43,329 nt of DNA from a bacterium (lineage in GTDB: Bacteria; SZUA-79; Acidulodesulfobacterales; Acidulodesulfobacteraceae), in contig DAHVNW010000015.1 of assembly GCA_027319095.1 (NCBI GenBank), positions 1 to 43,329 of the forward strand, in the 5' to 3' direction. Position 1 is the first letter of the stretch. Each line of letters opens with the position of its first letter. Shown in pieces: positions 1 through 43,329 of this stretch. Below the pieces are notes generated by a model that saw only the letters and a list, made by a program, of their open reading frames with translations, searched no databases and was not told where the DNA came from. The position numbers and the translations under genes were made by a program.

Positions 1-117
1 TAAATATACTTTATTATCTCCTACATTCCTTTTCATAGTTAAACCTTTGACATAATCCTCGTCATTTATGACGAGGATTCTAGCTAGTTTTGATAGGTTA
101 AATGATTTTACAAACAC
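1..117 (-). other. weak open frame running off the window edge
   Basis: A minus-strand frame is open from a GTG at 117 to the window edge (39 codons). It has no recognisable ribosome binding site and I recognise no family. The inverted repeat at 54-79 lies inside it. It may be the start of a leftward gene, a gene remnant, or chance. Confidence 0.2.
54..79. repeat. perfect 12-bp inverted repeat
   Basis: The arms AATCCTCGTCAT and ATGACGAGGATT are separated by TT. No long T-run follows on either side, so a classic intrinsic terminator is doubtful. It lies about 120 bp upstream of the isocitrate dehydrogenase promoter. Confidence 0.6.
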
Positions 118-199
118 CGTAATGTTCGTCAGGTTCTTTATTATTTAAAGCTTTTTTGAACGAATTTAAAGATTTTATTGAATAGAATTAATTTTTTGC

Positions 200-228
200 T
201 TGATTTTAAAAAAATGTTTTATTATAAT
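200..228 (+). promoter_or_regulatory. sigma70-type promoter for the carbon-fixation block
   Basis: A -35 box TTGATT (200-205) and a -10 box TATAAT (223-228) are separated by exactly 17 bp. Transcription would begin near 235, about 45 nt before the isocitrate dehydrogenase start. This is the best promoter match ahead of the first block. Confidence 0.65.
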
Positions 229-278
229 CTATTACGTTTTATGTTTTCTCAAAATTAAAAAAAGAGGATATTTTTAAA

Positions 279-1541
279 ATGAAAAATAAAAATGTTTTTT
301 TATGGGACGGAAAAATAAACATACCGAAAGAAGGCGGGTTTATAAAATTAAAAGAGGATAAGACCTTAGAAGTCCCCGATAATCCTATTATTCCGTTCAT
401 AGCCGGCGACGGCATAGGCTTCGAGATAATGCCCGTTATGCTTAATGTAGTAAACGCCGCCGTGGAAAAAGCATATAACGGAGAAAAGACTATATACTGG
501 GTAGAAGCTCTCGCAGGGGACAAGGCTGAAGAAAAAGGCTTCGAGAGGATGCCCGAAGAAACGCTTAATCTCTTAAAGCAAAGCGTAGTTTCCATTAAAG
601 GGCCGCTTGGAACCCCCGTAGGAAAACCTGGCAAATCCCTTAATTCCATATTAAGGCAGTCTATGGATTTTTATTCTGCTATCAGGCCGGTCTATTATTT
701 AGGGCAGCCGACGCCTATTCCTGATCCGGAAAGGGTAGATGTGACTATTTTCAGGGAAAATTCCGACGACGTTTATATGGCTGTAGAATATATGGCCGGT
801 TCGGAAGGAGCAAAAAAAGTGCGGGATTTTTTTATAAACGAAATGGGTGTTAAAAGCAGTTCTATTCCCGAAGATGCGGGAATAACCATAAAGCCCATGA
901 GCGAATTTAAGACTAAAAGACATGTAAGAAAAGCGTTTAGATATGCGGTTAAAAATAATAAAAAATCCATAGCGGTTGCCGGAAAGGGAAATATTATGAA
1001 GGCTACCGAGGGAGCGTTTTTAAATTGGGCTTTCGAAGTGGCAAAAGAAGACGAGTTTAAAGACGTCATCTCCATGGAATTTAATCCGGCCCCCGGAAAA
1101 ATAAAACTGTCTAAAGTAATAACCGACCAGATGCTTATGCAGTTAGTTTTAAATCCTAACGCTTACGATACAATAATTACGCAGAATTTAAACGGGGATT
1201 ATATTTCCGATTTAGCTTCGGCATTGGTAGGCGGTCCCGGCTTTGTTCCGAGCGGAAATATCGGAGACGGCTATGCTTTGTTTGAAAGTACGCACGGCAT
1301 AGGCATGGACATAGCAGGAAAAGGTATTGCGAATCCTCTTTCCATAACTCTTTCAGGCGCCATGATGCTTGAATATCTTGGGTTTAACGAGGCGGCAAAA
1401 TTAGTTTACGATGCCGTAAAAAGGGCCATTTATCAAGGCAACGGGACAAGAGACATTTACACGGGCTTCGAAAAATTAGACAAGAAGGCGGTAGAATTAA
1501 GCACCGAAGAATTCGGCAAGCACATAATTAAAGAAATATAA
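279..1541 (+). CDS. icd: isocitrate dehydrogenase, predicted NAD-type (oxalosuccinate reductase role possible)
   Basis: This 420-aa protein has the size and order of the E. coli-type homodimeric isocitrate dehydrogenase. It interconverts isocitrate with oxalosuccinate/2-oxoglutarate in the cytoplasm. Visible motifs are the substrate region KSLNSILRQSMDFY, IFRENSDDVY, KGNIMKATEGAF and STHGIGMDIAGKG. At the cofactor site the residues aligned with E. coli K344, Y345 and V351 are D344, I345 and A351, the combination associated with NAD rather than NADP use. The start is ATG 279 with an upstream AGAGGA. Biotin carboxylase and citrate-cleavage genes follow, so in this context it may act reductively on oxalosuccinate. 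The family is certain; cofactor and direction are inferred. Confidence 0.93.
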   Translation: MKNKNVFLWDGKINIPKEGGFIKLKEDKTLEVPDNPIIPFIAGDGIGFEIMPVMLNVVNAAVEKAYNGEKTIYWVEALAGDKAEEKGFERMPEETLNLLKQSVVSIKGPLGTPVGKPGKSLNSILRQSMDFYSAIRPVYYLGQPTPIPDPERVDVTIFRENSDDVYMAVEYMAGSEGAKKVRDFFINEMGVKSSSIPEDAGITIKPMSEFKTKRHVRKAFRYAVKNNKKSIAVAGKGNIMKATEGAFLNWAFEVAKEDEFKDVISMEFNPAPGKIKLSKVITDQMLMQLVLNPNAYDTIITQNLNGDYISDLASALVGGPGFVPSGNIGDGYALFESTHGIGMDIAGKGIANPLSITLSGAMMLEYLGFNEAAKLVYDAVKRAIYQGNGTRDIYTGFEKLDKKAVELSTEEFGKHIIKEI

Positions 1542-1598
1542 GCCGTGCAATATCAATATTATAATATATAATTAAATAATAACTCGGGAGGTGTTATT

Positions 1599-2006
1599 AT
1601 GAAATTAAGCGTTAAGCAAAAAGAAGATTTTCATTTTGTAGGAAAAAGCGAATCGGGCGAAATTAATATCGACGCCGCAGGTTATGTGGGCGGAAAAGGC
1701 AGGGGAATAAGGCCCCCAGAGTTATTTTTGTTTTCGATAGCCGGTTGCATGGGAATACACGCATACGAGGCATTACACAAAATCGGAAAACACGTCGAAG
1801 ACGTCATAGTCGATACCGACAGTGAAAGACAGGAATCCAAGCCTAAAGTTTTTACCAAGATTATCCTTAGCTTTTCGTTTAAAGGAAAGGATATAACCGA
1901 AGAAGACGCTAAAAAGGCGATAGAAGAAGCTCTTACAAGCACCTGCAGCATCGCATACCTCGTTAATAAAGTCACCCCTATTTCTTATAGCATTAAACTA
2001 ATTTAA
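1599..2006 (+). CDS. OsmC/Ohr-family protein
   Basis: This 135-aa protein of the OsmC fold has the two cysteines typical of the family, in AGCMGIHAYEAL and STCSIAYLVNKVTPI. Many members are thiol peroxidases acting on organic hydroperoxides; others of this short YhfA-like type have no settled function. The start follows a strong CGGGAGGTG ribosome binding site. It sits between isocitrate dehydrogenase and the biotin carboxylase genes, probably in one transcript, but a metabolic link is not evident from sequence. Confidence 0.85.
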   Translation: MKLSVKQKEDFHFVGKSESGEINIDAAGYVGGKGRGIRPPELFLFSIAGCMGIHAYEALHKIGKHVEDVIVDTDSERQESKPKVFTKIILSFSFKGKDITEEDAKKAIEEALTSTCSIAYLVNKVTPISYSIKLI

Positions 2007-2032
2007 TTAGCATTGCTAATGCTAATTAAATT
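2000..2032. terminator. 15-bp perfect inverted repeat at the osmC stop codon
   Basis: The arms AATTTAATTAGCATT (2000-2014) and AATGCTAATTAAATT (2018-2032) flank GCT and overlap the stop codon of the OsmC-like gene. The stem is AT-rich and no clean T-run follows. It may act as a weak or partial terminator or as an mRNA-stabilising hairpin between co-transcribed genes. Confidence 0.45.
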
Positions 2033-2080
2033 AAATTTAAAGAATTAAGAGTTAATAAAAAGCGGAGGTATTTTTTTATT

Positions 2081-3499
2081 ATGTTTAACAAAATTTTAGT
2101 TGCAAATAGGGGCGAGATAGCTTGCAGGATTATCAGGGCGGCAAAAGAACTCGATATTCCTACCGTTGCGATATTTTCCGAAGTAGAGCCTACGGCCAGA
2201 CACGTAAAAATGGCGGATGAAGCATATATGATAGGCGCAAATCCGCTTGATACTTATTTAAACCATCAGCTGATTATAGACCTTGCCAAATCCATAGGGG
2301 CTGACGCAATACATCCGGGTTACGGTTTTCTAGCCGAAAACGAAGATTTTGCAAAAGCCGCCGAAGACAGCGGAATAAATTTTATCGGGCCGTCATCCGA
2401 GGTTATAAGGCTTATGGGAGATAAAGCCCGCTCTAAAGAAATTATGAAAAAAGCAGGCGTTATTACCGTTCCTGGCAGCGACGGAATATTGAAATCGGCG
2501 GAAGAAGGCGTAGAAATTGCCGAAAAAATAGGATATCCCGTCCTTCTTAAAGCGACTGCCGGAGGAGGGGGGAGAGGCATAAGGCTCTGCAGAAACGCCG
2601 GCGAAGTAATGGCTAATTACGAAAACGCATATTCCGAAGCCCTAAAGGCTTTCGGAAACGGAGAATTACTATTAGAAAAATTTATAGAAAATCCTAAACA
2701 TATAGAATTTCAAATTCTTGGAGATAAACACGGGCACGTTATTCATCTCGGCGAAAGAGACTGCTCTATCCAGAGAAAAAACCAAAAGATGATAGAAATA
2801 GCGCCTTCCGTCGTTTTAAGCGAAGAAAAACGAAAGTTTTATGGGGCCGCTGCCGTAAAAGCTTGCAAAGATATAGGTTATTACAGCGCCGGCACAATGG
2901 AATTCGTTTCCGATTTAAGCGGTAATATTTATTTTATAGAAATGAATACGAGGGTGCAGGTTGAACATCCAGTTACGGAAATCATAACCGGAGTAGATAT
3001 CGTTAAGGAGCAGATAAAAATAGCGGCAGGGCATAGATTAGAAATAAAGCAGGAGGACGTAAAATTTAATGGTTGCGCTATAGAATGCAGAATTAATGCC
3101 GAGGATCCAAAACACGATTTCAGGCCAAGCATAGGGGTTATCGAACGCTATTACGTCCCGGGAGGCAACGGTATCAGGGTGGAGAGCGCGGCTTCGGTCG
3201 GTTTCGAAGTTACTCCGTATTACGATTCAATGATAGGTAAACTTATATGCTGGGGAAAAACTTTCGACGATGCTATAGCCAGAACCAAAGTTGCCTTAAA
3301 TTCTTATGAAATAAAAGGCATCAAAACGACCATACCTATTTTAAAAAAAATCATCAAAAGAGACGATTTTAAAACCGGACTATTTTCCACGAGTTACCTT
3401 AAAGAGCATCCGGAGGTTTTTGAATATGAAGTTCCAAAGGACAAGGAAGATTTCGTCGCTTTTATTAGCGCTGCGTTAGCGGCATATCATGGTTTATAG
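2081..3499 (+). CDS. cfiB: biotin carboxylase subunit (2-oxoglutarate carboxylase small subunit or pyruvate carboxylase A)
   Basis: This 472-aa biotin carboxylase uses ATP and bicarbonate to carboxylate biotin on its partner subunit. Domains run in order: N-terminal MFNKILVANRGEIACRII, ATP-grasp with glycine-rich KATAGGGGRGIRL, RDCSIQRKNQKMIE, the catalytic EMNTRVQVEHPVTE, then the C-terminal domain. The carboxyltransferase/BCCP subunit starts 24 bp downstream. The two-subunit form fits both PycA and Hydrogenobacter CfiB; the position after isocitrate dehydrogenase and before citrate-cleavage genes makes me lean to CfiB. Sequence alone does not decide, so the symbol is provisional. Start ATG 2081 follows AGCGGAGG. 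Confidence 0.9.
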   Translation: MFNKILVANRGEIACRIIRAAKELDIPTVAIFSEVEPTARHVKMADEAYMIGANPLDTYLNHQLIIDLAKSIGADAIHPGYGFLAENEDFAKAAEDSGINFIGPSSEVIRLMGDKARSKEIMKKAGVITVPGSDGILKSAEEGVEIAEKIGYPVLLKATAGGGGRGIRLCRNAGEVMANYENAYSEALKAFGNGELLLEKFIENPKHIEFQILGDKHGHVIHLGERDCSIQRKNQKMIEIAPSVVLSEEKRKFYGAAAVKACKDIGYYSAGTMEFVSDLSGNIYFIEMNTRVQVEHPVTEIITGVDIVKEQIKIAAGHRLEIKQEDVKFNGCAIECRINAEDPKHDFRPSIGVIERYYVPGGNGIRVESAASVGFEVTPYYDSMIGKLICWGKTFDDAIARTKVALNSYEIKGIKTTIPILKKIIKRDDFKTGLFSTSYLKEHPEVFEYEVPKDKEDFVAFISAALAAYHGL

Positions 3500-3522
3500 T
3501 TTATAGGAGGAAAAATATTATC

Positions 3523-5439
3523 ATGAAAACTATTCAAGAAATGTTAAAAGACGGTCAAATCGAAATAGCAAAACCAAAAAAGATTCTTATTACCGATTTA
3601 ACCGCCAGAGACGGTCAGCAGTGCAAATTGGCAACAAGGGTAACCACAGACGATTTATTGCCGTTATGCGAAAAAATGGATAAGGCCGGATTATATGCTT
3701 TCGAGGCATGGGGCGGCGCCACATACGACGTCTGTTTAAGATATTTAAAAGAAGACCCGTGGGACAGGTTAAGAAGAATTAAAGCCGTAATGCCGAATAC
3801 TAAGCTGCAGATGCTTTTTAGGGGCCAAAGCATCGTTGGTTACAGGCCGAGAGCGGATAAGGTAGTGTATAAATTCGTAGAAAAAGCCATTAAGAACGGT
3901 ATTGCCGTATTCAGGGTTTTCGATTCTTTAAACGACAACAGGAATATCGAAGTTGCATGTAAGGCCATAAAAGACCTCGGCGGAGAATGCCACGTAGAAA
4001 TAAGCTATACCCAAAGTCCCGTGCATACTCATGAAAAGTGGATGCAATATGCAGACGAATTGTTGAAAATCGGGCCCCACTGGATTTCGTTTAAAGATGC
4101 TACCGGAATAATAACGCCTTTAGAAACTTATAATGTTATTAAAGGAATAAAGGAAAAAGTAGGGGATAATATAAAAGTTTTGCTTCATAACCACGATATG
4201 AGCGGAACGGCCATAATGAATCATATAATGGCCGTATATGCCGGAGTAGATATGTTAGATACGGTCCTTTCGCCGCTTGCTTTCGGTTCGTCCCATCCTG
4301 CCACGGAGAGCGTGGTTGCGGCATTTCAGGGAACGCCTTACGATACCGGGGTAGATTTAAAAATCTTGGAAGAAGCCGCCGCAATAACTTCCGGAATAAG
4401 AAAAAACTATAAAAAATACGAAACCGAATACGGCGGCGTAAACGCCAAAGTTTTAATTCATAAAATACCCGGCGGAATGATTTCTAATATGGCCGCGCAG
4501 TTAAAAGAAGCAAGCGCATCCGATAAAATGGAAGATGTTTTAAAGGAAACTCCCGGCGTAGAAAAAGATTTGGGCTATCCTCCGCTTTTAACTCCGTCGT
4601 CGCAGATAGTCGGTGTTCAGGCGGTTTTGAACGTCATAACCGGCGAAAGATACAAGATGATAACAAAAGAGGTCAGGGATTACGTGGAGGGAAAATATGG
4701 AACGCCTCCTGGCCCCGTATCGAAAGAACTTATCGAAAAAATTATGGGGAAAGACGGAAAGCCTGATTATTCCAAACGTCCGGGAGATACGGCGGATTTA
4801 GCCGAATGGGATAAAGCGGTAAAAGAGCTTGGTCCGCTTGCAAAATCCGATGAAGATATACTGCTCTATGTTTTATTCCCAATGCAGGCCATGGAATTTT
4901 TAAAGGCGAGAGAAAGCGGCGAGCTTGTCACGCCGGAAGTGACGCCGGGAGCCGAAGCAATAGTCGAAACAAGTGCGGGCGTAATAGAAAGCACTGCCCC
5001 GGTGGATTTCGACATTACTTATCACGGCGATAAATTTAACGTTAAGATAGAAGGCGTGACGCCCAATCAGGAAGAAGGCAAGCCCAGAAAATATTATGTT
5101 CGCGTAGGCGGAAAACTTGAAGAAATACAGCTTTTTGTTAAAGGAGAAGCCGTAGTGGGAAATAATTTCGGCAAATCTTCTCAGAAAGGCGCCGCAAAAT
5201 CGACGGGAAAAAAAAGATTAGAAAAAGGGGACGTCACCGCTCCTATGCCCGGTAAAGTTGCCAAAATCCTTATTAAAGCAGGCGATAAAGTAGAAAAAGG
5301 ACAGACTATAGCAATGGTAGAAGCCATGAAAATGGAAAACGAAATTCATGCGCCTTCATCCGGCGCCGTCAAAGAGGTTTATGTTAAGGTCGGAGATAAT
5401 ATTACGCCTGACGATGCTTTATTAAACATCGGAGAGTAA
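3523..5439 (+). CDS. cfiA: carboxyltransferase-biotin carrier subunit (2-oxoglutarate carboxylase large subunit or pyruvate carboxylase B)
   Basis: This 638-aa protein has three parts. An HMGL-like carboxyltransferase barrel (about 20-300) shows DLTARDGQQ, FRGQSIVGYRPRAD, FRVFDSLND and the metal-site HNHDMSGTA. A PYC/OADA domain (about 310-490) follows, then a C-terminal biotinyl domain with EAMKMENEI. It moves CO2 from carboxybiotin to a 2-oxo acid. The barrel differs from typical pyruvate carboxylases: SFKDATGIITP where KDMAG is usual, and GSSHP (255-259) where GTSQP with its catalytic Thr is usual. That makes the acceptor uncertain between pyruvate and 2-oxoglutarate. A decarboxylase (OadA) role seems less likely because the gene directly follows a biotin carboxylase and no membrane subunits are nearby. 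Confidence 0.88.
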   Translation: MKTIQEMLKDGQIEIAKPKKILITDLTARDGQQCKLATRVTTDDLLPLCEKMDKAGLYAFEAWGGATYDVCLRYLKEDPWDRLRRIKAVMPNTKLQMLFRGQSIVGYRPRADKVVYKFVEKAIKNGIAVFRVFDSLNDNRNIEVACKAIKDLGGECHVEISYTQSPVHTHEKWMQYADELLKIGPHWISFKDATGIITPLETYNVIKGIKEKVGDNIKVLLHNHDMSGTAIMNHIMAVYAGVDMLDTVLSPLAFGSSHPATESVVAAFQGTPYDTGVDLKILEEAAAITSGIRKNYKKYETEYGGVNAKVLIHKIPGGMISNMAAQLKEASASDKMEDVLKETPGVEKDLGYPPLLTPSSQIVGVQAVLNVITGERYKMITKEVRDYVEGKYGTPPGPVSKELIEKIMGKDGKPDYSKRPGDTADLAEWDKAVKELGPLAKSDEDILLYVLFPMQAMEFLKARESGELVTPEVTPGAEAIVETSAGVIESTAPVDFDITYHGDKFNVKIEGVTPNQEEGKPRKYYVRVGGKLEEIQLFVKGEAVVGNNFGKSSQKGAAKSTGKKRLEKGDVTAPMPGKVAKILIKAGDKVEKGQTIAMVEAMKMENEIHAPSSGAVKEVYVKVGDNITPDDALLNIGE

Positions 5440-5520
5440 AAACATAAATAATAATTTGAATTTATACAATCATAATAAAGGGATTTGACGTTTTAATATT
5501 TATTAATATAGAGGTTTTTT

Positions 5521-6762
5521 ATGAAACTTTACGAATACGAGACTTATGATACTATATTTAAAAAATACGGCGTGCCGACCCCAAGATATTTGGTAGTTCA
5601 GCATCCCGGCGAGAATGTCGAAGATTTTGTAGAACAACACGGCGACGTCGTGGTTAAATCTCAGGTTCTCGTAGGGAAGAGAGGAAAAGCCGGAGCAGTT
5701 AAGGTTGCGACGACCGGAGAAGAAGCCAACGACTATGTAGCCGCTTTAATGGAAGCCGAAGTTTACGGCGAAAAACCAGTAAGCGTAATTATCCAGGAAA
5801 AAGCCTCTATAATTAAAGAGCTTTATATCAGCTTCATGTACTCTTCTAAGCCGAGACGTCCGGTTTTCGTAGTTTCCCTCGAAGGCGGCATGGACGTCGA
5901 GGCGCAGGACCCGTCCAAAATATTTACCTTTGGAATAAATCCGCTCGAAGGCCTTTTTCCCTATAAAGTCAGGGAATATCTCCTCGAAATCGGATTTAAA
6001 GAAAAATCGGTGCTTAGGCTGCTTTCCGAAGTTATAGCAAATATGTATAAAGGCTTTTGGAATTCGGAAGCAAGGCTTTTAGAGGTAAACCCGTTAATAA
6101 TAGCAGGCGACAAATCGAACCCCGACAAGCAAAAAGTTCTTGCAATAGACGCTGTTACGATGATAGACGACGATGCGAGAATAGCCCCTTCCAAAATATA
6201 CACCGCAAGGGGGGCAATGGGCAGGCCGCTTACGGAAAGGGAAAAAGCCGCCCATTTAATCGACAGGGACGACCACAGGGGTAAAGCCGGTTCCTACGTA
6301 GAATTAGACGGAAATATCGGAATGATGACGTTCGGCGGCGGCGGTTCCACTATTACGGCAGAAACGGTTTTTGCCCTTGGAATGAACCCTGCAAACCTTA
6401 CGGATATCGGAGGAAATCCGCCTGCCGAAAAAATGAATAAGATTTCTAAAATTATTCTTTCTAAACCGGGGTTAAAAGCGGTATTAGTTTGCGGCGGAAC
6501 TGCCAGCAATACCAGAATAGATGTCACTATAGGAGAAGGGCTTGTTTCCGCAATAGAAGAAATGAAAAAAGACGGAACTTTTCCAGAAGGGCTTATATGG
6601 GTGGTTAGGAGAAGCGGTCCTGAGTATCAAAAGGGCTTGAAAATGCTGTACGAATGTTTTCAAAGGAATAATATCCAAGGGGTTATATACGATTCCGAGC
6701 TTCCGCTTACGGAAGCCCCGCAAAAACTTTACGAAATTTTAAAATCTAAAAATTTAATCTAA
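5521..6762 (+). CDS. ccsA: citryl-CoA synthetase large subunit-like (ATP-grasp plus CoA-ligase; SucC/ATP-citrate lyase family)
   Basis: This 413-aa member of the succinyl-CoA synthetase beta/ATP-citrate lyase family has an N-terminal ATP-grasp half (about 1-220; KYGVPTPRYLVV, VVKSQVLVGKRGKAGAV, EARLLEVNPLII) and a C-terminal CoA-ligase half (about 250-413; GNIGMMTFGGGGSTITAE, TDIGGNPPAEK, VCGGTASNTRIDVTIGEG). With the next gene it would join citrate and CoA at the expense of ATP. The 413 + 370 aa pair followed by a citryl-CoA lyase matches the Hydrogenobacter CcsA-CcsB-Ccl arrangement. The alternative is an ordinary succinyl-CoA synthetase; gene order and the ATP-citrate-lyase-like motifs favour citrate. 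Start ATG 5521 is preceded by AGAGG. Confidence 0.8.
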   Translation: MKLYEYETYDTIFKKYGVPTPRYLVVQHPGENVEDFVEQHGDVVVKSQVLVGKRGKAGAVKVATTGEEANDYVAALMEAEVYGEKPVSVIIQEKASIIKELYISFMYSSKPRRPVFVVSLEGGMDVEAQDPSKIFTFGINPLEGLFPYKVREYLLEIGFKEKSVLRLLSEVIANMYKGFWNSEARLLEVNPLIIAGDKSNPDKQKVLAIDAVTMIDDDARIAPSKIYTARGAMGRPLTEREKAAHLIDRDDHRGKAGSYVELDGNIGMMTFGGGGSTITAETVFALGMNPANLTDIGGNPPAEKMNKISKIILSKPGLKAVLVCGGTASNTRIDVTIGEGLVSAIEEMKKDGTFPEGLIWVVRRSGPEYQKGLKMLYECFQRNNIQGVIYDSELPLTEAPQKLYEILKSKNLI

Positions 6763-6809
6763 TTTATTAAAATTTAACCTAATAAAGATTTAAACTGGAG
6801 ATAATTTAT

Positions 6810-7922
6810 ATGAGCGTTTCGAAGGAACTTCACATATCTTCGGCATGCGTCGAAGGGAGCACGCCGTCCTTGCGTGCCGAAGATGCCGAGGGCCGGGAGC
6901 ATATAGGCGGCATGTCGTTCATGGGTAAAGGCACTAAGTTTTTAAACGAAGGCACCGGCGTTATAGTTATAGGAATAACGGGAAGGGAGGCATCCCAGGT
7001 TGTTATCGAATCCGAAAAATTATTCCCAGGCATAGTAAAATGCGGAGTTACTCCCGGAAAAGGCGGCTCTGTTTTAAAAGAGGATTGTCCGGTTCCGGTT
7101 TTCGATACGGTAAAAGATGCTTTAAAAATTGAAGAACTCAAGGAGTCGGTAAATACCGGACTTGTATATGTTCCTCCGACCTCGGTATTAGATGCGGTTG
7201 ACGAATTAATAGGCAACGGCATTAAACTTATATATATTATTACCGAGCACGTTCCCATCAGGGATTCGATAATAATATACGAACTCGCGAAAGAAAAAGG
7301 TATTACCATAGTAGGAGGAACGTCCTTAGGATGTTATGTTCCTTCCGTCGGCAGAATAGGCGCAATTGGAGGCAAGGATCCTAGCACTGCGTTTCAGGAC
7401 GGGTCCATAGTCGTTCTCTCCAAAAGCGGCGGGCTTACCGTTACGACTTCCGAAATGTTAAAAAGAAGAGGGTTCGGCATATATATGGCTCTTGCAGTAG
7501 GCGGAGACGTTATAGCGTGCACTACTTTTGCCGATGTCCTGCCAGAACTTGAAAAAGACAAAAACGTTCAGGCTTGCGTTATAATGGGAGAACCCGGCGG
7601 CACATATGAAGAGCAGGTTGCGGAACTTGTGGCTAAAGGCGGGTATACCAAACCGCTTGCCGTATTTATAGCCGGAGTTTTTCAGGAGATGATGCCGGAA
7701 GGCGTTTCTTTCGGTCATGCCGGCGCCATTGTAGAAAGAGGCATGGGCAAGGCTACTAACAAGATAAAAATGCTTGAAGAAGCGGGTAAAAAAACCGGAA
7801 CTATCAAAGTTGCCAAATTTTACCACGAGCTTATAAATGCTCTGGTCTCTATGGGAGTAAAGAGGGATTTCGAAGACGGTTCGTCCGATGAAGTAATGCC
7901 TTTATACAGCACTTTAAAGTAA
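6810..7922 (+). CDS. ccsB: citryl-CoA synthetase small subunit-like (SucD family) with a repeat-derived N-terminal extension
   Basis: This 370-aa SucD-family CoA-binding/ligase subunit has a Rossmann start VIVIGITGREAS, GVTPGKGG, VPPTSVLDAVDE, and the phosphohistidine motif SFGHAGAIVERGMGKA with the active His at residue 303. It should pair with the preceding ATP-grasp subunit. The family normally begins near MSFMGKGTKFLN (Met35, codon 6912). Here about 34 extra residues precede it and contain a repeat shared with MurC. ATG 6810 has a good GGAG site, so the extension is probably translated, though an internal start at 6912 is possible. Activity on citrate rather than succinate is inferred from the downstream lyase. 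Confidence 0.8.
   Translation: MSVSKELHISSACVEGSTPSLRAEDAEGREHIGGMSFMGKGTKFLNEGTGVIVIGITGREASQVVIESEKLFPGIVKCGVTPGKGGSVLKEDCPVPVFDTVKDALKIEELKESVNTGLVYVPPTSVLDAVDELIGNGIKLIYIITEHVPIRDSIIIYELAKEKGITIVGGTSLGCYVPSVGRIGAIGGKDPSTAFQDGSIVVLSKSGGLTVTTSEMLKRRGFGIYMALAVGGDVIACTTFADVLPELEKDKNVQACVIMGEPGGTYEEQVAELVAKGGYTKPLAVFIAGVFQEMMPEGVSFGHAGAIVERGMGKATNKIKMLEEAGKKTGTIKVAKFYHELINALVSMGVKRDFEDGSSDEVMPLYSTLK
6815..6900. repeat. in-frame palindromic repeat copy 1
   Basis: CGTTTCGAAGGAACTTCAC (6815-6833) and GATGCCGAGGGCCGGGAGC (6882-6900) match two blocks at the start of murC (23056-23093) with one and two mismatches. Here they are separated by 48 bp of extra sequence holding a further hairpin (GGCATGC with GCGTGCC). 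GTTTC-GAA-GGAAC is itself a near palindrome. The unit is read in frame in both genes (VSKELH ... AEGRE). Confidence 0.7.
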
Positions 7923-8016
7923 AAAGCTCATAATAATATAAATATATAGAATAAAGAAGGTCTAATTTATAAATTAATTTAATTTTGCAATAAAAAATAA
8001 GGAGCGTTAGTTTATT

Positions 8017-8811
8017 ATGTCGGAAAATGTTTCTCAAAAAGAATGGCGTACTGCTATCACTTCCAACCAGGACGGAAAAATTCTCATTAGAGGATACAAT
8101 TTAGACGGTTTAATAGGAAATAAATCGTATGCCGAAGTATGTTTTTTGCTATTAAAAGGAGAACTTCCAAATCAAAACGAAGCAAAAATGCTCGATGCCA
8201 TATTCGTTTCCTGTATAGACGCCGGAATTGCCGCTCCTTCCTCCGTTGCCGCAAGGACGGTTTTTTCGGGCGGCAATTCGCTTAATGCCGCCGTTGCTGC
8301 AGGGGTATTGACCCTTGGAGATGCGCACGGAGGGGCGATAGAAAAAGCCGCCAAATTATTTCAGGATTATTTAAAAGGCAAAGAAGGAATTAAAGAAACG
8401 GATATAAAAGAAATGGCTGCAAATATTGTCGATGATGCGCTTAAAAACAAAAAAAGGCTTGCCGGATATGGACATAAACTTCATACGGTCGATCCAAGAA
8501 CGAAAAGACTTCTCGAGGTGGCCGACAGCTTAAACTTCGGCGGAAATTATATAAAACTTGCAGTCGGAATAGCCGGCGAATTTAAAGTAAAAAAACCCGA
8601 ACAGAAGCTTCCTCTTAACGTTGACGGCTGTATCGCCGCAATAATTTCGGATATGGGCTTCGATTACAGGCTTGGCAAGGGCTTCTTTATTATTGCCCGT
8701 TCCGCCGGGCTCGTCGGTCAGGTTTTTGAGGAATGGATGAGGGAAAAACCTTTCAGGAGATTAGCCGCTAATCTCCACGAATACGACGGAGTGCCCGAAC
8801 GCAGTCTATAA
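8017..8811 (+). CDS. ccl: citryl-CoA lyase-like protein (short citrate synthase family)
   Basis: This 264-aa protein of the citrate synthase fold is far shorter than citrate synthases (about 380-430 aa) and about the size of Hydrogenobacter citryl-CoA lyase and the C-terminal lyase domain of ATP-citrate lyase. The three catalytic positions are present: GDAHGGAIEKA (His104), LAGYGHKLHTVDPRTK (His153) and LPLNVDGCIAAI (Asp203). It would split citryl-CoA into acetyl-CoA and oxaloacetate, completing citrate cleavage begun by the two genes upstream. Start ATG 8017 follows AAGGAGCG. A strong inverted repeat follows the stop codon. Confidence 0.85.
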   Translation: MSENVSQKEWRTAITSNQDGKILIRGYNLDGLIGNKSYAEVCFLLLKGELPNQNEAKMLDAIFVSCIDAGIAAPSSVAARTVFSGGNSLNAAVAAGVLTLGDAHGGAIEKAAKLFQDYLKGKEGIKETDIKEMAANIVDDALKNKKRLAGYGHKLHTVDPRTKRLLEVADSLNFGGNYIKLAVGIAGEFKVKKPEQKLPLNVDGCIAAIISDMGFDYRLGKGFFIIARSAGLVGQVFEEWMREKPFRRLAANLHEYDGVPERSL

Positions 8812-8812
8812 C

Positions 8813-8839
8813 AGGTACCCGATTTTAAATCGGGTACCT
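8813..8839. terminator. 13-bp perfect inverted repeat after the citryl-CoA lyase gene
   Basis: The arms AGGTACCCGATTT and AAATCGGGTACCT surround a single T, starting 2 bp after the stop codon. No U-tract follows directly, so it may be a processing or stabilising hairpin. It resembles the shorter palindrome at 23006-23029. Confidence 0.5.
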
Positions 8840-8883
8840 CACAACATTGTTGTTATAACATGTAGCACCTTTTTATTCATACA

Positions 8884-8912
8884 TTGTTTTTCTGCTCAGG
8901 ACAAGATATAAT
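8884..8912 (+). promoter_or_regulatory. promoter for fructose-1,6-bisphosphatase
   Basis: TTGTTT (8884-8889), a 17-bp spacer and a perfect TATAAT (8907-8912) lie about 25 nt before the GAGGAGG ribosome binding site of the downstream gene. The bisphosphatase is therefore probably transcribed separately from the citrate-cleavage genes. Confidence 0.55.
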
Positions 8913-8944
8913 AATCGTACTAAGATTATTATGAGGAGGCGGTT

Positions 8945-9901
8945 ATGGACGATAAGGCGTTAACTATTGAATTTGTGAGGGTCACTGAGCATGCGGCGAT
9001 TTCGGTTGCAAGGTTTATCGGCAGAGGCGACGAAAAAGCGGCCGATAAAGCTGCCGTCGAATCCATGAGAGACTCCCTTAACTATATAGATATCGACGGA
9101 ACTATCGTTATAGGCGAAGGCGAAAGGGACGAAGCTCCGATGCTTTATATCGGCGAGAAAGTCGGAAACGGCAAAGGGCAGAAAGTCGATATAGCCGTCG
9201 ATCCTTTAGAAGGAACTACACTGGCGGCTACCAGCGCTCCAAATGCTATAGCGGTCATGGCCATAGGCGATAACGGCAATTTTCTTCACGCCCCAGATAC
9301 TTATATGCAAAAAATAGCGGTAGGGCCTAAAGCCAAAGGAGCCATAGATATAAATCTTTCTCCAACCGAAAATCTTAACAGGATAGCCGATGTTTTAAAC
9401 AGGTACGTGGAAGACTTAACCGTTATAATTCTTAATCGCGAAAGACATAAATCCTTAATAGGCGAGGTAAGAAAAACGGGAGCAAGAATCAGGCTTATTC
9501 AAGACGGCGACGTAGCCGGCGCCATAGCGACGGCAAAAGAAGATTCCGGAATAGACGTTCTTATGGGCATAGGCGGAGCTCCGGAAGGAGTTCTGGGAGC
9601 AGCCGCTTTAAGATGCGTAGGCGGAGATATGCAGGGCAGGCTTGCGTTCAGAAACGAAGAGGAAAAAGAGCGGGCGCTTAAAATGGGAATAAATGATTTG
9701 AATAAGGTTTACGGCATCCAAGAGCTTGCGGCGGGGGACGTGATATTTGTAGCGACGGGCGTTACTAACGGCGATTACCTTAAAGGGGTGGAATTTTTTC
9801 AAGGCGGGGCAAAAACTTATTCCGTTGTTATGAGGTCAAAAACCGGAACCATACGATATATAGAAGCAAACCACTATTTTAATTATAAGGATATACTTTA
9901 A
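8945..9901 (+). CDS. glpX: class II fructose-1,6-bisphosphatase (GlpX)
   Basis: This 318-aa protein of normal GlpX length hydrolyses fructose-1,6-bisphosphate to fructose-6-phosphate, a gluconeogenic step. Metal- and phosphate-site motifs are DGTIVIGEGERDEAPML, VDPLEGTTLAATSAPNAI and GIGGAPEGVLGAAALRC. Start ATG 8945 follows GAGGAGG. A bifunctional FBPase/SBPase is possible but no Calvin-cycle genes are visible. Next to the reverse TCA genes it would lead fixed carbon toward sugars. Confidence 0.93.
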   Translation: MDDKALTIEFVRVTEHAAISVARFIGRGDEKAADKAAVESMRDSLNYIDIDGTIVIGEGERDEAPMLYIGEKVGNGKGQKVDIAVDPLEGTTLAATSAPNAIAVMAIGDNGNFLHAPDTYMQKIAVGPKAKGAIDINLSPTENLNRIADVLNRYVEDLTVIILNRERHKSLIGEVRKTGARIRLIQDGDVAGAIATAKEDSGIDVLMGIGGAPEGVLGAAALRCVGGDMQGRLAFRNEEEKERALKMGINDLNKVYGIQELAAGDVIFVATGVTNGDYLKGVEFFQGGAKTYSVVMRSKTGTIRYIEANHYFNYKDIL

Positions 9902-9957
9902 TCGACGTTAATCCGGATTAAACGGTGTTAACTTATTAAGACGGAGATAATAGAGCC

Positions 9958-10872
9958 ATGAAGGTTTTTGTAACCGGAGGAACCGGATTCGCAGGCTCGG
10001 TCGTAACCGAAAAAATTAAATCGTCTGGAGCTTCCGTTGCGCTGTTGGAACGCAATAAAAAGAAAATTCCGCACTTAAAAGAACTGGGTTTCGAAGTATT
10101 CGAAGGAACGCTCGAAGAAAAAGACGCGGTTAGCGATTTCCTTGCATCAGGCAAATTTGATGCGATAATAAATCTAATTGGAATAATAAGAAGCGTTCCG
10201 GACTTTTCCTTTAAAAAAGTTCATGTGGATTACGTAAATACGCTAACAAACTTAGCTAAGGAAAACGGCATAGATAGATTTATCCATATGAGTGCATTAG
10301 GCGCTGCGGAAGGCAGCGATTCCGAATATTTTTCGACGAAATACGAAGGCGAAAAGCTTGTCGAAAATTCCGGTTTAAAATGGACGGTTTTTCGTCCGTC
10401 TTTGATTTTCGGGGATAACGCGGCGTTTTTCGACGACCTTATAAACTTAGTTAAAACGAGAGCTTTTATCCCGGTTATAGGAACCGGGGAAACTAAATTT
10501 TTACCGATAGACGTTTTTTCCGTCGCAGAAGGTTTTAATAATTCTTTGTATAACGAAAAAGCCCTTAATAAAATATTTCAACTGTGCGGTCCGGATATAT
10601 TTACGTTCGAAGGCATACTAGATTTAATTATGGAAATTATGCCCCCGAAAAAATTAAAAATACATGTTCCTTCTTTTATTGCCGAAAAGTCTTTAAACGT
10701 AATCGAAAAATTGTCGCCGTCCTTATCTATGAGCTTTCCGGTAACGGCGGACCAGATTAAGATGTTAAATCACGATAATGCGTGTTCGGACGGAATGGAA
10801 GAAACAGATTCTATTCTTGGATTAAATAGGAAACCATTGAAACAGTGGATAAAAGAATATTTATTACGATAA
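9958..10872 (+). CDS. NAD(P)-binding atypical SDR, NDUFA9-like
   Basis: This 304-aa protein has an N-terminal Rossmann motif KVFVTGGTGFAGSVV, then INLIGIIR, HMSALGA, a YEGEKLVENSGLKWTVFRPSLIFG segment and GTGETKFLPID. These match the extended/atypical SDR group related to the complex I NDUFA9 subunit and quinone-associated reductases. Substrate cannot be told from sequence. Start ATG 9958 follows ACGGAGA. A downstream DsrE-like gene begins 45 bp after its stop. Confidence 0.85.
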   Translation: MKVFVTGGTGFAGSVVTEKIKSSGASVALLERNKKKIPHLKELGFEVFEGTLEEKDAVSDFLASGKFDAIINLIGIIRSVPDFSFKKVHVDYVNTLTNLAKENGIDRFIHMSALGAAEGSDSEYFSTKYEGEKLVENSGLKWTVFRPSLIFGDNAAFFDDLINLVKTRAFIPVIGTGETKFLPIDVFSVAEGFNNSLYNEKALNKIFQLCGPDIFTFEGILDLIMEIMPPKKLKIHVPSFIAEKSLNVIEKLSPSLSMSFPVTADQIKMLNHDNACSDGMEETDSILGLNRKPLKQWIKEYLLR

Positions 10873-10917
10873 ATAAAATTGGCTTAAATAATATTTATCA
10901 TAATCTTAAAATAGTAG

Positions 10918-11304
10918 ATGGAAACGGAAAATGAAAAAATTTTAATAGTCCAGCTTGCCGACCCCGAAAAAGAGCCGGAAAAATCTATAGCAAGCCTGAT
11001 ATTTGCAAGAACGCTCGCGGTTATGGAAAACAAGATTTATATATTCAGCATGGCGAAATCCCCCCTGCTTTACCTTAAAAGTTTGGAAGACAATCATAAT
11101 ATAGAAAAAAAAAATAGGGATTTAATAACCGAAAATTTAAACGAATTACTGAAATATCCGCTTTCGGTATCCTTATATATATGCTCTAAAAGCAAGGAAC
11201 TCCTGTCTATAGACGAAAGCATGCTTGTAAAGCCCTTTCAAATAGCCGGCATGCTTACCCTGCATAATTTAAAACAAACCTCGGACCATGCATACTTTTT
11301 CTAA
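10918..11304 (+). CDS. DsrE-like family protein
   Basis: This 128-aa protein starts with EKILIVQLADPEKEPEKS followed by IFARTLAVMENKIYIFSM, the beta-alpha-beta pattern of DsrE/DsrF-like proteins. No obvious conserved cysteine of sulfur-relay DsrE remains in the usual place (the only Cys is in YICSKSKEL). It is therefore better called DsrE-like without a stated function. The start ATG 10918 has a weak upstream site. It is the last gene before the mra promoter. Confidence 0.6.
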   Translation: METENEKILIVQLADPEKEPEKSIASLIFARTLAVMENKIYIFSMAKSPLLYLKSLEDNHNIEKKNRDLITENLNELLKYPLSVSLYICSKSKELLSIDESMLVKPFQIAGMLTLHNLKQTSDHAYFF

Positions 11305-11430
11305 TCGCAAAAATATCTGACTTTCCGGCTTTTTTAAATTCCCAAGACGGCGTACTCTCTCTTAATTTCTCGCATCAAGGGAGGGGAAATTGATATAAAT
11401 AATAATTTTAGGAAAATTTTAGGAAAATGC

Positions 11431-11459
11431 TTGACTTTTATTAAAATCGATAATATTAT
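11431..11459 (+). promoter_or_regulatory. main promoter of the dcw cluster
   Basis: TTGACT (11431-11436), a 17-bp spacer and TATTAT (11454-11459) make a good sigma70-type promoter. Transcription would start near 11466, at the first MraZ repeat. Confidence 0.7.
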
Positions 11460-11465
11460 TTAATT

Positions 11466-11490
11466 GTGGTAAAAAGTGGTAAAAAGTGGT
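11466..11490 (+). promoter_or_regulatory. MraZ operator: three GTGGT repeats at 10-bp period
   Basis: GTGGT occurs at 11466, 11476 and 11486, each separated by AAAAA, placing three sites on one face of the helix. MraZ is known to bind tandem direct repeats of GTGG/TGGG type upstream of its own gene. These lie at the predicted transcription start, so autorepression of the cluster is likely. Confidence 0.8.
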
Positions 11491-11533
11491 AACTACTTTA
11501 AATTAAATATTAAAAAATTAATTTATTTATTTT

Positions 11534-11977
11534 ATGTTTAGCGGCAGATATAATCATTCTATAGACGATAAAGGAAGAATAAAAATTCCGCAGAAGATAA
11601 AGGACTCTTTGACGTCCGCGTATGATGGCACATCCTTAGTGATTACTAATTTAGATAAATGCCTCGTCGCGTATCCGATGGAAGAATGGCGTAAATTAGA
11701 GGAAAAAGCGCTTAAACTGCCTTCTATGCAAAAAGACGTTTTAGAATTTTTAAGATATTTTTTTTCCGGCGCGGAGGAAGTGGAACTTGATAAATTAGAC
11801 AGGATACATATTCCGCAGTCGCTTAAAATTACCGGAAATTTAAATAAAGAAGCGGTTTTGGTGGGGATTATAAACAGGTTCGAAATATGGGACAAGGGTC
11901 TGTGGAACGCTAATTTCGAAGGTGCAAAGTCCAATTTCGAATCCATTGCGGCTACAATGTCGCAGATAGGTTTTTAG
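11534..11977 (+). CDS. mraZ: transcriptional regulator MraZ
   Basis: This 147-aa protein has two AbrB-like SpoVT domains. It starts MFSGRYNHSIDDKGRIKIP and repeats the pattern at LDKLDRIHIPQSLKI. It is the DNA-binding autoregulator of the dcw operon. The start at ATG 11534 has no clear Shine-Dalgarno and about 68 nt of leader. The operator and promoter just upstream match its expected target. rsmH starts 1 bp after its stop. Confidence 0.95.
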   Translation: MFSGRYNHSIDDKGRIKIPQKIKDSLTSAYDGTSLVITNLDKCLVAYPMEEWRKLEEKALKLPSMQKDVLEFLRYFFSGAEEVELDKLDRIHIPQSLKITGNLNKEAVLVGIINRFEIWDKGLWNANFEGAKSNFESIAATMSQIGF

Positions 11978-11978
11978 C

Positions 11979-12890
11979 ATGGCTATGTCAACAAGGCATA
12001 TACCCGTTCTTATGAAGGAAGCCATAGACGTTTTGAATATTAAGCAGGGAAATGTTTATGTCGATGGAACGCTTGGAGGAGGGGGATTTGCTGAAGAAAT
12101 ATTAAAAAGGCTTTCGCGGGGAGGTTTTTTGATTGGGATAGACAGAGACTTATCGGCCGTAAAAAATGCGCAAGCAGCATTGGAAGAAAAATTCGATAAA
12201 AAAAATTTTAAGCTGTTCCATGCTAATTTCGCTAAAATAGACGAAATAGTTAAAGGCGAAGGATTTTCAGGAATAGACGGCGCGGTGCTAGATTTAGGAA
12301 TTAGTTCCATTCAACTCGAAGGGGGAAGGGGGTTTAGTTTCGGCGAGGATGTTGACGCCGTCGCCGGATTGGATATGAGGATGGATCCCGAAAGCGGATT
12401 GACGGCAGGCGATATAATAAACGGCTATCCAGAAAAAACCATAGCCGATATAATTTGGAAATACGGAGACGAAAAGTTTTCTAGAGGAATAGCAAAAAAC
12501 ATAATCGCTTATAGAAAAAAAAAGCCTTTGGAAACGCCTTTAGAATTAGCGGAGGTTGTCAGAAAGTCCGTCTATAAAGGTTACGGAAAATTCAAGAGGT
12601 TTCGAACCGATCCAGCGACTAAGACTTTTATGGCATTGAGAATTTTCGTAAATAAAGAATACGATTCCTTAACGGAATTTTTAGAAAAACTTAGGACCGT
12701 TTTAAATAAAGGGGGAAGGACGGCTATAATTTCTTTTCACTCAGGAGAAGACAGGATAGTTAAAAATTTTTTAAAAAATAATTTAGATTTTAAACCGGTA
12801 AACAAAAAACCCATAGTGCCCGGCGAAGAAGAAATAAAAAATAACGGCAGGTCAAGAAGCGCAAAATTGAGGGTTTTTTACTATGTCTAA
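11979..12890 (+). CDS. rsmH: 16S rRNA (cytosine1402-N4)-methyltransferase RsmH (MraW)
   Basis: This 303-aa protein shows HIPVLMKEAIDVL, the SAM-binding GTLGGGGFAEEIL, DLGISSIQLE with GFSF, and C-terminal RSRSAKLRVF. These are diagnostic of RsmH, which methylates C1402 of 16S rRNA. It overlaps ftsL by 8 bp, so the two are translationally coupled. Confidence 0.96.
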   Translation: MAMSTRHIPVLMKEAIDVLNIKQGNVYVDGTLGGGGFAEEILKRLSRGGFLIGIDRDLSAVKNAQAALEEKFDKKNFKLFHANFAKIDEIVKGEGFSGIDGAVLDLGISSIQLEGGRGFSFGEDVDAVAGLDMRMDPESGLTAGDIINGYPEKTIADIIWKYGDEKFSRGIAKNIIAYRKKKPLETPLELAEVVRKSVYKGYGKFKRFRTDPATKTFMALRIFVNKEYDSLTEFLEKLRTVLNKGGRTAIISFHSGEDRIVKNFLKNNLDFKPVNKKPIVPGEEEIKNNGRSRSAKLRVFYYV

Positions 12891-13149
12891 AATAAGGCCT
12901 TATTTTATCGTTATTGTGATTGTGCTTACGGTATTGGGAATTTTTTACGTATGGACATCAATGGAAAGCATAAAATTAGGCTACGATATTTCAAAGCTTA
13001 ACGCCGTCAAAGCAAAATTAGAGCATAAGCATAAAGAGCTTTTAATAAAAAAAACCGCTTTAGACTCTCCTTCGCGTATATATGCCGTTGCAAAAAAAAT
13101 GGGTTTTATTTATCCGAAAGAGGGCGAAATTATAATGGTTCATGATTAG
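12883..13149 (+). CDS. ftsL: cell division protein FtsL-like
   Basis: This 88-aa protein has a short cytoplasmic start (MSKIRP), one membrane span (about 7-24) and a periplasmic heptad-like helix, ending with the motif SPSRIYAVAKKMGFIYPKEGEII. Size, topology and place between rsmH and ftsI identify FtsL, a partner of FtsB/FtsQ in the divisome. It overlaps ftsI by 8 bp. Confidence 0.85.
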   Translation: MSKIRPYFIVIVIVLTVLGIFYVWTSMESIKLGYDISKLNAVKAKLEHKHKELLIKKTALDSPSRIYAVAKKMGFIYPKEGEIIMVHD

Positions 13150-15190
13150 AGTATGGAAGACGACTTTAAAACTGAGAATGATAATCGGTTTTATCGTAAT
13201 TCTAATTTTTGTAGGGATGCTTATAAGCCGGGCATTCGACCTTCAAATCATGGAAGGTTCGAGATTAAAAAAGCTTGCACGGAAGCAATTTCACGCAAAA
13301 ATATATTTTATGCCCGAAAGGGGCAATATTTATTCGTCTAACGGAAGCATACTCGCAGCAAGCGTGAATGTGCCTGGAATTGCCGTAGATTCTTTTATGG
13401 TGAAGCATAAACTTAAAAATGCCGAAAAATTATCTAAAATAACCGGCATAAGTTACGACAAAATAATTAGAATATTAAACCGGAACGTTCAATTTGCATG
13501 GATTAAACGGAGGGTATCCGGACGGACGGCGAAAGAAGTGGAAAAATTAGGTATTCCCGGCGTTGTTTTGGTTAAGCAGCCCGTAAGGTATTATCCCAAC
13601 GGTTCGTTGTTAGCCCATGTTTTAGGATTCGTAGGAATAAACGACAACGGCTTATCAGGGATAGAATATAAATACGACAAATATTTAAAAGGAAACAGAC
13701 GGGCTTTAAAAATTTTACAAGACGGTTTGGGGCAGTATATTTTTATACGCGGCTTCGGTTTCAAAAAAGCGACGCACGGCGATAATATTTATTTGACTGT
13801 TAATAAACAGCTTCAGTTTGTAACGCAGTATTATTTAGATAAGGAGGCAAAGGCGGCAGATTCCAGAGGCGCTTTTGCGATAGTTATGAATCCAAACACG
13901 GGGGCGATTCTTGCTATGGCTGACTATCCGGATTTCAATCCGAATTACTATTGGAAGTATTCTGCGCGATACTGGAGAAATAGAGCCGTTACCGACGATT
14001 TTGAGCCTGGTTCGACTATGAAGCCGTTCATAATTTCTGGAGCATTGCAGGATGGAATAATAAAGCCGGATACCGTGATAAACGGCCATCACGGCGCATA
14101 TTATATAGACGGGATAATCGTGCACGATGTCGAGAACGGGTTCGGACGCATGACTATTAACCAGTTAATCGAGTATTCCTGCAACGTGTGCGCATGCCAG
14201 GTAGGAATGAAGATGGGGAAACCCCGGGTTTGGCACTGGTTAAAAAAATGGGGTTTCTTATCCCGGCCGCATGCCGGTTTGCTCGGCGAATCGGCAGGGA
14301 TAGACAGGCCATTAAGCAAATGGTCGGAAGTCGGCCCATGCGAAGAGGCTTTCGGACAGGGCGCCGCCATTACCGGTTTGCAGGAGATAACCGCCCTTTC
14401 CGCAATCGCAAACGGCGGACTTAGGATAAAGCCTTATATTATAGACAAAATAGTAAACCCGTACGGGAAAATTATTTATAAAGCAAAACCTGAATATTTG
14501 GGGAGAATAATTACGCATAAGGTCGATAGAGAAATCAAATATATGATGAGGTTAGTCGTTAAGGGCGGTACCGGACAGTATTCAAGGCTTATAGATTTTA
14601 AAGTTTGCGGAAAAACAGGCACGGGACAGATTACTAACCCTAAAACCGGAAAATATTATAAAAATAAGTATACGGCTTCTTTTATGGCTTTTGTTCCATA
14701 CAGGCATCCTAAATTAGCGATGCTGGTAGTTCAGCAGAAACCGGCGAAGATAAGTTATTACGGAGGAGCCGTAAGCGCTCCGGTAGCGGGCGATGTTTTC
14801 AAAAGCGCGGTGAATATATTAAACATATACCCCGGCGGAAAAGCATATAAAAAACAATTGAAAGCCGGCGCGAACATATATGACAACTCCGGTGTTTTAA
14901 TCTTGCGCGGCGGTTCCAAAACTACGGACTCCGGCGTTAAAAATGCTTCGATAAAAGACTTTGGAAGTATAACAATGCCGGATTTAAAGGGTTTAACGGT
15001 TTATCGGGCATTAGCGGTTTTAAGAAAATTCAGGTTTTCCCTTAAAATTATAGGAAGCGGATATTTGTATTACCAGAGTATTAAGCCTGGAACGAACTTA
15101 GGCAAAACAGGCAGCGAAAAAGCCTTATTTTTAAAATTCGAACCCTATAAGTATTATTATTTTAAGAAAAATAAAAATAAAAAACCTTAG
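13142..15190 (+). CDS. ftsI: septal penicillin-binding protein FtsI/PBP3-type with C-terminal PASTA domain
   Basis: This 682-aa class B penicillin-binding protein has one N-terminal membrane span (about 12-32), a dimerisation domain, then a transpeptidase domain. The active-site motifs are STMK (Ser291-Lys294), SCN (Ser346-Asn348) and KTGT (491-494). A PASTA-like segment near the C-terminus starts ITMPDLKGLTVYRAL. It crosslinks septal peptidoglycan together with FtsW. The PASTA tail resembles SpoVD/PBP2x-type proteins. The start ATG 13142 overlaps ftsL. Confidence 0.93.
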   Translation: MIRVWKTTLKLRMIIGFIVILIFVGMLISRAFDLQIMEGSRLKKLARKQFHAKIYFMPERGNIYSSNGSILAASVNVPGIAVDSFMVKHKLKNAEKLSKITGISYDKIIRILNRNVQFAWIKRRVSGRTAKEVEKLGIPGVVLVKQPVRYYPNGSLLAHVLGFVGINDNGLSGIEYKYDKYLKGNRRALKILQDGLGQYIFIRGFGFKKATHGDNIYLTVNKQLQFVTQYYLDKEAKAADSRGAFAIVMNPNTGAILAMADYPDFNPNYYWKYSARYWRNRAVTDDFEPGSTMKPFIISGALQDGIIKPDTVINGHHGAYYIDGIIVHDVENGFGRMTINQLIEYSCNVCACQVGMKMGKPRVWHWLKKWGFLSRPHAGLLGESAGIDRPLSKWSEVGPCEEAFGQGAAITGLQEITALSAIANGGLRIKPYIIDKIVNPYGKIIYKAKPEYLGRIITHKVDREIKYMMRLVVKGGTGQYSRLIDFKVCGKTGTGQITNPKTGKYYKNKYTASFMAFVPYRHPKLAMLVVQQKPAKISYYGGAVSAPVAGDVFKSAVNILNIYPGGKAYKKQLKAGANIYDNSGVLILRGGSKTTDSGVKNASIKDFGSITMPDLKGLTVYRALAVLRKFRFSLKIIGSGYLYYQSIKPGTNLGKTGSEKALFLKFEPYKYYYFKKNKNKKP

Positions 15191-15216
15191 AGGGATACCT
15201 GCAAATACAAAAATTT

Positions 15217-16815
15217 ATGAAAATCAAGGATATTATAAAAGATAAAGATTTAAAATTTTCCGTTTACGGAAGCGCCGGCATAAACATTATAGGAATATCG
15301 AACGATTCGCGTAAAATAAAAAAAGGATATCTTTTTGCCGCAAAAAAAGGCGTTAACGTCGATTCTAATATTTATATAGAAGAAGCTATTAGAAACGGAG
15401 CTTCCGCAATTTTAACGGGAGACGTCCTGGCGGTAAAAAAATTTGAAGGCAGCGGAGTTTCCGTAATCATTGCAAAAGCCCCGTTAAAAGCATATGCCGT
15501 TATTTCCAGAAATTTTTTCGGCAATCCGGCGGAAAGGTTAAACGTTATAGGAGTAACGGGAACAAACGGGAAAACCACCGTTACTTTTTTAATAAGATCT
15601 ATTTTAAACGCGGCAGGACATAGTGCCGGATTAATAGGAACGATAGGCTATGAAATAGGCGGACGCATAATCGAATCTAAAAATACTACTCCAGACCCTT
15701 ACGAACTAAATAAGATGTTTTCGGATATTGCGCTCACGAATGGGGCAGCCGAAAAAAGTTGCGTTATGGAAGTTTCGTCGCATAGTTTAGCGCAGGACAG
15801 GGTTTACGGCATTCCATTCGACGTCGCGGTTTTTACCAACCTGACCCGCGACCATCTCGATTATCATAAAAGCATGAAAAGATATTTTGGGGCAAAAAAA
15901 AAGCTATTTACGGAAATATTATTAAAAAGCGGAAAAGCGGAAAAATTTGCCGTAATAAATAACGACGACTACTATGGAAAAATTTTGATAACGGAATTAA
16001 AAGACTATTTAGGCAAAGTAAAAGTATTAGCATACGGACTTGACGAAAACTGCGGCATATCGGCGCATAACATAAATTATTACAGGGACGGCTTAAAATT
16101 TGATATTATTCTTCCGGATAACAATAAAATAAAAAGTGTCCGGTCTAATCTTATAGGCAGTTATAACGTTTACAATATACTTGCCGCGGTTTCCGCCGCA
16201 TATGCCCTTTCCGTACCGCTTGAATATATTTCCGAAGGAATAGAGTCGTTAAGCGGCGTTCCGGGCAGGATAGAAAAAGTAAGCACCGGAAGCGCAGAAT
16301 CGCCTTTGATTTGCATAGATTATGCCCATACGGACGATGCGCTTAAAAGGGTTTTATCCGTTTTGAGAAATATAACGGAAACGGGAAAACTTATAAGCGT
16401 TTTCGGCTGCGGCGGCGACAGGGACAAGGGCAAAAGACCTTTGATGGGCGAACATTCTACGACAATAGCCGATATCAGTATAATTACGTCGGATAATCCG
16501 AGAAGCGAAGACCCTTTATCGATTATAAAGGAAATAGAATCCGGCATAAAAGACGCAAAGTTCGCCGATAAAAAAGGTTTAGGCGGCGCAGCCGTAAAGA
16601 GGGACGGACATGTTTATACCGTCGAGGAAGACCGGACAAATGCTATAAAACTTGCTCTTTCCGTCGCAACGGATGAAGATACGGTTCTTATAGCGGGAAA
16701 AGGGCATGAAGATTATATGATAGTCAAAGAAAATAAGTTTCATTTTAGCGACAGGGAAGAAGTATTGAAATATTATAATAAAATAAAAACAAAAAATTGT
16801 GAAAATAGAATATAA
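15217..16815 (+). CDS. murE: UDP-MurNAc-tripeptide synthetase MurE (meso-diaminopimelate-adding)
   Basis: This 532-aa Mur ligase has an N-terminal UDP-substrate domain (IGISNDSRKIKKGYLF), ATP loop GVTGTNGKTTVTF (Lys119), and the C-terminal DNPRSEDP motif (426-433). DNPR is the signature for meso-diaminopimelate rather than lysine. It is somewhat longer than the usual 480-500 aa, with an extra stretch near 440-470 (KFADKKGLGGAAVKRDG). Start ATG 15217. Confidence 0.95.
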   Translation: MKIKDIIKDKDLKFSVYGSAGINIIGISNDSRKIKKGYLFAAKKGVNVDSNIYIEEAIRNGASAILTGDVLAVKKFEGSGVSVIIAKAPLKAYAVISRNFFGNPAERLNVIGVTGTNGKTTVTFLIRSILNAAGHSAGLIGTIGYEIGGRIIESKNTTPDPYELNKMFSDIALTNGAAEKSCVMEVSSHSLAQDRVYGIPFDVAVFTNLTRDHLDYHKSMKRYFGAKKKLFTEILLKSGKAEKFAVINNDDYYGKILITELKDYLGKVKVLAYGLDENCGISAHNINYYRDGLKFDIILPDNNKIKSVRSNLIGSYNVYNILAAVSAAYALSVPLEYISEGIESLSGVPGRIEKVSTGSAESPLICIDYAHTDDALKRVLSVLRNITETGKLISVFGCGGDRDKGKRPLMGEHSTTIADISIITSDNPRSEDPLSIIKEIESGIKDAKFADKKGLGGAAVKRDGHVYTVEEDRTNAIKLALSVATDEDTVLIAGKGHEDYMIVKENKFHFSDREEVLKYYNKIKTKNCENRI

Positions 16816-18253
16816 CCTGACGTTAGACGAAATTTTGGACTGCACGGGGGGAAAAGCCGTGATAGCGGGAGACGGAACGGGGCCGCTGGTTTTTAACGAA
16901 ATATTTACCGATTCGAGGGAAGATTTTTCTAGAAATTCTGTATTCGTAGCCTTAAAAGGGGAAAATTTTAACGGAGAAAATTTTGTCGAAACAGTTTTCA
17001 AAAAAGGCGGATACTGTGCCGTCGTTTCGTGGGGTTTTTTGGAAAATTGTAATATTTCGGCATACGGTAATAAAATTATTATAGCCGTATCCGATACAGT
17101 ATCGGCTCTTGGCAGTATTGCCAAACTATATTTAAGCCGGTTTGATTTAAAGAAAAAAATAGCGATAACAGGTTCTTGCGGAAAAACCACGACTAAGGAA
17201 ATGGTTTACGAAATGTTTTCTTTAAAATACGGCGCGGAAAAAATTCTCAAAAATGATTATAATTATAATAACTTGATAGGGGTTCCAAAAACTATTTTCG
17301 GGTTAAATAAAAATCATGAATACCTTATTTTAGAAATAGGAACGAACAAAAAAGGCGAAATAAAGAAGCTGTCACAAATTATATCTCCGGATATAGGAGC
17401 TATTACAGTTATAGGAAAAGCTCATCTTATGGAATTTAAAAACCTCGAAGGCGTTTTTGAGGAAAAGTCGGAACTTGCCGCAAGTTTGAGGAAAGATTCG
17501 TTTTTGATAATAAATGCCGATGATGCGATACTGTCCGAAAAATATAAATACAAGATGCCGTCCGGCGTCCGCGTTCTTTCTTTCGGATTTGGAAAACAAA
17601 GCAGTTTAATTCCAGACGTTTTATGCGAAAGCGTAAGCGTAGACGAAAAAAACGGCAAGGCCGCCGTCGTTATTTCATGCCGGGACAAAAAATATACGGC
17701 AGATATTAATTTTTACGGCACGCACTTGATTTACGACCTTTTATGCGCTCTTTCCATTTCTTTAACAAGCGGGATAGAAATAGAAGCGGCATTAAAGGCG
17801 GCAGAAAATTTTGTTCTTCCCAGAGGAAGAATGCAGGTAATCGATAACGTCGAGGGCGAATACGCACTAATTAACGATGCATATAATTCAAATCCCGATT
17901 CGTTTAAAGCCGCGCTTGATTTTATAAAAGCAAATTACAAGGATAAAAAAAAAATATTCGTCCTCGGAGATATGTTGGAATTAGGCGAGTCTGCCGAATC
18001 AGAGCATATGCTAATGGGACGGGATATCGGGGACTTAGCTTCATATATATTTTACAAAGGGGATTATTCGGATGCCGTGGCAAAAGGTTTGGAAGAAAAA
18101 GGATTTTCCGGTAAATTTTTTATAATCAGGGATAAAGAGACCTTTACGGATATTTTTAAGAAATTGGACAAAAAGAACAGCGTGATATTGGTCAAAGGTT
18201 CAAGGGGAATGAAACTCGAGGAATATTTTAATAAAGAAATTAACGTGAAATAA
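16799..18253 (+). CDS. murF: UDP-MurNAc-pentapeptide synthetase MurF
   Basis: This 484-aa Mur ligase adds D-Ala-D-Ala. Motifs are LTLDEILDCTGG, FTDSREDFSRNSVFVAL, the ATP loop AITGSCGKTTTKEM, and NDAYNSNPDSFKAAL. The start is a GTG at 16799 overlapping the end of murE by 17 bp; no ATG gives a full N-terminal domain. The Gly-Ser-Cys-Gly-Lys loop has Cys where Val or Asn is commoner. Confidence 0.94.
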   Translation: MKIEYNLTLDEILDCTGGKAVIAGDGTGPLVFNEIFTDSREDFSRNSVFVALKGENFNGENFVETVFKKGGYCAVVSWGFLENCNISAYGNKIIIAVSDTVSALGSIAKLYLSRFDLKKKIAITGSCGKTTTKEMVYEMFSLKYGAEKILKNDYNYNNLIGVPKTIFGLNKNHEYLILEIGTNKKGEIKKLSQIISPDIGAITVIGKAHLMEFKNLEGVFEEKSELAASLRKDSFLIINADDAILSEKYKYKMPSGVRVLSFGFGKQSSLIPDVLCESVSVDEKNGKAAVVISCRDKKYTADINFYGTHLIYDLLCALSISLTSGIEIEAALKAAENFVLPRGRMQVIDNVEGEYALINDAYNSNPDSFKAALDFIKANYKDKKKIFVLGDMLELGESAESEHMLMGRDIGDLASYIFYKGDYSDAVAKGLEEKGFSGKFFIIRDKETFTDIFKKLDKKNSVILVKGSRGMKLEEYFNKEINVK

Positions 18254-18261
18254 AAATAATT

Positions 18262-19323
18262 ATGCTTAATTTCAATTTTGATGCGGTTTTCTTTAAATAT
18301 ATCACGTTCAGGGCGTCTTACGCTATAATTTTATCTTTAATTTTATCCATCGCTTTCGGCGGGACGTTCATTAGAATGTTAAAAAAAATGAAAATAGGTC
18401 AAGTCGTTAGGGATGATGGTCCTAAATCGCATATAAACGAAAAAAAAGATATTCCTACTATGGGAGGGCTCTTAGTTCTATTCAGCGTTATAATTCCAGT
18501 GCTTGTCCTTACGCGGTTATTTAATTTTTATCTTTTTACGGGAATATCGATACTTTTAGGATTCGGTATTATAGGTTTTATCGACGACTTTTTAAAAATC
18601 AGGAGGCGTTCGTCAAAGGGATTAAAAGGCAAATATAAGTTCGGAATACAAAGCTTAATAGCCGTTATTGTTTCAGCCGCTTTATATTTTCACGATAAAT
18701 CTTTCGGCACGGTCGTAATTCCTTTCGTAAAAGATTATTATTTTAATTTCGGCGTTTATTTTATAATTTTCTCGGCGTTTATAATAGTCGGTTCTTCTAA
18801 CGCGGTTAATTTAACCGACGGGCTCGACGGGCTCGCGATAGGGGTCTTTGCAATCGCTATAGCCGGATATCTAATATTTTCCTATGCTTCTTCCAACTAT
18901 AAATTCGCAAATTATTTATCTATTCCTTATATAAAAAACATAGGAGATGTGGTTATATTATGCGCGTCGCTTTTCGGGGCTTCAATCGGTTTTCTATGGT
19001 TTAACTCTTATCCGGCATCGGTTTTTATGGGGGATACCGGCTCGATATCGCTGGGAGCTATCCTAGGATACGTAGCTATAGTTTCCCGCCAGGAAATTTT
19101 ACTAGTTATCATAGGGTTCGTGTTCGTTATGGAGGCTTTGAGCGTTATATTTCAGGTGGGTTCTTATAAACTGCGCAAAAAAAGGATATTTAAAATGGCT
19201 CCTATACATCATCATTTCGAGATGGAAGGTATTCCAGAGTCTAAGATAGTAATAAGGCTCTGGATTATTTCTTTGATATTGACCATATTTGCTCTTTCTA
19301 CGTTAAAATTGAGGATTTTTTAA
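18262..19323 (+). CDS. mraY: phospho-MurNAc-pentapeptide transferase MraY
   Basis: This 353-aa polytopic membrane enzyme makes lipid I. Motifs are KKDIPTMGGLLVL, GFIDDFLKIRRRSSKGL, NLTDGLDGLAIG and APIHHHFEMEG, with about ten membrane segments. It is contiguous with murF (8-bp gap) and shares its last base with the murD start. Confidence 0.97.
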   Translation: MLNFNFDAVFFKYITFRASYAIILSLILSIAFGGTFIRMLKKMKIGQVVRDDGPKSHINEKKDIPTMGGLLVLFSVIIPVLVLTRLFNFYLFTGISILLGFGIIGFIDDFLKIRRRSSKGLKGKYKFGIQSLIAVIVSAALYFHDKSFGTVVIPFVKDYYFNFGVYFIIFSAFIIVGSSNAVNLTDGLDGLAIGVFAIAIAGYLIFSYASSNYKFANYLSIPYIKNIGDVVILCASLFGASIGFLWFNSYPASVFMGDTGSISLGAILGYVAIVSRQEILLVIIGFVFVMEALSVIFQVGSYKLRKKRIFKMAPIHHHFEMEGIPESKIVIRLWIISLILTIFALSTLKLRIF

Positions 19324-20756
19324 TGAGTATTTTAATTCTTGGTTATGGAAAAACCGGCAGGGCGGTTTACGATTATATCGATACTGCGGAAGATTTATGC
19401 GAAAAAGATTTAATCATAATATACGACGATACTGCGAAAATTTCGCATGCCGGAGTTAAAAGCGATAAAAACGTTTTATTTTTTAATAAATCCAACGAAG
19501 AAGTTTTAGTTAATAAATATTTAAAAAGCGTCGAAGCGTGCATAACAAGTCCAGGGATAGAAAGGAACCATAAACTGATTTTAATGTTGAAAAAATATAA
19601 TGTTCCCATTTACGGCGAAATAGAATTTGCATATAATAACAGACCTAAAAAGGATTCAAAAATAGTCTGCATTACCGGAACAAACGGCAAAACTACCACC
19701 GCGACTCTCTGTAAAAGCGCGATAGAAAAGGCCGGATTAAGCGGCAAAACTTTCATAGGAGGCAATCTTGGAATTCCTTTTATTTCCGGAATAAAGGATT
19801 ACGACGATTTTTTTCTCGAAATATCGAGTTTTCAGCTTGAATGGATTTACGATTTTAAACCGGATATAGCTGTTTTGCTTAATGTAGAGGACGACCATTT
19901 GGACAGGTACGAAAATTTCGACGAATACCGCCTTACTAAGTATAAATTGTTTAAAAATCTCAGGAGCCGGGATATTGCCGTGCTAAATTACGGCGATTAT
20001 AATTCGAGAATTTTAAGGGGGGTTACCGGTTCCAAGTCTGTTTTATTCGGATTCGACGAGAGTAAATGCGATGTTTACTATAAAGACGATTCAATTAATT
20101 TAAGGCTTAAAGAAATCTGCGGTTTTGATGCCCGCATATCGTTAAAAAACATTATAGATAAAAGAAAATTCGTCATAGAAGACATGATGGCCGCCGCCTG
20201 TTTGTTAATGCTATACGGTATTTCTCCTGATACTATAGTTTCGTCGTTCGAAGAATACAGGCTTTTAAAACACAGGGTCGAATATGTAGGAAATATTGGA
20301 AATATTGAATTTTACGACGATTCTAAGGCTACTAACCCGGCGGCGGTAATAAGCGCGCTCAGGTCGTTCGCCGGGAAAAACGCCGTTGTCATACTCGGCG
20401 GCAAAGATAAAGGATTTAATTACGAAAGTCTTATTAAACCGCTGAAGGAAGCGGTCAAAGCCTGCGTTTTAATGGGAGAAACAAAAGATATTTTGATAAA
20501 TACGTTAAGCGGGAGCGGTATAGATTTAATGGAGGCTGACGATATGTGCGACGCGGTTAAAAAATCCTTCGATTTTTTAAATAATAATTTAATTATCAAT
20601 AAAAATGATAAAGAGGCTGCGGAAGGCGCAGGCGCCGTTATTTTATCTCCGGCTTCTTCCAGTTTCGATATGTTTAAGGACTATAACGAAAGAGGGGACG
20701 TTTTCAAGAAATGCTATCGAAATTTAAAAGAAAATTTTAAGGACATTGAAAATTAA
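19323..20756 (+). CDS. murD: UDP-MurNAc-L-alanine:D-glutamate ligase MurD
   Basis: This 477-aa Mur ligase adds D-Glu. The N-terminus ILILGYGKTGRAVYDYI, SPGIERNH, ATP loop CITGTNGKTTTATLC and EFYDDSKATNPAAVI with GGKDKGFNY are all MurD markers. Its start overlaps the mraY stop codon. Confidence 0.96.
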   Translation: MSILILGYGKTGRAVYDYIDTAEDLCEKDLIIIYDDTAKISHAGVKSDKNVLFFNKSNEEVLVNKYLKSVEACITSPGIERNHKLILMLKKYNVPIYGEIEFAYNNRPKKDSKIVCITGTNGKTTTATLCKSAIEKAGLSGKTFIGGNLGIPFISGIKDYDDFFLEISSFQLEWIYDFKPDIAVLLNVEDDHLDRYENFDEYRLTKYKLFKNLRSRDIAVLNYGDYNSRILRGVTGSKSVLFGFDESKCDVYYKDDSINLRLKEICGFDARISLKNIIDKRKFVIEDMMAAACLLMLYGISPDTIVSSFEEYRLLKHRVEYVGNIGNIEFYDDSKATNPAAVISALRSFAGKNAVVILGGKDKGFNYESLIKPLKEAVKACVLMGETKDILINTLSGSGIDLMEADDMCDAVKKSFDFLNNNLIINKNDKEAAEGAGAVILSPASSSFDMFKDYNERGDVFKKCYRNLKENFKDIEN

Positions 20757-20770
20757 AGGTATTTGTATTT

Positions 20771-21904
20771 ATGATTAATTACGGTAAAGTATTTATAAGG
20801 AAATACGATATAACGCTATTTTTAACCGCCGTTTTGCTTATGGCGCTGGGGCTCGTTATGGTTTATTCTACAAGCGCCATGATTTCCATAATTAGGTACG
20901 GCGTCAGTTATCATTTTTTTTTAAGACAGGCCTTATATGTTGCTATATCGGCATTCTTTATATGGTACTTAATGCGTAACGATTATCATATGTTAAAATC
21001 TTTTTACAAAGTTATTTTATTTGCCGTAATAATTTTAATGCTTTTGGTATTCGTTCCACATGTAGGAATCGATGCGGGAGGATCGAGAAGATGGGTAAAC
21101 TTAAGATTTTTCAGCATACAGCCCTCTGAATTTTTAAAGATTTTTTTCATCGTTTATCTTGCAAGCTTTTTGGAAAAGAAAAAGGATATATTAGACGGCA
21201 ATCCTTACTCGCTAATGTTTATAAGCCCGTTTGTATTTATGGCGTTTTTGGATATTTTACTTTTAAAGGAACCGGATTTCGGAACAAGTTTCATGCTTTT
21301 TTTTATAACGTTAATTATGTTGTTTGCCGGAGGCGTATCCGCCTTATATCTTGTCGTAACTGCGGCATTAGGAAGTATTGGGGCATACTTTCTTATTTTT
21401 ACCGTAGCTTACAGAAGAGGCAGGATACTTGCTTTTTTACATCCTTATAAAGATAAGACAGGGATAGGCTTTCAGATAATACAATCCATGTATGCTTTCG
21501 GCCGGGGTGGTTTTTACGGGGTAGGACTCGGAAATGGAAAAGAAAAATTATTTTTTCTGCCCACGCCTTACTCGGATTTTATTTTTTCCACCGTTGGAGA
21601 AGAACTCGGATTTATAGGCGTCGTTATATTTATCTTGCTTTATCTGGTTCTTGCGTACAGAGGGTTAAAGATTGCGATAAATGCGCCGGACCTTTTCGGT
21701 ACGTATCTTGCATACGGAATTACCTGTCTCATTGCGTTCAGCGCATTTATAAATATGGGCGTTGTTTTAGGTTTACTGCCTACTAAAGGGTTGGCGCTGC
21801 CTTTTATAAGTTACGGCGGCAGTTCTTTGCTGGCCTCCTGCATAGGTATAGGAATATTGCTTAATATATCTTCTCAGAGTATTAAGGGGAAAAGATATAA
21901 ATGA
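20771..21904 (+). CDS. ftsW: SEDS glycosyltransferase FtsW
   Basis: This 377-aa SEDS protein has about ten membrane segments, with YSTSAMISIIRYG, GGSRRWVNLRFFSIQPSEF and LPFISYGGSSLLASCIGIG. It polymerises septal glycan with the FtsI protein encoded upstream. The dcw position favours FtsW over RodA. It overlaps murG by 4 bp. Confidence 0.95.
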   Translation: MINYGKVFIRKYDITLFLTAVLLMALGLVMVYSTSAMISIIRYGVSYHFFLRQALYVAISAFFIWYLMRNDYHMLKSFYKVILFAVIILMLLVFVPHVGIDAGGSRRWVNLRFFSIQPSEFLKIFFIVYLASFLEKKKDILDGNPYSLMFISPFVFMAFLDILLLKEPDFGTSFMLFFITLIMLFAGGVSALYLVVTAALGSIGAYFLIFTVAYRRGRILAFLHPYKDKTGIGFQIIQSMYAFGRGGFYGVGLGNGKEKLFFLPTPYSDFIFSTVGEELGFIGVVIFILLYLVLAYRGLKIAINAPDLFGTYLAYGITCLIAFSAFINMGVVLGLLPTKGLALPFISYGGSSLLASCIGIGILLNISSQSIKGKRYK

Positions 21905-23004
21905 AACTTATAATCGCAGGCGGAGGAACCGGCGGGCATTTATTTCCGGGAATTGCGGTTTATGAAAAATTAAAAAAAATGGACGAAACTATAAAAGTTT
22001 ATTTTATCGGAACGGAAAGAGGCATAGAAAATAAAATTAAAGACGATTACGGTTTTGAACTATTAACGGTAAACGTTAGAGGGTTTTCGGGAAAAAGTTT
22101 TATGGATAAATTGAATTCTTTAAAGAGCATGCTTAGCGCCATAAAAGCGGTTAATTATATTTACGGCAAAATAAAACCCGATTACGTTCTCGGGCTTGGG
22201 GGATACGTATCTCTTATTCCGCTGATAGCGGCAAGAATTAAAAAAATAGACTGCGGCGTTATGGAACAGAACGTGTCGGCCGGACTTTCCAATAAAATAG
22301 CCGCACTTCTAGGTATAACGCTTTTTGTATCCTTCGAAGAAACAAAAAAAGCTATGAGACGTTCGAAAGTTATATGGACGGGAAATCCTGTCAGGGAAAA
22401 GATTTTTGAATGCGCGGTATCAGAATCCGCCAAGAAAAAGCAACTTACCGGCGAAAAAAAGTTAAGCATATTTATTTTTGGAGGCTCGCAAGGGGCATCT
22501 TCTTTAAATACGGCCTTTATAAAATTGCTGCCGCTGCTAGACGAAGAAATTAAAAATAATTTAACCGTTTACCATCAGACGGGAGAGCGCGATTTCGAAT
22601 CGGTTAAAAATTTCTATGACGCCGGTATAATATCTAATTATGAAGTTTTTTCGTTTATACGCGATATAGAGCGTTATTATCTGTTAAGCGATATAATTAT
22701 AAGCCGGGCTGGAGCGGGAACGCTGTCGGAACTCGTTTTATTAAGAAAACCTGCCGTTTTAGTGCCTTATCCCCATGCGGCAAAAAATCATCAGGAAAAG
22801 AACGCTTCGGTATTTTATAAAAAGGGGTGTTTCGAAATGATAAAAGACGATGAAAATCTCCCAAAAGAATTATTACAAACAATTTCCAAAATATTTTATA
22901 ATAAAGCTTTATTAAAATATATGTACGAAAATTTAAGCAGGTTAGAGATTAAAGATTCGGCTTCGGATATAGCAAAAATTATATTGAATAAAACAAATAA
23001 ATAA
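21901..23004 (+). CDS. murG: lipid II synthase MurG
   Basis: This 367-aa GT28 glycosyltransferase adds GlcNAc to lipid I at the inner membrane face. Motifs are IIAGGGTGGHLFPGIAVYE, GLGGYVSLIPLIAA, FGGSQGASSLN, HQTGERD, SRAGAGTLSELVLL and PYPHAAKNHQEKNA. Its ATG overlaps the ftsW stop (ATGA). Confidence 0.97.
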   Translation: MKLIIAGGGTGGHLFPGIAVYEKLKKMDETIKVYFIGTERGIENKIKDDYGFELLTVNVRGFSGKSFMDKLNSLKSMLSAIKAVNYIYGKIKPDYVLGLGGYVSLIPLIAARIKKIDCGVMEQNVSAGLSNKIAALLGITLFVSFEETKKAMRRSKVIWTGNPVREKIFECAVSESAKKKQLTGEKKLSIFIFGGSQGASSLNTAFIKLLPLLDEEIKNNLTVYHQTGERDFESVKNFYDAGIISNYEVFSFIRDIERYYLLSDIIISRAGAGTLSELVLLRKPAVLVPYPHAAKNHQEKNASVFYKKGCFEMIKDDENLPKELLQTISKIFYNKALLKYMYENLSRLEIKDSASDIAKIILNKTNK

Positions 23005-23005
23005 A

Positions 23006-23029
23006 GGGACAGATTTAAAATCTGTCTCC
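23006..23029. repeat. small palindrome between murG and murC
   Basis: GGGACAGATTT followed by AAATCTGTCTCC forms an almost perfect hairpin one base after the murG stop codon. It resembles the palindrome at 8813-8839 in design (a GATTT/AAATC centre with GC-rich ends) and may be a dispersed small palindromic repeat. Confidence 0.5.
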
Positions 23030-23047
23030 TAATAAAAAAGGAGAGCA

Positions 23048-24523
23048 ATGATGAACGTTTCGAAGAAACTTCACGAGGCCGAAGGCCGGGAGCGAAGCGG
23101 TAAAAACGGCGTCAAAAAGGTTCATCTTATCGGCATAGGAGGCTCCGGTATGAGCGGAATAGCGGAAGTCCTTATAAATTCAGGTTATGTCGTAACCGGT
23201 TCCGATATAGAATACAGCCAGACTATAGAAAAGTTAGAATCTATAGGCGGCAGGGTATTTATCGGACACAATCCGAATAACATCGAAGATGCCGAAGTAG
23301 TCGTTTATTCCACAGCCATAAAGGACGATAATCCCGAACTCACAGAGGCAAGAGGCAGAAAACTTACGGTATTGAGGCGTGCCGAAATGCTCTCGGAACT
23401 TCTTTCTTTAAAAAAAGGCATCGCCGTAGCGGGTTCGCACGGCAAGACTACTACGACGTCGATGATATCGGCGGTTTTTGGAGAGGCGGGTATCGACCCT
23501 ACCTTTGTCGTAGGCGGAAAAGTTTTCGGGCTAGGCATGCATTCAAAAGTCGGAAAAGGCGATTATATGGTAGTAGAGGCCGATGAAAGCGACGGTTCTT
23601 TTTTAAAGCTGAAGCCGGATTACTGCGCGGTTACCAACATCGATTGCGAGCATTTATGTTATTACGGAAACATGGAAAACCTAAAAAAAGCGTTTACGGA
23701 TTTTGTAAACAATATTCCATTTTTCGGGTTTGCGGTGCTATGTGCCGACGATCCGGTTTTAAGGTCGCTGTTTCCAGAAATAAACAAAAAATATTTTACG
23801 TACGGCATAGAACAAAAGGCCGATTATTATGCTTTAAATATATCTCTGGAAATGAATTCCTCTAATTTTGACGCTTATTCAGGGAAAAAATTAATAGGAA
23901 AATTTAATTTATCCGTTCCGGGAATACACAATATTTTAAATGCTCTTTCGGCAATCGCTATGGCTAAAGAATTCGGAATAAAGACGGAGTTTATTCGGGA
24001 AGCCCTTAAAAATTTTCACGGAGTCGAAAGAAGGTTTCAGATTAAAAAATCAAACGATAGGCTGATAGTCGTCGACGATTACGCCCATCATCCCGTAGAA
24101 ATAGCTGCTACGCTGAAAGCTGCGAAGAACTGGAACAGGCAGATAATAGCAGTTTTTCAACCTCACAGATATTCCAGGATGAAAGACTTGATGGACGATT
24201 TCGTAAATTCGCTCAAACTTGCCGATTTCGTTATTATAACCGATGTTTATTCTGCGGGGGAAACTGCCATAGAAGGAATATCGTCCGTGTCGTTATCCGA
24301 AAAGATGAAACGCGATGGATATAAGAACGTATTTTACGTTCCAAACAGGAAAGACATAAAGTCGAATTTACAAAATATTCTACGAGGCGGAGAAATGGTA
24401 ATATTTTTAGGGGCAGGCGATATAACCAAAAGCTGCGACGATTTCGTCCGCAGCAGGATAAATAGCGGAAAGTACGCCGGCGAAGCCGCCAAAAAAATAT
24501 TAGCCGCCCAAGTTAATTTATAA
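23048..24523 (+). CDS. murC: UDP-MurNAc:L-alanine ligase MurC with repeat-derived N-terminus
   Basis: This 491-aa Mur ligase adds L-Ala to UDP-MurNAc. Motifs are VHLIGIGGSGMSGIAEV, the ATP loop VAGSHGKTTTTSM, EADESDGSF and DDYAHHPVEIAAT. The family usually begins just before KKVHLIGIGG. Here about 22 residues precede it (NVSKKLHEAEGRERSG), encoded by a palindromic repeat also found in the citryl-CoA synthetase-like gene. The GGAGAG site precedes ATG 23048 (a second ATG is at 23051) and no internal ATG replaces it, so the extension is translated. Confidence 0.95.
   Translation: MMNVSKKLHEAEGRERSGKNGVKKVHLIGIGGSGMSGIAEVLINSGYVVTGSDIEYSQTIEKLESIGGRVFIGHNPNNIEDAEVVVYSTAIKDDNPELTEARGRKLTVLRRAEMLSELLSLKKGIAVAGSHGKTTTTSMISAVFGEAGIDPTFVVGGKVFGLGMHSKVGKGDYMVVEADESDGSFLKLKPDYCAVTNIDCEHLCYYGNMENLKKAFTDFVNNIPFFGFAVLCADDPVLRSLFPEINKKYFTYGIEQKADYYALNISLEMNSSNFDAYSGKKLIGKFNLSVPGIHNILNALSAIAMAKEFGIKTEFIREALKNFHGVERRFQIKKSNDRLIVVDDYAHHPVEIAATLKAAKNWNRQIIAVFQPHRYSRMKDLMDDFVNSLKLADFVIITDVYSAGETAIEGISSVSLSEKMKRDGYKNVFYVPNRKDIKSNLQNILRGGEMVIFLGAGDITKSCDDFVRSRINSGKYAGEAAKKILAAQVNL
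23056..23093. repeat. in-frame palindromic repeat copy 2
   Basis: CGTTTCGAAGAAACTTCAC followed directly by GAGGCCGAAGGCCGGGAGC. The first block contains the palindrome GTTTC-GAA-GAAAC and the second GGCC-GAA-GGCC. Both blocks recur at 6815-6900 in an unrelated gene in the same frame. It encodes VSKKLHEAEGRE. Confidence 0.7.
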
Positions 24524-24563
24524 ACGTATCAAAAATATATCATAAATTTTTAAATATTAAGAT

Positions 24564-25481
24564 ATGAACATATTGCGTGGATTAAAAGAGTCGGGTATAG
24601 AGTTTCACGAGAATAAAAATATGTCTGAATATTCTCCTATTAGAACCGGAGGAGTCGCTCGTTTAATTATATTTCCGAAAAACGAACCCGAAATTGTTTC
24701 CGTACTATCTATACTAAATATGCGTAATGCCGAATCATGCGGATATTACGTTATAGGCGGGGGAACCAATACCCTTTTTAGAGACGAAAAAATTTCTTTG
24801 CCGGTTATTTCATTTAAAAAATTTAACGCAGACATATTTGAGAACAAACAAAACGGGATTGAAACGATCATAGAGGCGGGTGCAGGAATGCCCCTGCCGG
24901 CAATCTTAGGTTATTCCATAAAAAGGAATATCGGCGGCTGCGAATTTTTTTACGGTATCCCGGGCACCGTCGGTGGGGCAGTGAGAATGAACGCCGGCTC
25001 AAAAGAAAGCGCAATAGGCAACATAATTGAACGGATAGACATTATTAAGGAAGACGGGGTTAAGTCCGCCGTCTATAGAAACGGCATGGAATTTTCATAT
25101 CGTAATTTAGATATTAAAGGCGTTTCCGGCAATTATTTTATTACAAAAGTTTATTTAAAAGTATATAAATCGACTGAATCGGATATAGCAGAGAATATTC
25201 TTATTTTTAAAAAAAGAAAATTATTACAGCCTCTAAGCGAATCTTCCTTGGGATGTATTTTCAAAAACCCGTTGGGTTTTTCCGCCGGAAAAATTATCGA
25301 AGAAATTGGTTTTAAAGGCAGGTCGAAAGGCGGAGCTTCGGTTTCCGAAAAACATGCCAACTTCATTGTTAACCGGGGAGGGGCAAAGCCTGACGATATT
25401 ATGTATTTAATAAAAAAAATTCAAGAAAAAGCTTTTTTAGATAAAGGCGTAAAGTTAACTACGGAAATAAAAATAATTTAA
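24564..25481 (+). CDS. murB: UDP-N-acetylenolpyruvoylglucosamine reductase MurB
   Basis: This 305-aa FAD enzyme reduces the enolpyruvyl group to give UDP-MurNAc. Motifs are the FAD-binding VIGGGTNTLFRDE, GIPGTVGGAVRMNAG, and SLGCIFKNPLG followed by KGGASVSEKHANFIVN. At the position of the catalytic Ser in the usual GS-x-FKNP motif there is a Cys (GCIFKNP). Start ATG 24564. Confidence 0.95.
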   Translation: MNILRGLKESGIEFHENKNMSEYSPIRTGGVARLIIFPKNEPEIVSVLSILNMRNAESCGYYVIGGGTNTLFRDEKISLPVISFKKFNADIFENKQNGIETIIEAGAGMPLPAILGYSIKRNIGGCEFFYGIPGTVGGAVRMNAGSKESAIGNIIERIDIIKEDGVKSAVYRNGMEFSYRNLDIKGVSGNYFITKVYLKVYKSTESDIAENILIFKKRKLLQPLSESSLGCIFKNPLGFSAGKIIEEIGFKGRSKGGASVSEKHANFIVNRGGAKPDDIMYLIKKIQEKAFLDKGVKLTTEIKII

Positions 25482-25498
25482 TTTAATTTTATTTTTAT

Positions 25499-26449
25499 AT
25501 GCTAAAAAAAATAAAAAATTTAACTATAGGCGTTCTTGCCGGCGGGAGGTCTGTCGAAAGGGAAATTTCCCTTAAGACGGGCAATGCAGTATTGAATTCG
25601 CTTAAAACAAACGGCTATAACGTTTTAATCTTCGATATAGACGAAAATTTTACCGAAAATTTAAAAAAAATAGACGTATGTTTTATCGCGCTGCACGGAA
25701 CGGAAGGAGAAGACGGGAAAATTCAAGGAATGTTCGATATACTAGGTATCCCGTACACCGGCTCAGGCGTCTTGGCGAGCGCTATCGCCATGGACAAGAC
25801 TAAATCGAAAGCATTATTCGATTTTTACGGCTTAAAAACGCCTTCCGGAATTACCGTTAATAACAAAGAAGATATCCAATCTGTAAAAAAAAGGCTCGAA
25901 CTAATAGAAGGGCCTTATTTTATTAAACCAAACGCTTCCGGTTCCAGCGTAGGATGTTCGATTACCGACGGTTCGTCAAAAGAAATGGAGGATGCCTTAA
26001 ACAATGCGTTTAAATTTGACGATGAAGTATTAATAGAAAAATATATAAAAGGGAGGGAGATACTATTTGCGTGGGCATTCGGAAAGCCTCTCGGCTGCAT
26101 AGAGGTTAAGCCGCACGATTCTTTTTATTCTTACGAAGCAAAATATACTAAAGGGAAGACGGAATATTTAATTAATCCAGAGCTTACGGAGAAAGAGTAC
26201 GAAGAATGCGAATCTGCAGCTGTCCGCGCAAATGAAATCTTGGGATGTGAAGGGGTTTCCAGAACCGATATCATTCTTAACCGGGATGGAATCGCATATA
26301 TTCTCGAAGTAAATACGCTTCCCGGTTTGACAGAATTAAGCCTGGTTCCCATGATTGCTAAAAGCAAAGGTATAAGTTTTAACGGATTAGTGGAAAGCAT
26401 ATTGGAAGATGCCATTATTAAACAGAAAAAATACAAGAAATCAAAATGA
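25499..26449 (+). CDS. ddl: D-alanine-D-alanine ligase
   Basis: This 316-aa ATP-grasp ligase makes the D-Ala-D-Ala terminus. Motifs are VLAGGRSVEREISLKTG, ALHGTEGEDGKIQG, YTGSGVLASAIAMDK, KPNASGSSVGCS and EVNTLPGLTELSLVP. The FtsQ reading frame begins 41 bp before its stop. Confidence 0.96.
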   Translation: MLKKIKNLTIGVLAGGRSVEREISLKTGNAVLNSLKTNGYNVLIFDIDENFTENLKKIDVCFIALHGTEGEDGKIQGMFDILGIPYTGSGVLASAIAMDKTKSKALFDFYGLKTPSGITVNNKEDIQSVKKRLELIEGPYFIKPNASGSSVGCSITDGSSKEMEDALNNAFKFDDEVLIEKYIKGREILFAWAFGKPLGCIEVKPHDSFYSYEAKYTKGKTEYLINPELTEKEYEECESAAVRANEILGCEGVSRTDIILNRDGIAYILEVNTLPGLTELSLVPMIAKSKGISFNGLVESILEDAIIKQKKYKKSK

Positions 26450-27269
26450 CAGGTTTCGAAAGAGCGTAGGCAAAAACTATTTTTTAAATTTGCTTTATGC
26501 TTTGACGGCAATTATTTTAATATCTTTGGCAGGCTATTTTGGATATAAAGCATATAATTATTTTTTTTATAAGAAAAAGATATTTATTCTTAGAAAGATA
26601 ATAATAATAGGGAAAGGAATAACGGCAGCGGAAAAAAATAAGGTTATAAAGCAATCCGGCTTAATTAAAAAAGAAAACTTAATTAACGTCAGTTTAAAGA
26701 GGGTGTCGAGATTGATAGCTTCAGACCGTTGGATTAAGGACGTTACCGTTTATAAAAAATATCCTGACAGGATTATAATAGTTTTAAAAAAGAGAAAGAC
26801 GTTTGCGATGATAGTTTACAACGAAGATTTATATTACATAAGCCGCGGAGGATATGTTACCGGCAAGACATATTACGGAGCGGGCTATGATTATCCCGTA
26901 ATTACCGGCTTAAATAAGGTTAGCGCCGGCGACTATTTCAAAAAATTGAAGAAGGTTTTATATTTTTTAAATATTGCAAAAAATTATATGACTTCTAATC
27001 TTATAAGCGAGGTTAGCATAGAAAAAGACGGCGGCATATCGGTTTATACGGATAAAGGGCTGTATATAAAATTTGGAATAGGCAGATATAAAAATAAGCT
27101 GGTGACGCTTAAGAAATTATTTTATGAGATTAATGCCTTGCATTTAAAGTATAAACCTTATATAAATTTAGAATATAAAAACGAGGCGGTTATTAAAGTC
27201 AACGCCGGTTCGAGGATTTTGCCGGCGAATTATAAAAATGTCGTTATCTCTAATAGTATATTTAAATAG
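26409..27269 (+). CDS. ftsQ: cell division protein FtsQ
   Basis: This 286-aa protein has a basic cytoplasmic tail (about 1-25), one membrane span (about 27-48) and a periplasmic POTRA region (IFILRKIIIIGKGITAAEKN ... ASDRWIKDVTVYKKYPDRIIIVLKKRK). This is the FtsQ/DivIB layout in the expected dcw place. ATG 26409 lies inside the end of ddl with GGAAG just before it; no other start in frame gives the basic tail and span. Confidence 0.88.
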   Translation: MPLLNRKNTRNQNDRFRKSVGKNYFLNLLYALTAIILISLAGYFGYKAYNYFFYKKKIFILRKIIIIGKGITAAEKNKVIKQSGLIKKENLINVSLKRVSRLIASDRWIKDVTVYKKYPDRIIIVLKKRKTFAMIVYNEDLYYISRGGYVTGKTYYGAGYDYPVITGLNKVSAGDYFKKLKKVLYFLNIAKNYMTSNLISEVSIEKDGGISVYTDKGLYIKFGIGRYKNKLVTLKKLFYEINALHLKYKPYINLEYKNEAVIKVNAGSRILPANYKNVVISNSIFK

Positions 27270-27280
27270 TGGAGAGTAGT

Positions 27281-27352
27281 ATGAACGTAAAATTGCCGAT
27301 AGAAACGTTTGAAATAGCTTCGAGAATAATTTTCTATAGGCAATTATTTTAG
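27281..27352 (+). CDS. possible 23-aa peptide between ftsQ and ftsA
   Basis: An ATG at 27281 follows GGAGAG at good spacing and opens a 23-codon frame (MNVKLPIETFEIASRIIFYR then QLF). No family is recognised. It may be a translated leader coupling ftsQ to ftsA or simply the remains of one. The interval is otherwise empty. Confidence 0.25.
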   Translation: MNVKLPIETFEIASRIIFYRQLF

Positions 27353-27403
27353 TATGGAGCAGTTTTATATTCATATTATGCGGATACGTAAATAGAGGTT
27401 AAA

Positions 27404-28645
27404 TTGGAAAAGAACGATAACATTTTTGTAGGATTAGATGTAGGAACGACTAAAGTTTGCGCAATAGTGGCCGAAGCTAAAGGCGGTTCTTTAGAGATAA
27501 TCGGGGTCGGCGCCAGCGGTTCTGTCGGACTTAAAAACGGCGTCGTGGTAAACATAGAAAATACCGTAGAATCCATTACTAAAGCCGTAGAAGATGCAGA
27601 ACTTATGGCAGGATATCAAATTCAAGACGCTTACGTCGGCATTGCGGGTTCGCACATACGCGGTTTTAACTCAAGAGGCATAGTAGCCGTTAAAAGCAGG
27701 GAAGTAACCCAGCAGGATGTAGACAGAGTGATATCGGCTGCTAAAACTATATCCATACCTATTGATCATGAGGTTATACACGTTATGCCGCAAGGTTTTA
27801 CTGTCGACGATCAGGACGATATCAAAAATCCAATCGGAATGAGCGGTTTAAGATTAGAGGCAAATGTACATATAGTTACCGCTTCGAGCATAGCGGCTCA
27901 AAATATTGTCAAATGCGCAAATAAATCCGGCATCGATGTTTCCGAAATAGTTTTGGAGCAGATTGCTTCCAGTGAAGCCGTTTTAACCGAAGATGAAAAA
28001 GAACTCGGTGTGGCGCTTATCGACATAGGCGGCGGAACGACAGACGTAGCAATATTTCACAGGGGTAATATCGTTCATACTTTTGTTATTCCTAAAGGCG
28101 GCCAAAGCGTTACGAGCGACGTATCTAAAGGCACGACTACTATTCCTCAGGAAGCTGAAAAGATTAAGATAAAATTCGGCATAGCAAAAGAGTCGCTTGC
28201 CAGCAAAGACGAGATAATCGAAATTCCCGGATTTGGCGGCAGGCCTCCAAGGCCAATATCGAGGCAGCTTCTCGGCAATATTATAGAACAGAGAATGGCC
28301 GAAATTTTTACATGGATTAGAAAAAATATAGAAAAAAACGGTCTGGAAAGCAAAATTCTTTCGGGTTATGTAGTTACCGGCGGGGCAGCTTTAATCGAAG
28401 GTTCGGTCGAGCTTGCCGTAGAAATTTTTAATGCTCCCGTAAGAATAGGCTATCCTTTAAATTTCGGAGGCCTAACCGACGTAATAAGTTCTCCGATATA
28501 TTCTACAGGAGTAGGACTCGTTAAGTATGCTTATAAAAATAGAAACGAACTGAATAAAAAGGCTTTTTCTTCCAAAAGAAGCCCGGACAATCCTTTTGCT
28601 ACTATAAAAAATTGGTTTTCCGATTTAATAGAGTATTTTTTTTAG
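27404..28645 (+). CDS. ftsA: cell division protein FtsA
   Basis: This 413-aa actin-like ATPase tethers FtsZ to the membrane. Motifs are FVGLDVGTTKVCAIVAE, GIAGSHIRGFNSRG, ALIDIGGGTTDVAIF and VVTGGAALIEG. The C-terminal ATIKNWFSDLIEYFF is the amphipathic membrane-targeting helix. The start is TTG 27404 after AGAGG; no ATG lies closer. Confidence 0.96.
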   Translation: MEKNDNIFVGLDVGTTKVCAIVAEAKGGSLEIIGVGASGSVGLKNGVVVNIENTVESITKAVEDAELMAGYQIQDAYVGIAGSHIRGFNSRGIVAVKSREVTQQDVDRVISAAKTISIPIDHEVIHVMPQGFTVDDQDDIKNPIGMSGLRLEANVHIVTASSIAAQNIVKCANKSGIDVSEIVLEQIASSEAVLTEDEKELGVALIDIGGGTTDVAIFHRGNIVHTFVIPKGGQSVTSDVSKGTTTIPQEAEKIKIKFGIAKESLASKDEIIEIPGFGGRPPRPISRQLLGNIIEQRMAEIFTWIRKNIEKNGLESKILSGYVVTGGAALIEGSVELAVEIFNAPVRIGYPLNFGGLTDVISSPIYSTGVGLVKYAYKNRNELNKKAFSSKRSPDNPFATIKNWFSDLIEYFF

Positions 28646-28746
28646 ATGTAAATTCTATATATATTTATTAACTATATATTAAATTTGGATGTTAAATATA
28701 ATTATTTTTTTTTAAGATTTATAATTATATAAAAAACAAGGAGGGA

Positions 28747-29991
28747 ATGATGTTAGAATTCGTCGAAAATAATGAATTGTCGGCAAAGATAAAAGTCATA
28801 GGCGTGGGCGGCGGCGGCGGCAATGCTGTTAATACCATGGTAGCCTCCGGCCTTTCCGGAGCCGATTTTATAGCCGCCAATACCGATGCGCAGGCATTAA
28901 AGGCAAATTTGTCAAGTACAAAAATACAGCTTGGAGAGCAAGTCACTAAAGGTCTTGGGGCTGGAGCCAATCCAGAAATCGGAAAAAAATCGGCTATCGA
29001 AGATAAGGAAAAAATTAAGGATATTCTAGAAGGTTCCGATATGGTTTTTATAACCGCAGGGCTCGGAGGCGGAACGGGAACCGGGGCGGCTCCGGTTATT
29101 GCCGAAATAGCAAAAGAAATAGGAGCTTTAACCGTGGCTGTGGTGACTAAACCGTTTATCTTCGAAGGCAACAGGAGAATGAAACAGGCCGAAGAAGGTT
29201 TAAGAGAGCTTAGAAACGTGGTCGATACCGTGATAACCATTCCGAACCAGAGACTTTTGGCGGTAGCTGGTAAAAATACTTCTATGCTGGACGCTTTTAA
29301 AAAAGTGGATGAGGTGCTTTTGCAGGCAGTAAAGGGGATATCGGATCTAATTAACGTTCACGGACTTATTAACGTAGATTTTGCCGACGTTAAAACCATA
29401 ATGTCCGAGATGGGCATGGCGCTTATGGGGACGGGTATGGCAGAAGGAGAAAATAAGGCTCTCGAAGCGGCGCAGAAAGCCGTTTCCAGTCCTCTTTTGG
29501 AAGATATAAAGATAGAAGGCGCAAGAGGTCTTCTTATAAATATCGCCGGCGGAAAGGATATGAGTATTTTTGAAGTGAACGAAGCTGCTGAAAAGATTAA
29601 ATCTGAGGCGCACCCCGATGCCAATATAATATTTGGAGCCGTAATAGACGAAGACATGGAAGATAAGATGATGGTGACGGTTATAGCCACCGGATTGGGC
29701 GCCGAAATACGTCCTGTTTCTTTGGTTTCCGTGAACGGCCTTACGGGTTCCGGTCCGGTTTCCGGTTCCGGCGGCACAACGGCCTTGCAGGCTAATAATA
29801 ATAAATCCGAAAATCGACCTTCGCCTGAGACGGCTGCGGTAAATGAATTCGCAAACGCAAACAATAACAATAATAAAAACGAATCTAAAACCGTTTATAT
29901 AGACAGGTTTTCCAATAATGACGAGGAAGATGAGGACTACGGGAGCGAAAGATACGATATTCCAACGTTTATGAGGAAACAGGCTGATTAA
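28747..29991 (+). CDS. ftsZ: cell division protein FtsZ
   Basis: This 414-aa tubulin-like GTPase shows [17 protein letters not shown], the tubulin signature GGGTGTG (107-113), and the T7 region [16 protein letters not shown] low-complexity Asn/Ser linker follows, then the C-terminal interaction peptide [12 protein letters not shown]. Start ATG 28747 follows AAGGAGGG. It ends the dcw cluster. Confidence 0.98.
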
Positions 29992-30039
29992 AATTAACCG
30001 AATTATGACTCTTATTATATCAAAACGCGGAGCGGGGTT

Positions 30040-30399
30040 ATTAAAGAATTCAATATTAAGGCAAAAATATGGCTTGAAAAAGACGGAGAACCGGTTTTTG
30101 GATTAGGAAGGTACATATTACTCCAAAAAATAGAATCTTCCGGCTCTATTTCCTCGGCGGCAAAAGAGCTGGGATACTCTTATAAAAAAGCGTGGAGTTT
30201 TATTAATCTCATGGAAAAAAGATTCGGGTTCGAACTCGTACACAAAAAAATCGGAGGAAAACATGGAGGGGGATCTATTCTTACCGGCGAAGCAAAAAAT
30301 ATAATGAGCATTTATAAAGAGCTTTTAGAAAAGGAAAAGGTATTTTTAAACAATTATCACCGGCAAACGCCGCATCTTTTACAACCTTCGAAGCATTGA
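30040..30399 (+). CDS. ModE-type winged-helix DNA-binding protein (N-terminal domain only)
   Basis: The frame KAKIWLEKDGEPVFGLGRYI, ESSGSISSAAKELGYSYKKAW, FELVHKKIGGKHGGGS is the ModE/LysR-type helix-turn-helix domain. No molybdate-binding MOP domain follows (119 aa in total). No ATG, GTG or TTG lies upstream of the domain in frame. The best start is ATT at 30040, seven bases after GGAG (30029-30032); the first ATG (30211) would cut the domain in half. Its 3' end overlaps the convergent radical SAM gene by 43 bp. It could respond to molybdate with a partner or act as an orphan regulator. The start codon is uncertain; an indel is the alternative. Confidence 0.75.
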   Translation: MKEFNIKAKIWLEKDGEPVFGLGRYILLQKIESSGSISSAAKELGYSYKKAWSFINLMEKRFGFELVHKKIGGKHGGGSILTGEAKNIMSIYKELLEKEKVFLNNYHRQTPHLLQPSKH

Positions 30400-32090
30400 G
30401 GGGTCAATTTAAAATTAACGCTTTTTTTATATTCTTCCAAAAGGTATTTTTTAGTAACTCCCTGGTCTATTATATCCCATGGCAAAATTTCTTCGGCGCC
30501 AAATTTCCTTATAAAATCGGCAATATTATAATTTTCGGACCGTACGGCTTTTTTTATGCTAATTTTTTTTGTAAAAGCATGAATAAGTATATTAGAATTA
30601 ATTCTTGAACCTCTTGCAAAAAATGCTTCCGTAAATGCTTCGTTTAAAGGATTTATAATTATATTAAGATTCGGCAGGCGTTTAAGATTGTCGTTTAAAT
30701 AATTGGATTTTTTGCGTAGCGTCGTCAAGTCTTCGAAATTTTCCCACTGAAGCGGCGTCCATGCTTTAGGGACGAAAGGACTGAAAGAAGCCGTAAGCAT
30801 GCCGATTCTTTTATTAATTTTAGATGCCGATACGAATTCCTGCCTAATTGTCTTAATAAGATTTATCGTTTCGTCCATGTCTTCTTTTTTTTCGTATGGC
30901 AGTCCGAACATAAAATATAATTTTATGTTTATTATATCCATTTTTATTATATTTTTAACGGCGTTTATAATATTTTCGTTGCTTATGTCTTTGTTTATAA
31001 GTTTTTTAAGTTTCGGAGAACCTGTTTCTATGCCCATTGTTATCGTTTTTATGCCGGTTTCCTTTATTAAGCCTAAATTGTTTTCGTCGAGGCAATCGAA
31101 ACGGATGGAAGAAAGCGAAAACCGTTTTTTGGAATCTAACGAAAATTGCATAATTTCATTAATATTTCCGCTGTCCATCGTTCCCAATCCGACAAATCCG
31201 GCTCTTTCGTCTTCGTTTAGAGCCGATATCGTTTTTAAGACCTCTTCCGTTTTCGATTCTCTTAAAGGCAAATATATAAATCCAGCACTGCAAAACCGGC
31301 ACCCCCTTTTGCATCCCCTTTCTATTTCAATCATATTTATATTGCTTAATTCGGAAAATTCGGTAATAATAGCCGAAGAAGAAAATACATTTTTTTCGTC
31401 CGCCCATTTTCTTTTAATTCTTCTAGGGAAGCCGGAAAGATTTTTTATTTTGCTTAAAACATTAGGCGTATTTTTTTCGTATATAAAATTATAGCCGGAA
31501 GGCGCGTAAATTCCCCCGACGTCAACCGCCGATTCAATAATTTCGTATTTATTTTTATTTTCGATGTTTTTAAAGAAATCGGGAAATATAGCTTCTGCCT
31601 CGCCGACGAACATAAGGTCGAAAATCGGAGCTACAGGTTCGGGATTTAAGAAAGCGATAACCCCCCCAGCCATAATAAGCGGGAACGATGTATCCCTGTC
31701 TTTGGATAAGAAAGGGATTTTTTCGGCCGATAAAATCGAAAGAATATTGGCAAAATCGTTTTCATAACTTAAAGAGAAAAATATAAAATCATAGCTGATA
31801 AGTCTCTGTCTGGTTTCCAACGATATAACGCCTTTCGATAAATCGTCCTGTAAAAAAGCCCTGTCGCACGACATAATTCCCGAAAGATTTATCAGTTCAT
31901 ACGCTCTTAAAAAACCTAAATTGGACATTCCGACTTCGTAAGAGTTGGGGAAAACTATTACGGCTTTTAAGTAGGCGCCGGCATTATTAGACAAGCGGCT
32001 TCGTTCCGATTTTAAATATAAGTCGTAAAGTTTGTTTATATTATTTTTTACCGAAAGGCGCGGATCTGGAAAGCGGCTGTTTTTAGTCAT
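30357..32090 (-). CDS. B12-binding-domain radical SAM protein (TIGR03960-like)
   Basis: This 577-aa protein has an N-terminal B12-binding-like region (VIVFPNSYEVGMSNLGFLRAY) and a radical SAM core with the 4Fe-4S motif CKRGCRFC (CX3CX2C) in MIEIERGCKRGCRFCSAGF. GMLTASFSPFVPKAWTPLQW follows, then a C-terminal cysteine cluster CFEGCKRCGVCR. The order matches the TIGR03960 type, usually paired with a DUF2344 partner; no such partner is seen here. The reaction is unknown. Start ATG 32090 on the minus strand. Confidence 0.85.
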   Translation of the reverse strand: MTKNSRFPDPRLSVKNNINKLYDLYLKSERSRLSNNAGAYLKAVIVFPNSYEVGMSNLGFLRAYELINLSGIMSCDRAFLQDDLSKGVISLETRQRLISYDFIFFSLSYENDFANILSILSAEKIPFLSKDRDTSFPLIMAGGVIAFLNPEPVAPIFDLMFVGEAEAIFPDFFKNIENKNKYEIIESAVDVGGIYAPSGYNFIYEKNTPNVLSKIKNLSGFPRRIKRKWADEKNVFSSSAIITEFSELSNINMIEIERGCKRGCRFCSAGFIYLPLRESKTEEVLKTISALNEDERAGFVGLGTMDSGNINEIMQFSLDSKKRFSLSSIRFDCLDENNLGLIKETGIKTITMGIETGSPKLKKLINKDISNENIINAVKNIIKMDIINIKLYFMFGLPYEKKEDMDETINLIKTIRQEFVSASKINKRIGMLTASFSPFVPKAWTPLQWENFEDLTTLRKKSNYLNDNLKRLPNLNIIINPLNEAFTEAFFARGSRINSNILIHAFTKKISIKKAVRSENYNIADFIRKFGAEEILPWDIIDQGVTKKYLLEEYKKSVNFKLTPQCFEGCKRCGVCR

Positions 32091-32308
32091 TTAAGTCTGT
32101 CATTAAAGTTTATCCTTTTATTATAAGGTATTAATATTTTATAATATTATTTGACGCGGCGCAATTAAGCGAGGTACAAGCACAAGCAAACGACGGTAAG
32201 TTAAGAGAAAGTTATAATAGTCAAAGAGCGTTAAGGGCGGGTTGAGGGCAGGCTCAAAACCGGCAAAAACAGGCTTAAAACAGCCAGAAACCCGAAAGGA
32301 GGGCGAAA

Positions 32309-33127
32309 TTGGATAATGGCAGCGATTTTGCGGTTATAGTAGAACGGTTAGTCAAAAAATATAAAGACTTAACGGCGGTAAACGATATTTCTTTCAACGT
32401 AAAAAAGGGCGAATTTTTTGCATTTTTGGGGCCTAACGGCGCCGGTAAAACGACGACCATTAAAATTTTATGCACCCTGATAAAACAGACAAGCGGTTTT
32501 GCATATATAAACGGCTATAACACCTTATCGGATAAAAAAAACGTCAGAAAATCCATAGGTCTCGTATTTCAGGATGCTACGCTCGATAACGACTTAAGCG
32601 CATATGAAAACCTTAGTTTTCATGCAAAACTTTACGGGATGGAAAAAAGCGCTATCAAGGAAAGAATAAACTATATATTGAATTTTATCGACTTATACTC
32701 TTTTAAGGATAAGCCGGTAAAATTATTATCCGGAGGAATGAAAAGAAGGCTTGAAGTCGGCAGGGGGCTTTTGCATTCTCCTTCGGTTTTATTTTTAGAC
32801 GAGCCTACGGTTGGACTCGATATACAGACCAGAATAAATATGTGGGATTTTATAAACAAGCTGAGAAAAAAAGAGCAGACTACGGTTTTCTTAACTACGC
32901 ATTACATAGAAGAGGCGGAAAACTGCGATAAAATTGCGATAATAGACTATGGAAAAATAATAGCGATAGATACTCCTTCCTCTTTAAAGCGGCTTGTAGA
33001 ATCAAAACGCGGCGAGATGCCTACGCTTTCCGATGTTTTTTTATCTTTGATAGGAAGAGAGATAAGGGAAGAAGAAGGTTCGGCAGTTGACAGGATGAGG
33101 GAGTTCGGCAAGGTATTAAGGAGATGA
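32309..33127 (+). CDS. ABC transporter ATP-binding protein (DrrA/ABC-2 type), orphan
   Basis: This 272-aa ATPase has Walker A GPNGAGKTTT, Q-loop region VFQDATLDNDLSAYENL, signature LLSGGMKRRLEVGRGLL, Walker B VLFLDEPTVGLD and H-loop TTHYIEEAE. These fit ABC-2 exporters of drug/antibiotic or polysaccharide type. It starts with TTG 32309 after AAAGGAGGG. No ABC-2 permease gene is next to it: the next gene is convergent and overlaps its 3' end by 12 bp. The membrane partner must be elsewhere or lost. Confidence 0.9.
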   Translation: MDNGSDFAVIVERLVKKYKDLTAVNDISFNVKKGEFFAFLGPNGAGKTTTIKILCTLIKQTSGFAYINGYNTLSDKKNVRKSIGLVFQDATLDNDLSAYENLSFHAKLYGMEKSAIKERINYILNFIDLYSFKDKPVKLLSGGMKRRLEVGRGLLHSPSVLFLDEPTVGLDIQTRINMWDFINKLRKKEQTTVFLTTHYIEEAENCDKIAIIDYGKIIAIDTPSSLKRLVESKRGEMPTLSDVFLSLIGREIREEEGSAVDRMREFGKVLRR

Positions 33128-33955
33128 CCGGCTTGATTTCAGGATTATTTCCGAAGACGCTTCCAGCATTATCGTCCACCTTAAAGCATCGAGCGGAGTT
33201 TTACCCCATGAAAAGGAACCGTGGGATTTTATCATAAAAACGCCGTTTTCTTTAAATATATCCTTTGCCTTTAACTTAAGTTTTAAATTACCCGATTTAA
33301 TATCGGTTATAAAACTGAGGGGAAAAATGTATATTTCTGGAAAAAAATACGCCGATTCAAAATCGACCGGTCTTATTATATCCAAATCGGGATACTGCGA
33401 ATAAAGTTTTTTGAAGGACGACGGCAAAGGGAATAAAGGCGGCGCAAGCGCCGGTGATCCAAACGATAACGGCGGCGAGGCGGCTGATTCTAATTTATTA
33501 CCGCTTCCATCGTTGCAGGTTTTTAAAGACAAAGCAATAGCGTTTAACGGATGCGCATGGAAGACGGTTGCTTCAGGAAAACTGTTTAAAATAAATTCGT
33601 GAATTTTTAGTTCGGAGGACGCTTCATTTACGTTTAATGCATTGCTTGATACTTTGTCTGCTGTTTGCGTTCGTTTCAGGTTAAACTGTCCGCCTCTGGC
33701 TCTTGAATATATTAAGTCGTACCGGTTTTCATACTTAAAGGGAACGGCGGTAAAATCAGATAATTGCAAATCAACAAGGCTTGCTCCTGTTTTTGTTATT
33801 AAGATATCGGAGCCTGCTCCAACGCTTATATTTCCGCTATGCGTGTCTATAAGGCCCTTGTCGAAGGCGATTTTGCAAATCCGCCTCATTTCTATGATTT
33901 TTTTTGAGTAAACGGATGCAGGTCTTTTAGTTCTTTCTTTTGTCTCCATGTCCAT
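33116..33955 (-). CDS. class II aldolase/adducin family protein with two insertions
   Basis: The core shows GLIDTHSGNISVGAGSDILI, the zinc-site HAHPLNAIALSL and the C-terminal SHGSFSWGKTPLDALRW typical of the L-fuculose-phosphate aldolase/ribulose-5-phosphate epimerase fold. At 279 aa it is longer than the usual 200-220 because of two extra stretches: a polar one before the ELKIHEFIL helix, and a Gly/Ser/Pro/Ala-rich one after HAHPLNAIALSL. Substrate is not determinable. ATG 33955 is the likely start. Confidence 0.8.
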   Translation of the reverse strand: MDMETKERTKRPASVYSKKIIEMRRICKIAFDKGLIDTHSGNISVGAGSDILITKTGASLVDLQLSDFTAVPFKYENRYDLIYSRARGGQFNLKRTQTADKVSSNALNVNEASSELKIHEFILNSFPEATVFHAHPLNAIALSLKTCNDGSGNKLESAASPPLSFGSPALAPPLFPLPSSFKKLYSQYPDLDIIRPVDFESAYFFPEIYIFPLSFITDIKSGNLKLKLKAKDIFKENGVFMIKSHGSFSWGKTPLDALRWTIMLEASSEIILKSSRSSP

Positions 33956-34072
33956 TATGTTAATTTATTTTATACGACGCGCAAACCTATTTCAATAGAA
34001 AAAATTCGGCATAGAAAAAATTCTATAAAAAAGATAAAATTAGGAAGACAAAAAAGATAAAAGACAAAAATT

Positions 34073-34101
34073 TTTACTTAATAAATCGAATATGGTATAA
34101 T
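34073..34101 (+). promoter_or_regulatory. promoter of tmRNA
   Basis: TTTACT (34073-34078), a 17-bp spacer and TATAAT (34096-34101) preceded by TGG form an extended -10 promoter. It lies about 18 nt before the mature tmRNA 5' end. Confidence 0.65.
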
Positions 34102-34118
34102 ATAACTTAAGTTGAAAT

Positions 34119-34474
34119 GGGGGCGCAACGGTTTCGACGTAGATATTGAGGCTGAAAGCTGCATGTCGAGGACGCTTTGTAGGCTCGTTAATCATTCGAA
34201 GCAAAACATAATCGCAGACAACTACGATTACGCATTAGCCGCTTGATCGGCTGACGTCTTTGAAATTTCTACCTGCAAAATTCAAAGGCGACAATTGCGG
34301 GGTATAAAGTTGACGTTTTCTTTTCGTTAACTTCGAACTTTAAAAAAGGACGGCTAAAAAAAGGTTTTGTTTATTCTTTGCTTTTTTAAAGCCGTATCGA
34401 AAGAATAAACTAAGCATGTAGATGCTTTAGTTTTAAATCTTCGGACGCGGGTTCGACTCCCGCCGCCTCCACCA
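34119..34474 (+). ncRNA. ssrA: tmRNA (ssrA)
   Basis: The one-piece tmRNA begins GGGGGCGCAACGGTTTCGAC and ends with a T-arm (GGTTCGACTCCCGCC) and CGCCTCC-A-CCA. The seven-pair acceptor stem GGGGGCG/CGCCTCC includes one G-U pair. The resume codon is GCA at 34214 and the tag reads ADNYDYALAA before TGA 34244-34246. The tag tail ALAA is the usual protease signal. smpB lies downstream. Confidence 0.97.
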
Positions 34475-34593
34475 TTTGTTTTAATATGTTTTAAATAATT
34501 TTTATATTTATTTATCAGGGCTATATTCCTTTGCAATCGTTTTTATTGACGAACTTTTAATAATTTTATATTATCAGCTTAAGTTTATTAATA

Positions 34594-35076
34594 ATGTCTA
34601 ATAAAGATGTCGGCGGGAAGATAAAAATCGTTGCCGATAACAGAAAAGCATCTTTTCTTTATGAAATAATAGAAAAATATGAAGCGGGAATTTCGCTTTA
34701 CGGTCCTGAAATAAAATCCGTAAAATCAGGAAAAGTTAATCTTTCGGACGGATATGTAGTTATTAAAAACGGAGAAGCCCTGCTGCTGAACGTGCATATA
34801 AGTCCATACGAAAAAGCGGCAAGGGAAAATAAGGACCCGCTTAGAACAAGAGTTTTACTGCTGCATAAGCATGAAATTTTAAGACTGCTTGGAAAAATAA
34901 AAGAAAAGAACCTTACGGTAATTCCTTTAAAAATTTATTTAAAAACCGGCAAAGCCAAGGTGGAAATAGCTCTTGTAAAAGGGAAAAAACTTTACGATAA
35001 AAGGGCTTCCATTAAGGAAAGAGAAAACAAAAGAGAACTCGAAAAAGCGGTTAAGGGCGGGCGTAGAGTTCAATAA
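34594..35076 (+). CDS. smpB: SsrA-binding protein SmpB
   Basis: This 160-aa protein carries KIVADNRKASFLYEIIEKYE, GPEIKSVKSGKVNLSDGYV and C-terminal KGKKLYDKRASIKERE, the SmpB core and basic tail. It partners the adjacent tmRNA in ribosome rescue. The start ATG 34594 has no clear Shine-Dalgarno. Confidence 0.96.
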   Translation: MSNKDVGGKIKIVADNRKASFLYEIIEKYEAGISLYGPEIKSVKSGKVNLSDGYVVIKNGEALLLNVHISPYEKAARENKDPLRTRVLLLHKHEILRLLGKIKEKNLTVIPLKIYLKTGKAKVEIALVKGKKLYDKRASIKERENKRELEKAVKGGRRVQ

Positions 35077-35114
35077 TAAATAATAATAAATGAATTTGCA
35101 TGAGAGGGGTTAAA

Positions 35115-35726
35115 ATGAAAAATTTCAATAACGGTACGCAATATGTTTGTCAGACGCAGGCGAGTCGTTCGATGGCTCATAACGGAGTTAAGGTTAAGGG
35201 CCGTAAAAATGAAATTTTGGGTTTAACGGTTTTATCGCTGGTTTTAATTTTTTTTATATCGAATTTTGTTTTTTTAAAGGGAGCTGATGCGGCTACGAAA
35301 ATTGCCCCTAATTTCAATTTAAGGGTGCTAAACCCTGTTATATCAGGATATACGAAATTTTCTCCGGAAAAATTTAAAGGGCATGTGATTATAATTAATT
35401 TTTGGGCGACTTGGTGTCCTCCATGCAGGCACGAAATACCTATGATAGAAAAATTTTATAAGTCCGAACGCTCCAATGGGCTTATAGTATTGGGAATAAA
35501 CGTAAATAATAGCATTGGAGGGGTAAGGTCGTTTGTTAAAAATTACAACATTACCTACCCTACCGCTTATGCGACTTCCGTGGTTATAAGCGATTATGGA
35601 GGGGTAAACGAAATACCTCAGACGTTTTTCATATCAAGAAGCGGAAAGATAATGTTCCATTGGGTTGGGGAAATAACCAGCAGCGCATTATACGGCATTA
35701 CAAACAAGCTTTTAAAAATGGAATAA
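35115..35726 (+). CDS. TlpA/ResA-like membrane-anchored thioredoxin
   Basis: This protein of about 203 aa has a hydrophilic N-terminus (about 35 residues), a membrane span (ILGLTVLSLVLIFFISNFVF) and a periplasmic thioredoxin domain. That domain has WATWCPPCRHEIPMIEKFY and the cis-Pro region EIPQTFFISRSGK. It is likely a thiol-disulfide reductase for periplasmic proteins or cytochrome maturation. ATG 35115 is preferred because GAGAGGGG precedes it; a longer form from 35100 is possible. The stretch before the span is long for this family. Confidence 0.88.
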   Translation: MKNFNNGTQYVCQTQASRSMAHNGVKVKGRKNEILGLTVLSLVLIFFISNFVFLKGADAATKIAPNFNLRVLNPVISGYTKFSPEKFKGHVIIINFWATWCPPCRHEIPMIEKFYKSERSNGLIVLGINVNNSIGGVRSFVKNYNITYPTAYATSVVISDYGGVNEIPQTFFISRSGKIMFHWVGEITSSALYGITNKLLKME

Positions 35727-35852
35727 AATTTTTATTGTTTTTGATATAAATTATTGTATAAAATTATTTATATTAATTAATTAGACTACGGTTCAGATAA
35801 ATATAAATTTAAAATTCGATAGGCATTATAATTATACGGAGTACTATTTATT

Positions 35853-36197
35853 ATGGCTATAGACGATATGTTGTCAAAGCTTAAAGACATTGTAAGGGTA
35901 GTGGGCGATGCTACGAAAAAATATGGGAACTTAAAATTAAAAGCCCGTTAAGGAAAGTTCAGAAGGCATGCCTCTAGCATAAGACGGAACGCCGATATTA
36001 TTAAAGAAACTGAAAAAGCCGCTAACGATATAATAAATCTGCTTGGCGGAATAAATGTAAATTCCAACGATATCGATAAAAGACTACATAGTTTAATCGG
36101 CATTAATGCTACGGAAAAATATCATAAAAATAATTTTCTATCGGCAGTTTCGGTATATATTATTTTTTCTTGCTTTTCTCATACAAATATGGCATAA
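35853..36197 (+). pseudogene. small ORF interrupted by an in-frame TAA
   Basis: ATG 35853 after CGGAG opens a 32-codon frame (MAIDDMLSKLKDIVRVVGDA) ending at TAA 35949-35951. The same frame stays open for about 80 more codons (NADIIKETEKAANDIINLLGG) to TAA 36195-36197. Both parts are amphipathic and helix-rich. This looks like one small helical protein split by a nonsense change, or a 32-aa peptide with chance open frame behind it. No family recognised. Apart from this, 35727-36217 shows nothing else. Confidence 0.35.
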
Positions 36198-36217
36198 TAA
36201 TATCTTTCTAAAAAAGT

Positions 36218-36294
36218 GTCCCCATCGTCTAGCCGGCCCAGGACATCGCCCTTTCACGGCGGCAACACGGGTTCGAATCCCGTTGGGGACGCCA
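36218..36294 (+). tRNA. tRNA-Glu (TTC)
   Basis: The acceptor stem GTCCCCA pairs with TGGGGAC, the anticodon loop is CTTTCAC (anticodon TTC), the T-arm is CGGGTTCGAATCCCG, and the 3' end GCCA encodes the CCA. Confidence 0.96.
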
Positions 36295-36526
36295 AATTCT
36301 TTCCTTGGAATTCAATCTTACTATCTTACTATTTTTATTCGTTATTTAACATATTAAATTAAACTCACTTTTTTATTGACAATTAACGGGATAAAGTTAT
36401 AAAGTAATACATTGTGCTATTTTAGCAGATAGCTTGATTTTAATTGCATATAAATATTTTTTTTGATAATATTATATAATACAATAAATATTTAATTAAA
36501 TAATAATATTTTTATTTTAATAGCCA

Positions 36527-37213
36527 ATGATTCTGGAAGATATAAAATATCAGTTGGAGCAATTTTATAGTTTCGACAATATAAAATTATCCTTCGAAGC
36601 GTTAAATCAACAAGGTTTTATTTTTTTTTCCAATGGAAAGATATTAAGCGCCGTATGGGGACAAAAGCGGGATATCGAAGTATTTAGAGCTTTAAAAGAT
36701 TTAGATTTGAATATAAATATTCATGTCAGCATAGGAGAACCGCCTCCAGAAGCTACTTTAGGTAAATATTTCGATGAAATTTTAGAAACTGTAAACGAAA
36801 GTTCAAAAGACTCCGATCCTGAAAAAGATATTGACCGGAAGAATAATTCCAGAATGATTGACGCTACTGAGAAGGCAAGTCCAGGCTTAGTAGTCAGGAT
36901 TTCCGAAAGTCTTGCGGTTATTCCCGGGGTAGAGTCTATTCTTGCCGTTAAAGACGATGGTGAAGTTGTGTTTTCCAAAGGAGTCGATGACGCGGAATTC
37001 GAGTCGGCGGATGCCATGTTTTTATATAATCAGTCAAAGGAATTAGGAGACATTTTAAATTTTAATTCCTTAAAAAGCGCGATATGCGAAGCCAATAATT
37101 ATAAAAAAATTATAATTAACAATAAAAATATATTATATAGCATGAAAATTTCTTCGGAAGCTCCGGCGCTTAAAACCCAAATGGAAGCGGCAAAACTCAT
37201 TAAGGACTTTTAA
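36527..37213 (+). CDS. PATAN/DUF4388-like plus roadblock-like two-domain protein
   Basis: This 228-aa protein has an N-terminal part (about 1-75; QQGFIFFSNGKILSAVWGQK) resembling PATAN/DUF4388 modules. A variable linker follows (about 85-120). The C-terminal half (IPGVESILAVKDDGEVVFSK ... YKKIIINNKNILYSMKI) has the beta-alpha pattern of roadblock/LC7 proteins, which regulate small GTPases such as MglA. The next gene is also roadblock-like. No GTPase gene is in this window. The assignment rests on fold pattern only. Confidence 0.5.
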   Translation: MILEDIKYQLEQFYSFDNIKLSFEALNQQGFIFFSNGKILSAVWGQKRDIEVFRALKDLDLNINIHVSIGEPPPEATLGKYFDEILETVNESSKDSDPEKDIDRKNNSRMIDATEKASPGLVVRISESLAVIPGVESILAVKDDGEVVFSKGVDDAEFESADAMFLYNQSKELGDILNFNSLKSAICEANNYKKIIINNKNILYSMKISSEAPALKTQMEAAKLIKDF

Positions 37214-37259
37214 TTATTGTTTAATTATTATAGACAAGCAAAGTCTATTAATTAAATTT

Positions 37260-37985
37260 ATGAACGACAAAGAAAAAAGCATTATAGATAAAATACTTAA
37301 AATTGCCGGAGTAGATGCATGCGCGGTGTCTTCTTTAGACGGAGAGGTATTAAAATATGAGATAAACGATGCCGAGATACTGCCGGAGCAAATCAACAAA
37401 GTTTCTATCGAAATAAGCAAGCTTTTTGCTTCATATTCCATTTCGTCTATCGATATTTCTTCCCTTTATCTAAATTTTGAAGATAGGAATATTATAATCA
37501 ACGGTTTTGGAAGCGGCTTTATTTTTATTTTAAGCAAGAGGAATTCGAACATAAATCTTCTTAAAATGGAAACGTCTTATCTGGAAAGCGAATTTATAAA
37601 AATAGTAAATCAATCGCTGGGAAGTATTGGCGCAAAGCCTTTCGAAGCTTCGCAGGGCGATAGCGGACAACAAACGCAAACGTATTCAAAAAACGAAAAC
37701 GATGTTTTTGGTTCTATTCTTGGAGAAAAAGTTGCAAGTGAAATAAAGCCAGATAAATTAATTTCCATAGACAAGCTGGATTTCATTAAAGATGCTTTTT
37801 CAGCCAGTCTTGGTCCGATATCGTCTATGCTTTTCGATGAGAAAATCAGTGAATTAGACGAAGACGTTAATAAATTTAATGCGGATAATATAGATAGTCT
37901 AATAAATAAATTAGCTTATGAAATAGAGGACAAAAAAGATAAGGTAAATTTTATTAATAAAGCAAATAACATTATAAATTCGTAG
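37260..37985 (+). CDS. roadblock/LC7-like protein with C-terminal helical domain
   Basis: This 241-aa protein has an N-terminal roadblock-like domain (about 1-105; AGVDACAVSSLDGEVLKYEI ... ISSLYLNFEDRNIIINGFGSG) and a polar linker. Its C-terminal helical module, LDFIKDAFSASLGPISSMLF then SLINKLAYEIEDKKDKVNFI, resembles a small domain often attached to bacterial signalling proteins. It follows the PATAN/roadblock gene by 46 bp, so they are likely co-expressed. Likely partners are Ras-like GTPases, inferred from the family only. Confidence 0.5.
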   Translation: MNDKEKSIIDKILKIAGVDACAVSSLDGEVLKYEINDAEILPEQINKVSIEISKLFASYSISSIDISSLYLNFEDRNIIINGFGSGFIFILSKRNSNINLLKMETSYLESEFIKIVNQSLGSIGAKPFEASQGDSGQQTQTYSKNENDVFGSILGEKVASEIKPDKLISIDKLDFIKDAFSASLGPISSMLFDEKISELDEDVNKFNADNIDSLINKLAYEIEDKKDKVNFINKANNIINS

Positions 37986-38063
37986 AGTAGCTAAATAAAT
38001 TTATTTACGGCTCTTTTTTTGCGAAAAATGGCGGAGCATTATTCATTCTAATCTAACTAAATT

Positions 38064-38138
38064 GCCGGCGTGGCTCAGGGGTAGAGCAGCTGATTCGTAA
38101 TCAGCGGGTCGTAGGTTCGATTCCTATCGCCGGCTCCA
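38064..38138 (+). tRNA. tRNA-Thr (CGT), integration site of the adjacent element
   Basis: The acceptor GCCGGCG pairs with CGCCGGC. The anticodon stem CTGA/TCAG holds the loop TTCGTAA (anticodon CGT), the T-arm is GTAGGTTCGATTCCTAT, and the 3' end is T-CCA. The gene stays complete after integration because the element carries the 3' part. Confidence 0.97.
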
Positions 38139-38139
38139 T
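38090..38139 (+). repeat. attL: 50-bp core direct repeat, copy 1
   Basis: Identical to 41758-41807. It starts at CTGATTCG in the anticodon stem and ends one base past the tRNA CCA. Similarity continues for about 20 bp beyond with three or so mismatches, both copies reaching GTTCAAG. Confidence 0.95.
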
Positions 38140-38165
38140 ATTTAATAAGGTGTTCAAGCCTTTTT

Positions 38166-39245
38166 TCAATTCCCAGTTTTTTCCGTTTGTGCCAAATTTG
38201 TGCCAAATTTTAGCGCGTCAATTTGTTTTTTAAGGCGGGCGGCTCTGATAAGTCCTATATATCTGCTCGTAGTTCGCGGGTCTGCATGTCCTAATAACTG
38301 CTGTATGTCGTATATCTCACTATTACCCAAGTTCGCCAAATGGCTTGCGAATGTGTGCCTTAAATCGTGTATGTGCCAGTCGGTTTTAAGTCCGGCGTCC
38401 TTTAACGCCTTTTTAAAACTACGCTTAATATCGTAATAAGGTTTTTTTGTCTTCGGGTTTATAAAAGCATACCGTTCTTTTTTATTCATTGCTTTTAATA
38501 TTTTTAATAGTTCAGGCGCGATAGGTATTATACGCCCCTTGCCGCTTTTTGTATCCTCTCCTTTAAGCGTTATAAGTCCGGTTTTTAAATCTACCTGTGT
38601 CCATTCAAGGTTTAGGATTTCGCTTTTACGGCAACCCGTATAAATTAATGCGGTAAGTATGTTTTTTATGCCGCCTTTCGCGGCGTTAAGCAGTTTATTG
38701 ACTTCATCGGCTTGTAAATAATCGGTTCTTTGATTTTCTTTAAGCGGCTTTCTATTTTTTATAGCGTCCAATATCCCCCTGTCCAATATTTCCCATTCTA
38801 CCGCCTTTTTAAGCATTATTTTAAGGGTCATAAACAGGCGGTTAAAATTGGTATTGCCTGACCTGCCCAATACGTCTGTTTTTAAACTGTCTATATCTGA
38901 AATCGTGAAAGTGTTTATTTTTTTTTCTTCTCCAAAAAAGTTTAACAAGGTTCTAACAAAACTTTTAACCTTTTTATGTGATTTTAAAACGCTTTCAGTA
39001 TCTTTAAGATATTTATCGGCTAAGTCTTTGAAAGTGTAGTTATATGTTTTGGTTTCGAGATAGTGTCGTTTGCCTTCGTCGGCTATAAGTTTAGCATAAT
39101 AAGCCTTTGCCGTTTTTTCATTATTGGTTTTTAGCGATACTCTGCGGCGTCCTTTGTCTGTCGTTATATCGGCGTAAAAGGTATTGTTCCGCTTGTAGTA
39201 GCCCTTGCCAATTCCTTTACCCCTTGTATTTTTTTGCGTTTCCAT
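38166..39245 (-). CDS. int: tyrosine recombinase/integrase
   Basis: This 359-aa phage-type integrase has an N-terminal arm-binding region (RGKGIGKGYYKRNNTFYADI), a SAM-like core-binding domain (about 65-165) and a catalytic domain. Catalytic motifs are TGCRKSEILNLEW (first Arg), HDLRHTFASHLANLG (His-x-x-Arg) and LLGHADPRTTSRYIG (His and Tyr). It ends 27 bp from the tRNA-Thr gene, whose 3' part is its likely attachment site. Its stop region overlaps tandem repeats that may be integrase arm sites. Confidence 0.96.
   Translation of the reverse strand: METQKNTRGKGIGKGYYKRNNTFYADITTDKGRRRVSLKTNNEKTAKAYYAKLIADEGKRHYLETKTYNYTFKDLADKYLKDTESVLKSHKKVKSFVRTLLNFFGEEKKINTFTISDIDSLKTDVLGRSGNTNFNRLFMTLKIMLKKAVEWEILDRGILDAIKNRKPLKENQRTDYLQADEVNKLLNAAKGGIKNILTALIYTGCRKSEILNLEWTQVDLKTGLITLKGEDTKSGKGRIIPIAPELLKILKAMNKKERYAFINPKTKKPYYDIKRSFKKALKDAGLKTDWHIHDLRHTFASHLANLGNSEIYDIQQLLGHADPRTTSRYIGLIRAARLKKQIDALKFGTNLAQTEKTGN
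38186..38210. repeat. tandem GTGCCAAATTT repeats near attL
   Basis: Two direct copies of the 11-bp unit GTGCCAAATTT lie 47 bp inside attL within the 3' end of the integrase gene. A 24-bp stretch of this is identical, in the same orientation, to 41622-41645 near attR. Confidence 0.85.
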
Positions 39246-39338
39246 AAAATCTCCAAATAATAGAATGGCAGGTTAAATTAATAATTCCATGCTAATCAGA
39301 ATTAAGCCTTATACGGTTTAACCCGCCGACCTATGGCT

Positions 39339-39509
39339 TTAATAGGTAATAGTGCTTCGAGTAATCAAGTCATTGATGTCTTTTTCCTTAAAACGCAGAC
39401 CCGCAATTTTAACCGCTTTTAATTTGCGGCTATATACTAAATTGTAAACGCTTGAATGGCTTACATTCAGTATTTTTGCGACCTGCGATACGGTAAGTAA
39501 TTGCTCGAT
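39339..39509 (-). CDS. small helix-turn-helix protein, candidate excisionase
   Basis: A 56-codon minus-strand frame encodes EQLLTVSQVAKILNVSHSSV followed by YNLVYSRKLKAVKIAGLRFK, the MerR-like HTH of AlpA/Xis proteins. It lies just upstream of the integrase gene on the same strand, where excisionases usually sit. No ATG, GTG or TTG is in frame. ATC at 39507-39509 has a strong AGGAGGG six bases before it; alternatively one missing A in an A5 tract would join it to an ATG about 25 bp upstream. Confidence 0.7.
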   Translation of the reverse strand: MEQLLTVSQVAKILNVSHSSVYNLVYSRKLKAVKIAGLRFKEKDINDLITRSTITY

Positions 39510-39666
39510 ATTTTTCCCTCCTGCGCTTTGCGCATTTTAAAGTTAAATTTATTATATCATAAAAATATTGACATCTTTGCATTTTTTACTTGACATTTGC
39601 AAAATAGGGTGTTAAGTTGTTGCCGAAACAAAGAAGCAAAAAATCTAAAACAGGGAGGTGAAAATC

Positions 39667-39768
39667 ATGAAATTAGAAAAAGATTTAAGAAAATTTTTAT
39701 TCAACGTTTCAGTTGCAGTAATTGCGGCTGTGGCCTCTGCCTACATTGTAAAACAATTTGATTTATAA
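39667..39768 (+). CDS. 33-aa single-span membrane peptide
   Basis: ATG 39667 follows a strong GGGAGGTG. The peptide has a charged start (MKLEKDLRKF) and one hydrophobic span (NVSVAVIAAVAS). Two TTGACA-like -35 boxes lie upstream (39568 and 39590), the second 17 bp before a weak TAAGTT. A TATAAT on the opposite strand (39551-39556) could serve the HTH gene. Function unknown; no toxin family is recognised. Confidence 0.55.
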   Translation: MKLEKDLRKFLFNVSVAVIAAVASAYIVKQFDL

Positions 39769-39824
39769 TGTAAGCCATTATCATTAATATTTTAAAGGGG
39801 GTTGTTAATGGTATGTTTAGGCCA

Positions 39825-39881
39825 ACAAAAGCCCTGAGCCGTTTTTTTATTAATTTAATTAAAATGGTTCAGGGCTTTTGT
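39825..39881. terminator. bidirectional intrinsic terminator
   Basis: The arms ACAAAAGCCCTGAGCC (39825-39840) and GGTTCAGGGCTTTTGT (39866-39881) pair with one G-T wobble, and a T-run follows on the plus side. It separates the rightward peptide gene from the leftward second recombinase gene. Confidence 0.8.
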
Positions 39882-39889
39882 TTTTTGTA

Positions 39890-40819
39890 TTATTTCCCCA
39901 GATACGTCCTCGATATGTCTTCCCTGTTGTGTCCTAATTCTTCCGAAATAATCCGGCAGGCAGTATGATAGCCCTGTCTTTGCTTATCCGTCATGGCGTT
40001 ATATTTAAGACCCCCTGCGGCGGGAGCGGCTAAGCCAGTTATATCTTTATATCGTTCTTGTGCGTAGTTGTGCCGCAGGGCGTGGGGCGTTATGCCGGAG
40101 TTATTATCGAGCGTCTTTGCCTGTTTAGCGGCATAATCAATGGCGTTCCTGTTATTTTCAATCCTTCCGGTAAAATTATATCCCCTTATATCTTTTGCTA
40201 CTTGCGAAAGGACAACCCCGCCGTCTCTCATATTAAATTCTCTTGGGCGTCCGTTCTTACACCAAGACCCCTTTAATGCTAAATCGTTCCCCTGATTGAC
40301 TATATGTCCTTTTGACAGTTCATATACGACGTGCGCGGCTTCCTCTTTTCTTAATCCATAAGCGGCGGAGAGTTTAAGGGCGGATGAAGCGGCTATATTG
40401 ATTTTATCGAGTTGAGCCATCGTCCCCGCTGAAATAACGGCGGCTTTATTAATATTGGCTTTATTCAATACGTCCCGCCCCTTTGAGATACCGAGCGCCG
40501 CATTATCTATTATGGCAGCTTTATTCCCGCATTGTTCTAATACAGCCCTTAAAATATATGCTTTGTCCTGCATAGTTCCTATTTTATCGCCTTGAGCCTT
40601 CCAGCGTTCGACGACAGCCTTAAAATCATCTTTTGTTAATAATGTCGGGCTTTGCTGTTTCGTATTGACCTTATAACCCATATCCTTAAAATCTCTGGCG
40701 ATTGCTTCCGCCTTTTGTTGTAAATCGTGCTTTGTCTTTTCGGACAGCCCTTTCATGCCGTCCCTTTGCCGCGTCTTGATTTGTGCGGCGTAAAATCTCA
40801 TTTTATATTCAAGTTTCAT
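39890..40819 (-). CDS. second tyrosine recombinase-like protein (Integrase_1-like)
   Basis: This 309-aa protein has an N-terminal helical DNA-binding-like half and a C-terminal half with tyrosine recombinase motifs: YGLRKEEAAHVVY (Arg), HALRHNYAQERY (His-x-x-Arg) and EELGHNREDISRTYLGK (His and terminal Tyr). It resembles the integrase-domain proteins of some integrative elements. It faces left and ends at the shared terminator. The start on the minus strand is 40819 with GAGGTGA upstream. Its role beside a complete integrase is unknown. Confidence 0.8.
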   Translation of the reverse strand: MKLEYKMRFYAAQIKTRQRDGMKGLSEKTKHDLQQKAEAIARDFKDMGYKVNTKQQSPTLLTKDDFKAVVERWKAQGDKIGTMQDKAYILRAVLEQCGNKAAIIDNAALGISKGRDVLNKANINKAAVISAGTMAQLDKINIAASSALKLSAAYGLRKEEAAHVVYELSKGHIVNQGNDLALKGSWCKNGRPREFNMRDGGVVLSQVAKDIRGYNFTGRIENNRNAIDYAAKQAKTLDNNSGITPHALRHNYAQERYKDITGLAAPAAGGLKYNAMTDKQRQGYHTACRIISEELGHNREDISRTYLGK

Positions 40820-41046
40820 GTCATCACCTCTATATATTTGTATTTTGGGCGCAAAAATCCCGTTAATTTGTTGCCTATAAGTTCAAATAGCATTTTAAAA
40901 ATCTTGGGATGCCATACCCAGAGTTTAATTGGTGTTGCCGTCGTCCTTCCAGTTAGAAAGGTCATATCTTTGGTCTCAGGCACTCCTATTCCTGAGAGGT
41001 AATTTCCGTTATCTATTTTTAAAAATCAGATAATAACGGGGTTTTT

Positions 41047-41126
41047 AGCGCCCCCTTCAATGCGTTTTAATTTTTTAAAAAAAATTAAAACTTGCTCGCT
41101 TCGCTTCGCCGCATTTAAGGGGCGCT
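41047..41126. repeat. long imperfect inverted repeat
   Basis: The outer arms AGCGCCCCCTTCAATGCG and CGCATTTAAGGGGCGCT enclose a second palindrome, TTTTAATTTTTT/AAAAAAAATTAAAA. This gives a two-level hairpin. Confidence 0.65.
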
Positions 41127-41237
41127 GGAACGGATAGCATAGCGGTAAATCACAGGGGGGTTGAAAAAAATCCTTTCTGTTCAACTCATAACCATTATTG
41201 AATGGCTTACCGGAGACGGGAGAAAAAAACAGAAGTG

Positions 41238-41332
41238 CTTACAAACTGTTTTGATTTATGTCCGCTTGGGCTTGTTTGCCCCGGACATAAACCCTTCGGG
41301 TAAATCAAAAGGGCGTTTGTAAGGATTTTTTT
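41238..41332 (+). ncRNA. candidate structured RNA with terminator-like T-run
   Basis: Nested pairing: CTTACAAAC (41238-41246) with GTTTGTAAG (41315-41323), and TTTTGATTTA (41249-41258) with TAAATCAAAA (41301-41310). Inside are a hairpin TGTCCG...CGGACA extended by GGGC/GCCC (41259-41287) and a small ACCC-TTC-GGGT hairpin (41291-41301). Seven T follow at 41326-41332. This is a branched structure with an intrinsic-terminator end. No convincing promoter was found, and no known RNA family is recognised. Confidence 0.4.
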
Positions 41333-41336
41333 ATTG

Positions 41337-41356
41337 GATTAACCGGACGGTTAATC
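41337..41356. repeat. perfect inverted repeat
   Basis: GATTAACCG-GA-CGGTTAATC, directly after the T-run of the structured block. Confidence 0.7.
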
Positions 41357-41381
41357 ACGAAAAGAATAAAATATATAATAT

Positions 41382-41402
41382 AATTCTCGCTTAAAGAGAA
41401 TT
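41382..41402. repeat. operator-like inverted repeat
   Basis: AATTCTC-GCTTAAA-GAGAATT directly follows TATATAATATAA, so it may be a repressor site next to a -10 box. No gene follows it. Confidence 0.55.
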
Positions 41403-41621
41403 GCTGAAAAGGGGGGTAGTGTTACCACTATTCATAAAATATTCACGAATGATTTAATATGGAAAATATATAAAATAAAAAAAAATAAGTCAAATAATTT
41501 AATACCGCATGCTCTGTAAAGCGTTTCAGATATACAAAGAGTTATGAAAAACCTCACCCCCCCCCACTGTGATTGACGATGTTTAGAAAGGGCATATTTT
41601 AAGGCTGTTCGGCGTCCTCTA

Positions 41622-41645
41622 TTTGTGCCAAATTTGTGCCAAATT
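41622..41645. repeat. tandem GTGCCAAATTT repeats near attR
   Basis: Identical over 24 bp and in the same orientation as 38186-38209. It lies about 112 bp inside attR. In the circular form the two sets would flank the att core, as arm-type integrase sites do. Confidence 0.8.
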
Positions 41646-41757
41646 ATATACGAAAATATGGAAAATATGCTATGTTATGGTAAAATTAGAAAGTGATAAA
41701 AGCGTTGATATTACTGGGATATACGGTAAATGGCTAATTTTTTAAAACCCCTGTTTT

Positions 41758-41807
41758 CTGATTCGTAATCAGCGGGTCGTAGGTTCGATTCCTATCGCCG
41801 GCTCCAT
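41758..41807 (+). repeat. attR: 50-bp core direct repeat, copy 2 (partial tRNA-Thr)
   Basis: A perfect copy of 38090-38139, comprising the anticodon arm, T-arm and 3' acceptor of tRNA-Thr but no 5' half. It is not a functional tRNA. Confidence 0.95.
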
Positions 41808-41950
41808 GTTTTATAAGGGGTTCAAGAAACTAAAAAAGTAATTAATTAATAATACGCTGTAAAGTTATTGTCTGTCTATCAGAATCTTCCTGGCCCTGCG
41901 CTCGACGTTTTATGTAGATTATTCGCAATAAATTAAGATATTTTTATGTT

Positions 41951-42823
41951 TTAAGACAAATTGAAAGTTAAACTTTTATATATAGCGCACATATCTTCGT
42001 CTTTAAATTTATCGTATCCTAAAATATAAGAGTTGTTTATTGCTGAAGTTAAAGGAGAAAATGCCTTGAATTCCCCTGAAAGTTTAACGGCAAAATCTAA
42101 ATCCTTCTGCATATGCTTATATGGAAAATTAGCTTCATAATTATTCTCTATAATATTTTTTCCTTTCAGTTGGAACATTGGATTGGCGAATGCTCCGGAA
42201 TTCACAATATCGTAAACTACGTTTTCGTCCAACCCTATTTTTTTTGATAAATTTAATCCTTCGGCTAATGCGCCCATTGTAATTCCCATAATCTGGTTAT
42301 TTATAATTTTTAAATATGAAGCCTTAGGAATGTCGCCTAAATATAAAGCTCTTTTGCCCATCATATTAAAATATCGCAAAGAAAATTCAAAAGCCGTTTT
42401 ATCTCCGGAAGCTAAAATGATTAGAGAGCCTTCTTTTGCAGGAATCTTGCTTCCTATGACAGGAGCTTCTAAAAAGGAGGAAGACGGGGATTTAAGCTTG
42501 ATTTTTTTATATAGAGCCACAGAAAAATCCGGTTCTATAGTGCTCATGTTTATTATGATTTTTTCGCTCTTTAATCCTTCCAATAGCCCAAAGTTTCCCT
42601 CTAATATATTTGATAGGGCATTTGAATTCGATAACATAAGAATTATAATATTGCTTTCTTTTGCCAACTCTTTAGGCGTATCTAAAAAAATTGCGCCTTT
42701 CTTTATATGTTCTCCGGCTTTTTCTTTGGTTCTGTTATAAACATTTAAAGGCACGCCGTTTTTTAATAAATTTAAAGCCATTGGACCGCCCATTATGCCT
42801 AATCCTATAAAACCTATTTTCAT
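41951..42823 (-). CDS. beta-hydroxyacid dehydrogenase (GLYR/3-hydroxyisobutyrate dehydrogenase family)
   Basis: This 290-aa NAD(P)-dependent enzyme shows the Rossmann motif IGFIGLGIMGGPMALNLLKNG, the substrate motif EAPVIGSKIPAKEGSLIILA and the catalytic-lysine region YLKIINNQIMGITMGALAE. The substrate motif resembles glyoxylate/succinic-semialdehyde reductases more than 3-hydroxyisobutyrate dehydrogenase. ATG 42823 follows CGGAGGA on the minus strand. It stands alone just outside attR. Confidence 0.9.
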   Translation of the reverse strand: MKIGFIGLGIMGGPMALNLLKNGVPLNVYNRTKEKAGEHIKKGAIFLDTPKELAKESNIIILMLSNSNALSNILEGNFGLLEGLKSEKIIINMSTIEPDFSVALYKKIKLKSPSSSFLEAPVIGSKIPAKEGSLIILASGDKTAFEFSLRYFNMMGKRALYLGDIPKASYLKIINNQIMGITMGALAEGLNLSKKIGLDENVVYDIVNSGAFANPMFQLKGKNIIENNYEANFPYKHMQKDLDFAVKLSGEFKAFSPLTSAINNSYILGYDKFKDEDMCAIYKSLTFNLS

Positions 42824-42989
42824 TATTATAATCCTCCGAGTTATTAATTGAATTTAATTAAATTTGGCATATGTAAATTTTTTATTTTGAATATATAGCA
42901 AGTGCTGTGGAAACGGTTTTAGAATGCTAATTTATTTGATCAAATTATATCGTTATTTGATATTTGTGTCAATTATCAGGCTGCCTGAG

Positions 42990-43175
42990 CTATTACGCAA
43001 ATGCGGGGCTCATACAATATGTTTCCCGGCTTAGTCGGGTTTTACATCCTGTAAAGCGATAGTCTAGGAATTAAGGTTACATTCCTTTCGTTATTTTTGG
43101 TCAATTCGGCAATGGTTTTCCTTAAAGTTTCGTCCCTGTTTCCATAATATCATCTATCAATAGCTTTATTTTGAA
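42990..43175 (-). pseudogene. possible decayed phosphoribosyltransferase
   Basis: On the minus strand one frame reads LLIDDIMETGTKL and then a stop; a shifted frame continues LRKTIAELTKNNERNVTLIP and RLSLYR; a third reads VKPD-stop-AGKHIV. LLIDDIMETG matches the PRPP-binding loop of purine-type phosphoribosyltransferases, and KPD with a following aromatic position is usual downstream. At least one frameshift and two stops break it. The rest of 42824-43329 shows only a small palindrome (CCAATAAA/TTTATTGG, 43222-43245) and no other gene. Confidence 0.35.
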
Positions 43176-43329
43176 TGTTTGTTTATAAAATTAATATATA
43201 TATCATCGATTAATTTGCTTCCCAATAAATTTTTCAGTTTATTGGACTATTAGATTTCCGCAATATACTGCCACGCTTTACGGTCGAAGCCAGAAAAGCA
43301 AACCATGCTATAGTCGACCTTCTTGTTGA

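Follow-up and report, generated by a model that had tools for sequence, protein, structure and literature searches.

A nested branched structure recurring upstream of PF12835 recombinase genes, a candidate folded component of the oriT region of a small integrative element

The nested branched structure described here is real, recurs as an architecture in the host family, and belongs to a module, in which it lies 5' of a core inverted repeat and of a gene for a PF12835 protein, in the same sense as both. Our tentative proposal, which we put just short of an even chance, is that it forms a folded part of the oriT of a small element of the integrative mobilizable kind, within a module like that of SGI1; the mobilization role is suggested by the genomic context. 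In the window, that is, the whole stretch of 43,329 nucleotides of bacterial DNA that was analyzed, the structure is part of a 3.67-kb element that is inserted in a tRNA-Thr gene, is bounded by a 69-nt direct repeat with 96% identical copies, and has both the att repeats and the integrase of an integrative mobilizable element (Table 1). The integrase gene and the PF12835 gene are both on the minus strand, and the noncoding block lies 5' of the latter, so that the order in the gene sense is promoter-like site, hairpin, nested structure, core inverted repeat, leader, and the gene start at 40819. At 39668-39882 there is also a small plus-strand ORF of about 33 aa, hydrophobic by eye, and then a 22-nt inverted repeat with 91% complementarity (39824-39882) resembling a two-way terminator. 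Another nested inverted repeat (8,8) is seen at 15000-16000 of the window, outside the element.

Table 1. Coordinates of the element and of the features of its noncoding block
Feature	Position	Strand	Remark
Element end: 3' part of tRNA-Thr plus flank, 69-nt direct repeat	38090..38158	+	96% identical to 41758-41826
Other element end: tRNA-Thr 3' repeat	41758..41826	+	
Tyrosine integrase of the element, PF00589	38166..39245	-	
Second tyrosine recombinase, Integrase_1 PF12835; proposed atypical relaxase	39890..40819	-	
Noncoding leader, from core repeat to gene; weak motifs common to relatives (by eye)	40820..41046	-	
Core inverted repeat AGCGCCCCTTAAATGCG..CGCATTGAAGGGGGCGCT (gene sense); candidate recombinase/oriT core	41047..41126	-	
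Nested structure (stems of 9 and 10 bp, small and large hairpin; internal loop GCCC/CA)	41238..41323	-	
Outer stem, 9 bp, perfect	41238-41246 / 41315-41323		
Inner stem, 10 bp, perfect	41249-41258 / 41301-41310		
Large hairpin with inner GGGC/GCCC	41259-41287		
Small hairpin	41291-41301		
Run of seven T of the original prediction; unconserved	41326..41332	+	read from sequence
Hairpin GATTAACC-GTCC-GGTTAATC adjoining the nested structure	41337..41356	-	
Promoter-like TTGACT-17-TATATT; would drive transcription of the array in the direction of the PF12835 gene	41465..41493	-	

The original prediction for 41238-41323, two hairpins enclosed by a perfect 9-bp and a perfect 10-bp stem, one nested in the other, is confirmed, and its description of a folded multiway junction within a noncoding block of a mobile element is supported. 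For the segment 41230-41340 folded as RNA, z = -5.28 on the plus strand and -5.92 on the minus strand, and none of 200 shuffles was equally good on either strand; with DNA parameters the values were -7.06 and -5.69, again with 0 of 200 shuffles as good. When the 938-nt block was shuffled with its dinucleotides preserved, a nested pair of stems, each of at least 9 bp, appeared anywhere in 3 of 1500 sequences. DNA parameters give the nested form on both strands. As RNA, the plus strand folds best into the nested form plus one extra pair, and on the minus strand, which is that of the neighboring PF12835 gene, an alternative fold beats the nested form by 0.8 kcal/mol. The view that no known RNA family fits also holds, since at the gathering score Rfam matches in the window are limited to a tmRNA and two tRNAs. 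Within 40800-41760, three matches were obtained up to E = 10, all far under the gathering score (best E 0.99), and in seven related sources only tRNAs and one PAGEV RNA reached that score. PAGEV RNA (RF03037) is located at 348-565 of pSIO1 (L049), a Vibrio plasmid also bearing a PF12835 gene.

An RNA ending at the T-run, as originally supposed, finds no such backing as a conserved feature: among 15 loci, 4 have a T-run after the stem on the same strand and 3 have one on the opposite strand. The seven T after the stem on the plus strand are what would be expected of an intrinsic terminator, but the run is not conserved and no convincing plus-strand gene ends there. The branched fold, its recurrence, and its position make both a terminator and a chance palindrome extremely improbable.

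The noncoding block is without a useful DNA relative: a direct search of 61 genomes for relatives of the block and the element returned AT-rich matches and the promoter stretch only, and a search among phages and plasmids returned none. Relatives were traced via the PF12835 protein, which has homologs at E <= 1e-5 in 17 of the 61 genomes; in a profile search of 30 genomes of the family, 11 matches were obtained, 8 of them over the curated cut-off. No PF12835 relatives were found among viral contigs and phages, and none by sequence in the PDB at E <= 0.01. Seventeen upstream regions from the host family were compared (two more were too short) for a nested pair of stems, each 8 bp or longer, inside a span of 110 nt. 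Such a nested inverted repeat is present in 15 of the 17, although ten of these regions form one closer subclass, here called MTKIE, and the independent number is therefore below 15. Shuffles of each region contain a nested pair in 2 to 10 of 150 cases, and other 1-kb stretches of 13 of these loci in 2 of 148. All ten MTKIE regions are positive, as are five of the seven of the window's class; the two misses (G023a and G026a) have the outer stem and a broken inner stem. Most MTKIE loci have the same three-way junction as the window, made of an outer stem, an inner stem, and a small and a large hairpin. By eye, the internal-loop motifs GCCGGA/GGAGCAA and GCYC/CA recur on the gene-sense strand, while the stems vary freely.

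Broken or partial PF12835-like genes are found at G002:C53:8845-9354 (L030, L136), G003:C27:46779-47195 (L132), G014:C59:3719-4057 (L135), and G029:C128:7038-7376 (L032), suggesting decay of old elements. Related elements (L088, L089, L090, L087, and L093) have primase-type genes (Toprim, CHC2, AAA_25) and, by eye only, methylase-, SIR2-, and TIR-like ORFs, a possible defense cargo. In a nonsystematic look at the host-family elements, no genes for a coupling protein or T4SS were recognized.

Pairing is kept while the stems change. Thirteen outer stems, picked by eye, are all different; when the two arms of one locus are set against each other, 108 of 112 positions can pair, compared with 47% of positions for arms of different loci. 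The arms being chosen by hand, this comparison illustrates change with pairing kept and is no unbiased test. Compensatory changes, which the original prediction had named as a check, thus exist between loci, in the form of wholesale stem replacement and of one A-T to T-A double change relative to the closest look-alike, and are absent from the close subclass: in the eight-sequence MTKIE alignment no pair has changed on both sides, so that this subclass alone lacks covariation evidence.

Two checks less open to this bias were made, with a motif and with a model. The motif GCCGGAG-N10-40-CGGAGCAAG occurs at eight places in 30 genomes (reversed control, 0), none of them in the window's own genome, and seven of the eight are able to fold, as judged by eye. 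Four sit 569-974 nt 5' of a PF12835-type gene in the same sense, one of these genes being broken and one of the divergent L097 type; three others fold yet are without such a gene in the locus examined. A model, R1, built from eight MTKIE sequences, has 13 strong places (E <= 4e-14), of which 8 are its own sequences, as well as weaker ones, and matches at E <= 0.1 in 20 of the 30 genomes; it misses the window's own copy. Among 22 R1 arrays examined on both strands with an enzyme-family profile, the enzyme gene was found in 8 (an earlier, less sensitive search gave 7 of 22), the profile not being blind for L163, L097, and some of these loci's own proteins, which it includes. Where found, the gene is downstream and in the same sense in all eight cases. 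In 10 of the 22 there is no enzyme gene despite at least 1 kb of downstream sequence, and in 4 the end of the sequence is reached. Some arrays therefore stand without a PF12835-type gene, and our confidence in the oriT reading, which would otherwise have been an even chance, is lowered slightly. One array subfamily (L113, L115, L120, L121, L123, L124, L125, and L127) has, by eye, core repeats like TTGCGGAT..ATCCGCAA; L115 has a divergent tyrosine recombinase downstream, and there is none in the available sequence of the others.

The closest look-alike of the window's structure, G002:C82 (L128/L163), is one of the weaker R1 places (E 9.9e-5). It has CGCYCTTTTGWTTTACCCGAAGGG and the 3' CAAAACAG in common with the window, and its inner stem carries the A-T to T-A double change mentioned above. 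A divergent PF12835 gene lies 549 nt downstream in the same orientation (23.9 bits against a cut-off of 23; hhalign 95.3%, E 2.1e-8), with a core repeat, recognized by eye, in between.

The residues R157, K188, H246, R249, H297, and Y306 of the PF12835 protein, which we take to be the catalytic residues of a tyrosine recombinase, are invariant in 21 of 21 aligned homologs. As judged from the alignment, the tyrosine-recombinase active site (R, K, HxxR, H, Y) is complete and intact. The core-binding-type domain PF12834 scores 19.7 bits in the same protein, where the cut-off is 22, and is clear in plasmid relatives.

Homologs of this protein are present in 113 plasmid records, of which 79 are typed as nonmobilizable, 25 as conjugative, and 9 as mobilizable; 14 of the 113 were examined in detail. 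A gene for a coupling protein (VirD4/TraD-like) follows the enzyme gene in five of the 14, with one small ORF between, and in two more (pNCHU2750e and pDSM107133_i) it is annotated elsewhere nearby, so that in nine it does not adjoin the PF12835 gene; in seven no coupling protein is annotated in view, the gene table being incomplete. The two coupling proteins tested match PF02534 and PF10412. Small ORFs also follow the enzyme gene in the plasmid relatives, and none of three tested matches a recombinase domain. The layout of these small plasmids is similar to that of the elements: a long perfect hairpin whose arm contains GTCACT is present in 10 of the 14, about 300-800 nt before the start of the enzyme gene, and the Acinetobacter stretch with this hairpin occurs in 36 plasmid records, all typed as nonmobilizable. 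Across 13 aligned Acinetobacter sequences the inner arms are constant, and 8 of 29 predicted pairs switch Watson-Crick type, all of them in the outer arms, which indicates that the hairpin form is kept, beyond a mere binding sequence. No such switches were seen, in the same 13 sequences, in the branched element before the hairpin.

Between the nested structure and the gene, the core repeat has in relatives a fixed inner part, CTTMAGTAT..ATACTGAAG or CTTCAGTTTG..CAAACTGAAG; the variant of the window is CTTAAATGCG..CGCATTGAAG. The pattern CTTMAGTRT-N5-35-AYACTGAAG, which misses this variant, has five places in 30 genomes, four of them inside the module (control, 0). A complete active site and core arms that in several loci stand 7 nt apart, like a recombinase core site, would also suit a resolvase or inversion enzyme, the core repeat and nested structure then being its folded recombination site, comparable to the single-strand attC sites of integrons. 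We regard such site-specific recombination as unlikely, because the core arms stand anywhere from 3 nt (pRIVM6) to several tens of nucleotides apart and because coupling-protein genes adjoin the enzyme on some plasmids. RSF1010 has ssi sites, single-strand initiation sites for primase, and the nested structure might be such a site, at which second-strand synthesis would begin following transfer or replication. A RepB-type primase gene is indeed close upstream of the array in some elements (PF16793 in L080, and related ORFs), but no primase ORF occurs among the ORFs of at least 70 aa of the window's element, and one element may have another type of primase than the next with the structure unchanged, making this explanation very unlikely.

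As an oriT region, the module on the minus strand would consist of promoter, hairpin, nested structure, core repeat, leader, and the gene for a tyrosine-recombinase-type relaxase (PF12835). The enzyme would nick and hold one strand at the core repeat, and the nested structure would fold upon unwinding of the strand, or in the transcript. The folded structure may then help to assemble or position the transfer complex, with a helper conjugation system supplying the remaining functions.

Rather unlikely, in our estimate, is a structured RNA, in which the nested structure would be a domain of a transcript that starts at the promoter-like site (41493-41465) and is directed at the PF12835 gene. Such a transcript would correspond to the sgm-sRNA of SGI1 and act in trans in transfer. 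The promoter-like site is correctly oriented and lies in a 36-nt stretch (41462-41497) that is identical in another genome (G023:C70:550-585, L003), but promoter-like sites in 40700-41800 are at chance frequency, with 3 found and 3.7 expected. A long leader is conserved across nine aligned MTKIE-type loci, where about 650 nt from core to gene are conserved by eye; the same stretch is weakly conserved across seven loci of the window's class. Of 12 aligned loci, one is without the small hairpin; in the other 11 its gene-sense loop is GNAA (10) or GAA (1), although GNA and GNNA loops are stable in DNA as well. Isolated mismatches inside the predicted stems include 13 G.T and 8 A.C (49 others), but this wobble excess is small, and counted by position the MTKIE alignment has 6 G.T against 4 A.C. 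Counted by cells, that alignment has 18 G.T and 6 A.C on the sense structure, and 6 and 23 on the antisense structure; the Acinetobacter alignment has 57 and 5 on the former and 11 and 30 on the latter, so that here again each predicted structure favors its own strand. In SGI1, moreover, the sgm core is found on the mpsA side of oriT, between the two, and not on the distal side. In favor of DNA are the logic of an oriT, the folding of both strands as DNA, and the slight preference of the window's gene-sense RNA for another fold; the mismatch counts favor neither. We lean to a folded oriT element over a structured RNA. A second copy of the 36-nt stretch, at G023:C70 1302-1336, is 97% identical over 35 nt; both copies are on a 5.8-kb contig of the same host family, with inverted repeats nearby. 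A -10 box right before the stem in the MTKIE loci was considered and dropped, its bases adjoining another hairpin.

A broader proposal, possible but on balance doubtful, is that the PF12834/PF12835 "integrases" are widespread unrecognized relaxases, each with a modular folded oriT in which GCCGGA/GGAGCAA and GCYC/CA join changing stems. If so, many small plasmids typed as nonmobilizable would be mobilizable, and the movement of small plasmids and tiny genomic islands without a recognized relaxase would be accounted for. Structure-guided or RNA-assisted initiation of DNA transfer would then have a second place of study, besides SGI1.

Among known systems, the attC sites of integrons offer the case of a tyrosine recombinase that recognizes a folded single strand by its structure; the present loci differ in that no cassette array was seen, and in having as core repeat a long inverted repeat whose inner arms are fixed. 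TcpM of pCW3 and MobK of pIGRK are described as tyrosine-recombinase-type relaxases with oriT upstream (PMC8152469, PMC9299015). Both of them, and also MpsA of SGI1, are said to be without a core-binding domain (PMC8152469), and TcpM and MobK are set beside PF12835 here by their description. PF12835 itself is treated as a prophage integrase in the part of PMC9769806 that mentions it, and is listed in that of PMC11104534 among nucleases of elements classed as nonconjugative. Among the matches listed in a literature search that covered few subscription journals and had preprints outside its scope, no paper describes PF12835 as a relaxase.

As far as the anatomy shows, the module resembles the mobilization region of SGI1. 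The PF12835 family is likened to MpsA by anatomy and not by sequence, and has the N-terminal core-binding-type domain PF12834, whereas in SGI1 that domain is supplied by a separate protein, MpsB (98 aa); no ORF of at least 70 aa adjoins the PF12835 gene of the window, where a separate MpsB, one of the defining traits of the SGI1 region, is thus lacking. The hosts differ as well, and here the nested junction is distal to the core repeat. An IncC traN probe matched E. coli genomes at 15 chromosomal places, two of which were examined and are SXT-like conjugative elements by their gene lists. In the SGI1 papers, MpsA is a tyrosine-recombinase-like protein proposed to be an atypical relaxase, the oriT has 125 bp with three inverted repeats, and the stretch from oriT to mpsA encodes a small RNA, sgm-sRNA, which is essential (PMC6414798, PMC9299015); the nic site had not been found at the time of PMC6414798. 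The order there is oriT stem-loops, sgm-sRNA, mpsA, and what stands here in the region of sgm-sRNA is a conserved leader only. The likeness consists of an enzyme of the tyrosine-recombinase kind with a role in transfer, here a proposed one, several conserved inverted repeats upstream of its gene, a distant upstream promoter, and a long noncoding stretch before the gene (PMC9299015, PMC6414798, PMC8409611). Finally, the three oriT stem-loops are reported to be kept in islands related to SGI1 (PMC8409611), and a conserved array of inverted repeats is likewise found upstream of the enzyme gene in the elements described here.
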